From Oscillospiraceae bacterium (GTDB lineage Bacteria > Bacillota > Clostridia > Oscillospirales > Oscillospiraceae), in contig CACYYN010000032.1 in assembly GCA_902778665.1 (NCBI GenBank), positions 1 through 39,512 on the forward strand: a stretch of 39,512 bases of DNA. Reading direction: 5' to 3'. Shown here in pieces: positions 1 through 39,512 of this stretch. The notes beneath the pieces are model-generated. The model searched no databases, had not been told where the DNA came from, and worked only from the letters and a program-made list of their open reading frames with translations. The first letter of the stretch is position 1. Each line of letters starts with the position of its first letter. A program made the position numbers and the translations under genes.

Positions 1-138
1 ATTTCTTTGATGAGTCTATGCTACCACCCGCACTGTCCCATAAATGGGAAAAGTAAAACTTGTTCACAGAAAGTTCATAATTTAAAATTTTGGGTTTCAC
101 CCGAGACCGGAACTCCCTTTTGCAAATCGAAAGGAATA

Positions 139-191
139 AAAAGCAGAGACTGTTTCGCCGACAACGGTGGAGCAGTCTCTGCTTTTCTCTA
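139..191 (+). terminator. Intrinsic terminator of a gene upstream of the window
   Basis: A 14-bp perfect inverted repeat (AAAAGCAGAGACTG at 139-152 and its complement at 173-186) flanks a 20-nt loop and runs into a T-rich tail. It separates whatever lies upstream of the window from the small gene at 343. Bases 1-138 hold no gene I can support. Confidence 0.75.
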
Positions 192-226
192 AATAAATCT
201 AGAAAAATTTAAAATCTTTAGGATTT

Positions 227-262
227 TGTGACAGTAGTGTGATGGAGGCCGTGCTATACTGT
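227..262 (+). promoter_or_regulatory. Extended -10 promoter preceded by two tandem 11-bp TGTGA repeats
   Basis: An extended -10 (TGC then TATACT at 255-260) has no recognisable -35 hexamer. Instead two head-to-tail 11-bp units, TGTGACAGTAG (227-237) and TGTGATGGAGG (238-248), fill the -21 to -42 zone, with 3 bp between the second unit and the TGC. The promoter of the peptide gene at 36603-36785 has the same layout, down to the string TGCTATACTGT. This suggests a shared activator; the regulator is not identified. Confidence 0.6.
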
Positions 263-342
263 GCCCGTACTCAAGAGAAAAACAAATCAGCCCAAAGGGC
301 TGAAGAAAAAAATAAATGAAAAAAGAAAAGGAGAAAACAAAA

Positions 343-735
343 ATGTTCAAGACTGTTCTTACTTATTTCGCTGCAAAGAAGGTTATCACCTGTGTTGTCC
401 TGGCCGCAATGCTGATCGGTGTTATGGCTGTTGCATGTGTGGCAGCGGTGTTTGCACCGAAGGCTTCCGCTGAGGAGATGAATCCGTACGCCGGCAAGAC
501 CTTTGAGATGTACGATGCCAAAGTCGGCACCTACCAGCTCACCGTGACGGATGACGGGAAAGCCCTGGTCAAGTTCCCGGACAATGCTCGTGTCGGTTAC
601 TACTATGATGCCTACGTCGGAGACAACGGAGAGCTGCTCGTGGTAGACGGTAACAACACCGTGTTCTCCGCATCCATGAATGACAACGGCACCCTTTCCG
701 ATTACGACGGTGCCACATGGTTTGAGTGTGACTGA
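343..735 (+). CDS. Small exported or membrane-anchored protein of unknown function
   Basis: This 130-residue protein starts MFKTVLTYFAAKK, followed by a long hydrophobic stretch (about residues 14-38) and FAPKASA-EE, which looks like a type I signal-peptidase site. The remaining ~85 residues are acidic, rich in Gly, Asp, Asn and Tyr, and look like a small extracytoplasmic beta-type domain (GKTFEMYDAKVGTYQLTV... VVDGNNTVF). No cysteine remains after the predicted cleavage site except at the extreme C-terminus (WFECD). The ATG at 343 is preferred because AAAAGGAG lies about 10 nt before it; an in-frame ATG at 316 lacks a ribosome site. A 7-bp hairpin (TCAGCCC/GGGCTGA, 287-303) lies in the leader, and a strong terminator follows at 846-891. 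I do not recognise the family; expression and export look likely. Confidence 0.7.
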   Translation: MFKTVLTYFAAKKVITCVVLAAMLIGVMAVACVAAVFAPKASAEEMNPYAGKTFEMYDAKVGTYQLTVTDDGKALVKFPDNARVGYYYDAYVGDNGELLVVDGNNTVFSASMNDNGTLSDYDGATWFECD

Positions 736-845
736 GTAGAAAAACTTTTCCTCCAAAATGATTGACTTACCAAACCGGTTAAATGGTCCGGAGCGGAAAA
801 AAGAATATGCGGAATACGGTTCAATGCTCCGGTTCCAAAATAAAT

Positions 846-891
846 CCTGCAGGCGGTGATGAGTACGACGATCACCGCTTGCAGGTTTTTT
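846..891 (+). terminator. Strong intrinsic terminator
   Basis: A 15-bp stem with one G-T wobble (846-860 with 871-885), a 10-nt loop and TTTTTT at 886-891. It ends the transcript of the small exported protein gene. The TTG at 890, which could nominally start the next reading frame, falls inside its T-tract. Confidence 0.85.
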
Positions 892-925
892 GCACGATAA
901 GGGTTCGAATAAGGCAAGTGAATTA

Positions 926-1186
926 ATGAAAAAGCGGTGTGCGGAAGGTAAAAATGATGCTTTTATACATTCAGATAACAGGCCGAGGCCTGTACAGTGC
1001 ATAGAGACGGGTGTTGTCTATTCATCTCAGAATGAGGCTTATCGGATGACAGGGATAAGACATATTCATGAGGCATGTACCGGGGCTTATGTTTATGCAG
1101 GGGGATTTCACTGGAGGTTTGTCAATCAGGTAAAACCGGGAATTATCCCGACCATCGGGAGGGGTGGGAAGAAACGACAGACATGA
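926..1186 (+). CDS. Orphan NUMOD1-like small protein
   Basis: The ATG at 926 gives 86 residues. Residues ~26-71 (PVQCIETGVVYSSQNEAYRMTGI...IHEACTG...AGGFHWRFV) match the pattern of the NUMOD1 module: a beta hairpin, a short helix-turn-helix-like segment with S-x-x-EA, and a closing GG-x-HWR. The module is best known from the DNA-binding tails of GIY-YIG and HNH homing endonucleases, but no nuclease domain is present here or nearby. The start is uncertain because no good ribosome site is visible. The gene runs convergently into pta, and its stop codon abuts the pta terminator. It could be a stand-alone DNA-binding peptide or the leftover tail of a mobile endonuclease. Confidence 0.6.
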   Translation: MKKRCAEGKNDAFIHSDNRPRPVQCIETGVVYSSQNEAYRMTGIRHIHEACTGAYVYAGGFHWRFVNQVKPGIIPTIGRGGKKRQT

Positions 1187-1213
1187 AAAAACCCTCCCCG
1201 ATTGAGGGGAGGG
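1185..1213 (-). terminator. Terminator of pta
   Basis: CCCTCCCC (1192-1199) pairs with GGGGAGGG (1206-1213) over a 6-nt loop. Read on the minus strand the stem is followed by TTTTTT, and it lies about 30 nt beyond the pta stop codon. Confidence 0.8.
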
Positions 1214-1241
1214 CGGTGTTGAAACTGTTGTGAAGGAGCTC

Positions 1242-2240
1242 TTATACCAGTGCTGCGGTGATGATGGACATCTGGTAAACTTCCTCTGCATCACAGCCAC
1301 GGCTGAGGTCGTTGATGGGGGCGTTGAGACCCTGAAGGATCGGGCCGTAGGCGGCAAAACCACCGAGACGCTGGGCAATCTTGTAGCCGATGTTGCCGGA
1401 CTGGATCTCGGGGAAGATGAAGGTGTTGGCATAGCCGGCAACCTTGCTGCCGGGGAACTTCAGCTGGCCCACAACCGGGGAGACAGCTGCGTCAAACTGC
1501 ATCTCACCGTCGATTGCCATATCGGGGGCCATTTCCTTGGCGATAGCGGTTGCGTTTCTCACCAGATCCACATTGGCACCCTTGCCGGAGCCCTTGGTGG
1601 AGTAGGAGAGCATGGCAACCTTCGGATCCATACCGAAGACCTTGGCCGTCTTAGCCGTTGCAATGGCAACTTCTGCCAGCTGCTGAGCTGCTGTGAGGGT
1701 CACGTTGCCTTCCTTGTCCTTCTTGTCTTCGTAGGAGATATTGATAGCGCAGTCACCCATGCAGATCATTTCCTCACCGCGGACCAGAATGAAGCAGGAG
1801 GACACCAGGTTTGCACCCTTCTTCGTCTTGACGATCTGCAGTGCGGGGCGGACGGTATCGGCGGTGGAGTAGGTTGCACCGCCCAGAAGAGCATCGGCAA
1901 CACCCATCTTCACCAGCATGGTGCCGAAGTAGTTGCCCTTCTGCAGGTTGGCACGGCACTCTTCTTCGGTCATCTTGCCCTTGCGGAGCTCAAACATGGT
2001 CTTGACCATCTCGTCCATGGCAGGATAGGTAGCCGGATCGATAATTTCAAGCCCGTCAATATCAAAGCCGCCCTTTGCAGCAGCCTCTTTCACAGCTTCC
2101 ACATTGCCCACCAGAACCGGTGTGAGGAAACCATCTTTCTTCAGGCGTGCGGCAGACTCCAGAATACGGGCGTCGGTGCCTTCGGTATATACGATCTTGC
2201 GGGGATTGGCTTTGAGAACTTCAATCAGATTTTCAAACAT
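1242..2240 (-). CDS. pta: Phosphate acetyltransferase
   Basis: This 332-residue protein has the normal length of the short, single-domain Pta/EutD type. It interconverts acetyl-CoA and acetyl phosphate in the cytoplasm, the first step of the acetate pathway that gives ATP through acetate kinase. Family landmarks include KIVYTEGTDARILESAARL near the N-terminus, ADALLGGATYSTADTVRPALQIV, the MLSYSTKGSG segment, DGEMQFDAAVSP, and AGYANTFIFPEIQSGNIGYKIAQRLGG near the C-terminus. A GGAGG site lies just upstream of the ATG. The gene is monocistronic, with its own promoter (2278-2306) and terminator (1185-1213); no ackA is adjacent in this window. No defect is visible. Confidence 0.95.
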   Translation of the reverse strand: MFENLIEVLKANPRKIVYTEGTDARILESAARLKKDGFLTPVLVGNVEAVKEAAAKGGFDIDGLEIIDPATYPAMDEMVKTMFELRKGKMTEEECRANLQKGNYFGTMLVKMGVADALLGGATYSTADTVRPALQIVKTKKGANLVSSCFILVRGEEMICMGDCAINISYEDKKDKEGNVTLTAAQQLAEVAIATAKTAKVFGMDPKVAMLSYSTKGSGKGANVDLVRNATAIAKEMAPDMAIDGEMQFDAAVSPVVGQLKFPGSKVAGYANTFIFPEIQSGNIGYKIAQRLGGFAAYGPILQGLNAPINDLSRGCDAEEVYQMSIITAALV

Positions 2241-2277
2241 GGAATGAAACCTCCGTACATTTTTTGGAACTTTCTAT

Positions 2278-2306
2278 ACTCTAACACTATCGGACCGATT
2301 TTTCAA
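2278..2306 (-). promoter_or_regulatory. Promoter of pta
   Basis: On the minus strand, TTGAAA (2306-2301), a 17-bp spacer and TAGAGT (2283-2278) resemble a sigma-A promoter, placing the start of transcription about 30 nt before the pta ATG. It diverges from the promoter at 2341-2369. Confidence 0.5.
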
Positions 2307-2340
2307 GGGGAAGCATGAAGGATTTCGGCCGGAATTCTTC

Positions 2341-2369
2341 TTTACAAGGCGGTTTGATTTCATTATAAT
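2341..2369 (+). promoter_or_regulatory. Promoter of the E2-like gene
   Basis: TTTACA (2341-2346), a 17-bp spacer and TATAAT (2364-2369) make a near-consensus sigma-A promoter about 60 nt before the TTG start at 2432. Confidence 0.65.
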
Positions 2370-2431
2370 GCTGAAAGAGAAAGGTTTCATCGGCGGATGA
2401 AATCCGTAAGACAGAGGGATGGTGGTTATCA

Positions 2432-3292
2432 TTGAAAAAAGAGCGTCTTGACGCGGTGAGAATTACCGGGCTGGACGGCTTCCATGCCGTGGCCCCGTAT
2501 GTGATGCCGAAGCGAACCGAAGCGGAGGTATCCAGCACGGAAACCTTTGACATCACCGATCTCTGTGCATTTATGGAAAAGCGGAACAGGGAACAGGGTA
2601 CAAATCTGAAGCTTTTCCATGCCTTCTGCACGGCTGTGGCCAGAACAATTTATCTTCGCCCGAAAATGAATGTCTTCATTTCCGGCAGGCGTTACTGGCA
2701 GAGAAAGGACATTACGCTCTCCTTTGTCGCAAAAAGGAAGTTTGAGGATTCAGCCGAAGAGGTCCTTATTCTTATGAAGGTGGAGCCGGAGATGACGGTG
2801 GAGCATGTTTCCCGCCTGATTCTGGGCGATGTCTCGGATGTGCGGCAGAATAAGACAAATGATGTGGGTTCCACCATGGACTTCCTTGCAAAAATGCCCC
2901 GCTTTGCCATGGAGATCATCTTTGCCGTTGTCAGAATGCTTGAATACTTCGGGGTCATGCCGGCTTCCCTCATGAAGGGCGATCCGAACTACTCCACGGC
3001 GCTGCTTTCCAACCTCGGGTCGATCGGAGCCGGGGCACCTTACCATCATCTGAGCAACTACGGCACCTGTTCCATCATGATCACCATCGGGACGATGCGA
3101 AAGGAAATGCGAAAAATGGAGGACGGAAGCATGCAGGAGAGAACGCTGCTGGATGCAACCTTCACAATCGACGAACGGATTGCGGACGGCTTTTATTTCG
3201 CAAAATCGCTGCGGATCACCCGGTATCTGCTGGAGCATCCGGAGCATCTGCTGGAGACGATGGAGACGCCGGTTCCTGTGAGCCTTTCATGA
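2432..3292 (+). CDS. 2-oxoacid dehydrogenase E2-like acyltransferase homologue, catalytic His absent
   Basis: This 286-residue protein looks like a stand-alone catalytic domain of the E2/chloramphenicol-acetyltransferase fold: MPKRTEAEVSSTETFDITDL near the start, FHAFCTAVARTIYLRPKMN, SNLGSIGAGAPYHHLSNYG and a C-terminal DERIADG. There is no lipoyl domain, no subunit-binding domain and no E1/E3 gene nearby. In true E2 enzymes the last motif is HRxxDG with an essential His; here Glu248 takes that place while Asp252 is kept. Acyl transfer by the usual mechanism is therefore doubtful, and a real substrate cannot be named. The TTG start is preceded by GGTGG at about 7 nt. The next gene follows directly and is probably co-transcribed. 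Confidence 0.75.
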   Translation: MKKERLDAVRITGLDGFHAVAPYVMPKRTEAEVSSTETFDITDLCAFMEKRNREQGTNLKLFHAFCTAVARTIYLRPKMNVFISGRRYWQRKDITLSFVAKRKFEDSAEEVLILMKVEPEMTVEHVSRLILGDVSDVRQNKTNDVGSTMDFLAKMPRFAMEIIFAVVRMLEYFGVMPASLMKGDPNYSTALLSNLGSIGAGAPYHHLSNYGTCSIMITIGTMRKEMRKMEDGSMQERTLLDATFTIDERIADGFYFAKSLRITRYLLEHPEHLLETMETPVPVSLS

Positions 3293-3330
3293 AGCCGGTG
3301 TTGTATCAGAAGAATAAAGGATGGATAAGA

Positions 3331-4188
3331 ATGATCACTCAGAGAGTTTACATTCGGAGAGCAGTTTCAGTCATAATCGCCCTTCTGCTGATTGTTCTGC
3401 TGCCGCTCCCTGCTGCGAAGGCGGAAGGAGAAGTGCTTTTGCACTGCTTTTCCCTCGGAAAGGCGGACTCCTTTGCCATTGTCACCGGGGAGGGTACCGT
3501 GCTGATTGACTGCGGGGAGAGCGGCCAGGGCGACATTATTCTGGAATGGCTGAAGCAGCAGGGAATTGACCGGATTGACACGCTGATTATCACCCACTTC
3601 GATAAGGACCATGTGGGCGGTGCGGCAAAGGTGCTGAAAAAAATCCCGGTTTCCCGGGTCCTGCAGAGCAACAGCCCGAAGGACAGCAAGGAATACCGGA
3701 AGTATCTCAGTGCGCTGGCCCTGGCAGGGCTTGAAGCGGAGACCGTTCGGGAAGAGCTCACCTTTACACTGGGGGATGCAGCCTTCACCGTTTATCCGCC
3801 GGAAAGAGAGAGCTATGCCAAAGATCCCAGCAACAACTCCTCTCTTGTCACCGCAATGAGGCATGGGGAATGCTCTTTCCTCTTCACGGGGGATGCGGAA
3901 AGTGGCCGCTTGCAGGAGCTTGTGGAAGAAAAACTGGGGCAATTTGACTTTCTCCAGGTGCCGCATCACGGTGTGTGGCAGACACAGCTGATCAGTCTCC
4001 TGAACATGGTGCAGCCGGAGGCGGCTGTGATCACCAGCTCGGAGAAGGAGCCGGAGGATCAGGCGACCGTCAGCCTGCTGGAGAAGGTTGCCGGGCAGAT
4101 TCTTCTGACAAGGGAGGGAGAGGTGGATATTCTCTCTGACGGCAGCTCACTTTCCGTCTGTCAGGAGATTTTTGCTGCGGCGGCATAA
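3331..4188 (+). CDS. Exported metallo-beta-lactamase-fold protein (ComEC C-terminal-like)
   Basis: This 285-residue protein has an N-terminal hydrophobic signal (about residues 9-32, ending PAAKA-EG), followed by one MBL-fold domain: HCFSLGKADSFAIVTGEGTVLIDCGESGQGD, the metal motif THFDKDHVGG, SSLVTAMRHGECSFLFTGDAE and QVPHHG. This arrangement matches the soluble domain of the DNA-uptake protein ComEC/Rec2 and its free-standing relatives, which are predicted metal-dependent phosphodiesterases; the substrate is unknown. The ATG at 3331 is favoured by AAAGGA about 10 nt upstream. An ATG at 3289 overlaps the preceding stop codon but has no ribosome site and would put 14 charged residues before the signal. 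It is likely co-transcribed with the E2-like gene. Confidence 0.8.
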   Translation: MITQRVYIRRAVSVIIALLLIVLLPLPAAKAEGEVLLHCFSLGKADSFAIVTGEGTVLIDCGESGQGDIILEWLKQQGIDRIDTLIITHFDKDHVGGAAKVLKKIPVSRVLQSNSPKDSKEYRKYLSALALAGLEAETVREELTFTLGDAAFTVYPPERESYAKDPSNNSSLVTAMRHGECSFLFTGDAESGRLQELVEEKLGQFDFLQVPHHGVWQTQLISLLNMVQPEAAVITSSEKEPEDQATVSLLEKVAGQILLTREGEVDILSDGSSLSVCQEIFAAAA

Positions 4189-4342
4189 AGGAGAGCGCCT
4201 CCTTGTCGGGAAAACCGAAAGGGGGCGCACAACATATTTATAATATGCGGAACCACCAAAAAAGTCAACAGGAAACCTGCTCGGAAGCATAAAAACCGTT
4301 AATCTGCATAAAAACAGGCCTGCATTTTTGTCGATTCTGTCA

Positions 4343-4372
4343 ATTGCAATTCCATTTCTCTTCTGCTATTAT
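4343..4372 (+). promoter_or_regulatory. Promoter of the candidate small RNA
   Basis: TTGCAA, a 17-bp spacer and TATTAT (directly followed by AAT) lie at about 4343-4372. No protein gene follows within 390 bases, but a structured stretch ending in a strong terminator does. Confidence 0.55.
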
Positions 4373-4378
4373 AATCCC

Positions 4379-4541
4379 ACAAGGAAGATTTCCTTTGAAT
4401 ATATGCACAGGGTTAAATGTTCCCCATGCAAGAGACTGATGAAAGAGAGGTAACCAGGATGCTAGATATTAAAATCTCGGAGAAATAGCCCTTGGCCGTT
4501 GTGGGTGAAAGACGTTTCGGTCAGGGGCTGTTTCTTTTTTT
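4379..4541 (+). ncRNA. Candidate small RNA or terminated leader, about 160 nt
   Basis: Between the promoter at 4343-4372 and the terminator ending at 4541 there is no credible protein gene, only a 9-codon frame (4459-4488, MLDIKISEK) with GAGAGG a few bases upstream. Small hairpins can be drawn early in the transcript (AAGGAA-GAT-TTCCTT; TGCA...TGCA around 4404-4429). The RNA may be free-standing, since two terminators follow it, or a terminated leader of the amino-acid transporter at 4764. That operon has its own consensus promoter downstream, so a free RNA seems more likely. I do not recognise a known RNA family. Confidence 0.35.
4482..4541 (+). terminator. Very strong terminator with a 17-bp stem
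   Basis: Bases 4482-4498 pair without interruption with 4518-4534 (17 pairs, three of them wobble). A 19-nt loop separates the arms and TTTTTTT follows at 4535-4541. The left arm covers the stop codon of the 9-codon frame. Confidence 0.8.
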
Positions 4542-4571
4542 GCGTCTGAACCCCGTTCTTTGTAATGTGCT

Positions 4572-4594
4572 GCACCTGAGAGGGTGCTTTTTTT
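4572..4594 (+). terminator. Second, tandem terminator
   Basis: GCACC (4572-4576) pairs with GGTGC (4583-4587) and is followed by seven T residues (4588-4594). It lies 31 bases beyond the first terminator and probably backs it up. Confidence 0.6.
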
Positions 4595-4693
4595 CTGCCC
4601 GGCAGTGGGTGCAGCCCGGCTCCGGGCCGTCGGAATATGAAAAAAGATATGCAGGATATGCATAGTGACAATAAAATATTCACCAATTTTCTC

Positions 4694-4722
4694 TTGACAA
4701 TGGCATAATTATTCACTATAAT
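4694..4722 (+). promoter_or_regulatory. Perfect-consensus promoter of the first amino-acid transporter operon
   Basis: TTGACA (4694-4699), a 17-bp spacer and TATAAT (4717-4722) match the sigma-A consensus at all twelve positions. A short inverted repeat (TCGCG 4726-4730, CGCGA 4744-4748) lies at the expected 5' end of the transcript, directly before the AAAGGA ribosome site. Confidence 0.85.
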
Positions 4723-4763
4723 GACTCGCGAACAATAACTTTACGCGAAAGGAACCATTTATC

Positions 4764-5576
4764 ATGAAAAAATTTCTTTCTATGGCTCTTGCTTTGGCAA
4801 TGATTTTCAGCTTTGCCGCTTTTGCTTCCGCTGAGGAGACTCTTGTACTCGGCACCAGTGCCGACTATCCTCCTTTTGAGTTTATGTATCTCGACGATGC
4901 AGGCGAGATGGTTTACGGCGGTATTGACGTTTCCGCAGCAGGCTACATTGCCGAGCAGATGGGGAAAGAGCTTGTTGTTGAGAACATGAGCTTTGATTAT
5001 CTGCTGGTCGCTCTGGCAAAGGGCGATTACGACATCGTCATGGCTGCCATTGAGGATACGCCCGAGCGTGAAAACGCCGCTGACTTTTCCGATCCCTACT
5101 ACACGGATATTCCCGCTATGATTCTGATCCGTGCAGCCGATGCCGAGCAGTACAAAACCCTGAATGACTTCTCCGGCAAGGCAGTCGGCGCTCAGACGGC
5201 TACCACCAAGGAAGGCATTGTTACCGACAGCATGCCCGGTGCTGAACTGGTCTCCATTCAGAATGTGAATGACCTGGTCAACCAGCTGGTCTACAACAAG
5301 CTGGATGCCGTGGTTCTCGACGGTGCGGTTGCCGCTAACTTTGTGGCTGCCAACAGTGACCTCGCCATTGCCGAGGCTTCCGCCGAGCTGGGTGCAGCCG
5401 CTCCCTACTGCGTAGCTGTTGCAAAGGGTGACCCGAAGGGCCTCCTGCCGGAGATTAACGCAGCAATTGCCAAGATGCTGGAAGAGAAGGCAATGGACGC
5501 CTTTGTGGAAGAGGCAAATGCCATCAACGATGCAGGAAATGCCATTGAGGTTTCTGTTGATGCACCGGAGACATAA
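4764..5576 (+). CDS. Polar amino-acid ABC transporter, substrate-binding protein
   Basis: This 270-residue family 3 extracellular solute-binding protein has a signal peptide (MKKFLSMALALAMIFSFAAFASA-EE) with a type I site and no lipobox cysteine. That is unusual for a Gram-positive binding protein, which is normally lipid-anchored. The mature domain shows LVLGTSADYPPFEF, GIDVSAAGYIAEQMG, DIVMAAIEDTPERENAADFSDPYY and KAVGAQTATTKEG, the standard layout for glutamine/arginine/cystine-type binding proteins. The ligand cannot be told from sequence alone. AAAGGA precedes the ATG. It is the first gene of an operon with a permease, an ATPase and an alanine racemase; a strong hairpin lies between it and the permease. 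Confidence 0.92.
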   Translation: MKKFLSMALALAMIFSFAAFASAEETLVLGTSADYPPFEFMYLDDAGEMVYGGIDVSAAGYIAEQMGKELVVENMSFDYLLVALAKGDYDIVMAAIEDTPERENAADFSDPYYTDIPAMILIRAADAEQYKTLNDFSGKAVGAQTATTKEGIVTDSMPGAELVSIQNVNDLVNQLVYNKLDAVVLDGAVAANFVAANSDLAIAEASAELGAAAPYCVAVAKGDPKGLLPEINAAIAKMLEEKAMDAFVEEANAINDAGNAIEVSVDAPET

Positions 5577-5619
5577 CCCGCCTTTCCCGGTTATCTGAAT
5601 CTGAAGTCAAAATGTACTG

Positions 5620-5648
5620 TGCGTTGCCTGATCCCTTCAGGCAACGCA
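5620..5648 (+). promoter_or_regulatory. Intercistronic hairpin between binding protein and permease
   Basis: A 12-bp perfect stem (TGCGTTGCCTGA 5620-5631; complement 5637-5648) with a 5-nt loop and no T-tract. Such hairpins typically protect the upstream mRNA and lower expression of the distal genes, giving excess binding protein. The paralogous operon has an equivalent at 9385-9445. Confidence 0.6.
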
Positions 5649-5672
5649 TTGAACTGTTGAAAGGAATTTTTT

Positions 5673-6404
5673 ATGTGGTGGAGTAATCTTTTTAAAAACC
5701 TATCTCCTGCATCCTTTTTTAACTTCTCCTTCCTGCCCAAGTACGGGTCCTATTTCTGGAAGGGGATCGCTTATACACTTCTGCTGGCGGTTGTTTCGGT
5801 TCTTCTGGCTATTATCCCCGCCCTCCTGCTTGCCATGATGCGGCTGAGCAAGAATAAGGTGGTAAAAGGGCTGTCCGGCGCCTACATTGCCGTGTTCCGG
5901 TCCACACCGCTGCTGGTGCAGCTGAGCATCATCTATTTCGGCCTGTTCGGCGCTGTCAGCATTCCGCGTATCACGGTTCTGGGCTTTGTGGATATCAGCA
6001 GGTTCATCCCGGGTGTCGTGGCCCTGGCGCTGAACAGCTCGGCCTATGTGGCGGAGATTTTTCGCGGCGGTATTCTGGCCGTGGATATCGGACAGACGGA
6101 GGCCTCCCGTTCTCTCGGTCTCAACGCCTGGTCCACCATGCGCCTTGTGGTGCTGCCCCAGGCAATCAAAAATGTGCTGCCGGCTCTGGCAAATGAGATT
6201 ATCACCATGGTGAAGGAATCCTCCATCTGCTCCATGCTGGGCATGGTGGAGCTGATGTTTGCAGCGAAGACGGTTGCCTCCACAACCTATATCTCCCTCG
6301 GACCCTATGTTGTGGCGGCGGTGATTTATTTCTGCATCAACTATCCCGCTTCCAAGGGAATTGAAGCGATTGAAAGGAGGATGCGTCGTGGCGACAAACA
6401 ATGA
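5673..6404 (+). CDS. Polar amino-acid ABC transporter, permease
   Basis: This 243-residue inner-membrane permease of the His/Glu/Gln/Arg type has about five hydrophobic segments and the cytoplasmic EAA-type loop [55 protein letters not shown], which docks the ATPase. AAAGGA precedes the ATG. Its C-terminus ([10 protein letters not shown]) is encoded by the same bases that carry the ribosome site and start of the ATPase gene. It is probably a homodimer working with the products of 4764 and 6388. Confidence 0.93.
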
Positions 6405-7134
6405 GCTCATCCGTGTGGTGGATGTGGTAAAGGAATATAACAAAGGTGAAGTGAAAGCGCTCAACGGCTGCAGCCTCACGGTGAACAGGGGCGAGGTGGT
6501 GGCCATTGTCGGCAGCAGCGGATCGGGGAAGAGCACCATGCTCCGCTGCCTGAACATGCTGGAGGTGCCCACATCCGGCCATATCTATTTTGACGGTGTG
6601 GATCTTGCGGACAAAAATGTGGACATCAATCTGCACAGAAGAAAAATGGGCATGGTATTTCAGCATTTCAACCTCTTTCCCCATAAGACGGTGATGCAGA
6701 ACATCATGCTGGCCCCTGTCCATCTGAAGCTGAAGACAAAGGCCGAAGCCCGGGCTAAGGGTGAGGAGCTGCTGAAGAGAATCGGTCTTCTGGAAAAGGC
6801 CAATGAATATCCCAACATGCTCTCCGGCGGGCAGAAGCAGCGTATCGCCATTGTGCGGGCCCTTGCCATGGAGCCTGAGGTGATGCTCTTTGACGAGCCC
6901 ACGTCAGCCCTTGACCCGGAGATGGTCAACGAGGTGCTGGATCTGATGCGTGACCTGGCAAAGGCAGGGATGACCATGGTGGTTGTCACCCATGAGATGG
7001 GGTTTGCCCGTGAGGTTGCCGACCGGGTGATCTTTATGGACGGAGGCCAGATTCTGGAGAGTAACACGCCGGAGAAGCTTTTTGACCATCCGCAGAACCC
7101 ACGCCTGAAGGACTTTTTGTCTAAAGTCCTCTGA
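6388..7134 (+). CDS. Polar amino-acid ABC transporter, ATP-binding protein
   Basis: The GTG start at 6388 sits 7 nt after AAAGGAGG and overlaps the permease gene by 17 bases, giving 248 residues. All ABC motifs are present: Walker [11 protein letters not shown]-loop [13 protein letters not shown], signature LSGGQKQR, Walker [13 protein letters not shown] and the H-loop in [16 protein letters not shown]. It powers uptake through the permease encoded upstream. It closely resembles the ATPase at 10168-10935, so the two operons look like an internal duplication or paired acquisition. Confidence 0.95.
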
Positions 7135-7178
7135 GAGGCGCAAAACAACGACTACTTAACACGAAAGCAGCAGGATTC

Positions 7179-8282
7179 ATGAAAGCAAATTCCTATCTGC
7201 AGATTGATCTGCAGGCTATCAAACACAATATACATCACATTCAGGAAGAGATCGGCCCTGAAAAGAAGCTGATTCCGGTTCTGAAGGGCAATGCCTACGG
7301 CCTGGGGGCCGTGAGGCTGGCACGCTTTTGCAGTCAGGCGGAGGGAATAGACACGTTTGCGGTCTCCCATGTTTCGGAGGGGGTGCAGCTCAGGCAGGCG
7401 GGGATCGGCGGGGAGATTCTGGTGATGAGCCTCCCGCTGGACTTTCAGATCCCGGATGCAGTGGAGCATAACCTGACCCTGACGCTCGGCAGCTTCCGGC
7501 AGTTTTCTCTCCTCCGGGATGCTGCATGCGCTGCAGGCAAAAAAATATCCGTCTCCCTGAAAGCGGATACCGGCCTTCACCGTATCGGCTTTCTGCCGGA
7601 AGAGACGGATGAGCTTTGCCGCGAAATCAGCCGGGCGGAGGATTATCTGCATATCTCCGGCACCTTTTCCCACTTCTCCAGTGAGGAGAAGGGGCAGATG
7701 GAAAAGCAGGCGAAGCGCTTTGATTCCTTTCTGAATAAGCTCCGCTCATCCGGGATTGATCCCGGGCTCTGCCATATCTCCTCCTCGGCCTCACTGGAAG
7801 CAGACAGAAAATATGTGTATGATGCCGTGCGGATCGGCAGAGGCCTGATGCTGGATAATCCGGTTTTTCCTTCCGGAGAGATTTGCGAAGCGGTTTCCTT
7901 CCGTGCCTATCTTACCGATATCCGGAACCGCAAGGCGGGGGATACCCTTGCATACGGCGGAAAAACGATATTGAAGAAGGACACAACAGTGGGTGTGCTG
8001 TCCATCGGGTACGGTGACGGGCTGGATCCTGCCCTTGTTTCAGCTCATGCGCCCGTTCTTGTAAACGGGAAGCGGGCACGCCTCCTTGCAGCATGCATGG
8101 ACCAGAGTTTTGTAGAACTGGACGGAATAGACGCCGGGAGCGGAGATGAAGTTACCCTGTTCGGCTATGATGCAAGGGGGAATCATCTCCCGGCGCAGGA
8201 AGTTGCAGCTCTGATAGACTGTGAGGGCTGTGACCTGACGGTTCGCCTGACGGATCGTGTTGAACGGATATTTCTTTCGTAA
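7179..8282 (+). CDS. alr: Alanine racemase (PLP-dependent)
   Basis: This 367-residue protein has the normal family length and interconverts L- and D-alanine for peptidoglycan. The PLP lysine is K36 in VLKGNAYG. K128 and R135 lie in LKADTGLHRIG, the carbamylated-Lys/Arg region of the family. The second catalytic base, Tyr, is Y259 in LAYGGK, spaced exactly 19 residues before the Tyr of IGYGDG as in characterised alanine racemases, and CMDQS follows. The gene lies 44 nt after an amino-acid transporter ATPase with no terminator between, so it is probably co-transcribed. This might mean that the enzyme processes an imported amino acid (alanine or serine), but alanine remains the default substrate. 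Confidence 0.9.
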   Translation: MKANSYLQIDLQAIKHNIHHIQEEIGPEKKLIPVLKGNAYGLGAVRLARFCSQAEGIDTFAVSHVSEGVQLRQAGIGGEILVMSLPLDFQIPDAVEHNLTLTLGSFRQFSLLRDAACAAGKKISVSLKADTGLHRIGFLPEETDELCREISRAEDYLHISGTFSHFSSEEKGQMEKQAKRFDSFLNKLRSSGIDPGLCHISSSASLEADRKYVYDAVRIGRGLMLDNPVFPSGEICEAVSFRAYLTDIRNRKAGDTLAYGGKTILKKDTTVGVLSIGYGDGLDPALVSAHAPVLVNGKRARLLAACMDQSFVELDGIDAGSGDEVTLFGYDARGNHLPAQEVAALIDCEGCDLTVRLTDRVERIFLS

Positions 8283-8369
8283 TATTGTATAAAAACACAA
8301 AAAGAGTAGGCTTTTATCCTTTCCAAACCGGTCATATCGCATAAAGATAAATAAATATACAAATAATGC

Positions 8370-8398
8370 TTGACGATATAAGCAAATTCTGCTATTAT
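8370..8398 (+). promoter_or_regulatory. Promoter of the second amino-acid transporter operon
   Basis: TTGACG (8370-8375), a 17-bp spacer and TATTAT (8393-8398). Transcription should start near 8405, just before the palindrome at 8419-8438. Confidence 0.75.
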
Positions 8399-8418
8399 AT
8401 GCATCGTCAACCAAGGAA

Positions 8419-8438
8419 ATATTCAATTTGTTGAATAT
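8419..8438. promoter_or_regulatory. Palindrome downstream of the promoter, possible operator
   Basis: ATATTCAA-TTTG-TTGAATAT is a perfect 8-bp inverted repeat with a 4-bp spacer, at about +14 to +34 of the second transporter transcript. It has no T-tract, so an operator or a 5'-UTR hairpin fits better than a terminator. Confidence 0.45.
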
Positions 8439-8463
8439 CACATGAATGGAAAGGATAATAATT

Positions 8464-9348
8464 ATGAAAACGATGAAGAATGTAATCTGCCTTGCTCTTA
8501 CGGTGCTGATGCTTGCTTCTTGCAACCTGGCAGCTTTTGCAGACAATGAAGTGGACGCAATCAAAAAAGCCGGTGTGCTCACCGTTGCTCTCTCGCCTGA
8601 CTTCAGCCCCATGGAATTTGTGGATTCCACGAAGACCGGTACGAAGACCGGTCAGGAAGCGTATGTCGGCTTTGATGTGACGCTCGCGAAAAACATTGCG
8701 GCTTATCTCGGTGTTGATCTTGAGATCCAGGCGATGAGCTTCGACGCCTGTCAGACCGCAGTTGCCATGGATGCCGTTGATATGTCCATCTCCGGCTACT
8801 CCTGGACAGAAGCCCGTGCAGAAAACTTTGAGCTTTCCGATTACTACTATGCCGGTGAGAATGAGACCGAGCAGGTTATCCTGATTCGTGTTGCCGATGC
8901 CGAAAAATACACCAAAGCGGAAGACTTCAACGGTGTGGATGTCGGCGCACAGAATGCCTCTCTTCAGCAGCTGCTGGTCGAGAGTCAGCTGCCTGAGGCC
9001 AATATGAAGACGATCGGTGAGCTTGGTGTCGGCGTTATGGAGCTGCAGAGCGGTAATATTGATGCTCTCGCAGTGGCTATCGGCAACGGAAAGCAGATTA
9101 TTGCCAATAACCCGGATCTTATGATTTGCGATTGGCAGTTTGAAGTGGATGAAGCCTATGAGGCCAATGTCATTATGATGCACAAGGGTGACACGGCTCT
9201 GCTGGAAGTCGTTAATGAAGCTCTTTCCAGCTTCTATGAGAGCGGCGTGTACGGTGAGTGGTATCAGGAAGCTCTTGACATTGCAGCCAGCGAAGGCGCT
9301 ATTGAAGTGACTGTAGAGGATAATGCCGAAGAAGCTCCCGCTGCATAA
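8464..9348 (+). CDS. Polar amino-acid ABC transporter, substrate-binding lipoprotein
   Basis: This 294-residue family 3 solute-binding protein has the N-terminus MKTMKNVICLALTVLMLASC, with a lipobox-like LASC, so Cys17 is the likely lipidation site. Alternatively AFA-DN could be cut by signal peptidase I. The body shows AGVLTVALSPDFSPMEF, YVGFDVTLAKNIAAYLG, MDAVDMSISGYSWTEARAENFELSDYYYAG and an Asp/Glu/Ala-rich C-terminal tail. AAAGGA lies 9 nt before the ATG at 8464; the in-frame ATG at 8446 is part of that region and less likely. It heads the second transporter operon and is clearly diverged from the protein at 4764, so a different ligand is likely. Confidence 0.92.
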   Translation: MKTMKNVICLALTVLMLASCNLAAFADNEVDAIKKAGVLTVALSPDFSPMEFVDSTKTGTKTGQEAYVGFDVTLAKNIAAYLGVDLEIQAMSFDACQTAVAMDAVDMSISGYSWTEARAENFELSDYYYAGENETEQVILIRVADAEKYTKAEDFNGVDVGAQNASLQQLLVESQLPEANMKTIGELGVGVMELQSGNIDALAVAIGNGKQIIANNPDLMICDWQFEVDEAYEANVIMMHKGDTALLEVVNEALSSFYESGVYGEWYQEALDIAASEGAIEVTVEDNAEEAPAA

Positions 9349-9384
9349 GTTTTACAACTGATTTTACACTTGCAAAGATAGATT

Positions 9385-9445
9385 TGAAGCGCTGAGTCAA
9401 AACAAAGTGCGCAGATTCTGTGTACGCGGTTTGCTCAGCGCTTCA
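9385..9445 (+). promoter_or_regulatory. Intercistronic hairpin between binding protein and permease
   Basis: A 12-bp stem (TGAAGCGCTGAG 9385-9396; complement 9434-9445) with a 37-nt loop. It lies in the same relative place as the hairpin at 5620-5648 of the first operon, although the sequence differs. Confidence 0.55.
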
Positions 9446-9494
9446 TTTCAGGCTGAAATGCTATTCCATTATTGATTATATCTTGGAGGATGCT

Positions 9495-10184
9495 ATGAAT
9501 TTTGCCGTCATCGGTCAGAACATCGTGAAGCTCTGGCTGAAATACTGGGATAAATTCCTGATCACGGGCATGGAGTATACGCTTTCCCTTGCCGCACTGA
9601 CCGTGTTTTTCGGCGCGATTATCGGCTCGATGATTGCCCTGATGAGAATGTCGAAAATCCCGCCGCTGCGGTGGATTGCTGCCGTGTATACCGAGCTGAT
9701 CCGGGGTACGCCCATGCTGCTGCAGCTCTACCTGTTCTATTTTGCCCTGCCGCAGCTGATCCCGTTTCTGAACAGGAAGCAGTATCTCTGCGTGGCAATC
9801 GCCCTGATCTGCAACAGCGCTGCCTATGTCTCGGAGATTATCCGCTCCGGTATTCAGGCAGTGGATATCGGGCAGACGGAGGCTGCGAGGAGCCTGGGCA
9901 TGAGCAAAAGCCTCACCATGACGGAGATTATCCTTCCGCAGGCGGTTAAGAACATTCTCCCCGCCCTCTGTAATGAGTTCATCATGATCACGAAGGATAC
10001 CTCCCTCGCCTCCACCTTCTTCATCGGCGATCTGATGACCCAGGTTCTGCTGGTGAAGGGTGCCACCTATCTGACCTTCGAGCCGCTGGTGATAGCAGCT
10101 GCCATCTATTTTGTCGTGACCTTTATTCTGAGCAAGCTGGTTGCACTTCTGGAAAGGAGGATGCGTCGTGGAGACATCCGATAA
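9495..10184 (+). CDS. Polar amino-acid ABC transporter, permease
   Basis: The ATG at 9495 follows GGAGG by about 5 nt and gives 229 residues. The membrane protein shows the EAA-type loop [56 protein letters not shown]. It is the paralogue of the permease at 5673-6404 and ends [10 protein letters not shown], encoded across the ribosome site of the ATPase gene. A longer frame opens upstream at 9420 but contains the intercistronic hairpin and lacks a ribosome site. Confidence 0.93.
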
Positions 10185-10935
10185 ACTCATTCAGGTTAAG
10201 AATATCAAAAAATACTATAACCAGGGTGCCATCAAAGCCCTGGACGGGGTAACGGTGGATGTCAACCGTGGAGATGTGATGGTGATCATCGGCAGGTCCG
10301 GCTCGGGCAAGAGCACCCTGCTTCGCTCCCTGAATCTTCTGGAGGAGCCCACGGACGGATCCATCATCTTTGAGGGCGTGGATATCACCAGCAAGAAGGA
10401 TGCCAACGGCAAAAAGCTGGACATCGACCTGCACCGACAGAAGATGGGCATGGTCTTCCAGCACTTTAACCTCTTTCCGCACAAAACCATTCTCCAGAAT
10501 ATGACGGTCGCTCCCATCAAGGTAAAGGGCATCCCCCAGGCTGAAGCTGAGAAGAAGGCGATGGAGCTGCTGGACCGTGTGGGGCTTGCAGACCGTGCAG
10601 GTGCCTATCCCATTCAGCTCTCCGGCGGACAGAAGCAGCGTGTGGCGATTGTTCGTGCCCTGGCCATGGAGCCGGATGTGATGCTTTTTGATGAACCCAC
10701 CTCCGCTCTGGACCCTGAAATGGTGGGGGAAGTTCTGGATGTTATGAAAAAGCTTGCCCAGACCGGCATGACCATGGTGGTTGTCACCCATGAGATGGGC
10801 TTTGCCAGAGAAGTGGGCAACCGGGTGATCTTTATGGATGAGGGGAAGATTCTGGAAGAGGGGACTCCTGACGCCATCTTCAACCACCCGCAGAGCCCAC
10901 GTCTGCAGGACTTTCTTTCCAAAGTGCTTTACTGA
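10168..10935 (+). CDS. Polar amino-acid ABC transporter, ATP-binding protein
   Basis: GTG start at 10168, 255 residues, overlapping the permease gene by 17 bases. Walker [11 protein letters not shown]-loop [33 protein letters not shown] and VVTHEMGFA are intact. It differs from its paralogue at 6388 by a short insertion after the Walker A region ([23 protein letters not shown]). It energises the permease at 9495. Confidence 0.95.
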
Positions 10936-10959
10936 GCCGTTTGAAGGAGAACAAAAACG

Positions 10960-12402
10960 ATGCTTAATCCGGAAAAACAGCAGCTTTGCTCTTATATTGA
11001 CGAGAATGCATCCTTTTTTGAGGATATTTCAGACAAAATCTGGGAAAATCCGGAACTGAGCCTGAAGGAATTCGGCGCAGCATCCCTCTACTGCGAAAAA
11101 CTCCGGGAGCTGGGCTTTACCGTCACGGAAAACATCTGCGGCATTCAGACCGCCTTTTGCGGCAGCTACGGCAGCGGGCACCCTGTCATCGGCATACTGG
11201 GCGAGTTTGATGCCCTCAGCGGGCTGAGCCAGAAGGCGGGAGAATGTATTCCCGATCCGGTGCTTCCCGGAGGAAGCGGGCATGGCTGCGGCCATAACCT
11301 GCTGGGTGCCGGCTCTCTCGCTGCGGCTGCCGCCGTGAAGCAGTGGCTGGAGAAAACCGGCAGGCCCGGCACTGTCATCTTCTACGGCTGCCCGGGAGAA
11401 GAGGGGGGAGCAGGAAAGGCTTATATGGCAAGAGAGGGGCTCTGGAAGGAGCTGGATGCTGCCCTCTGCTGGCATCCGGCTGACGCCTTCCAGACCATAA
11501 CCGGAACCAACAATTCCTGCATTCAGGTGCTTTATAAGTTTTCCGGCGTGGCTGCCCATGCTGCGGGAGACCCGTATAACGGCCGCAGCGCTCTTGACGC
11601 GGTGGAGATGATGAATATCGGCGTGCAGTTTTTGCGGGAGCACACCACACCCGACTGCCGCATTCACTACGCCATCACCGATACCGGCGGCATCTCGCCG
11701 AATGTGGTGCAGGCAAAGGCGTCGGTGCTTTATATGGTGAGAGCCAACCGGGTTGCCGATACCGTTGCCCTGCAGAAACGGGTGGATGATATCGCAAAAG
11801 GTGCCGCCCTGATGACCGGCACAACCTATGAACGCATCTTTATTGACGGTACGGCTGAGCTTCTGCCAAACTATACCATTGAAAAGGCTCTCTACAGCAA
11901 TCTCACGGAGATCGGTGTGCCTGCCTACTCGGATGAGGATTATGCCCTCGCCGCTGCCTTGAAGGCGACCTATCTCGGCAGCGGTATCTCCGGAATTGAC
12001 GGGGCGAACTCCGACCCAGCCATAGCGAAGATTGCCCGGGAGCTTTCCGACAACGGTTCTAAACCCATCAATGACTTTATCACCCCGCTCTATTCTTCCG
12101 CAGCGTTCACGCCCGGCAGTACGGATGTGGGGGATGTGAGCTGGTTGACACCCACCTCTCAGATCAATACGGTTTGCTGGCCGGCAGGGGTGCCCGGTCA
12201 TTCCTGGCAGATTGTGGCCTGCGGCAGAAGCGGCCTTGCCCACAAGGGGATGATCTGTGCGGCCAAGGTGCTTGCATCCACTGCTGTTGACCTTCTGACG
12301 GACACGGAGCTTCTCGCAGAAGCAAAGGCCGAATTTGTGGAAAAGGCATCTGCCGGATATGTGTGCCCCATTGAGCCGGATGCAATCCCCATTGCCCTGT
12401 GA
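10960..12402 (+). CDS. M20-family amidohydrolase, AbgB-like
   Basis: This 480-residue cytoplasmic metallo-amidohydrolase is of the length and pattern of the p-aminobenzoyl-glutamate hydrolase B subunit (AbgB) and related aminoacylases. Likely metal ligands are C110/H112 in GHGCGHN, E147/E148 in CPGEEGGAGK and H172 in WHPAD. The dimerisation segment begins near KFSGVAAHAAGDPYNGRSALDAVEMMN, and a C-terminal GHSWQ...KGM is also present. The start has GAAGGAG upstream, 24 nt after the transporter ATPase, so it belongs to that operon. The context suggests that the transporter imports an N-acylated or amide-linked amino-acid derivative that this enzyme cleaves; the substrate is an inference. No AbgA partner gene is seen. 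Confidence 0.85.
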   Translation: MLNPEKQQLCSYIDENASFFEDISDKIWENPELSLKEFGAASLYCEKLRELGFTVTENICGIQTAFCGSYGSGHPVIGILGEFDALSGLSQKAGECIPDPVLPGGSGHGCGHNLLGAGSLAAAAAVKQWLEKTGRPGTVIFYGCPGEEGGAGKAYMAREGLWKELDAALCWHPADAFQTITGTNNSCIQVLYKFSGVAAHAAGDPYNGRSALDAVEMMNIGVQFLREHTTPDCRIHYAITDTGGISPNVVQAKASVLYMVRANRVADTVALQKRVDDIAKGAALMTGTTYERIFIDGTAELLPNYTIEKALYSNLTEIGVPAYSDEDYALAAALKATYLGSGISGIDGANSDPAIAKIARELSDNGSKPINDFITPLYSSAAFTPGSTDVGDVSWLTPTSQINTVCWPAGVPGHSWQIVACGRSGLAHKGMICAAKVLASTAVDLLTDTELLAEAKAEFVEKASAGYVCPIEPDAIPIAL

Positions 12403-12418
12403 AAGCGGGGCATTTTTT
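12393..12418 (+). terminator. Terminator of the second transporter operon
   Basis: TGCCCTG (12393-12399) pairs with CGGGGCA (12406-12412), followed by TTTTTT (12413-12418). The stop codon of the amidohydrolase forms part of the loop. Confidence 0.75.
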
Positions 12419-12480
12419 AACGAAAAGGTATGCCCACCGGAATAGAAAATTGTACCATATGCCGAAATTCATTATAAAGC

Positions 12481-12509
12481 TTGTATTTTGAGAAAAAATG
12501 TGGTATTGT
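12481..12509 (+). promoter_or_regulatory. Possible promoter of hom-lysC-asd
   Basis: TTGTAT (12481-12486), a 17-bp spacer and TATTGT (12504-12509). It is weak but well placed after the preceding terminator and about 50 nt before the hom start. Confidence 0.4.
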
Positions 12510-12565
12510 ATGCAAGCAAAAAACAAGTGTCCGCGAATTACGGACAGATTGGAGATATAAATCAG

Positions 12566-13714
12566 ATGAAAGTAGCAGTTTTAGGGTTTGGCACGGTTGG
12601 AGTCGGCGTTTATGAGATGCTGAAGTCCGCTGACGGTCTGGAAGCGGGTCCGGTTCTGGTCCGGGCAGGGAAGGATGATGCCCCCTTCAAAGTCACCTCC
12701 ATGGAGAAGATCGCACAGGATCCGTCGGTGGATGCTGTTGCCGAGGTGATGGGTGGTGTCGAGCCTGCTTTCACCTATGCCTGCTGTGCCCTGAAGGCAG
12801 GGAAGCATTTTGTCACCTCCAACAAGGCACTGGTTGCTGCCAAGGGGCCGGAGCTTGCAAAACTTGCTGCGGAAAACGGAGTCGGTTTCCTGTTCAGTGC
12901 AGCATGCGGCGGGGGAGTACCCTTCCTGCATAATATGGCCCTTGCCGTGCAGAGTGATGAGATTGTCTCGGTGGGCGGCATTCTCAACGGCACCACCAAC
13001 TATATGCTGGACAATATGCAGTCTTCCGGCCTGAGCTATGCCGATGCTCTTTCGGATGCCCAGAAGCTGGGGTATGCAGAGGCAGACCCAACTGCAGACG
13101 TGACAGGGCTGGATGCTCTGCGGAAGATTATGCTGGCCTGTGCTGTGGCATTCAATGCACTCCCGACGGAGGGCCTGCTCAACGAAGGGATTGACTCCTT
13201 CTCTGCTGACGATGTGGCCTATCTTCGCTCGGTGGGGCTGACCTGCCGGCTCATCGCCTCCGGCGGGAAGAATGAAGACGGCAGCGTCTATGCCTATGTG
13301 GAGCCGGTGGTTTTCCCCGGCAGTGCTGCAGAGTGCTCGGTGCTGAAGAACTTCAACATGGCCAGGTATAACGGTAAGAATTCCGGGCGGATCGTGATGA
13401 TCGGCCAGGGTGCAGGCCGTTGGCCCACGGCGTCTGCCGTGCTGAGAGATCTTTCCGATATCTCCTGCGGCCGAAGAGTGATGATGAAGCCATCCTGCAG
13501 TGTTGTCTCTGCGAATAACGCCTCCTGCTGTCACAGCTATCTGGTTCGCCTCCCGGCGGGAGAAAAGCTGGATCTGCCGATAGAATCCTGCGAGGCTCGC
13601 GGCAATGCCTGCTATGTGAGAACGGGGAACGTGTCTGTAAAACAGATGCATGAAAAGGCAGCTGAACTGCGTCAGGCAGGGGTGCAGGTATTCTTTGCGG
13701 CGATTGGAGAGTAA
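12566..13714 (+). CDS. hom: Homoserine dehydrogenase
   Basis: The ATG at 12566 (382 residues) opens MKVAVLGFGTVGVGVYEML, a typical NAD(P)-binding start, with GGAG about 11 nt upstream; a longer frame from 12488 overlaps the promoter. Family motifs include VAEVMGG, KHFVTSNKALVA, CGGGVPFL, GGILNGTTNYMLDNM and GYAEADPTADVTGLDALRKIM. The C-terminal ~65 residues (SYLVRLPAGEKLDLPIESCEARGNACYVRTG...) could be a short ACT-type regulatory region. It reduces aspartate semialdehyde to homoserine for threonine and methionine. It sits 6 nt before lysC in a hom-lysC-asd operon. Confidence 0.93.
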   Translation: MKVAVLGFGTVGVGVYEMLKSADGLEAGPVLVRAGKDDAPFKVTSMEKIAQDPSVDAVAEVMGGVEPAFTYACCALKAGKHFVTSNKALVAAKGPELAKLAAENGVGFLFSAACGGGVPFLHNMALAVQSDEIVSVGGILNGTTNYMLDNMQSSGLSYADALSDAQKLGYAEADPTADVTGLDALRKIMLACAVAFNALPTEGLLNEGIDSFSADDVAYLRSVGLTCRLIASGGKNEDGSVYAYVEPVVFPGSAAECSVLKNFNMARYNGKNSGRIVMIGQGAGRWPTASAVLRDLSDISCGRRVMMKPSCSVVSANNASCCHSYLVRLPAGEKLDLPIESCEARGNACYVRTGNVSVKQMHEKAAELRQAGVQVFFAAIGE

Positions 13715-13720
13715 GAAAAA

Positions 13721-15037
13721 ATGCTGAAAGTATGTAAGTTCGGCGGCTCCTCCGTCGCCGGATCGGAACAGTTTAAAAAAGTTAAAGCGATTATCGAATC
13801 GGACGAGGCAAGAAGAATCGTCATCGTCTCAGCTGCCGGAAAACGGGATTCCTCCGACCATAAGCTGACGGACCTGCTCTATCTCTGCGATGCACACCTG
13901 ACCTACGGCGTCTCCTGCAATGATATTCTCGCGGAGATCAGGGACAGACTTACCGGAATCGCGGCGGATCTCCATCTTTCCTATGACGTGGGGGCAGATT
14001 TTGACGCCTTTGCCGCCCGCCTCACAAAGGGCTTCCCGGTGGATGAGCTGGTTTCCCGTGGGGAATACTTCACGGCAAGGCTGATGGCAGTGTTTCTCGG
14101 GTATACCTTTGTGGATGCTTCGGAATGCATCCTCTTCACCTATGACGGGGTCCTCGACAAGGAGAAAACCTACAGTGCCCTTGCCGAAGCGGTGGAGAAG
14201 TACGGCAGGGTTCTGATTCCCGGGTTCTACGGCAGCCTGCCCAGCGGAAAAATCCGGGTCATGTCTCGCGGCGGCAGTGATATCACGGGTGCCGTGGCCG
14301 CTGCAGCAGCCCATGCGGATGTGTATGAAAACTGGACGGATGTGTCCGGCATTCTGATGGCAGATCCCCGCATTGTGAAGGATCCGAAGCCGATCCCCAA
14401 AATCACCTATAACGAGCTGCATGAGCTGGCTTATGCCGGGGCGTCTGTTCTGCATGAGGATTCCGTTCAGCCCTGCATGGAGGCCGGTATTCCCCTCAAC
14501 ATCCGCAACACCAATGCACCGGATGATGCCGGCACGCTGATTGTGGATTCTGTGGAGGAGGAAGAGTCGGAAAACGACCGCTTCATCACCGGCATCACCG
14601 GCCGCAGGAATTTTGATATTCTCACAGTTACCAAGCGGAATATGGACACCTGCAATACACTCAGCCGGGCGCTGGCCATTCTGAGCCAATACCATGTGCC
14701 GATTGAGCACATTACGCTGGGGCTTGATTCCTTTGCACTGGTTGCCTCGTCCGCAGCACTCGGCGATACCCTTTATGACATCATTGCAGACATCCGCAAG
14801 AACTGCCGGGCAGACAACATTGAAATCAAGGACAATATCGCCCTTGTCGCCTCGGTAGGCCGCAAAATGTCATCCCATCCCGGCATCTCGGGCAGACTCT
14901 TCAAGGCGCTGGGCGACAATAACATCAACATCCGTACCATTGCACAGGGTGCAGACGAGCTGGCTATTGTAGTCGGCGTAGAGAACAGCCAGTTTGAAAC
15001 GGCAATCCGTGTGCTGTATGACGGTTTTGCCGGATAA
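13721..15037 (+). CDS. lysC: Aspartate kinase
   Basis: This 438-residue protein phosphorylates L-aspartate, the first step to lysine, threonine and methionine. The N-terminal kinase domain begins MLKVCKFGGSSVAG and includes DELVSRGEYFTARLMAVFL, VMSRGGSDITGAVAAAAAHAD and YENWTDVSGILMADPRIV. Two ACT domains follow from about residue 290 (FDILTVTKRNMD... and IALVASVGRKMSSHPGISGRLFKALGDNNINIRTIAQG), which normally bind feedback amino acids. GGAGAG lies before the ATG, overlapping the end of hom, so translation is probably coupled. The gene name follows general use; which effector inhibits it cannot be read. Confidence 0.94.
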   Translation: MLKVCKFGGSSVAGSEQFKKVKAIIESDEARRIVIVSAAGKRDSSDHKLTDLLYLCDAHLTYGVSCNDILAEIRDRLTGIAADLHLSYDVGADFDAFAARLTKGFPVDELVSRGEYFTARLMAVFLGYTFVDASECILFTYDGVLDKEKTYSALAEAVEKYGRVLIPGFYGSLPSGKIRVMSRGGSDITGAVAAAAAHADVYENWTDVSGILMADPRIVKDPKPIPKITYNELHELAYAGASVLHEDSVQPCMEAGIPLNIRNTNAPDDAGTLIVDSVEEEESENDRFITGITGRRNFDILTVTKRNMDTCNTLSRALAILSQYHVPIEHITLGLDSFALVASSAALGDTLYDIIADIRKNCRADNIEIKDNIALVASVGRKMSSHPGISGRLFKALGDNNINIRTIAQGADELAIVVGVENSQFETAIRVLYDGFAG

Positions 15038-15087
15038 GGCAGATTCGTTTTCCCCGAACTATTCATAATCTAAAAGGAGAAAAAACA

Positions 15088-16095
15088 ATGAAAGCACTGA
15101 ATATAGCGGTTTTAGGAGCAACAGGAGCAGTCGGACAGGAGATGCTGAAAATCCTGCAGGAGTATGAGATTCCCGTGAAGAAGCTGCTGCCTCTGGGCAG
15201 TGCCAGAAGCGCAGGAAAGAAGATTTCCTTTAACGGGGAAGAGATTCCCGTTCAGGAAGCTACGGATGACAGCTTTAACGGTATGGATTTCGTCCTGGGT
15301 GCCGTAGAAGGGGATATGTCCCGTCGGTTCGCGCCTGCCATCAAGAAGAGCGGTGCCGTGTATATCGATAACAGCTCTGCCTTCCGTCTTGAGCCGGATG
15401 TGCCTCTGGTGGTCCCTGAGATCAACGGTGCCGATGCCTTCAACCACAACGGCATCATCGCAAACCCCAACTGCTGCACCATTATTGCTCTGATGGCGGT
15501 TGCAGGCATCGCGAAGCTCTCTCCCATCAAAAACATGATCGCCTGCACCTATCAGGCAGTTTCCGGTGCCGGCCAGGCCGGCCTTGCAGAGCTGGAGGAC
15601 CAGATGGCCTCTCTTGCAAAAGGGGAGAAGCCGGTTGTGAAAACCTTTGCCACCCAGATCGCCCTCAATGTCATTCCCTTCATTGATGCCCCCTACGGCA
15701 ATGATTACACCAAGGAAGAGATGAAGATGCAGAATGAGGGCCGCCGCATCATGCACGCTCCCGATCTTCTGGTAAACTGCACCTGTGTCCGTGTTCCGGT
15801 GATGCGTTCACACTCCATTGCCGTTACACTGCGGACGGAGAGCAAGGTATCCATTGAAGATGCGAAAGCAGCTGTTGCCGCCTATCCCGGCGTAAAGCTG
15901 ATTGAAGACTACGAAGGCAGATGCTACCCCACGCCTCTGGACACCACCGATCAGGATATCGTATGGGTCGGCAGAATTCGTCAGGACCTGACGGATGAGA
16001 ACGGCATCACCCTCTGGTGCTGTGGCGACCAGATCAGAAAAGGCGCTGCATCCAATGCGGTTCAGATTCTGAAGCTGCTGGCTGAGAAGGAATAA
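15088..16095 (+). CDS. asd: Aspartate-semialdehyde dehydrogenase
   Basis: This 335-residue protein reduces aspartyl phosphate to aspartate semialdehyde, between lysC and hom in the pathway. It starts MKALNIAVLGATGAVGQEML (Rossmann GATGAVG). The catalytic cysteine is C129 in ANPNCCTI, and YQAVSGAGQAG, VPVMRSHSIAVTLRTE and the C-terminal GAASNAVQILKLL are typical. AAAAGGAG lies about 8 nt before the ATG. It is the third gene of the operon, and no clear terminator follows it. Confidence 0.96.
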   Translation: MKALNIAVLGATGAVGQEMLKILQEYEIPVKKLLPLGSARSAGKKISFNGEEIPVQEATDDSFNGMDFVLGAVEGDMSRRFAPAIKKSGAVYIDNSSAFRLEPDVPLVVPEINGADAFNHNGIIANPNCCTIIALMAVAGIAKLSPIKNMIACTYQAVSGAGQAGLAELEDQMASLAKGEKPVVKTFATQIALNVIPFIDAPYGNDYTKEEMKMQNEGRRIMHAPDLLVNCTCVRVPVMRSHSIAVTLRTESKVSIEDAKAAVAAYPGVKLIEDYEGRCYPTPLDTTDQDIVWVGRIRQDLTDENGITLWCCGDQIRKGAASNAVQILKLLAEKE

Positions 16096-16107
16096 TGGTA
16101 AAACTGT

Positions 16108-16136
16108 TTGCTTCTTCGCCCGGATTCTAATATAAT
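16108..16136 (+). promoter_or_regulatory. Possible promoter of the glutamate symporter gene
   Basis: TTGCTT (16108-16113), a 17-bp spacer and TATAAT (16131-16136). The predicted RNA would begin almost exactly at the base of the hairpin at 16144-16181. Confidence 0.5.
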
Positions 16137-16143
16137 AAAAACA

Positions 16144-16181
16144 CAGGACAGCAGCCCGGCATATGCCTGGCTGCCATCCTG
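16144..16181 (+). promoter_or_regulatory. 5'-UTR hairpin before the glutamate symporter gene
   Basis: CAGGA (16144-16148) pairs with TCCTG (16177-16181), and GCAGCC (16151-16156) with GGCTGC (16169-16174), with a further GGCA/TGCC inside. No T-tract follows, so it looks like a leader structure. It contains the ATG at 16163, which is therefore an unlikely start. Confidence 0.5.
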
Positions 16182-16210
16182 CCATTATGGGAAAGGATCA
16201 ACAGCGGATA

Positions 16211-17584
16211 ATGGACTATTCGGCAGCGAACCATGGGTTATGGAATATCATTGAGCAGCTCGGCATGATTGCCGGGGTAATTCTTCTGGCAAACTTCCTG
16301 CGGCAGAAGGTTTCCTTCATTCGGAAAAGCCTGATGCCGGTTGCGGTCCTCGGTGGGTTTCTGCTCCTGATCGTGAAATATACGGGCCTTACGCATTTTG
16401 ACTCTGACATGATGGAGATGCTGGTCTATCACGGCATTGCGCTGGGTTTTATCGCGATGAGTCTGCGTGTTCCGCCTGAGAGGGAAAAAGGTTCCGGCGA
16501 CCGCACGGCTTTAAAATCCGGTGCGATTGTGGTCAGCACCTATATGGTTCAGGGCGTTACGGGGCTTCTCGTCACGCTTCTGCTGAGCTATACGCTGATG
16601 CCGGGGCTTTTTAAGGCTTCTGGCCTTCTGTTGCCCATGGGCTACGGCCAGGGCCCCGGGCAGGCTAATAATGTGGGGTCCAGCTATGAAGCCCTGGGGT
16701 TTGCCGGCGGGCAGAGCTTCGGCCTGGCGATCGCTGCAGCCGGATATCTGGTGGCGTGCATTGTGGGCGTGGTTATTTTGAATATTCTTTCTCGAAAAGG
16801 GCAGCTTCGCAAAGCCGGCAGTGTACTGGAAAGCCAGCCGGGGGTTGACTTCTTTCAGGATCGAAACGAGATACCGGTGTCTGATTCCATCGATAAGCTG
16901 TCTGTGCAGATTGCTCTTGTTTTCATCGTCTATCTCTTTACCTACCTTGCGGCTTACGGCCTGACCTCCGGCATTGCAAAGATCTCTGCAGGGCTTGCTT
17001 CCACGCTGAATCCTCTGATCTGGGGGTTTAACTTCATCATCGGGTCTGCTCTTTCCATGTGCCTGCGTGCACTGCTGGAGAAGGGACGCAAAACAGGAGT
17101 GATCGTCCGCCAGTATCAGAACAACTACCTGCTCAACCGCATTTCCGGCTTTTTCTTTGACATTATGATCGTTGCCGGCATTGCCTCCATTAATCTGGAG
17201 AATATTCGAGGGCTGTGGCTCCCATTCGTGCTTTTGTCGGTGCTGGGGGGCATTGTCACATGGATTCATCTGAGCTATGTCTGCAGGAAAGCCTATCCCG
17301 GCTACTATTACGAGGGTTTAATCTCCATGTTCGGTATGATGACCGGCACCATCAGCTCCGGCGTTCTGCTTCTTCGTGAGATTGATCCCGATCTGGCAAC
17401 GCCTGCGGCAAACAATCTGGTCACTGGCAGCAGCTTCGGCATTATTCTGGGTGCACCGGTTCTGGTGCTGGTGGGGCTGGCTCCGAAATCTGACCTGATG
17501 TGCTGGATTACCCTTGCGCTGGCTGCCGTATATGGATGCGTGCTGACTTTGCTGATTGTGAAGTTAAAAGGGAAAAAATCCTGA
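16211..17584 (+). CDS. gltS: GltS-type sodium/glutamate symporter
   Basis: This 457-residue (from the ATG at 16211) polytopic membrane protein has two inverted-repeat halves and the GltS re-entrant loop motifs GYGQGPGQANNVGSSYEALGFAGGQSFGL in the first half and GMMTGTISSGVLLLREIDPDLATPAANNLVTGSSFG in the second. It probably takes up glutamate with sodium. AAAGGA lies 13 nt before the chosen ATG; in-frame ATGs at 16187 and 16163 are alternatives. It has its own promoter and leader hairpin, and ends before a two-way terminator. Glutamate feeds transamination in the neighbouring aspartate-family pathway, but that link is contextual only. The substrate is inferred from family. Confidence 0.88.
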   Translation: MDYSAANHGLWNIIEQLGMIAGVILLANFLRQKVSFIRKSLMPVAVLGGFLLLIVKYTGLTHFDSDMMEMLVYHGIALGFIAMSLRVPPEREKGSGDRTALKSGAIVVSTYMVQGVTGLLVTLLLSYTLMPGLFKASGLLLPMGYGQGPGQANNVGSSYEALGFAGGQSFGLAIAAAGYLVACIVGVVILNILSRKGQLRKAGSVLESQPGVDFFQDRNEIPVSDSIDKLSVQIALVFIVYLFTYLAAYGLTSGIAKISAGLASTLNPLIWGFNFIIGSALSMCLRALLEKGRKTGVIVRQYQNNYLLNRISGFFFDIMIVAGIASINLENIRGLWLPFVLLSVLGGIVTWIHLSYVCRKAYPGYYYEGLISMFGMMTGTISSGVLLLREIDPDLATPAANNLVTGSSFGIILGAPVLVLVGLAPKSDLMCWITLALAAVYGCVLTLLIVKLKGKKS

Positions 17585-17620
17585 TATTCCGGAAAATCAG
17601 CTGTCTTCCGAAAGGTTCAA

Positions 17621-17657
17621 AAAGAGGCCTGTCAGCATTGGCGCTGCAGGCCTTTCT
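17621..17657. terminator. Two-way terminator between gltS and the plsC-like gene
   Basis: AGAGGCCTG (17623-17631) and CAGGCCTTT (17647-17655) form a stem with an inner CAGC/GCTG extension. It is flanked by A residues on the left and T residues on the right, so it can serve both convergent genes. Confidence 0.7.
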
Positions 17658-17679
17658 CTGGTAGTGCGTGGGATGAATG

Positions 17680-18414
17680 TTATTTCAGATTTTCCAGCAT
17701 CATCGCTCTGATCTCTTCTCCGAGTGCGGCGGTCCGTGAGCCTTTTACATGCTCTGCAGACAGCACATCAAGAACTTCCAGCGTCACGTCGCTTCGCTTC
17801 CACGGGGCGCGGCTGTGAATGACGTCTGTGCCCTTTACCGTCATCACCACGATGGGGGCATTTGCGTCCTGCGCAACTTTAAAAACACTGTTGTGAAAGG
17901 GCAGCATTTCTCCGGTTTTGCTGCGAGTGCCCTCCGGATACACGCCGATGGGGCCGGCCCCTTCCTTCAGCAATCTGGCACAGTCTTTGATGGTGACAAG
18001 GGCATTGCGGGCGTTTTCCCGGTCAATGGGGCGGAAGCAGTTTGCTCTTGCCAGTCTGCCGATGACCGGAATGTCGAAGTTTTCCGGTTTGGAGATGAAA
18101 ATGATGTTTTCCTTCCGTAGGCCGTAGAGCACACAGAGGGGGTCATAGTTGGAGCGGTGGTTGGATACCAGCAGATACCGGTGATCTGCCGGCAGTTTCT
18201 CTGCACCGATCACCTTTACACGGATATGGGAGAAGAAGATGATAATCCAGTCGGTCCAGTCCCGCAGAAAGCGGAAATAGGGCGTCTGCCGGTCATAGAG
18301 CTTCTTCGGGTCGACAAACAGCATGCTGACTGCCATAAGCAGCAGAAACAGCAGCACCAGAGCAAGAAAAGCAGCCGGAACGGCCAGAATAATAAGCAGC
18401 ACTTTTGTGATCAA
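17680..18414 (-). CDS. plsC: 1-acyl-sn-glycerol-3-phosphate acyltransferase (PlsC-like)
   Basis: This 244-residue membrane-associated protein has an N-terminal hydrophobic segment (about residues 4-32) and a lysophospholipid acyltransferase domain. Motif I is NHRSNYDP (the H-x4-D catalytic pair), motif II is around FRPIDRENARNAL, and motif III is YPEGTRSKTG. It would add the second acyl chain to lysophosphatidic acid in phospholipid synthesis. The start is a TTG at 18414-18412, with GGAGGA 6 nt upstream and no nearby ATG alternative. It is a single gene transcribed against the flow of its neighbours, with its own promoter at 18447-18475. Confidence 0.9.
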   Translation of the reverse strand: MITKVLLIILAVPAAFLALVLLFLLLMAVSMLFVDPKKLYDRQTPYFRFLRDWTDWIIIFFSHIRVKVIGAEKLPADHRYLLVSNHRSNYDPLCVLYGLRKENIIFISKPENFDIPVIGRLARANCFRPIDRENARNALVTIKDCARLLKEGAGPIGVYPEGTRSKTGEMLPFHNSVFKVAQDANAPIVVMTVKGTDVIHSRAPWKRSDVTLEVLDVLSAEHVKGSRTAALGEEIRAMMLENLK

Positions 18415-18446
18415 GGCAATTCCTCCAATCCTTTACACTGCCTCAT

Positions 18447-18475
18447 AATATAGCACAAGTTAAGGAGAGAATCAA
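18447..18475 (-). promoter_or_regulatory. Promoter of the plsC-like gene
   Basis: On the minus strand, TTGATT (18475-18470), a 17-bp spacer and TATATT (18452-18447). A TG lies just upstream of the -10. Confidence 0.55.
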
Positions 18476-18520
18476 TCAGACGGATATTTGGCAAATAATT
18501 GCTTTTTCTTGAATTCCTCC

Positions 18521-18549
18521 TTGCCAATTGTGGCTGGATTTTGTATAAT
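18521..18549 (+). promoter_or_regulatory. Promoter of the nrdR operon
   Basis: TTGCCA (18521-18526), a 17-bp spacer and TATAAT (18544-18549), 70 nt before nrdR. I see no obvious pair of NrdR boxes here. Confidence 0.75.
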
Positions 18550-18618
18550 ATCCGGAGAAGCATTTTTCTTAAAAAGGAACTGAAAATATAATATTGTCAG
18601 AGGGAGATTCATGCAGCC

Positions 18619-19080
18619 ATGAAATGTCCGTATTGCGGTACCAAAGATTCAAAAGTCATAGATTCCAGACCTGCAGAAGAAGGATCAACCATACGTCGTC
18701 GGCGCGAATGCCTTTTCTGCAAAAAACGTTTCACCACCTATGAGATGATTGAGCGGCTTCCGCTTGTGGTTATCAAGCGTGACGGCAGCCGGCAGTCTTT
18801 TGATAAAGTCAAGCTGATCAACGGCATGGTTCGCGCCTGTGAAAAGCGTCCGGTCACCCTTGCCCAGCTGGAATCCATTGCCGATTCCATCGAGCAGGAG
18901 CTTCAGGGAGGCACCGAGCGGGAGATCAATTCTGTTCAGCTCGGCGAGATGGTTATGGTCCGTCTGAAAGATGTGGATGAGGTAGCCTATGTCCGTTTCG
19001 CCTCCGTGTACAGAAGCTTTAAAGATATCAACTCCTTTATGGAGGAGCTGAAAAAGATGCTGGAAAAGGAGCCCGGCTGA
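18619..19080 (+). CDS. nrdR: Transcriptional repressor NrdR
   Basis: This 153-residue protein has the full family length. The N-terminal zinc ribbon uses C3, C6, C31 and C34 (MKCPYCG...ECLFCKKRF), followed by the DNA-binding RRRREC stretch and an ATP-cone domain from about residue 49 ([21 protein letters not shown]...). It represses ribonucleotide reductase genes in response to (d)ATP; no nrd gene lies in the window. It starts a run of co-directional genes, and the next start is 2 nt beyond its stop. Confidence 0.96.
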
Positions 19081-19082
19081 GA

Positions 19083-19745
19083 ATGACGGAGATCAGAGAG
19101 CTTTTTGACCTCACCAAAACCATTGCTGCCGATCTTTTTGCCGGCAAAACCTACCCCTGGGAAGTCCTGGCGGATATCAGACCCTTTATTCTCAGGCTTG
19201 GGGAGACACTCCCGGAAGATGAGTTTGATCATCCTTCCGAAGGGGTATGGATTGCGAAGGATGCAAAAATCTTCCCGTCCGCCTATATCGGCTCACCCTC
19301 TATTATTGACCACGGTGCTGAGATTCGTCACTGCGCCTTTATTCGCGAGAGTGCTGTCGTCGGTAAAAATGCGGTCGTTGGCAATTCCACAGAGCTGAAA
19401 AATGTGGTGCTGTTTGACGGTGTGCAGGTTCCGCATTACAATTATGTGGGCGATTCCGTGCTGGGCTATAAGGCACATATGGGAGCCGGGTCCATCACCA
19501 GCAACGTGAAGAGCGACAAGTCTCTTGTGGTTGTCAAGGTGCCGGGTGCTCCTGTAGAGACGGGGCGAAAAAAAGTGGGAGCAATGCTGGGTGACTATGC
19601 CGAAGTCGGCTGCAACAGCGTCCTCAATCCCGGTACTGTGGTTGGCCGTTATGCCCAGATCTATCCGGTTTCCTGTGTGCGGGGAGTCGTTCCTGCCAAC
19701 AGCATTTACAAGAATAAAGACTGCATCGTCGAGAAGGAATTCTGA
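19083..19745 (+). CDS. Left-handed beta-helix (hexapeptide) protein, GlmU C-terminal-like
   Basis: This 220-residue protein, after a ~55-residue helical N-terminus, has a run of hexapeptide turns (WIAKDAKIFPSAYIGSPSIIDHGAEIRHCAFIRESAVVGKNAVVGNSTELKNVVLFDGVQVPHYNYVGDSVLG...) ending in VGCNSVLNPGTVVGRYAQIYPVSCVRGVVP. It resembles the acetyltransferase domain of GlmU and stand-alone sugar-nucleotide-like hexapeptide proteins common in Clostridia; HYNYVGDSVLGYKAHMGAGSITSN is the most GlmU-like part. No nucleotidyltransferase domain is present, and the substrate is not known. It is translationally close to nrdR; AAAGGAG lies inside the nrdR 3' end. Confidence 0.85.
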   Translation: MTEIRELFDLTKTIAADLFAGKTYPWEVLADIRPFILRLGETLPEDEFDHPSEGVWIAKDAKIFPSAYIGSPSIIDHGAEIRHCAFIRESAVVGKNAVVGNSTELKNVVLFDGVQVPHYNYVGDSVLGYKAHMGAGSITSNVKSDKSLVVVKVPGAPVETGRKKVGAMLGDYAEVGCNSVLNPGTVVGRYAQIYPVSCVRGVVPANSIYKNKDCIVEKEF

Positions 19746-19766
19746 CAGATTTCAGAAGGAGGCATT

Positions 19767-20300
19767 ATGGATAATCCGGGGCTCGTCCGGGATGAGCTTG
19801 ACCGTAAAATCCTGATTCTTTATGTTCTTCGGAGGCTCCCTGCACCCATTGATTCGGAGCTTCTGTTTGAAACCTGCCTGTGTGACAACGGGGTGACGTA
19901 TTTTGATTATTCCGAGTCTCTTCAGGATCTGGTTTCCACCGGCAATGTGCTGGAGGAGGATGACGAATACATCATCACCGAAAAAGGAATCAGAAATGCG
20001 GATACAGTCTGCACAAGCCTGCCATTTTCCGTCCGCAATGCTGCCGACAGACTGATCGCTCCCGTGGCTGAAATGCTCAGCCGCTATGCTCTGATTACGG
20101 CAGAAAAAATCGACGGTGAAAACGGCAGCAGCGTTCATCTGGCACTTTCTGACGGAGAGTGCACACTTCTGGATATGCGGCTTTACTGTCCGGATGCGAA
20201 CAAGGCATTGCAGATAAAAAAGAATTTTCGCCGCAGTGCAGAAGAATACTATAAAGATTTTGTCACAATGCTCAGCGAGAAACGAAAGAAAGATCATTGA
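19767..20300 (+). CDS. DUF4364 family protein (winged-helix-like)
   Basis: This 177-residue protein matches my recollection of the DUF4364 pattern of Clostridia: an N-terminal winged-helix-like segment (DELDRKILILYVLRRLPAPIDSELLFETCLCDNGVTYFDYSESLQDLVSTGNVLEEDDEYIITEKG), then NADTVCTSLPFSVRNAAD and an alpha/beta C-terminal half. It may be a DNA-binding regulator, but no function is established. A perfect AAGGAGG precedes the ATG, and it sits in the nrdR-asnA gene series. Confidence 0.8.
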   Translation: MDNPGLVRDELDRKILILYVLRRLPAPIDSELLFETCLCDNGVTYFDYSESLQDLVSTGNVLEEDDEYIITEKGIRNADTVCTSLPFSVRNAADRLIAPVAEMLSRYALITAEKIDGENGSSVHLALSDGECTLLDMRLYCPDANKALQIKKNFRRSAEEYYKDFVTMLSEKRKKDH

Positions 20301-20315
20301 AAGAAGAATTGCACG

Positions 20316-21329
20316 ATGAATACGAAAATACCTGAAGGATACAAAAGCCTTCTCTCAATCTATGACACCCAGAAGGCCATCGGGCTCCTGAAGCGTCTTT
20401 TTGAAGACAGGCTTTCAGCTCTCCTCAATCTCTACCGTGTCTCCGCACCGCTTTTTGTGGCGGACAATTCCGGCTTGAATGATAACCTGAACGGCTATGA
20501 ACGTCCGGTTGCCTTTGATATTCTCCATGCCGAAACCAGGGCTGAGGTTGTCCATTCTCTGGCAAAGTGGAAAAGGCTGGCTCTCAAGCGCTACGGTTTC
20601 TATCCCGGCCGTGGCATCTATACGGATATGGATGCCATTCGCCGTGATGAGGATGTGCTGGATAATCTCCACTCCGTATATGTGGACCAGTGGGACTGGG
20701 AGAAGATTATTCTGCCCGAAAACCGGAATCTGGACTATCTCAAGTCAACGGTGATGGACATTGTCACTGCCATCTGCGACACGCAGGATACCATGGAGTC
20801 CATCTATCCGAAGCTCCGTACGCTTCCGAAGCTGGAGCGTTCCGTCACCTTTATTACGGCTCAGGAACTGGAGGACCTTTACCCCGGCCTTACGCCGAAA
20901 GAAAGGGAGAATGCCTTCACAAAAGAGCATAAAACGGTCTTCATCATCGGCATCGGCGGAAAGCTGAAGTCCGGCAAGCCCCATGACGGCCGGGCACCCG
21001 ACTATGATGACTGGGATCTCAACGGAGATCTGCTCTTCTGGTATGATGTTCTCGGATGTGCCATGGAGGTTTCCTCCATGGGTATCCGGGTTGATCCGGA
21101 ATCCATGGATCGCCAGCTGACGCTTGCCGGCTGTGACAATCGCCGGGAGCTGCCGTATCATAAAGCATTGCTGGCCGGTGAGCTGCCTCTCACCATCGGT
21201 GGCGGCATCGGGCAGTCCCGTGTTTCCATGCTGCTGCTGGGCAAGGCCCATATCGGAGAGGTTCAGGCCTCTGTGTGGGACTCCGAAACGGAAGAAACCT
21301 GTGCCCGGGCAGGCGTCGTTCTGCTGTAA
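20316..21329 (+). CDS. asnA: Aspartate-ammonia ligase (asparagine synthetase A)
   Basis: This 337-residue protein has the full family length and makes asparagine from aspartate, ammonia and ATP. It is a class II aminoacyl-tRNA-synthetase-like fold with the AsnA signatures APLFVADNSGLNDNLNGYERPVAFD, YTDMDAIRRDED, SVYVDQWDWEKII, IGIGGKLKSGKPHDGRAPDYDDWDLNGDLLFWY and GGGIGQSRVSMLLLGKAHIGEVQASVW. The ribosome site is weak (GAAAGAAG). It lies 15 nt after the DUF4364 gene and before the two-component genes. Confidence 0.96.
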   Translation: MNTKIPEGYKSLLSIYDTQKAIGLLKRLFEDRLSALLNLYRVSAPLFVADNSGLNDNLNGYERPVAFDILHAETRAEVVHSLAKWKRLALKRYGFYPGRGIYTDMDAIRRDEDVLDNLHSVYVDQWDWEKIILPENRNLDYLKSTVMDIVTAICDTQDTMESIYPKLRTLPKLERSVTFITAQELEDLYPGLTPKERENAFTKEHKTVFIIGIGGKLKSGKPHDGRAPDYDDWDLNGDLLFWYDVLGCAMEVSSMGIRVDPESMDRQLTLAGCDNRRELPYHKALLAGELPLTIGGGIGQSRVSMLLLGKAHIGEVQASVWDSETEETCARAGVVLL

Positions 21330-21369
21330 ATTCTCAGGGCAGACATGCATCGAAAGGAGTTAAAAAGCT

Positions 21370-22053
21370 ATGAGTAAAAGGGCACTTGTTGTTGAAGATG
21401 ATGCCAATATTGCCGAGCTTCTCCGGCTTTATCTGGGGAAGGACGGTTTTGAGGTTATGATTACCGGTGACGGATCCAGGGCAGAATCATCCTTCGACCT
21501 GTTCACGCCGGATGTGGTACTGCTGGATATCATGCTCCCCGGGAAGGACGGCTGGACCATCTGCCGGGATATCCGCAAAAAGTCCTCGGTTCCTATCATT
21601 ATGCTGACGGCAAAGGGGGAGACCAGTGACAAAATCAACGGTCTGGAGATCGGAGCAGATGACTATGTCACCAAGCCCTTTGATGTGAAGGAGCTTCTGG
21701 CCAGAATTCATGCGGTTATGCGTCGCACGGAAGCTGACGGCTCCATGGAAAAGAAGCTCACCTTTGATAAGCTGACCATTAATCTCGACTCCTATGAATT
21801 GATTGTGGACGGAAAGAAGGTAGACTGTCCGCCGAAGGAGATGGAGCTTCTTTATCATCTCGCCTCATCTCCGAACCGGGTGTTTACCCGAAACCAGCTT
21901 TTGGATGAGGTCTGGGGTTTTGATTATTTCGGTGATTCCCGTACGGTTGACGTCCACGTCAAACGCCTTCGTGAGAAACTGGAGGGTGTGTCGGATCAGT
22001 GGAGCCTGAAGACCGTCTGGGGCGTAGGCTACAAGTTCGAAGTGGCTGAATAA
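21370..22053 (+). CDS. OmpR/PhoB-family response regulator
   Basis: This 227-residue protein has a receiver domain at residues 1-120 with the acidic pair E9/D10-D11, phospho-acceptor D53 in VVLLDIMLPGKDG, and the LTAKGE lysine. A C-terminal winged-helix DNA-binding domain follows (PKEMELLYHLASSPNRVFTRNQLLDEVWGFDYFGDSRTVDVHVKRLREKL). AAAGGAG precedes the ATG. Its partner kinase follows, but a strong terminator and a new promoter lie between them. Confidence 0.95.
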   Translation: MSKRALVVEDDANIAELLRLYLGKDGFEVMITGDGSRAESSFDLFTPDVVLLDIMLPGKDGWTICRDIRKKSSVPIIMLTAKGETSDKINGLEIGADDYVTKPFDVKELLARIHAVMRRTEADGSMEKKLTFDKLTINLDSYELIVDGKKVDCPPKEMELLYHLASSPNRVFTRNQLLDEVWGFDYFGDSRTVDVHVKRLREKLEGVSDQWSLKTVWGVGYKFEVAE

Positions 22054-22062
22054 ATACATCTT

Positions 22063-22105
22063 CATGCGTCAGATGTCCTCTTCGACATCCGACGCATGAT
22101 TTTTG
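22063..22105 (+). terminator. Terminator between response regulator and histidine kinase
   Basis: CATGCGTCAGATGTC (22063-22077) pairs with GACATCCGACGCATG (22084-22098), 15 positions with one mismatch, a 6-nt loop and ATTTTTG after it. Confidence 0.8.
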
Positions 22106-22134
22106 TTGAAAAGAAACCCAGCGTGGGTTATAAT
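22106..22134 (+). promoter_or_regulatory. Promoter of the histidine kinase gene
   Basis: TTGAAA (22106-22111), a 17-bp spacer and TATAAT (22129-22134), starting immediately after the terminator. The spacer contains an inverted repeat, ACCC-AGCGT-GGGT. Confidence 0.7.
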
Positions 22135-22159
22135 ACGTCATTATGCAACGAAATGAAAG

Positions 22160-23602
22160 ATGTTATCGTGTGATATGAAAAGCATTTATCTGCGTAATTT
22201 TATAGCAACGGCGGCAATGATCGGCCTCGGATTGCTTTTGGTTGCAGTCTCCATTTTTCTGATCGGACGCAGCTACATCATTGAGGATTACAGGGCAAAT
22301 ATGATCAGCAGTGCCCAGGAAGTGGCGCATACGGCGTCTGCCGTGGCAGAGAAGGACTCTCTCAACAGTTGGCTTCTGCGCATGATTCTCTCTTCCATCT
22401 CCAAGGCTACCGGCAATCACATCATGATCACGGATTCAGACGGCATGGTTGTGTCCTGCTGTGATGAGCTGCCGATCTGCAGCCATATGGGCAGAGTGCT
22501 GCCGGAGGATATTGTCATTGCTGTGAATACCACCGGCGGATATCAGGGCAGGCTGCTGGTTTCCGGCTTTTTCGGCGAAGAGAGAATACTGGTTGCAGAG
22601 CCGATTCCCGGAGAATCGGAGGACACCATCGGCTTTGTGGTGGTCAGTATCCAGCAGCGGAACATTTTCTCTTCCTGGAAGACGCTGCTTTTTGCCATGC
22701 TTCTGATTTCCGGCCTGGTTTTTGCGGCCATCCTGATTTTTGCCTTTGTCTACTCCAAGCGTATGGCCAGGCCCCTTGATGAAATAGCAGAGGCATCCCG
22801 TTCTTTTGCGAGGGGAGACTTTTCACCCCGTGTTCGGCAGAACACCGACACGTCCTATGAAATGGGGGCCCTGATCGATTCCTTTAACAAAATGGCAGAC
22901 TCGCTGGAGAATGCGGAAAAACGACGCACTGAATTTATCTCCAATGTCTCCCATGAACTGAGAACTCCCATGACTACCATTTCCGGTTTTGCCGACGGAA
23001 TTCTGGACGGGACCATCCCCAAGGAAGAGGAAGAGAAGTATCTCCGTTCCATCCGGGACGAGACCAGACGGCTTTCCCGCCTTGTTCGCAATATGCTGGA
23101 TGCCTCCAAAATGAAGGCCATGGCATCCGACCCCAAGCGCCGCACCGATTTTGACCTGACGGAGCTCTGCCTGCAGACACTTCTCAGTTTTGAAAGCCGG
23201 GCTACGGCAAAGCATCTGGATGTGGATCCCCAGTTTCCGGATAACCGGGTGATGGTCCATGCAGATCAGGACGGAATTACCCAGGTCATCTATAACCTGC
23301 TGGATAATGCGGTGAAGTTTGCCCGGGAGGGCAGCTGCATCACGATCCGCCTGTATATCGAAGATAAAAAAGCCTATGTCTCCGTCCGGGATGAAGGGGA
23401 GACCATCCCTCCCGATGACCTGCCTTATATCTTTGACCGGTTTCATAAATCTGACCGTTCCCGTTCTTTGGATAAAGACGGTGTCGGGCTGGGCCTCTAT
23501 CTTGTCAAGACCATCATCAACAGCCACGATGAGGACATTGCTGTCAAGAGTGAGGGCGGAATGACGGAATTTGTCTTTACGCTTCCTCTGGCAGAAGCCT
23601 GA
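22160..23602 (+). CDS. Sensor histidine kinase
   Basis: This 480-residue membrane kinase has two transmembrane segments (about residues 14-36 and 176-198) framing an extracytoplasmic sensor region of about 140 residues with CCDELPICSHMG. A HAMP-like segment follows (SKRMARPLDEIAEASRSFARGDFSPRV), then the HisKA box with H265 in FISNVSHELRTPMTTISGFADGILDG, and the ATPase domain with NLLDNAVKFA, a diverged G1 box (VRDEGETIP) and GVGLGLYLVKTI. It presumably phosphorylates the regulator encoded just upstream; the signal is unknown. Start choice between 22160 and 22175 is uncertain because neither has a strong ribosome site. It is likely co-transcribed with the HtrA gene, hinting at an envelope-stress role. 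Confidence 0.93.
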   Translation: MLSCDMKSIYLRNFIATAAMIGLGLLLVAVSIFLIGRSYIIEDYRANMISSAQEVAHTASAVAEKDSLNSWLLRMILSSISKATGNHIMITDSDGMVVSCCDELPICSHMGRVLPEDIVIAVNTTGGYQGRLLVSGFFGEERILVAEPIPGESEDTIGFVVVSIQQRNIFSSWKTLLFAMLLISGLVFAAILIFAFVYSKRMARPLDEIAEASRSFARGDFSPRVRQNTDTSYEMGALIDSFNKMADSLENAEKRRTEFISNVSHELRTPMTTISGFADGILDGTIPKEEEEKYLRSIRDETRRLSRLVRNMLDASKMKAMASDPKRRTDFDLTELCLQTLLSFESRATAKHLDVDPQFPDNRVMVHADQDGITQVIYNLLDNAVKFAREGSCITIRLYIEDKKAYVSVRDEGETIPPDDLPYIFDRFHKSDRSRSLDKDGVGLGLYLVKTIINSHDEDIAVKSEGGMTEFVFTLPLAEA

Positions 23603-23647
23603 TCCGCTTTTTCCCATCTATCAATCTCACCTACGGAGCTTGAACGT

Positions 23648-24961
23648 ATGAATAATAACTGGTACACCCCCAACTATACCCCGGAGGAAGACTGGTATGC
23701 CCCGCTGCAGCCTGTGTCTTCCGTTTCCGTATCATCAGCAGAGGATGACAGCAGACTGCTGCGGAGGAAGAAGACAACACGCATCATCGCATTCATCCTC
23801 ATTATCGCCCTGCTGGCCTCCACCTTTGCCTATACCGTCATTCCACGTGGGGGCAGAGCCCGGCCTGTCATCGGATCGGGGGACTGGACTGAAAGCGAGG
23901 AGCAGGAGGAGTTTCCCGAGCAGTTCGGTGATTTCTTCAGTCAGTACTACACTTCCACCGAGAATGAGAAAGTGGATGTCCGTATCCCGGACGAGACGGA
24001 AGACCTTCGTTTTGAACTCTCTCTCGCTCAGAGTGCAGGGGAGGATCTCACTCTGCAGGAGATCTACAAAAGGTGCTCCGGTTCGATTGTCGCCATAGCC
24101 GGCTATACGGACGGAATGAGCGGTTATAACTGGGGTACGGGTGTGGTTCTGAGCAGCGACGGCCTGATCCTCACCAACACACATGTGATTGACGGCTGTG
24201 ACAGTGCCGAAGTTGTTATCGATGATACCGACCGGTATAAAGCTTCTCTGGTCGGGGCTGATGCGATCAGTGACCTCGCCGTTCTGAAGATTGATGCAGA
24301 GGGTCTGGCGTGTGCGGAGTTTGGTGACAGTACGGTCCTTTCTGTGGGAGACCGGGTGGCTGCCATCGGCAATCCTCTCGGAGATGAGTTTACCAGAACC
24401 CTGACTGACGGTATCATCTCCGCCATCGACCGTGATATCTCCTATAACGGCCGTAATATGACCCTCATCCAGACCAATGCCGCCCTCAATGAGGGCAATT
24501 CCGGCGGAGCTCTTTTCAACATGCACGGTCAGGTAATCGGCATCACCAATATGAAGATGATGTCCTCCCTCTCCAGTATTGAAGGGATCGGTTTTGCCAT
24601 TCCGTCCTCCACGGTGCAGAAGGTTACGGCTTCTCTGGTGAAGTATGGTGAGGTGAAAGGCAGGCCCTCCATCGGCATCACGGTGGGGCAGATCCCGACC
24701 AATGCTATGGAGCATTACAGTATGCCGGAAGGGCTCTATGTTGCCGCAGTCTCCGAAGGCTCTGATGCCGAAAAACAGGGCATCCGTGTCGGCGACGTGA
24801 TCACAGCCGTGGAAGGACAGAACGTCACCACTACCGAGGAGGTTGTTGCCATCAAGGATGCCCATGCGGTAGGCGACAGGCTGACCTTCTCGATCTGGCG
24901 TCCCGAAGAAACTCTTGAGATCACCATCACCCTTATGGACACCAATGATATTTACGGATAA
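23648..24961 (+). CDS. HtrA/DegP-like membrane-anchored serine protease
   Basis: This 437-residue protein is membrane-tethered with no cleavable signal: a ~40-residue cytoplasmic tail rich in Tyr, Pro and Ser, one transmembrane helix at about residues 45-64, an acidic linker, a trypsin-like domain, and a C-terminal PDZ domain. The catalytic triad is H179 (NTHVIDG), D209 (ISDLAVLKID) and S285 (NEGNSGGALF). PDZ residues GLYVAAVSEGSDAEKQGIRVGDVITAVEGQNV are clear. It degrades misfolded exported proteins. It follows the kinase by 45 nt, a common association for envelope-stress systems. Confidence 0.94.
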   Translation: MNNNWYTPNYTPEEDWYAPLQPVSSVSVSSAEDDSRLLRRKKTTRIIAFILIIALLASTFAYTVIPRGGRARPVIGSGDWTESEEQEEFPEQFGDFFSQYYTSTENEKVDVRIPDETEDLRFELSLAQSAGEDLTLQEIYKRCSGSIVAIAGYTDGMSGYNWGTGVVLSSDGLILTNTHVIDGCDSAEVVIDDTDRYKASLVGADAISDLAVLKIDAEGLACAEFGDSTVLSVGDRVAAIGNPLGDEFTRTLTDGIISAIDRDISYNGRNMTLIQTNAALNEGNSGGALFNMHGQVIGITNMKMMSSLSSIEGIGFAIPSSTVQKVTASLVKYGEVKGRPSIGITVGQIPTNAMEHYSMPEGLYVAAVSEGSDAEKQGIRVGDVITAVEGQNVTTTEEVVAIKDAHAVGDRLTFSIWRPEETLEITITLMDTNDIYG

Positions 24962-24997
24962 TGATTTGAATACGGCGATGGATGAGGTATGCGTGTT

Positions 24998-25480
24998 ATG
25001 AAGCAGTATATAGAAGCAGGCAGAATTATCAACACCCACGGAACTCACGGGGAGGTAAAAATTGAATCCTGGCTTGACAGTCCCTCCTTCCTTAAATCCT
25101 TCCCCAGGCTTTTCCTTCAGGGAAAAGAAGTAAAGGTGCTCTCTGCACGTGTACACAAGGGCTTTGTCGTTGCCCATCTCGAAGGGGTTGACGATATGAA
25201 TGCTGCCATGGCTCTGAAGGAGACCGTGGTTTCCATTGACCGGAATGATGCCCATCTGCCGAAAGGCGGGTACTTCCTTTGTGATATCATCGGGGCGGAG
25301 GTTCGGGATGAGACCGGTAATGTGATCGGAACACTTGAAGAGATCGAGGAGACGCCCTCAGCGCCTCTCTACATCGTCCGGGGGAGTGAAGAACATCTGA
25401 TTCCCGGCGTGCCGGAATTTATCAGAGCGGTAGACGTGGAAAAGGGCATCGTCACCGTTCATCTGATTGAAGGGATGTGA
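24998..25480 (+). CDS. rimM: Ribosome maturation factor RimM
   Basis: The ATG at 24998 (160 residues) lies about 10 nt after GAGG; the in-frame ATG at 24989 would be only 1 nt from it. The N-terminal barrel opens MKQYIEAGRIINTHGTHGEVKIESW, followed by the PRC-type C-terminal half (KGGYFLCDIIGAEVRDETGNVIGTLEEIEETPSAPLYIV...LIPGVPEFIRAVDVEKGIVTVHLIEGM). It helps 30S subunit maturation near the 16S rRNA 3' domain. It is 9 nt before trmD, the conserved order in bacteria, although rpsP is not adjacent. Confidence 0.95.
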   Translation: MKQYIEAGRIINTHGTHGEVKIESWLDSPSFLKSFPRLFLQGKEVKVLSARVHKGFVVAHLEGVDDMNAAMALKETVVSIDRNDAHLPKGGYFLCDIIGAEVRDETGNVIGTLEEIEETPSAPLYIVRGSEEHLIPGVPEFIRAVDVEKGIVTVHLIEGM

Positions 25481-25489
25481 ATCATTTCC

Positions 25490-26785
25490 TTGCGTATTGA
25501 CATTTTGACACTTTTTCCCGACACCGTCTCGGCCGTGCTGCATGAGAGTATTATCGGCAGAGCCGCAAAGAAGGGAATTGTAGAAATCAACTGTGTGCAG
25601 ATCCGTGATTTTACGGAAAACAGACAGTGCCAGGTAGACGACTATCCTTACGGCGGCGGTTGGGGCTGTGTGATGATGGCCCAGCCTCTGAAATCCTGTC
25701 TGGATCACGTTATGGCTTCTGCAGAAGGCAAAAAAAGCCGTGTCATTTACCTCTCACCCCAGGGCAAAACCTTTACCCAGGAAACGGCAAAACGCCTGAG
25801 AAACGACTATGACCATCTTGTTCTGGTCTGTGGCCACTATGAAGGCGTGGATGAACGCTTTATCGAAAAGTGCGTGGATGAGGAGCTCTCTCTGGGAGAC
25901 TTTGTGCTCACCGGTGGTGAGATTGCAGCGATGGCCGTGGCTGACTCTGTATGCCGGCTTGTGCCCGGTGTTCTCTCCGATGCGGAATGCTACACCGGCG
26001 AGAGCCACTGGGACGGCCTTCTGGAATATCCCCAGTACACCCGACCGGAGGAATGGGAGGGGATGGAGGTTCCGGAGGTCCTTCGCAACGGTGACCATGC
26101 AAAAATTCAGCGCTGGCGCAGAAAGCAGCAGCTGCTTCGCACCATGAACAAACGGCCGGATATGTTTGAAAAGCTGACCATCACCGATCCGGAAGATCGA
26201 AAGCTGCTGGAAGAGATCCGTAAAGATGCCTCCCGGCCTGTGCTCGATCAGCCTCTCAGCTGCCGACATGCGATGCCGGAGGATCTTCCGGCCATTCTCT
26301 CGATTGCTGCAGATGCCCGGGATGTGCTGAAGAGGCGTGGAATTGATCAGTGGCAGGGGGATTATCCAAACGGGGAAACCTTTCTTGCCGATATGCAGAG
26401 AGGGGAGTGCTATGTGGTTCTCCATGGGGAGGAGATTGCGGGCATCTTTACGCTCTCCACGCTTCCTGCTCCGGAGTATGATGATATCACGGACGGAAAA
26501 TGGACGCCTGATCTGACCTACTGTGTCCTGCACCGCTCGGCAGTATCTGCCAAATATCGGGGCACTGCAGTTACGGCCTTTCTCTTCCGCAGTATAGACG
26601 ATGCGGCCCGGAGCTACGGCGTGCAGAGCATTCGCGTCGACACACACCGGAAAAATAAATCCATGAAGCGCATCCTCACCGAGTCCGGCTATCGCTATCA
26701 CGGCAATGTTCTCGTTGAATCCGAACCCGGCCACGATCCAGCCCGCCAGGCCTTTGAAAAAATCCTGAAAGTACACGGTGTATGA
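25490..26785 (+). CDS. trmD: tRNA (guanine-N1)-methyltransferase fused to a GNAT acetyltransferase
   Basis: This 431-residue protein is nearly twice the usual TrmD length. Residues 1-~240 are TrmD, which makes m1G37 in tRNAs using S-adenosylmethionine: LRIDILTLFPDT, VDDYPYGGGWGCVMMAQPL, GHYEGVDERFIE, LSLGDFVLTGGEIAAMAV, LEYPQYTRPEEWEGMEVPEVLRNGDHAKIQRWRRKQ. From about residue 257 a GNAT domain follows (LSCRHAMPEDLPAILSIAADARDVLKRRGIDQW..., acetyl-CoA loop near KYRGTAVTAFLFRS, VDTHRKNKSMKRILTESGYRYHGNV). The frame is continuous with no internal start or ribosome site that I can see between domains. The TTG start is inferred from the normal TrmD N-terminus; AAGGGA is 14 nt away. The acetyl acceptor is unknown. 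Confidence 0.93.
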   Translation: MRIDILTLFPDTVSAVLHESIIGRAAKKGIVEINCVQIRDFTENRQCQVDDYPYGGGWGCVMMAQPLKSCLDHVMASAEGKKSRVIYLSPQGKTFTQETAKRLRNDYDHLVLVCGHYEGVDERFIEKCVDEELSLGDFVLTGGEIAAMAVADSVCRLVPGVLSDAECYTGESHWDGLLEYPQYTRPEEWEGMEVPEVLRNGDHAKIQRWRRKQQLLRTMNKRPDMFEKLTITDPEDRKLLEEIRKDASRPVLDQPLSCRHAMPEDLPAILSIAADARDVLKRRGIDQWQGDYPNGETFLADMQRGECYVVLHGEEIAGIFTLSTLPAPEYDDITDGKWTPDLTYCVLHRSAVSAKYRGTAVTAFLFRSIDDAARSYGVQSIRVDTHRKNKSMKRILTESGYRYHGNVLVESEPGHDPARQAFEKILKVHGV

Positions 26786-27649
26786 ATGGAACTGACAGAT
26801 TATAACCAGATTAGAGATCTCCTGCAGCGGCACGGGTTTCGTTTCTCAAAGTCCATGGGGCAGAACTTTCTTACGGCAGCCTGGGTGCCGGAGAGAATTG
26901 CTGAGAGTGCCGGCCTGGATGAAAATACTGGCGTGCTGGAAATCGGCCCGGGCATCGGCTGCCTGACGGTCCAGTTGAGCCGCCGGGCTGGGAAGGTCCT
27001 CTCCGTGGAGCTGGACAAAACCCTGATGCCGATTCTCTCGGAAACCCTCGCCGGGTGCGACAATACGGAAGTCCTCTTTGCGGATGTGCAGAAGCTGGAT
27101 CTGGAAAAAACCGTCCGGGAGGATTTTGCAGGTCTTCGCCCTGTGGTTTGTGCCAATCTGCCCTATAACATCACTTCTCCTGTGCTGACAAAGCTGGTCT
27201 CCTCCGGTCTTTTTGATCAGGTCACCGTTATGATCCAGTGGGAGGTAGCCCGGAGAATCTGTGCCGTCCCCGGGGAGAGTGACTACAGTGCATTCGGCAT
27301 TCTGATGCAGTGGTATACGGAGACGAGAATTCTCTTTGATGTGCCGCCTTCCTGCTTTGTCCCGCAGCCAAAGGTTACCTCCAGCGTCATTTCCCTGCAT
27401 CGCAGGGAGAAACCGCCGGTTTCCGTGCAGGATGAGAAGCTCCTCTTTACCGTTGTGCGTGCCGCCTTCAATCAGAGGAGAAAAACACTCGTTAATGCGC
27501 TCGCTTCCGGAATCGGCTGGCTGGATAAGGAAGCAGCCGAGCGGGCCATTTCCTCCTGCGGACTGGATGTACGGGTAAGGGGAGAAGCGCTCTCTATCGA
27601 AGCGTTTGCCCGGCTTTCCGATGTGCTTTCCGATCTCCGCGAAAGATAG
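26786..27649 (+). CDS. rsmA: 16S rRNA dimethyladenosine transferase RsmA (KsgA)
   Basis: This 287-residue protein dimethylates the two adjacent adenosines in the last hairpin of 16S rRNA. Motifs are KSMGQNFL, VLEIGPGIGCLTVQLSRRAGKVLSVELD, the catalytic NLPYNITSPVLTKL, QWEVARRICAVPG, PPSCFVPQPKVTSSVI and the C-terminal FNQRRKTLVNAL. Its ATG follows the trmD stop with no gap, so translation is probably coupled. A Trp replaces the usual Lys/Arg in the QxEVAxR motif; this is unlikely to be catalytic. It closes the htrA-rimM-trmD-rsmA run. Confidence 0.95.
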   Translation: MELTDYNQIRDLLQRHGFRFSKSMGQNFLTAAWVPERIAESAGLDENTGVLEIGPGIGCLTVQLSRRAGKVLSVELDKTLMPILSETLAGCDNTEVLFADVQKLDLEKTVREDFAGLRPVVCANLPYNITSPVLTKLVSSGLFDQVTVMIQWEVARRICAVPGESDYSAFGILMQWYTETRILFDVPPSCFVPQPKVTSSVISLHRREKPPVSVQDEKLLFTVVRAAFNQRRKTLVNALASGIGWLDKEAAERAISSCGLDVRVRGEALSIEAFARLSDVLSDLRER

Positions 27650-27714
27650 AGACCGCAGCGTATGAAAATGGAAATAAAAATAGGAAAAAATCATCATATG
27701 TTGTAAAAAAACTA

Positions 27715-27744
27715 TTGCCATAACCATCTATTTTGTGGTAAGCT
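27715..27744 (+). promoter_or_regulatory. Promoter of ppdK
   Basis: TTGCCA (27715-27720), an 18-bp spacer and TAAGCT (27739-27744). The -10 is imperfect, but the position fits the hairpin that begins about 10 nt downstream. Confidence 0.45.
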
Positions 27745-27753
27745 GTTGCAAAG

Positions 27754-27797
27754 CATAAATTGCCCCGCCGGCGGCGGGATTTATGTTCTTTTTTTCT
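27754..27797 (+). terminator. Hairpin with T-tract in the ppdK leader (terminator or attenuator)
   Basis: CATAAAT (27754-27760) pairs with ATTTATG (27779-27785) around a GC-rich CCCGCC-GGC-GGCGGG core (27764-27778), followed by TTCTTTTTTTC. It could end the rsmA operon, but it lies downstream of the apparent ppdK promoter, so ppdK transcripts carry it too and may be attenuated or stabilised by it. Confidence 0.6.
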
Positions 27798-27836
27798 GCT
27801 AACCTAATATATTGGATAAAGAAAGGATCAGTATCA

Positions 27837-30551
27837 ATGAGCAAAAAGTATGTCTATCTGTTCTCCGAAGGCAATGCAAACATGCGTGAGCTTCTCGGCG
27901 GAAAAGGGGCAAACCTTGCAGAAATGACCAATATCGGTCTTCCTGTTCCCCAGGGTTTCACCATCACCACCGAAGCATGCAACCGTTATTATGAGGATGG
28001 CCGTCAGATCAATGATGAGATTATGAGCCAGGTGATGGAGTATGTGGAGCGTATCGAGCTTCTCAACGACAAGAAATTCGGTGATCTCAACAACCCGCTG
28101 CTCGTTTCCGTCCGTTCCGGTGCACGTGCTTCCATGCCCGGCATGATGGACACAATCCTCAACCTCGGCCTGAACGACGATGTTGTCGCCGCTATGATCA
28201 GCCGTAACCCGTCCCCCGAGTTTGAGCGCTTTGTATACGACTCTTACAGACGTTTCATCCAGATGTTCTCCGACGTTGTTATGGAAGTCGGCAAGAAGTA
28301 TTTTGAAAAGCTCATTGATGAGATGAAGGAAGCCAAGGGCGTTAAGTACGATGTGGAGCTCACGGCTGAGGATCTCAAGAACCTTGCTCAGCAGTTCAAG
28401 GCAGAGTACAAAAAGCAGATCGGCGAAGAGTTCCCCTCCGACCCGATTATCCAGCTGAAGGAAGCCATCAAGGCCGTGTTCCGCTCCTGGGACAACCCCC
28501 GTGCCAATGTTTACCGCCGCGATAACGACATCCCCTATTCCTGGGGCACTGCCGTTTCCGTTATGCCGATGGTCTTCGGCAACCTGAATGACAACTCCGG
28601 CACTGGTGTTGCTTTCACCCGTGACCCTGCCACCGGCGCAAAGAAGCTGATGGGCGAGTTCCTTACCAATGCCCAGGGCGAAGACGTTGTTGCCGGTATC
28701 CGTACTCCGATGCCCATCTCCCAGATGGAGCAGAAGTTCCCCGAGGCATTCCGTCAGTTCACACAGGTCTGCAGAATCCTAGAAAACCACTACCACGACA
28801 TGCAGGACATGGAGTTCACCGTTGAAAACGGCAAGCTATACATGCTGCAGTGCCGCAACGGCAAGCGTACGGCCCAGGCTGCTCTCAAGATCGCATGCGA
28901 CCTCGTGGATGAAGGCATGATCGATGAGAAGCAGGCCGTCCTGATGATTGACCCCCGCAACCTTGACACGCTGCTTCACCCGCAGTTTGATTCCGCTGCT
29001 CTCAAGCGTGCAAAGCCCCTGGGCAGAGGCCTTGGTGCTTCCCCCGGAGCTGCCTGCGGCAAGATCGTCTTCTCTGCTGAAGATGCAAAAGAGTGGGCTG
29101 CCCGCAAGGAAAAGGTTGTCCTTGTCCGTCTCGAGACCTCCCCTGAGGATATCGAAGGCATGAAGGCCGCACAGGGCATTCTGACGGTACGTGGTGGCAT
29201 GACCTCCCACGCAGCTGTTGTTGCCCGTGGCATGGGCTCCTGCTGCGTCTCCGGCTGCGGCGACATCAAGATGGATGAAGAGAACAAAAAGTTCGAGCTG
29301 GCAGGCAAGGTCTTCCATGAGGGTGACTACATTTCCATCGATGGCTCCACCGGCAACATCTATGACGGCATCATCCCCACAGTTGACGCCACCATCGCCG
29401 GCGAGTTCAGCCGCATCATGGGCTGGGCTGATAAATACCGTCGTCTCCGTGTTCGCACCAATGCAGACACACCTCGCGATGCCCGTAAGGCTGTTGAGCT
29501 GGGTGCCGAAGGCATCGGCCTCACCAGAACCGAGCATATGTTCTTCAATGAGGACCGTATTCCCGTCTTCCGTGAGATGATCTGCTCCGACACGGTTGAA
29601 GAGCGTGTCGCAGCTCTCGCAAAGCTGGAGCCGATGCAGCAGGCTGACTTTGAAGGCATCTACGAAGCCATGCACGGCATGCCTGTCACCATCCGCTTCC
29701 TGGATCCTCCTCTCCACGAGTTCGTTCCCACCGAAGAGGAAGACATCAAGGCCCTTGCCAAAGCACAGGGCAAGTCTGTCGAGCACATCAAGAATATCAT
29801 TGCCTCTCTGCATGAGTTCAACCCGATGATGGGTCACCGTGGCTGCCGTCTGGCCGTCACCTATCCGGAAATCGCCGAGATGCAGACTCGTGCCGTCATC
29901 AAGGCTGCCATGGCTGTCAATGCCCGCCATCCCAACTGGAATATCGTGCCTGAGATCATGATTCCGCTGACCGGCGAAGTCAAAGAGCTCAAGTACGTGA
30001 AGGATGTTGTCGTGAGAACCGCTGATCGGCTCATCAGCCGCAACAACTCCGACCTGAAGTATCTCGTCGGCACCATGATCGAGATCCCCCGTGCAGCTCT
30101 CACAGCAGATGAAATGGCCACCGAGGCTGAGTTCTTCTCCTTCGGCACCAATGACCTGACCCAGATGACCTTCGGCTTCTCCCGTGACGACGCAGGCAAG
30201 TTCCTCAACTCCTATTACGACACCAAGATCTACGAGAACGACCCGTTCGCCCGTGTAGACCAGAAGGGCGTCGGCAAGCTGGTTGATATGGCATGCCGTC
30301 TCGGCCGTGCAACCCGTCCGAACATCCATCTCGGTGTTTGCGGCGAGCATGGCGGCGATCCTTCCTCTGTGGAATTCTTCCACAAGGTTGGTCTGGACTA
30401 TGTCTCCTGCAGCCCGTTCCGTGTGCCTATCGCCCGTCTTGCAGCTGCACAGGCTGCCATTAAGGACGATACCCGCAAGGCAGAGCTGGTGGAAGCCCTG
30501 AAGGACAGCGGCAAGTCCTACGAAGAGATTATTGCCTTCCTGCACAGCTGA
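27837..30551 (+). CDS. ppdK: Pyruvate, phosphate dikinase
   Basis: This 904-residue protein (ATG at 27837 with GAAAGGA about 10 nt upstream; a longer frame from 27783 overlaps the leader hairpin) is slightly longer than typical PPDK. It interconverts pyruvate, ATP and phosphate with phosphoenolpyruvate, AMP and pyrophosphate. In order: N-terminal nucleotide-binding domain (LLGGKGANLAEMTNIGLPVPQGFTI, SVRSGARASMPGMMDTILNLGLN, GTGVAFTRDPATG), the swivelling phosphohistidine domain with H458 in GGMTSHAAVVARGMG, and the C-terminal PEP-binding barrel (RTEHMFF, FGTNDLTQM, CGEHGGDPSSVEFFHKVGLDYVSCSPFRVPIARLA). Codons look biased to C- and T-ending forms, consistent with high expression in glycolysis. 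It is monocistronic, ending at the terminator at 30583. Confidence 0.97.
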   Translation: MSKKYVYLFSEGNANMRELLGGKGANLAEMTNIGLPVPQGFTITTEACNRYYEDGRQINDEIMSQVMEYVERIELLNDKKFGDLNNPLLVSVRSGARASMPGMMDTILNLGLNDDVVAAMISRNPSPEFERFVYDSYRRFIQMFSDVVMEVGKKYFEKLIDEMKEAKGVKYDVELTAEDLKNLAQQFKAEYKKQIGEEFPSDPIIQLKEAIKAVFRSWDNPRANVYRRDNDIPYSWGTAVSVMPMVFGNLNDNSGTGVAFTRDPATGAKKLMGEFLTNAQGEDVVAGIRTPMPISQMEQKFPEAFRQFTQVCRILENHYHDMQDMEFTVENGKLYMLQCRNGKRTAQAALKIACDLVDEGMIDEKQAVLMIDPRNLDTLLHPQFDSAALKRAKPLGRGLGASPGAACGKIVFSAEDAKEWAARKEKVVLVRLETSPEDIEGMKAAQGILTVRGGMTSHAAVVARGMGSCCVSGCGDIKMDEENKKFELAGKVFHEGDYISIDGSTGNIYDGIIPTVDATIAGEFSRIMGWADKYRRLRVRTNADTPRDARKAVELGAEGIGLTRTEHMFFNEDRIPVFREMICSDTVEERVAALAKLEPMQQADFEGIYEAMHGMPVTIRFLDPPLHEFVPTEEEDIKALAKAQGKSVEHIKNIIASLHEFNPMMGHRGCRLAVTYPEIAEMQTRAVIKAAMAVNARHPNWNIVPEIMIPLTGEVKELKYVKDVVVRTADRLISRNNSDLKYLVGTMIEIPRAALTADEMATEAEFFSFGTNDLTQMTFGFSRDDAGKFLNSYYDTKIYENDPFARVDQKGVGKLVDMACRLGRATRPNIHLGVCGEHGGDPSSVEFFHKVGLDYVSCSPFRVPIARLAAAQAAIKDDTRKAELVEALKDSGKSYEEIIAFLHS

Positions 30552-30582
30552 TTTCCTGTCGCAGGGATAAGAAATGAAACTG

Positions 30583-30616
30583 CAAACCCTCCGGCACCTG
30601 CCGGAGGGTTTGTGAA
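30583..30616 (+). terminator. Terminator of ppdK
   Basis: CAAACCCTCCGG (30583-30594) pairs perfectly with CCGGAGGGTTTG (30601-30612) over a 6-nt loop. The T-tract is short but the stem is very stable. Confidence 0.75.
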
Positions 30617-30658
30617 CTTAAGATGAAACGTTTTTGGCCTTAAACTGAGGGGGCAGAT

Positions 30659-31480
30659 ATGGCAGATATCATTGAAATAACAGATTTTGAGGCTCCAGAG
30701 CTGGATGTCTATGCCCGCCTCACCGAACGGGAACTCTGGCATCCCCAGCATGGGGACGGCCTCTTTATTGCCGAGAGCCCGGTTGTTATCGAGCGTGCTC
30801 TGGATGCGGGCTATCTTCCTGTTTCCTTGCTGATGGAGCACAGGCATGTGGAGGGGCATGCAAAGCATGTGATTGAGCGCTGCGGCAACCTGCCGGTATA
30901 CACTTCTACGCTGGATGTGCTCACCCGTCTGACCGGGTTTCAGCTCACCCGTGGGGTGCTGTGTGCCATGGTGCGAAAGCCTCTTCCCACGGCGGAAGAA
31001 GTCTGTGCCTCCGCCAGGAGAATTGTTGTGCTGGAAAATGTGATGAATCCCACCAACATTGGAGCCATTTTCCGTTCTGCTGCTGCACTGGGTATGGACG
31101 CCCTTCTCCTCACGCCTGCCTGCTGCGACCCGCTATACAGGCGATCGGTGCGTGTCAGCATGGGCACCGTCTTCCAGATCCCCTGGACGTATATCGGCTC
31201 TTCTCCGGCAGACTGGCCGGAGGAGGGAATGCATCGGCTCAGCAATATGGGGTTTGCAACGGCTGCCATGGCTTTGCGGGATGATTCTGTCAGCATTGAT
31301 GACCCCCATCTTCTCGGAGAGAAAAAATTGGCCGTTATCCTTGGCACCGAAGGGGATGGTCTGGCAGACACGACCATTGCCTCCTGCGACTATACGGTCC
31401 GTATCCCCATGTCTCACGGGGTTGACTCGCTGAATGTGGCAGCGGCAAGTGCGGTGGCCTTCTGGGTTTTGAGCCGCTGA
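30659..31480 (+). CDS. SpoU/TrmH-family RNA 2'-O-methyltransferase
   Basis: This 273-residue protein has an N-terminal RNA-binding-like part (GDGLFIAESPVVIERALDAGYLPVSLLME) and a SPOUT methyltransferase domain with motif 1 VLENVMNPTNIGAIFRSAAALGMDALLLT, motif 2 VILGTEGDGLAD and motif 3 IPMSHGVDSLNVAAASAVAFW. It methylates a ribose 2'-OH in tRNA or rRNA; which nucleotide is not readable from sequence. GAGGGGG lies upstream of the ATG. It stands between the terminator of ppdK and its own terminator at 31497; its promoter was not identified. Confidence 0.9.
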   Translation: MADIIEITDFEAPELDVYARLTERELWHPQHGDGLFIAESPVVIERALDAGYLPVSLLMEHRHVEGHAKHVIERCGNLPVYTSTLDVLTRLTGFQLTRGVLCAMVRKPLPTAEEVCASARRIVVLENVMNPTNIGAIFRSAAALGMDALLLTPACCDPLYRRSVRVSMGTVFQIPWTYIGSSPADWPEEGMHRLSNMGFATAAMALRDDSVSIDDPHLLGEKKLAVILGTEGDGLADTTIASCDYTVRIPMSHGVDSLNVAAASAVAFWVLSR

Positions 31481-31496
31481 TATGAGAGAAAACAGA

Positions 31497-31525
31497 GAAA
31501 ACCTATCAGGTTTATCGGTTTTTTC
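31497..31525 (+). terminator. Terminator after the SpoU methyltransferase gene
   Basis: GAAAACC (31497-31503) pairs with GGTTTTTTC (31517-31525), with two more pairs inside, and the T-tract forms part of the right arm. Confidence 0.6.
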
Positions 31526-31553
31526 TTGCAATTCTTCGGAATTATGATAGAAT
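31526..31553 (+). promoter_or_regulatory. Promoter of the potABCD operon
   Basis: TTGCAA (31526-31531), a 16-bp spacer and TAGAAT (31548-31553), directly after the preceding terminator and 45 nt before potA. Confidence 0.6.
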
Positions 31554-31597
31554 AACTTGAATTTTTCTTTGATAAAAGATTAAGGGAGCGACACATT

Positions 31598-32674
31598 TTG
31601 AGCAATGCTATGCTGGAACTGAATCAGATCCGAAAAAGCTTTGACGGGGTTGAAGTCCTCAGCGGGATTGATCTCCGTGTTATGCCGGGGGAGTTTATCA
31701 CCATTCTGTCCTCGTCCGGCGGCGGAAAGACAACCCTGCTTCGCATTATTGCAGGGCTTGACAGCTGTGACAGCGGTACCATCCTCCTCGACGGGAAGGA
31801 TGTGACCGATCTCCCGCCGGAAAAACGGAATGTTAATATGGTCTTTCAGAATTATGCCCTCTTCCCCCATATGAATGTGGGGGAGAACATCGGCTATTCT
31901 CTGAAGCTGAAGCACGTGCCGAGACTTGAGCGTGAAAAAACCGTTGCGGATGCGCTTGCTCTGGTGCAGCTTCCGGGCTATGAGTCCCGTAAGCCCACAG
32001 AGCTGTCCGGAGGACAGCGGCAACGTGTGGCTATTGCCCGTGCCCTTGTAAACAAGCCGAAAATCCTACTGCTGGATGAGCCTCTGGGGGCATTGGATCT
32101 CCAGCTCAGGCGCCAGATGCAGATTGAGCTCAAGCGCCTGCAGAAGCAGCTGGGCATCACCTTCATCTATATCACCCATGATCAGGAAGAGGCCCTGAAC
32201 ATGTCTGACCGGATTGCCGTGATGAAAAACGGCATCTTCCAGCAGATCGGCTCTCCGTCCGAGATCTATGACCATCCGAAAAATGCCTATGTGGCCTTTT
32301 TCGTGGGCTCTGCCAACATCCTCAGCGGAACCGCTTTCAAAGAAGAAGGCCGCTGCTTCCTGCAGTACGGCGGGGGCAGGGTAGAGGTGGATCCTGCCGG
32401 GCGAGATCTTCAGACCGGCGATGCACTTACCGTTGCCGTTCGCAGTGAGGCCATGGAGCTTTTGCCTGCCGGCGAGAAGGGCATACCCGCAACGGTGAAG
32501 GAAAAGAGCTTTTCTGCCGGCATGCTTCGCATCGCATTGCAGACAGAATCGGGAGATGAGATGATCGCCAGCCGGCACGGCATTGATTATCACGTCTCAC
32601 CGGGAGATGTGCTCACCCTCTCCTTCCCAAAGGAAAATGCGGTGATTGTGGAGGCGGAAGATGAAAAGCCGTAA
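31598..32674 (+). CDS. potA: Spermidine/putrescine ABC transporter, ATP-binding protein
   Basis: This 358-residue protein starts at a TTG 9 nt after AAGGGAG; the ATG 12 bases later is too far from that site. The ABC domain has Q-loop VFQNYALFPHMNVGENIGY, signature LSGGQRQR, Walker B ILLLDEPLGALDLQLR and ITHDQEEALNMSDRI, then a C-terminal TOBE domain from about residue 240. The Walker A reads LSSSGGGKTTLL, so the first invariant Gly of GxxxxGK is Ser38, a departure from the family. It energises polyamine uptake with the next two gene products, although related spectra (for example thiamine-type) cannot be excluded. Confidence 0.92.
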   Translation: MSNAMLELNQIRKSFDGVEVLSGIDLRVMPGEFITILSSSGGGKTTLLRIIAGLDSCDSGTILLDGKDVTDLPPEKRNVNMVFQNYALFPHMNVGENIGYSLKLKHVPRLEREKTVADALALVQLPGYESRKPTELSGGQRQRVAIARALVNKPKILLLDEPLGALDLQLRRQMQIELKRLQKQLGITFIYITHDQEEALNMSDRIAVMKNGIFQQIGSPSEIYDHPKNAYVAFFVGSANILSGTAFKEEGRCFLQYGGGRVEVDPAGRDLQTGDALTVAVRSEAMELLPAGEKGIPATVKEKSFSAGMLRIALQTESGDEMIASRHGIDYHVSPGDVLTLSFPKENAVIVEAEDEKP

Positions 32675-33521
32675 CCGCAAAGGCGGAAATGCCGCGTTTC
32701 TCGCTCCGCTCTACCTCTTCACGCTGGTCTTTCTGATCGGGCCGTTTGTCTATATGATTGTCCTCAGCTTCCTCACCCGGGCCGAGACCTGGGGTGTGGT
32801 GAATGAGTTCACGCTGAGCAATTACGCCAAAATCCTGAAGCCCCTCTATCTCAGCACCTTCGGCCGCTCCCTGCAGCTGGCCCTGATCGTCACCGTGCTG
32901 ATCGCTCTTGCGGGGTATCCCTTCGGCTATTTCATGGCGAAGCTTCCCCCGAAGCGTCGGGCAAGGCTTCTGATGCTGGTGATGATTCCCTTTTATACCA
33001 GCTCTCTCATGCGTATGTACGGCTGGATTATTATCTTCCGTGCCAACGGTCTGCTGGATAAGCTGCTGCTTGCCCTGCACCTGATTGAGAGGCCGCTGAA
33101 GCTGCTTTATACCTACCCTGCGGTGGTCATCGGCATGGTGTATGCCCTCCTGCCGTTTATGATGCTCTCTGTCTACTCCAGTGTGGAGAAAATGGACTGG
33201 AGCCTGGTGGAGGCCGCCAGAGACATGGGGGCTTCGCCCGCAAAGGCTTTTCTCACCGTGACGCTGCCTCTCACCATGCCCGGCCTGATGACGGGCGTGA
33301 TTTTGAGCTTCATTCCGTCCATGGGTCTTTTCTTCGTGGCGGATATTTTGGGCGGCAACAAAATTGTCCTCATCGGCAATGTGATTCAGGAGCAGCTGAT
33401 GAAGGTGCATGACTGGCCCTTTGCCGCTGCCCTCTCCGTGGTGCTGATGCTGATGATGACGGTGATGATCTGGCTCTACCGGAGGATAACCGGCAGCAGT
33501 GAGATGGAGGGCATGATATGA
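32661..33521 (+). CDS. potB: Spermidine/putrescine ABC transporter, permease PotB
   Basis: The ATG at 32661 follows GGAGGCGG and overlaps the end of potA by 14 bases (286 residues). It is a six-helix permease with the EAA loop EAARDMGASPAKAFLTVTLPLTMPGLMTGVIL, and N-terminal LYLFTLVFLIGPFVYMIVLSF is typical of PotB. It pairs with the permease half of the following fused gene, which starts in the ATGA overlap at 33518. Confidence 0.93.
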   Translation: MKSRNRKGGNAAFLAPLYLFTLVFLIGPFVYMIVLSFLTRAETWGVVNEFTLSNYAKILKPLYLSTFGRSLQLALIVTVLIALAGYPFGYFMAKLPPKRRARLLMLVMIPFYTSSLMRMYGWIIIFRANGLLDKLLLALHLIERPLKLLYTYPAVVIGMVYALLPFMMLSVYSSVEKMDWSLVEAARDMGASPAKAFLTVTLPLTMPGLMTGVILSFIPSMGLFFVADILGGNKIVLIGNVIQEQLMKVHDWPFAAALSVVLMLMMTVMIWLYRRITGSSEMEGMI

Positions 33522-35392
33522 AAAAACGCTCTGCTGCATCGGAAGTCTATCTCATCCTCATGACCGTGCTGATGTATCTGCCCATCCTCATCGTCATGGC
33601 CTATTCCTTCAATGAGAGCAAGCTCAGCTCGGTCTGGTCCGGTTTCTCCCTCACCTGGTATGCCGATCTCTTCCGTGACCGTGATATCGGCACAGCCCTC
33701 ATCAACAGCCTGATTTTAGGGGTCCTGTCCTCGCTGGCCGCCGCCGTCATCGGCACGCTCGGCGCCATCGGCACCCAGCGTACGTCCTTCCGGGGGAAGG
33801 GCGTGATGGAATATATCGCCACTCTCCCCATGATGACGCCCGAGATCATCCTCGGCATGCTGTTTCTGGCGTTTTTCTCCCTGCTGGGGCTGCCCTTCGG
33901 CATGATGACGCTGGTGATCAGCCATACGGCCTTCTGTATTCCCTATGTTTTCATGCAGGTCAAGGCACGCCTCGCCGGTATGGACAAGAGCTATGAGGAG
34001 GCTGCCCGTGATCTGGGTGCCGGACCTGCCAGAGTGTTTCTGGATATCACATTTCCGCTGATTTTTCCCGGTATTCTCTCCGGCATTCTGCTCTCCTTCG
34101 CCATGAGCTTTGACGATGTGATCATCAGTGTCTTTGTCACCGGCGCCAATGTGAATACCCTTCCGATCCTGATCTACACACGGCTGAAGACAGGGCTCAC
34201 ACCCAAAATCAACGCCCTCTGCACCCTGATGTTCCTCGCCACCCTTCTTCTCGTCCTTTTCTCTTCCGTTCTCGGAAGATTGGGAAACCATAGCAAATCT
34301 GAAAACAACTCTGAAAAGAAAGGATCCAAAACCATGAAAAAATCCCTTGCTCTGATCCTCGCGCTTGTCCTGTGCCTTTCCGTCTCCGGCATGGCAGCCC
34401 CTGCCTTCGCCGACGGTGAGACACTGACAGTCTACACCTGGGCCGAGATGTTCCCGCCCGAAGTGCTCAACGCATTCGAAGCAGAGACCGGGTACAAGGT
34501 TAATTATGTAAACTTTGATCTGGATGAGACCATGCTTGCCAAGCTGGAAGCCGCCAACGGAGGCGATTATGACGTCGTCATCGCCGATGACTATATCATT
34601 GAGCGTGCCATCGAGCTGGGCCTCCTGCAGAAGCTGGACAAGGAGAAAATCTCCAACTTCGGCAACATCAACCCCATCTATCAGGGCCAGTTCTATGATC
34701 CGACGGATGAATACACCGTCCCCTACGGTGCAGGCGTCCAGACCATCGCCTACAATCCGGCAAACGTTTCCATTCCTGTAAACGGCTATGCAGATCTCTG
34801 GGATGAGGCTTTCAAAGATGATATCGCCCTCACGGCAAACTATCGCGTCATGATCGGCATGGCGCTCAAAATCCTCGGCTACAGCTACAACACCAATAAT
34901 CTCGATGAGATCAACGAGGCAGGGGAGCTCCTTTACAAGCTTGCCCCGAATATTCGTCTCATCAAGGATGACTTCATTCAGGACGATCTGGTCTCCGGTG
35001 AGGTTTCCGCCGCCGTCATGTATACCTCTCAGGTCACCATGGCAAAGCTGGCAGACCCCTCCATTGAAATCGTCTATCCTCAGGAGGGTATCGGCTTCGG
35101 CATCATGGGCATGTTCGTCCCGGTCAATGCACCCCAGCCGGATGCAGCCCACGCCTTTATCGACTATATCCTTCGCCCCGAAGTCAGTGCCCAATGTTAT
35201 GAGTGGCTCGGCTACTACTGCACCAACAAGGCCTCTGACGACCTGATCTCCGATGAGTTTAAAGACTTCCTGGTCCTCCCCGAGGAGTTCGAGATGGAAG
35301 ACATGGAGATGATCGGCAACATCAGTGCCGAGGCCGACTCTCTGATGAATGAAATCTGGACCCAGTTCAAAACGCTCTGCGGCCAGGAATAA
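33518..35392 (+). CDS. potCD: Fused PotC permease - PotD substrate-binding protein
   Basis: This is one uninterrupted 624-residue frame. Residues 1-~255 are the PotC permease (EEAARDLGAGPARVFLDITFPLIFPGILSGILLSFAMSFDD). A polar linker (GNHSKSENNSEKKGSKT) follows, and at residue 273 MKKSLALILALVLCLSVSGMAAPAFA-DG, a complete signal-peptide-like segment, precedes a PotD-type binding protein (LTVYTWAEMFPPEVLNAFEAETGYKVNY, DYDVVIADDYII, YTVPYGAGVQTIAYNP, AAVMYTSQVTMAKL). AAAGGA at 34319-34324 and the in-frame ATG at 34334 look like a working start, so free PotD may also be made. Fused permease/binding proteins occur in other Gram-positive uptake systems. If the fusion is real, the old signal peptide serves as a final transmembrane helix. 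Confidence 0.92.
   Translation: MKKRSAASEVYLILMTVLMYLPILIVMAYSFNESKLSSVWSGFSLTWYADLFRDRDIGTALINSLILGVLSSLAAAVIGTLGAIGTQRTSFRGKGVMEYIATLPMMTPEIILGMLFLAFFSLLGLPFGMMTLVISHTAFCIPYVFMQVKARLAGMDKSYEEAARDLGAGPARVFLDITFPLIFPGILSGILLSFAMSFDDVIISVFVTGANVNTLPILIYTRLKTGLTPKINALCTLMFLATLLLVLFSSVLGRLGNHSKSENNSEKKGSKTMKKSLALILALVLCLSVSGMAAPAFADGETLTVYTWAEMFPPEVLNAFEAETGYKVNYVNFDLDETMLAKLEAANGGDYDVVIADDYIIERAIELGLLQKLDKEKISNFGNINPIYQGQFYDPTDEYTVPYGAGVQTIAYNPANVSIPVNGYADLWDEAFKDDIALTANYRVMIGMALKILGYSYNTNNLDEINEAGELLYKLAPNIRLIKDDFIQDDLVSGEVSAAVMYTSQVTMAKLADPSIEIVYPQEGIGFGIMGMFVPVNAPQPDAAHAFIDYILRPEVSAQCYEWLGYYCTNKASDDLISDEFKDFLVLPEEFEMEDMEMIGNISAEADSLMNEIWTQFKTLCGQE
34319..34336 (+). promoter_or_regulatory. 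Internal ribosome binding site and ATG inside potCD
   Basis: AAAGGA (34319-34324) lies 9 nt before an in-frame ATG (34334-34336) that opens a signal-peptide-like sequence. A small hairpin, CTTCCG-TTCT-CGGAAG (34264-34279), lies upstream, recalling the intercistronic hairpins of the amino-acid operons. This looks like a former gene boundary, or a second, active start. Confidence 0.6.
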
Positions 35393-35408
35393 TTTCTGAA
35401 AAAAGGTA

Positions 35409-35437
35409 TTGACAATTTAAATCACTAAAGGTATAAT
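35409..35437 (+). promoter_or_regulatory. Perfect-consensus promoter upstream of the AlkZ-related gene
   Basis: TTGACA (35409-35414), a 17-bp spacer and TATAAT (35432-35437). It starts 17 bases after the potCD stop and lies upstream of the terminator at 35512-35545. Confidence 0.8.
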
Positions 35438-35511
35438 ACAATCAATCCATTGATACCTCCTTTTGTTCTGATTTTTCTTTTCTTCTCGTGTGTCTCCTTA
35501 TCTGTAAAGGG

Positions 35512-35545
35512 AAAGCTGCTGGGTAAAATCAGCAGCTTTTTCTTC
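35512..35545 (+). terminator. Terminator or attenuator before the AlkZ-related gene
   Basis: AAAGCTGCTG (35512-35521) pairs with CAGCAGCTTT (35530-35539), followed by further T residues. It may end potABCD transcription, but RNA from the promoter at 35409-35437 meets it after about 70 nt, so it could also attenuate the next gene. Confidence 0.7.
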
Positions 35546-35588
35546 TGCGTGCGCTTCCGGATGATTCCGGAGCTGTTATGGTGAAACG

Positions 35589-36290
35589 ATGAACTTCAAC
35601 TTTACAATTCGCAGCATGGCAGATCTGATCGATGCGGTGAACCGCTTCGGCATTCTGCCTTATTTTGCCAATTCCATTCCCGGCTTCTCCGTGGAGGAGC
35701 ACTGCACGCCAACTGCCCTCTGGTCCGACACCGGAGACGACAGCTGGGCCTGGAAGGGCCCCGTCATTCAGGCTACGGGCTGTGCCTACGGTAAGTTCTT
35801 TCTGAAAAAAGCAGCCTACGTCAGCCGTGACTGGTTCCCCGATCTTGCCAATTACCGGCGTGACGGCTATGATTTCGATGCCCGCTATGATGACGGTCTC
35901 GCAAAATATCAGGACAAGGAGCTCTATGACCTGATTGATGAGAACGCTCCCGTCCTCTCCAAGATTCTCCGTACAAACGGCGGCTATGCCTACAGCAATC
36001 GCTTCGGCCGGAAGACGGAGGGGAAGAAGGGCTTTGACGCAACCGTCACCCGTCTGCAGGAGCAGTGCTATGTGATCATCAGTAATTTTGTCTATTCTAT
36101 GGATAAGCACGGTGTGAAGAGAGGCTGGGGTGTCGCTCAGTACAACACGCCTGAAAAGTTTATGGGCTCTGCCTTTACCGATACGGTCTATCTGCGTGCG
36201 CCGGAAGAATCCTATGACAGACTCCTCAATTACCTCGCCTCACTTTTACCCCGGGCAGGGGAGAAGGAGCTGAAAAAATTCCTCGGCTGA
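35589..36290 (+). CDS. AlkZ-related protein of unknown function
   Basis: This 233-residue protein matches my recollection of a Clostridia family labelled AlkZ-related (winged-helix DNA glycosylase-like): ILPYFANSIPGFSVEEHC, WAWKGPVIQATGCAYGKFFLKKAAYVSRDWFPDLANYRRDGYDFDARYDDGLA, KGFDATVTRLQEQCYVIISNFVYSMDKHG and RGWGVAQYNTPE. No enzyme activity is proven for it. The ATG at 35589 overlaps the stop of a four-codon frame (35578-35592, MVKR) that has CGGAG before it, suggesting translational coupling. The gene is alone between potCD and the region at 36.3 kb. Confidence 0.75.
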   Translation: MNFNFTIRSMADLIDAVNRFGILPYFANSIPGFSVEEHCTPTALWSDTGDDSWAWKGPVIQATGCAYGKFFLKKAAYVSRDWFPDLANYRRDGYDFDARYDDGLAKYQDKELYDLIDENAPVLSKILRTNGGYAYSNRFGRKTEGKKGFDATVTRLQEQCYVIISNFVYSMDKHGVKRGWGVAQYNTPEKFMGSAFTDTVYLRAPEESYDRLLNYLASLLPRAGEKELKKFLG

Positions 36291-36308
36291 TTCCCCTGCA
36301 GCAGAAAA

Positions 36309-36338
36309 CCCCTGAGAGAATGGCAGTTCTCTCAGGGG
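36309..36338. terminator. Stable hairpin after the AlkZ-related gene
   Basis: CCCCTGAGAGAA (36309-36320) pairs perfectly with TTCTCTCAGGGG (36327-36338) over a 6-nt loop. It lacks a T-tract on the plus strand but has TTTT on the minus strand, so it may act in both directions. Bases 36339-36545 hold no gene I can support. Confidence 0.6.
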
Positions 36339-36545
36339 ACAAGGAGGTCTTCTGAAGGCAGGTGGAAACAGCAATCAGAAAACACATTGTCATCTTATCA
36401 TTTTCCCGACTGTAAAGCAAGCAAAAATTCCTTCCGGAAGTGGATCGGTGCACCCGGCGAGCTCTTCACAGCCACGGCTGAATTTCTGGATTGGAAAAAG
36501 CAGGGCAGAAGGCTGCCACTGTAAAATGAAATATCTGCCTTATGA

Positions 36546-36587
36546 TAAAAGAATTGCCCTCAGCAACCGTTTGCGGTCGCTGAGGGC
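36546..36587 (-). terminator. Terminator of the double-glycine peptide gene
   Basis: GCCCTCAGC (36556-36564) pairs with GCTGAGGGC (36579-36587), with an inner ACCG/CGGT stem. On the minus strand it is followed by AATTCTTTT. It lies 16 bases beyond the peptide stop codon. Confidence 0.7.
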
Positions 36588-36602
36588 TGAATCATCTGTT
36601 CC

Positions 36603-36785
36603 TTATACCATGTCTTTGGGGGAGAGAGGGGGTTCAGGCATTTCTATTTTTGACTCCTCATCAGGTTCCTTTTTCGGTTTCACAATGCCTGAAACATGCG
36701 GGGGGAAGACCGTTCCGCCGTTTACCTTGCTGAGATCCTCATCGGTCCGGGCAACGGGTTCGTCGCGTTTGTCAGTCGTGCTCAT
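36603..36785 (-). CDS. Small peptide with a double-glycine-type leader
   Basis: This 60-residue peptide begins with 24 residues, MSTTDKRDEPVARTDEDLSKVNGG, that fit a double-glycine export leader: GG at -2/-1, Val at -4, Leu at -7 and an acidic residue at -8. The remaining 36 residues (TVFPPHVSGIVKPKKEPDEESKIEMPEPPLSPKDMV) have no Cys and are rich in Pro, Lys and Glu, unlike a typical pore-forming bacteriocin, so a signalling or unknown role is possible. AAAGGAG lies 7 nt before the ATG. The gene has its own promoter with tandem repeats and its own terminator, so it is a compact single-gene unit. No peptidase-containing ABC exporter is in the window. The leader call is from pattern only. Confidence 0.65.
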   Translation of the reverse strand: MSTTDKRDEPVARTDEDLSKVNGGTVFPPHVSGIVKPKKEPDEESKIEMPEPPLSPKDMV

Positions 36786-36814
36786 TGTGTTTCTCCTTTC
36801 TTTTTATTACGGAT

Positions 36815-36850
36815 ACAGTATAGCATGTGAAGTATCACAGATTCATCACA
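36815..36850 (-). promoter_or_regulatory. Extended -10 promoter with two tandem 11-bp TGTGA repeats
   Basis: On the minus strand, TGTGATGAATC (36850-36840) and TGTGATACTTC (36839-36829) are followed after 3 bp by TGC and TATACT (36822-36817), then GT. The layout and spacing equal those at 227-262. The second unit also belongs to a palindrome, TGTGA-N4-TCACA (36826-36839). There is no good -35 hexamer, so an activator is likely. Confidence 0.6.
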
Positions 36851-37000
36851 TAGCAGCCACCGGTGATTTTTCTCTATTATAGCGGAGAAAGCCACGAACT
36901 GCAAGGATTATCCTGAATAATGCCGGTTTTCCGGTTCTTCACGCAAAATTGCTCAGACACAAATTCCTCTCGTAACTTGTTCTGCATTGAAACAGAAGGA

Positions 37001-37028
37001 TTGACTTCACTCTGTCCTATGGTAAAAT
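37001..37028 (+). promoter_or_regulatory. Promoter of the HAD hydrolase gene
   Basis: TTGACT (37001-37006), a 16-bp spacer and TAAAAT (37023-37028). The nominal ATG at 37027 lies inside the -10, which rules it out as a start. Confidence 0.7.
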
Positions 37029-37068
37029 GATCTCAAAAAATCATGATTTGCATGGGAGGAAAAGCCTT

Positions 37069-37764
37069 TTGATAAAAGTGGTTTTGCTAGATATCGATAA
37101 TACACTCCTGAGTTTCTCCGGTTATGTGAAAGAGGCCATGAGAGATGGTTTTTCGCGCTTCGGATTAAAGCCTTATATAGATGAGATGTTTCCAATCTTT
37201 GAAAAGATAAACAATTCCCTGTGGAGACAACTCGAACAGGGAGCGCTGACATTTGAAGAACTGCTGGAGTGCAGATGGGATCGGATCTTCAAAGCGCTTG
37301 AGATTGATTTTGACGGAAAAAAATTTGAAGAGTACTTCAGGCGAGAGCTCTTTTACAGCGCCGTACCGGAAGAAGGCGCAAATGATCTGCTGGATTATCT
37401 GAAGAGCAAATATATCCTGTGCGTAGCGAGCAATGGCCCCTATGAGCAGCAGATGAACCGCCTGCAGGTGGGGAAAATGAGAGATTACTTTACGCACTTT
37501 TTTGTTTCATCCCAGGTCGGTTCCCAAAAGCCGAGCAGAGCATTTTTTGATTACTGCTTTAACGTTTTGAGAGAAACAGAATTTCCCTCGTTAATGCCTG
37601 AAGAATGTATGATCATTGGGGATTCGATCTCTTCCGATATATCCGGTGGCAGAGATTATGGCATGCATACCTGCTTGTATAAGAAAGACGCAACGCCTGA
37701 ATCTGATCATTCCGTGGCAGATTATGTAGTAAGCAGCCTTGCTGATATTAAAAAAATACTCTGA
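37069..37764 (+). CDS. HAD-superfamily hydrolase, YjjG-like
   Basis: The TTG at 37069, 8 nt after GGGAGGA, gives 231 residues. Motif I is LLDIDNTLL (nucleophile DxD), the small helical cap lies between residues ~18 and 80, motif II is CVASNG, the motif III lysine is in SQVGSQKPSRAFFDY, and motif IV is MIIGDSISSDISGG. It is probably a nucleotidase or small-phosphate phosphatase of the YjjG type; the substrate is unknown. Base composition is visibly more A+T-rich than most neighbours, suggesting later arrival. It is a single gene with its own promoter and terminator. Confidence 0.88.
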   Translation: MIKVVLLDIDNTLLSFSGYVKEAMRDGFSRFGLKPYIDEMFPIFEKINNSLWRQLEQGALTFEELLECRWDRIFKALEIDFDGKKFEEYFRRELFYSAVPEEGANDLLDYLKSKYILCVASNGPYEQQMNRLQVGKMRDYFTHFFVSSQVGSQKPSRAFFDYCFNVLRETEFPSLMPEECMIIGDSISSDISGGRDYGMHTCLYKKDATPESDHSVADYVVSSLADIKKIL

Positions 37765-37794
37765 AACAACTGGTATTCCAGTTTGCTGATATCG

Positions 37795-37826
37795 TCCCCA
37801 GTGAGATCTCACCGGGGATATTTTAC
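37795..37826 (+). terminator. Terminator of the HAD hydrolase gene
   Basis: TCCCC (37795-37799) and GGGGA (37814-37818) enclose the perfect palindrome GTGAGATCTCAC (37801-37812), followed by TATTTTA. Confidence 0.75.
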
Positions 37827-37832
37827 ATACAG

Positions 37833-37973
37833 GCAGACTTAAAACTTCAGCCGATTTTCAGTCTTCCCATAACCAGTCACCAGGCGCTGATCGGCCATTC
37901 TTCCTCGGAAATGCTCCGTTATTATCAGGATGTAGACCTTTCAGACCTCAAAAAAATCACTGATTCTCTTTAA
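37833..37973 (+). pseudogene. C-terminal remnant of a tyrosine recombinase (integrase)
   Basis: An open frame reads ...SHQALIGHSSSEMLRYYQDVDLSDLKKITDSL and stops at 37971-37973. LIGHSSSEM followed by a Tyr about ten residues after the His is the last catalytic box (H-x-x-GHS...Y) of phage-type integrases. The catalytic core upstream (Arg box, His/Lys box) is missing, since the HAD hydrolase and its terminator lie there. This is a remnant of an excised or decayed mobile element. A two-way terminator overlaps its end. Confidence 0.7.
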
Positions 37974-37987
37974 AATCAGTGATTTTT
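37952..37987. terminator. Two-way terminator after the integrase remnant
   Basis: AAAAATCACTGATT (37952-37965) pairs perfectly with AATCAGTGATTTTT (37974-37987); A- and T-rich ends make it usable in both directions. Bases 37990-38112 hold no gene; there is an isolated GGAGGTGAG before ATG-GCT-TGA at 38107. Confidence 0.75.
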
Positions 37988-38112
37988 GGGGAAATGCCTG
38001 TTGTAACCGCTGTTGCAGTGGCTGACGTTTTCTCCAATTTTAACCCGTTTTCGCCTGTTTTTTCGATATTTTAAGGCAAAATTCGCTCTTATGGAGGTGA
38101 GCTGATTATGGC

Positions 38113-38141
38113 TTGACGAATATCAATAAAACATATATACT
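38113..38141 (+). promoter_or_regulatory. Promoter of the toxin mRNA
   Basis: TTGACG (38113-38118), a 17-bp spacer and TATACT (38136-38141). Transcription would begin near 38148, leaving a leader of about 105 nt. Confidence 0.7.
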
Positions 38142-38175
38142 TTCCTATGGAAGGTGCAAGGAAAGCGGCCAACCC

Positions 38176-38245
38176 CTCCTAATCCTGTGTCCCAGCGATT
38201 AAGGAGAGGGCTTCTTCTATACAACCCTCTCCGAAAAGAGAGGGG
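38176..38245 (+). promoter_or_regulatory. Toxin leader with mutually exclusive hairpins that cover the ribosome site
   Basis: Four segments can pair in sequence. A (CTCCTAATC, 38176-38184) pairs with the first part of B (GATTAAGGAGAGGG, 38197-38210) with one bulge. The GGAGAGGG of B pairs perfectly with C (CCCTCTCC, 38225-38232). C pairs with D (GAGAGGG, 38238-38244) over a CGAAAA loop. D contains the ribosome site of the toxin, so C:D pairing would block translation and B:C pairing would free it. Confidence 0.55.
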
Positions 38246-38252
38246 TGATAAC

Positions 38253-38348
38253 ATGCACTTGAGTGTCTCGGACTATATAGCCCTCGCAGCACTTCTTGTA
38301 GCAATTATCGAAGCAGTAATTCATTACTGTGAGTATAAAAAGAAGTAA
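38253..38348 (+). CDS. Small hydrophobic peptide, candidate type I (TxpA/BsrG-like, holin-like) toxin
   Basis: This 31-residue peptide, MHLSVSDYIALAALLVAIIEAVIHYCEYKKK, has one predicted membrane helix (about residues 8-24) and a basic C-terminus, the usual build of type I toxins such as TxpA and BsrG. The ATG at 38253 follows GAGGGGTGA by a few bases. A frame opening at 38154 adds 33 residues but runs through the hairpin leader and is not favoured. A promoter (38113-38141), a terminator (38450-38479) and a convergent antisense RNA overlapping the 3' end complete the locus. It presumably damages the membrane when not silenced; toxicity is inferred from form and context. Confidence 0.72.
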   Translation: MHLSVSDYIALAALLVAIIEAVIHYCEYKKK

Positions 38349-38430
38349 CCGCCGATCCACTCCCAATAGTTCGGCGATTACTTCGTCACACTTGAGGGGT
38401 TGACCGTTTACCGGTCGCACCTTCTTTTCT
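38336..38430 (-). ncRNA. Candidate antisense antitoxin RNA, about 95 nt
   Basis: A near-consensus minus-strand promoter (38437-38465) would start RNA near 38430. It runs leftward through two hairpins, GACCG/CGGTC (38402-38416) and a terminator stem (38347-38379), to a T-tract at 38341-38337. The whole RNA is complementary to the 3' UTR and last codons of the toxin mRNA, the arrangement of TxpA/RatA-type systems. It would silence the toxin by duplex formation and RNase cleavage. Confidence 0.65.
38347..38379 (-). terminator. Terminator of the antisense RNA
   Basis: On the minus strand AATCGCCGA and TCGGCGGTT form nine pairs including one G-U, followed by ACTTC and TTTTT. On the plus strand the same position is a C-A mismatch, so the hairpin favours the antisense RNA. 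Confidence 0.6.
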
Positions 38431-38436
38431 GTTCAA

Positions 38437-38465
38437 ATCATAACACCTGCAGGCAGTTTTGTCAA
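38437..38465 (-). promoter_or_regulatory. Promoter of the antisense RNA
   Basis: On the minus strand, TTGACA (38465-38460), a 17-bp spacer and TATGAT (38442-38437): eleven of twelve consensus positions. The -35 lies inside the terminator hairpin of the convergent toxin mRNA. Confidence 0.75.
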
Positions 38466-38479
38466 CTGCCTGTTTTTTG
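38450..38479 (+). terminator. Terminator of the toxin mRNA
   Basis: CAGGCAGTT (38450-38458) pairs with AACTGCCTG (38464-38472), followed by TTTTTTG. It overlaps the antisense promoter. Confidence 0.8.
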
Positions 38480-38492
38480 TGTCAGGGCGGGG

Positions 38493-38774
38493 TCAGGACG
38501 GGAAGTGCAAGACGCCGTCCAGATATCCGTTGAGGAAGGCCTCGGCCAGGCTGCCGGGCTTGATCTGCCGCCTTGCCTCTTCAATCGGGAACCACTGCCA
38601 GGAGTCCACCTCCCAGTTGGGGTGGGCTTCCTCATCGTCCACGGTGACGGTGAAGTAGAGCATGAGGGTGTTGGAGGGGGCGAAGTAATGGCTGTGATTA
38701 AAGCGCACCTCCCGCGCTTCAAGGCCGATCTCCTCCCGCACCTCGCGCACGGCGGCGTTCTCGGCGTCCTCGCC
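38493..38774 (-). pseudogene. 5'-truncated NUDIX hydrolase
   Basis: The readable part, GEDAENAAVREVREEIGLEAREVRFNHSHYFAPSNTLMLYFTVTVDDEEAHPNWEVDSWQWFPIEEARRQIKPGSLAEAFLNGYLDGVLHFPS, covers most of the NUDIX box (E-x7-REVxEExGL) and the C-terminal half of the fold, like NADH pyrophosphatase-type proteins. Upstream of GE the frame becomes non-homologous (KALGWDG) and the first Gly of the box is out of register by one, then a stop appears. No start is convincing; a GTG at 38750 would begin mid-box. The N-terminal half seems lost by recombination, so this is most likely inactive. Confidence 0.6.
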
Positions 38775-38824
38775 CCCATCCCAGCCGAGCGCCTTTCGGA
38801 CGCGGGGCTGGTGGAGCGCGCCTG

Positions 38825-38902
38825 GGGAAAAGCATCATTCGCCGTTATGACGAGCGCGGCATCTACTACGAGTGGGACGACGGCCCCCACGGGTGGGACT
38901 GA
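38825..38902 (+). pseudogene. Unidentified 3' gene fragment
   Basis: The plus-strand frame GKSIIRRYDERGIYYEWDDGPHGWD, with a stop at 38900-38902, looks protein-coding in composition (alternating charged and aromatic residues), but nothing upstream continues it: the adjacent DNA is the NUDIX remnant on the other strand. I do not recognise the family. The reading is tentative because the piece is only 25 codons. Confidence 0.3.
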
Positions 38903-38972
38903 CTCGGGCAGAGAACCGCCCCCTGAAACGCAGAAAAACGACAAAAAAACAGCGAAAAAAGCGAGAAAACCC

Positions 38973-39049
38973 TTGCCTTTTCCGCCGCTTTGCGGTACAC
39001 TTTATAAGGAATAATATCTGTTCTCTGAGGACAACACCGAGCCTCGGAG
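38973..39049 (+). promoter_or_regulatory. Possible promoter and leader hairpin before the SDR fragment
   Basis: TTGCCT (38973-38978), a 17-bp spacer and TACACT (38996-39001) could be a promoter. A hairpin (CTCTGAGG 39023-39030; CCTCGGAG 39042-39049) follows and covers the GGAGG before the ATG at 39051. This looks like the leader of some gene now joined to unrelated coding sequence. Between 38903 and 38972 I see nothing definite. Confidence 0.3.
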
Positions 39050-39050
39050 G

Positions 39051-39512
39051 ATGAATAAGCTCTCGCGGGGGCAGATTCAGTTTCAGGATATCACACCGGA
39101 GGCCTGGAACCGGATGTTCTCCGTCAATCTTGGCGGATGCTTCAACACCATTCAGGCAGTCCTGCTGGACATGCTGTCCGCCCATGAGGGTTGCATCATC
39201 AACGTCAGCTCCATCTGGGGCAGCCATGGGGCTTCCTGCGAGGTGGCCTATTCCTGCACCAAACATGCTATTATCGGTCTGACCCGCTCTCTGGCAGCTG
39301 AGCTGGCTCCGACAGGCATCCGCGTCAACTGCGTTGCCCCGGGAGTGATCGACACAGACATGGTTCAGGTTCTCGGAGAGGACACGCTTCATATGCTGGC
39401 AGAAGAGATTCCTCTCGGCCGCCTCGGCCGACCGGAAGAGATAGCCGACACCATTGTCCACCTGGCTTCTGCCACCTATACCACCGGGCAGGTTTTCTCC
39501 GTTGACGGCGGA
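39051..39512 (+). pseudogene. Short-chain dehydrogenase/reductase (FabG-like), N-terminally truncated, running off the window
   Basis: From about 39070 the frame reads FQDITPEAWNRMFSVNLGGCFNTIQAVL, INVSSIWGSHGA with the catalytic Ser, YSCTK (YxxxK), GIRVNCVAPGVIDTDMV, IPLGRLGRPEEIADTIVHLAS and TTGQVFSVDGG, the second half of a classical SDR. The NAD(P)-binding first half (TGxxxGIG and NNAG) is absent; only MNKLSRGQIQ precedes the homology. An ATG at 39051 has GGAGG directly against it, with no spacing. The 154 visible codons are open to the window edge, only a few residues short of a normal C-terminus. It is either a decayed gene or a rearrangement or assembly junction. Confidence 0.65.

Follow-up and report, generated by a model that had tools for sequence, protein, structure and literature searches.

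A TGTGA direct-repeat promoter class for small exported proteins in Oscillospiraceae and an exporter-linked SARP-like protein as its candidate activator

Two copies of an unusual promoter-like element, found in a 39,512-nt stretch of DNA (the window), very probably belong to a class of SARP-like regulon promoters that serve small exported proteins, with a regulator encoded beside a peptide exporter as the activator. A preliminary description of this DNA had noted the pair and taken it as a sign of a dedicated activator and of a small-peptide regulon not yet described. The genome-wide results bear out the regulon, no description of which appears among the matches listed from the open-access literature, and point to a candidate for the activator. 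The description did not see the SARP-like class of that activator, its NHLP-type exporter neighbour, or the fact that the regulon serves double-glycine and Sec-type products alike.

Results

Both window sites, at 227-262 on the plus strand and 36850-36815 on the minus strand, match TGTGA-N6-TGTGAT-N8-TGCTATACT with 0 mismatches and thus have the same construction, as first described (Table 1). Also in line with the preliminary description, neither promoter has a −35 hexamer by eye and the window holds no third copy at up to 3 mismatches. When the pattern is relaxed and up to 4 mismatches are allowed, only two further places appear, both unconvincing, and 100 shuffles of the window gave a mean of 0.01 matches and no shuffle with two. 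Counted from the 3′ repeat, the TG of the extended −10 comes after 8 nt and TATACT after 11 nt. Across the 106 distinct strict sites of the DNA that was retrieved, a pyrimidine-purine step sits 6-7 bases past the −10, with C or T at the predicted −1 in 94% and A or G at the predicted +1 in 97%. As both window promoters have C followed by G at these positions, the conserved step gives the predicted transcription starts of Table 1, from which the repeats would span −40 to −30 and −29 to −19 and form a 22-bp box. Conservation extends outside the search pattern in the same 106 sites, the base after the first TGTGA being C or T in 99% and the next A or G in 91%, with T two and three bases further on in 85% and 68%, respectively, and a mildly A-rich stretch 13-16 bases upstream.

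Table 1. Coordinates of the promoters, their genes and related features (window positions unless a locus is named)
Feature	Location	Strand	Remark
Upstream 11-bp direct repeat, promoter 1, TGTGACAGTAG	227..237	+	exact match; predicted −40 to −30
Downstream 11-bp direct repeat, promoter 1, TGTGATGGAGG	238..248	+	exact match; predicted −29 to −19
Extended −10 TGC-TATACT, promoter 1	252..260	+	
Predicted transcription start, promoter 1 (G after C)	267	+	from conserved pyrimidine/purine step
130-aa exported-type protein	343..735	+	hydrophobic signal/anchor N-terminus (inspection)
OmpR-type response regulator, then histidine kinase, HtrA-like protease (last two by eye)	21370-24961		
60-aa double-glycine-leader peptide	36603..36785	-	24-residue leader ending LSKVNGG (by inspection)
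Predicted transcription start, promoter 2 (G after C)	36810	-	inferred
Extended −10 TGC-TATACT, promoter 2	36817..36825	-	
Downstream 11-bp direct repeat, promoter 2, TGTGATACTTC	36829..36839	-	exact match
Upstream 11-bp direct repeat, promoter 2, TGTGATGAATC	36840..36850	-	exact match
CTTTGGACAT-type direct repeats near SARP-like regulators	L297:14294, L299:9444, L312:9055, L124:2465		

Two inverted repeats accompany promoter 1. One, CAGCCC-AAA-GGGCTG (window 288-302), lies in what is predicted to be the 5′ leader of the secreted-protein gene; it is partly kept in several relatives (L001, L002, L010) and possibly forms an RNA hairpin. Upstream of the window cassette lies the terminator-like repeat GCAGAGACTG...CAGTCTCTGC with a T-rich end (window 143-186). 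Portions of it also precede the sites C33:57267 and C53:382, suggesting that promoter and gene were duplicated together with their flanks.

The genome-wide search that the preliminary description had proposed as a check came out positive. The 2.73-Mb genome to which the window belongs (G000) has 22 matches at up to 3 mismatches, 11 of them exact, with small exported-protein genes among those behind them, and the reversed-pattern control has 0. The bare 17-mer TGTGAYN5TGTGAY occurs 22 times in the genome and once in its reversed control. The spacing is rigid, as 110 of 115 rows from 12 genomes show the 5/8 arrangement when 437 spacing combinations are permitted, and the 11-bp repeat period likewise holds in 110 of 115. 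Of the remaining five rows, one has 5/7 spacing, two read a proper site a second time and two appear to be unrelated. A motif scan of 15 genomes from other families in the order found no exact site.

On inspection the gene calls behind the two window promoters hold, and both would drive small exported-type products, as claimed before. The start at 343 was picked for its ribosome-binding site (the mechanical list of open reading frames has 316), and the part of this protein that follows the signal/anchor has no Pfam or NCBIfam match over cut-off. Its relatives stand behind the same promoter on C4, C7, C13 (site 64946), C33 (57267) and C53. The double-glycine peptide at 36603-36785 has no Pfam or NCBIfam match either. 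Among the genes linked to sites in the window's genome are a six-member signal-peptide family that includes the 343-735 product, another, two-member family of small signal-peptide proteins, and double-glycine-leader peptides. Three of these last have LysM or SH3-like parts (the SH3-like label being by eye). Two of the 22 sites, C18:66977 and C33:50617, have no convincing gene behind them.

For a wider count, the next gene was classified at those 103 distinct strict sites that lie in the DNA retrieved for the loci listed, leaving out duplicates and sites with less than 260 nt downstream. It encodes a double-glycine product at 56 sites, a signal/TM product at 29 and another product at 8, with none at 10; the corresponding numbers at 6000 random positions are 47, 222, 1190 and 4541. 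Among positions with a called gene, the excess of double-glycine products is large (56/93 against 47/1459 at random, p about 1e-48) and that of signal/TM products modest (29/93 against 222/1459, p 2e-4). The double-glycine pattern used here replaced an earlier, stricter one (2/103 sites, 15/4000 control positions) and was set after the first output, so that its weight rests on the random-position control scored by the same rule. Three of the 8 other genes carry a double-glycine leader or a signal by eye and are counted as other still. A crude LysM-like pattern matches 22 of the 56 double-glycine products, the LysM label resting on Pfam for one protein and on the crude pattern for the others, and many of these products therefore probably act at the cell surface. 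The leader families TIGR03793 and TIGR03798 gave no match at E<=0.01 in the three peptides tested (window:36603-36785, L022:3910-4116 and L143:12322-12702). One mature domain, 91% identical over 79 aa, is preceded by a double-glycine leader in its G000 copy (C26:31295) and by a Sec-type signal in that of another genome (G020). Both copies stand behind TGTGA repeats, the former with the weaker −10 TGTTAAAAT, and the sharing of this domain suggests one regulon with two export routes.

Several other features were seen near regulon sites. At L021:7184 (G000:C13:56683) a regulon promoter lies directly before a double-glycine frame without a start, followed by a thioredoxin-like gene, and a similar thioredoxin-like gene is also found behind the site at L039 in G024. 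The window segment 890-1186 is by eye a fragment like the C-terminus of a GIY-YIG-endonuclease-like protein, a longer relative of which occurs at L021:8555-9283 near other regulon sites. Proteins resembling, by eye, cyclic-nucleotide-binding, STAS-domain and PP2C proteins surround two regulon sites at L022:510-8000, a possible case of partner-switching control.

A family of receiver-plus-winged-helix proteins was reached through a sub-cut-off match adjoining two sites in G024. The candidate activator, a "type B" regulator at G000:C11:19548-20351, is encoded beside an NHLP-type peptide exporter. Its cluster comprises two ABC exporters together with a short HlyD-like protein and a protein of 163 aa that has no Pfam match over cut-off. 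The peptidase-ABC exporter, which includes a C39 peptidase domain, scores over the TIGR03796 cut-off (932.4 against 853.3 bits), the second ABC transporter falls under that of TIGR03797 (704.7 against 709.4 bits) and the HlyD-like protein under that of TIGR03794 (34.4 against 156.2 bits). Immediately upstream of the regulator gene, all 45 distinct loci examined encode a protein of about 163-171 aa (e.g., L142:12351-12842), as recognized by a short residue pattern. The window's genome has no site at up to 4 mismatches in the 20 kb around the regulator; by raw count at up to 3 mismatches, a site lies within 1.5 kb of it in 17 of the 45 loci. In UBA3762 a one-mismatch site directly precedes the partner gene and the regulator, an arrangement that would amount to autoregulation.

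The receiver domain of the regulator is over cut-off (39.7 against 30.2 bits) and is degenerate. The phospho-acceptor Asp is present in 16 and the Lys in 15 of 28 aligned sequences, and the G000 protein has neither. This alignment comes from 30 fetched loci, of which L189 (a pattern miss) and L192 (whose frame runs on) were left out, and its mean column identity is 0.65 in the receiver and 0.90 in the effector domain. As the phosphorylated Asp is missing in 12 of the 28 species, another signal may control the TGTGAC-type regulator, and perhaps it passes through the adjacent protein of about 163-171 aa.

Presence of the regulator is sharply two-peaked among 102 genomes of the genus searched by tblastn, with G000 and 35 others, the latter at 61-73% identity, and otherwise nothing above 41% identity at E<=1e-30. 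The motif is found in 36 of 36 carriers and in 6 of 66 non-carriers (Fisher p about 1e-21, shared ancestry being ignored), which favours this protein as the dedicated activator. For 41 of these genomes the outcome was predicted before they were scanned. The motif appeared as predicted in 15 of 15 carriers and was absent as predicted from 22 of 26 non-carriers, the four against prediction being G085, G087, G088 and G092 (Fisher p 6e-8, again ignoring shared ancestry). The six genomes with the motif and without the regulator are G009 (5 sites, 65% complete), G074 (1 site), G085 (2 sites, 8% contamination), G087 (3 sites, 96% complete), G088 (9 sites) and G092 (1 site).

Beyond the genus, the regulator occurs at 58-67% identity in genomes whose titles name Pseudobutyrivibrio, Butyrivibrio or Lachnospiraceae, and in one whose title says no more than Clostridia. 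Nine further carrier genomes were chosen from 16 loci at >=58% identity, leaving out L227 and L229 (titled Lachnospiraceae), and eight of them have the motif at up to 1 mismatch, with 53 sites, 15 exact and 0 reversed. These eight, all from Lachnospiraceae-type genomes that were searched as regulator carriers, are the ones titled Lachnospiraceae, Pseudobutyrivibrio or Butyrivibrio. Two of them, G117 and G124, have one-mismatch matches only, and the carrier titled only Clostridia (G121) has no match.

Related SARP-like regulators coexist in many of these genomes, and one of them, a "type A" protein paired with a LytS-like kinase (by eye) in G024, could read the TGTGA repeats alone or jointly with the exporter-linked regulator. 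We regard this as unlikely. The type-A gene adjoins two sites in G024, and G087 has sites with only distant relatives (<=38% identity) of the exporter-linked regulator, one of them on the same contig about 2 kb or less from a site. However, in the motif-bearing genomes G000, G020 and G041 the best type-A match is the exporter-linked gene itself, at 31-33% identity, and where such a relative lies near a peptide gene in four genomes without the motif, that gene carries another kind of repeat.

The arrangement also resembles that of classical OmpR/PhoB-family response regulators, which recognize head-to-tail repeats with a period of about 11 bp and can stand in for a −35, as at the pho box or the WalR repeat TGTWAH-N5-TGTWAH. 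The 11-bp repeats in place of a −35 fit such a WalR- or PhoB-like protein, for instance the window's own (Table 1), and the G000 genome has six Trans_reg_C matches, five of them of response-regulator size. Against this, Trans_reg_C is over cut-off in 61 of 61 genus genomes searched, including 38 without the motif; the SARP-like regulator follows the motif and the presence of Trans_reg_C as a class does not. With such regulators present throughout the genus genomes searched, this family is left as a rival that appears quite improbable.

TGTGA is the half-site of CRP, and CRP sites are inverted repeats. The half-site, together with cyclic-nucleotide-binding-like proteins (by eye) near two sites on C30, would speak for a CRP-like reader; yet CRP sites are centred at −41.5 or −61.5 in the available text of one account (PMC10936776), and those here are centred at −29.5. 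CRP was set aside as highly improbable because the repeats are direct and wrongly positioned. It is just as improbable that the copies are a duplicated DNA cassette without a regulator, as flanks and paralogous genes are common to several G000 copies but the motif is also found before unrelated genes and, in other flanking sequence, in further genera.

By predicted fold, the effector domain of the exporter-linked regulator comes closest to AfsR and EmbR. A model of this domain, built from 56 of 74 distinct matching frames (the rest being domain-start pattern misses or near-duplicates), has a pLDDT of 89 and consists of a winged helix with a short tail of two helices, which is not a full BTA domain. 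Six PDB entries match the model at E<=0.001, all of them AfsR or EmbR and including AfsR-promoter complexes, and OmpR/PhoB-type domains come next at E 0.007 and worse. In a sequence-profile search of the PDB the response regulator 1p2f comes first by a small margin, followed by EmbR and AfsR, with E values of no more than 0.002 for all of them. Trans_reg_C (PF00486) scores 16.4 bits in the regulator, under the cut-off of 26.2, and BTAD (PF03704) is found in 0 of 56 members at E<=1. The Pfam rule for SARPs, as worded in the available part of its source (PF00486 plus PF03704; PMC10663231), thus does not take in the candidate, and SARP membership judged by sequence is weak.

Discussion

The promoter geometry and the predicted fold both argue for a SARP-like activator. 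In the available text on AfsR, SARPs are defined by direct repeats that follow one another at 11 or 22 bp and keep a constant distance to the −10, which is 8 bp counted from the 3′ repeat. The same text gives the AfsR box as 22 bp with two 11-bp repeats, centred at −29.5 with the upstream repeat at −40 to −30, and has sigma region 4 resting on two AfsR protomers (PMC10936776). The 11-bp period and the predicted 22-bp box from −40 to −19 found here agree with that repeat geometry, and as with the AfsR-type activators of Streptomyces the box would be centred over the −35 region. AfsR and its structural relative EmbR of Mycobacterium share with the predicted fold a winged helix followed by a helical tail. 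Unlike the SARPs, the protein described here is fused to a receiver, resides in Clostridia and has a short helical tail in place of the BTA domain; its promoters combine a TGTGAC repeat with an extended −10 and are scattered before exported-peptide genes and not gathered in an antibiotic cluster.

In the proposed mechanism, two TGTGAC-type 11-bp direct repeats from −40 to −19 would replace the −35 at a fixed distance from the extended −10, and the activator is most likely the SARP-like response-regulator protein of the C11 cluster. By analogy with AfsR on the afs box, and judging from promoter geometry only, two protomers may occupy the repeats next to each other and hold on to sigma region 4. 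The cluster's C39-peptidase ABC transporter would then probably cleave the double-glycine peptides and export them, and the Sec-type small proteins would be a second cargo of the regulon.

The exporter side of this scheme resembles the NHLP/Nif11 export systems (TIGR03794, TIGR03796, TIGR03797), in which a peptidase-ABC protein adjoins a second ABC transporter, as in the regulator's cluster, and in which each genome has several cargo genes, as here. In contrast to those systems, the three cargo peptides tested here lie outside the NHLP/Nif11 leader families, and the cargo genes are dispersed through the genome under a common promoter. The word "promoter" is absent from the available text of the 2010 description of NHLP/Nif11 (PMC2887384). 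Among the matches listed from the open-access literature, none deals with this promoter or with a SARP-like exported-peptide regulator in Clostridia. Bacteriocin regulons under LytTR control (PlnC, BlpR) likewise have direct repeats upstream of double-glycine peptides. The LytTR repeats, however, are about two turns apart and are bound by a protein of another fold, whereas those described here are one turn apart and would be read by a winged helix.

A second repeat code may exist alongside the TGTGA repeats. In four TGTGA-negative genomes (G045, G054, G066 and G078), CTTTGGACAT-type repeats precede a peptide gene near a SARP-like relative (Table 1). The repeats of each pair agree at 8 or 9 of 11 positions (three computed, G045 by eye) and lie ahead of a TGnTA −10, in the −40 to −19 slot that the TGTGA repeats also use. 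The peptide starts of G054 and G078 are identical, so that these two cases are not independent, and since the other peptide genes in the four loci have no CTTTGGACAT-type box, the second code is a lead and no rule. We consider it somewhat less than an even chance that gut and rumen Clostridia possess a family of SARP-like regulators, each with a private 11-bp repeat in one slot, of which TGTGAC is one and CTTTGGACAT a second. If true, a private repeat for each regulator would let several small-exported-peptide regulons run side by side.

The rigid 34-bp signature finds small exported peptides whatever their own sequence, which makes it useful for those Clostridia that are represented mainly by metagenome assemblies and in which genes of this kind resist annotation. 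With regulator, exporter, promoter and cargo named, the system can be tested in strains of Pseudobutyrivibrio and Butyrivibrio, which are presumably cultured, as their record titles carry no MAG label. If the exporter-linked regulator does activate these promoters, SARP-type activation would reach beyond the antibiotic clusters of Actinobacteria to a scattered regulon of exported proteins, a new use of a kind of switch known from the antibiotic pathways of Streptomyces.
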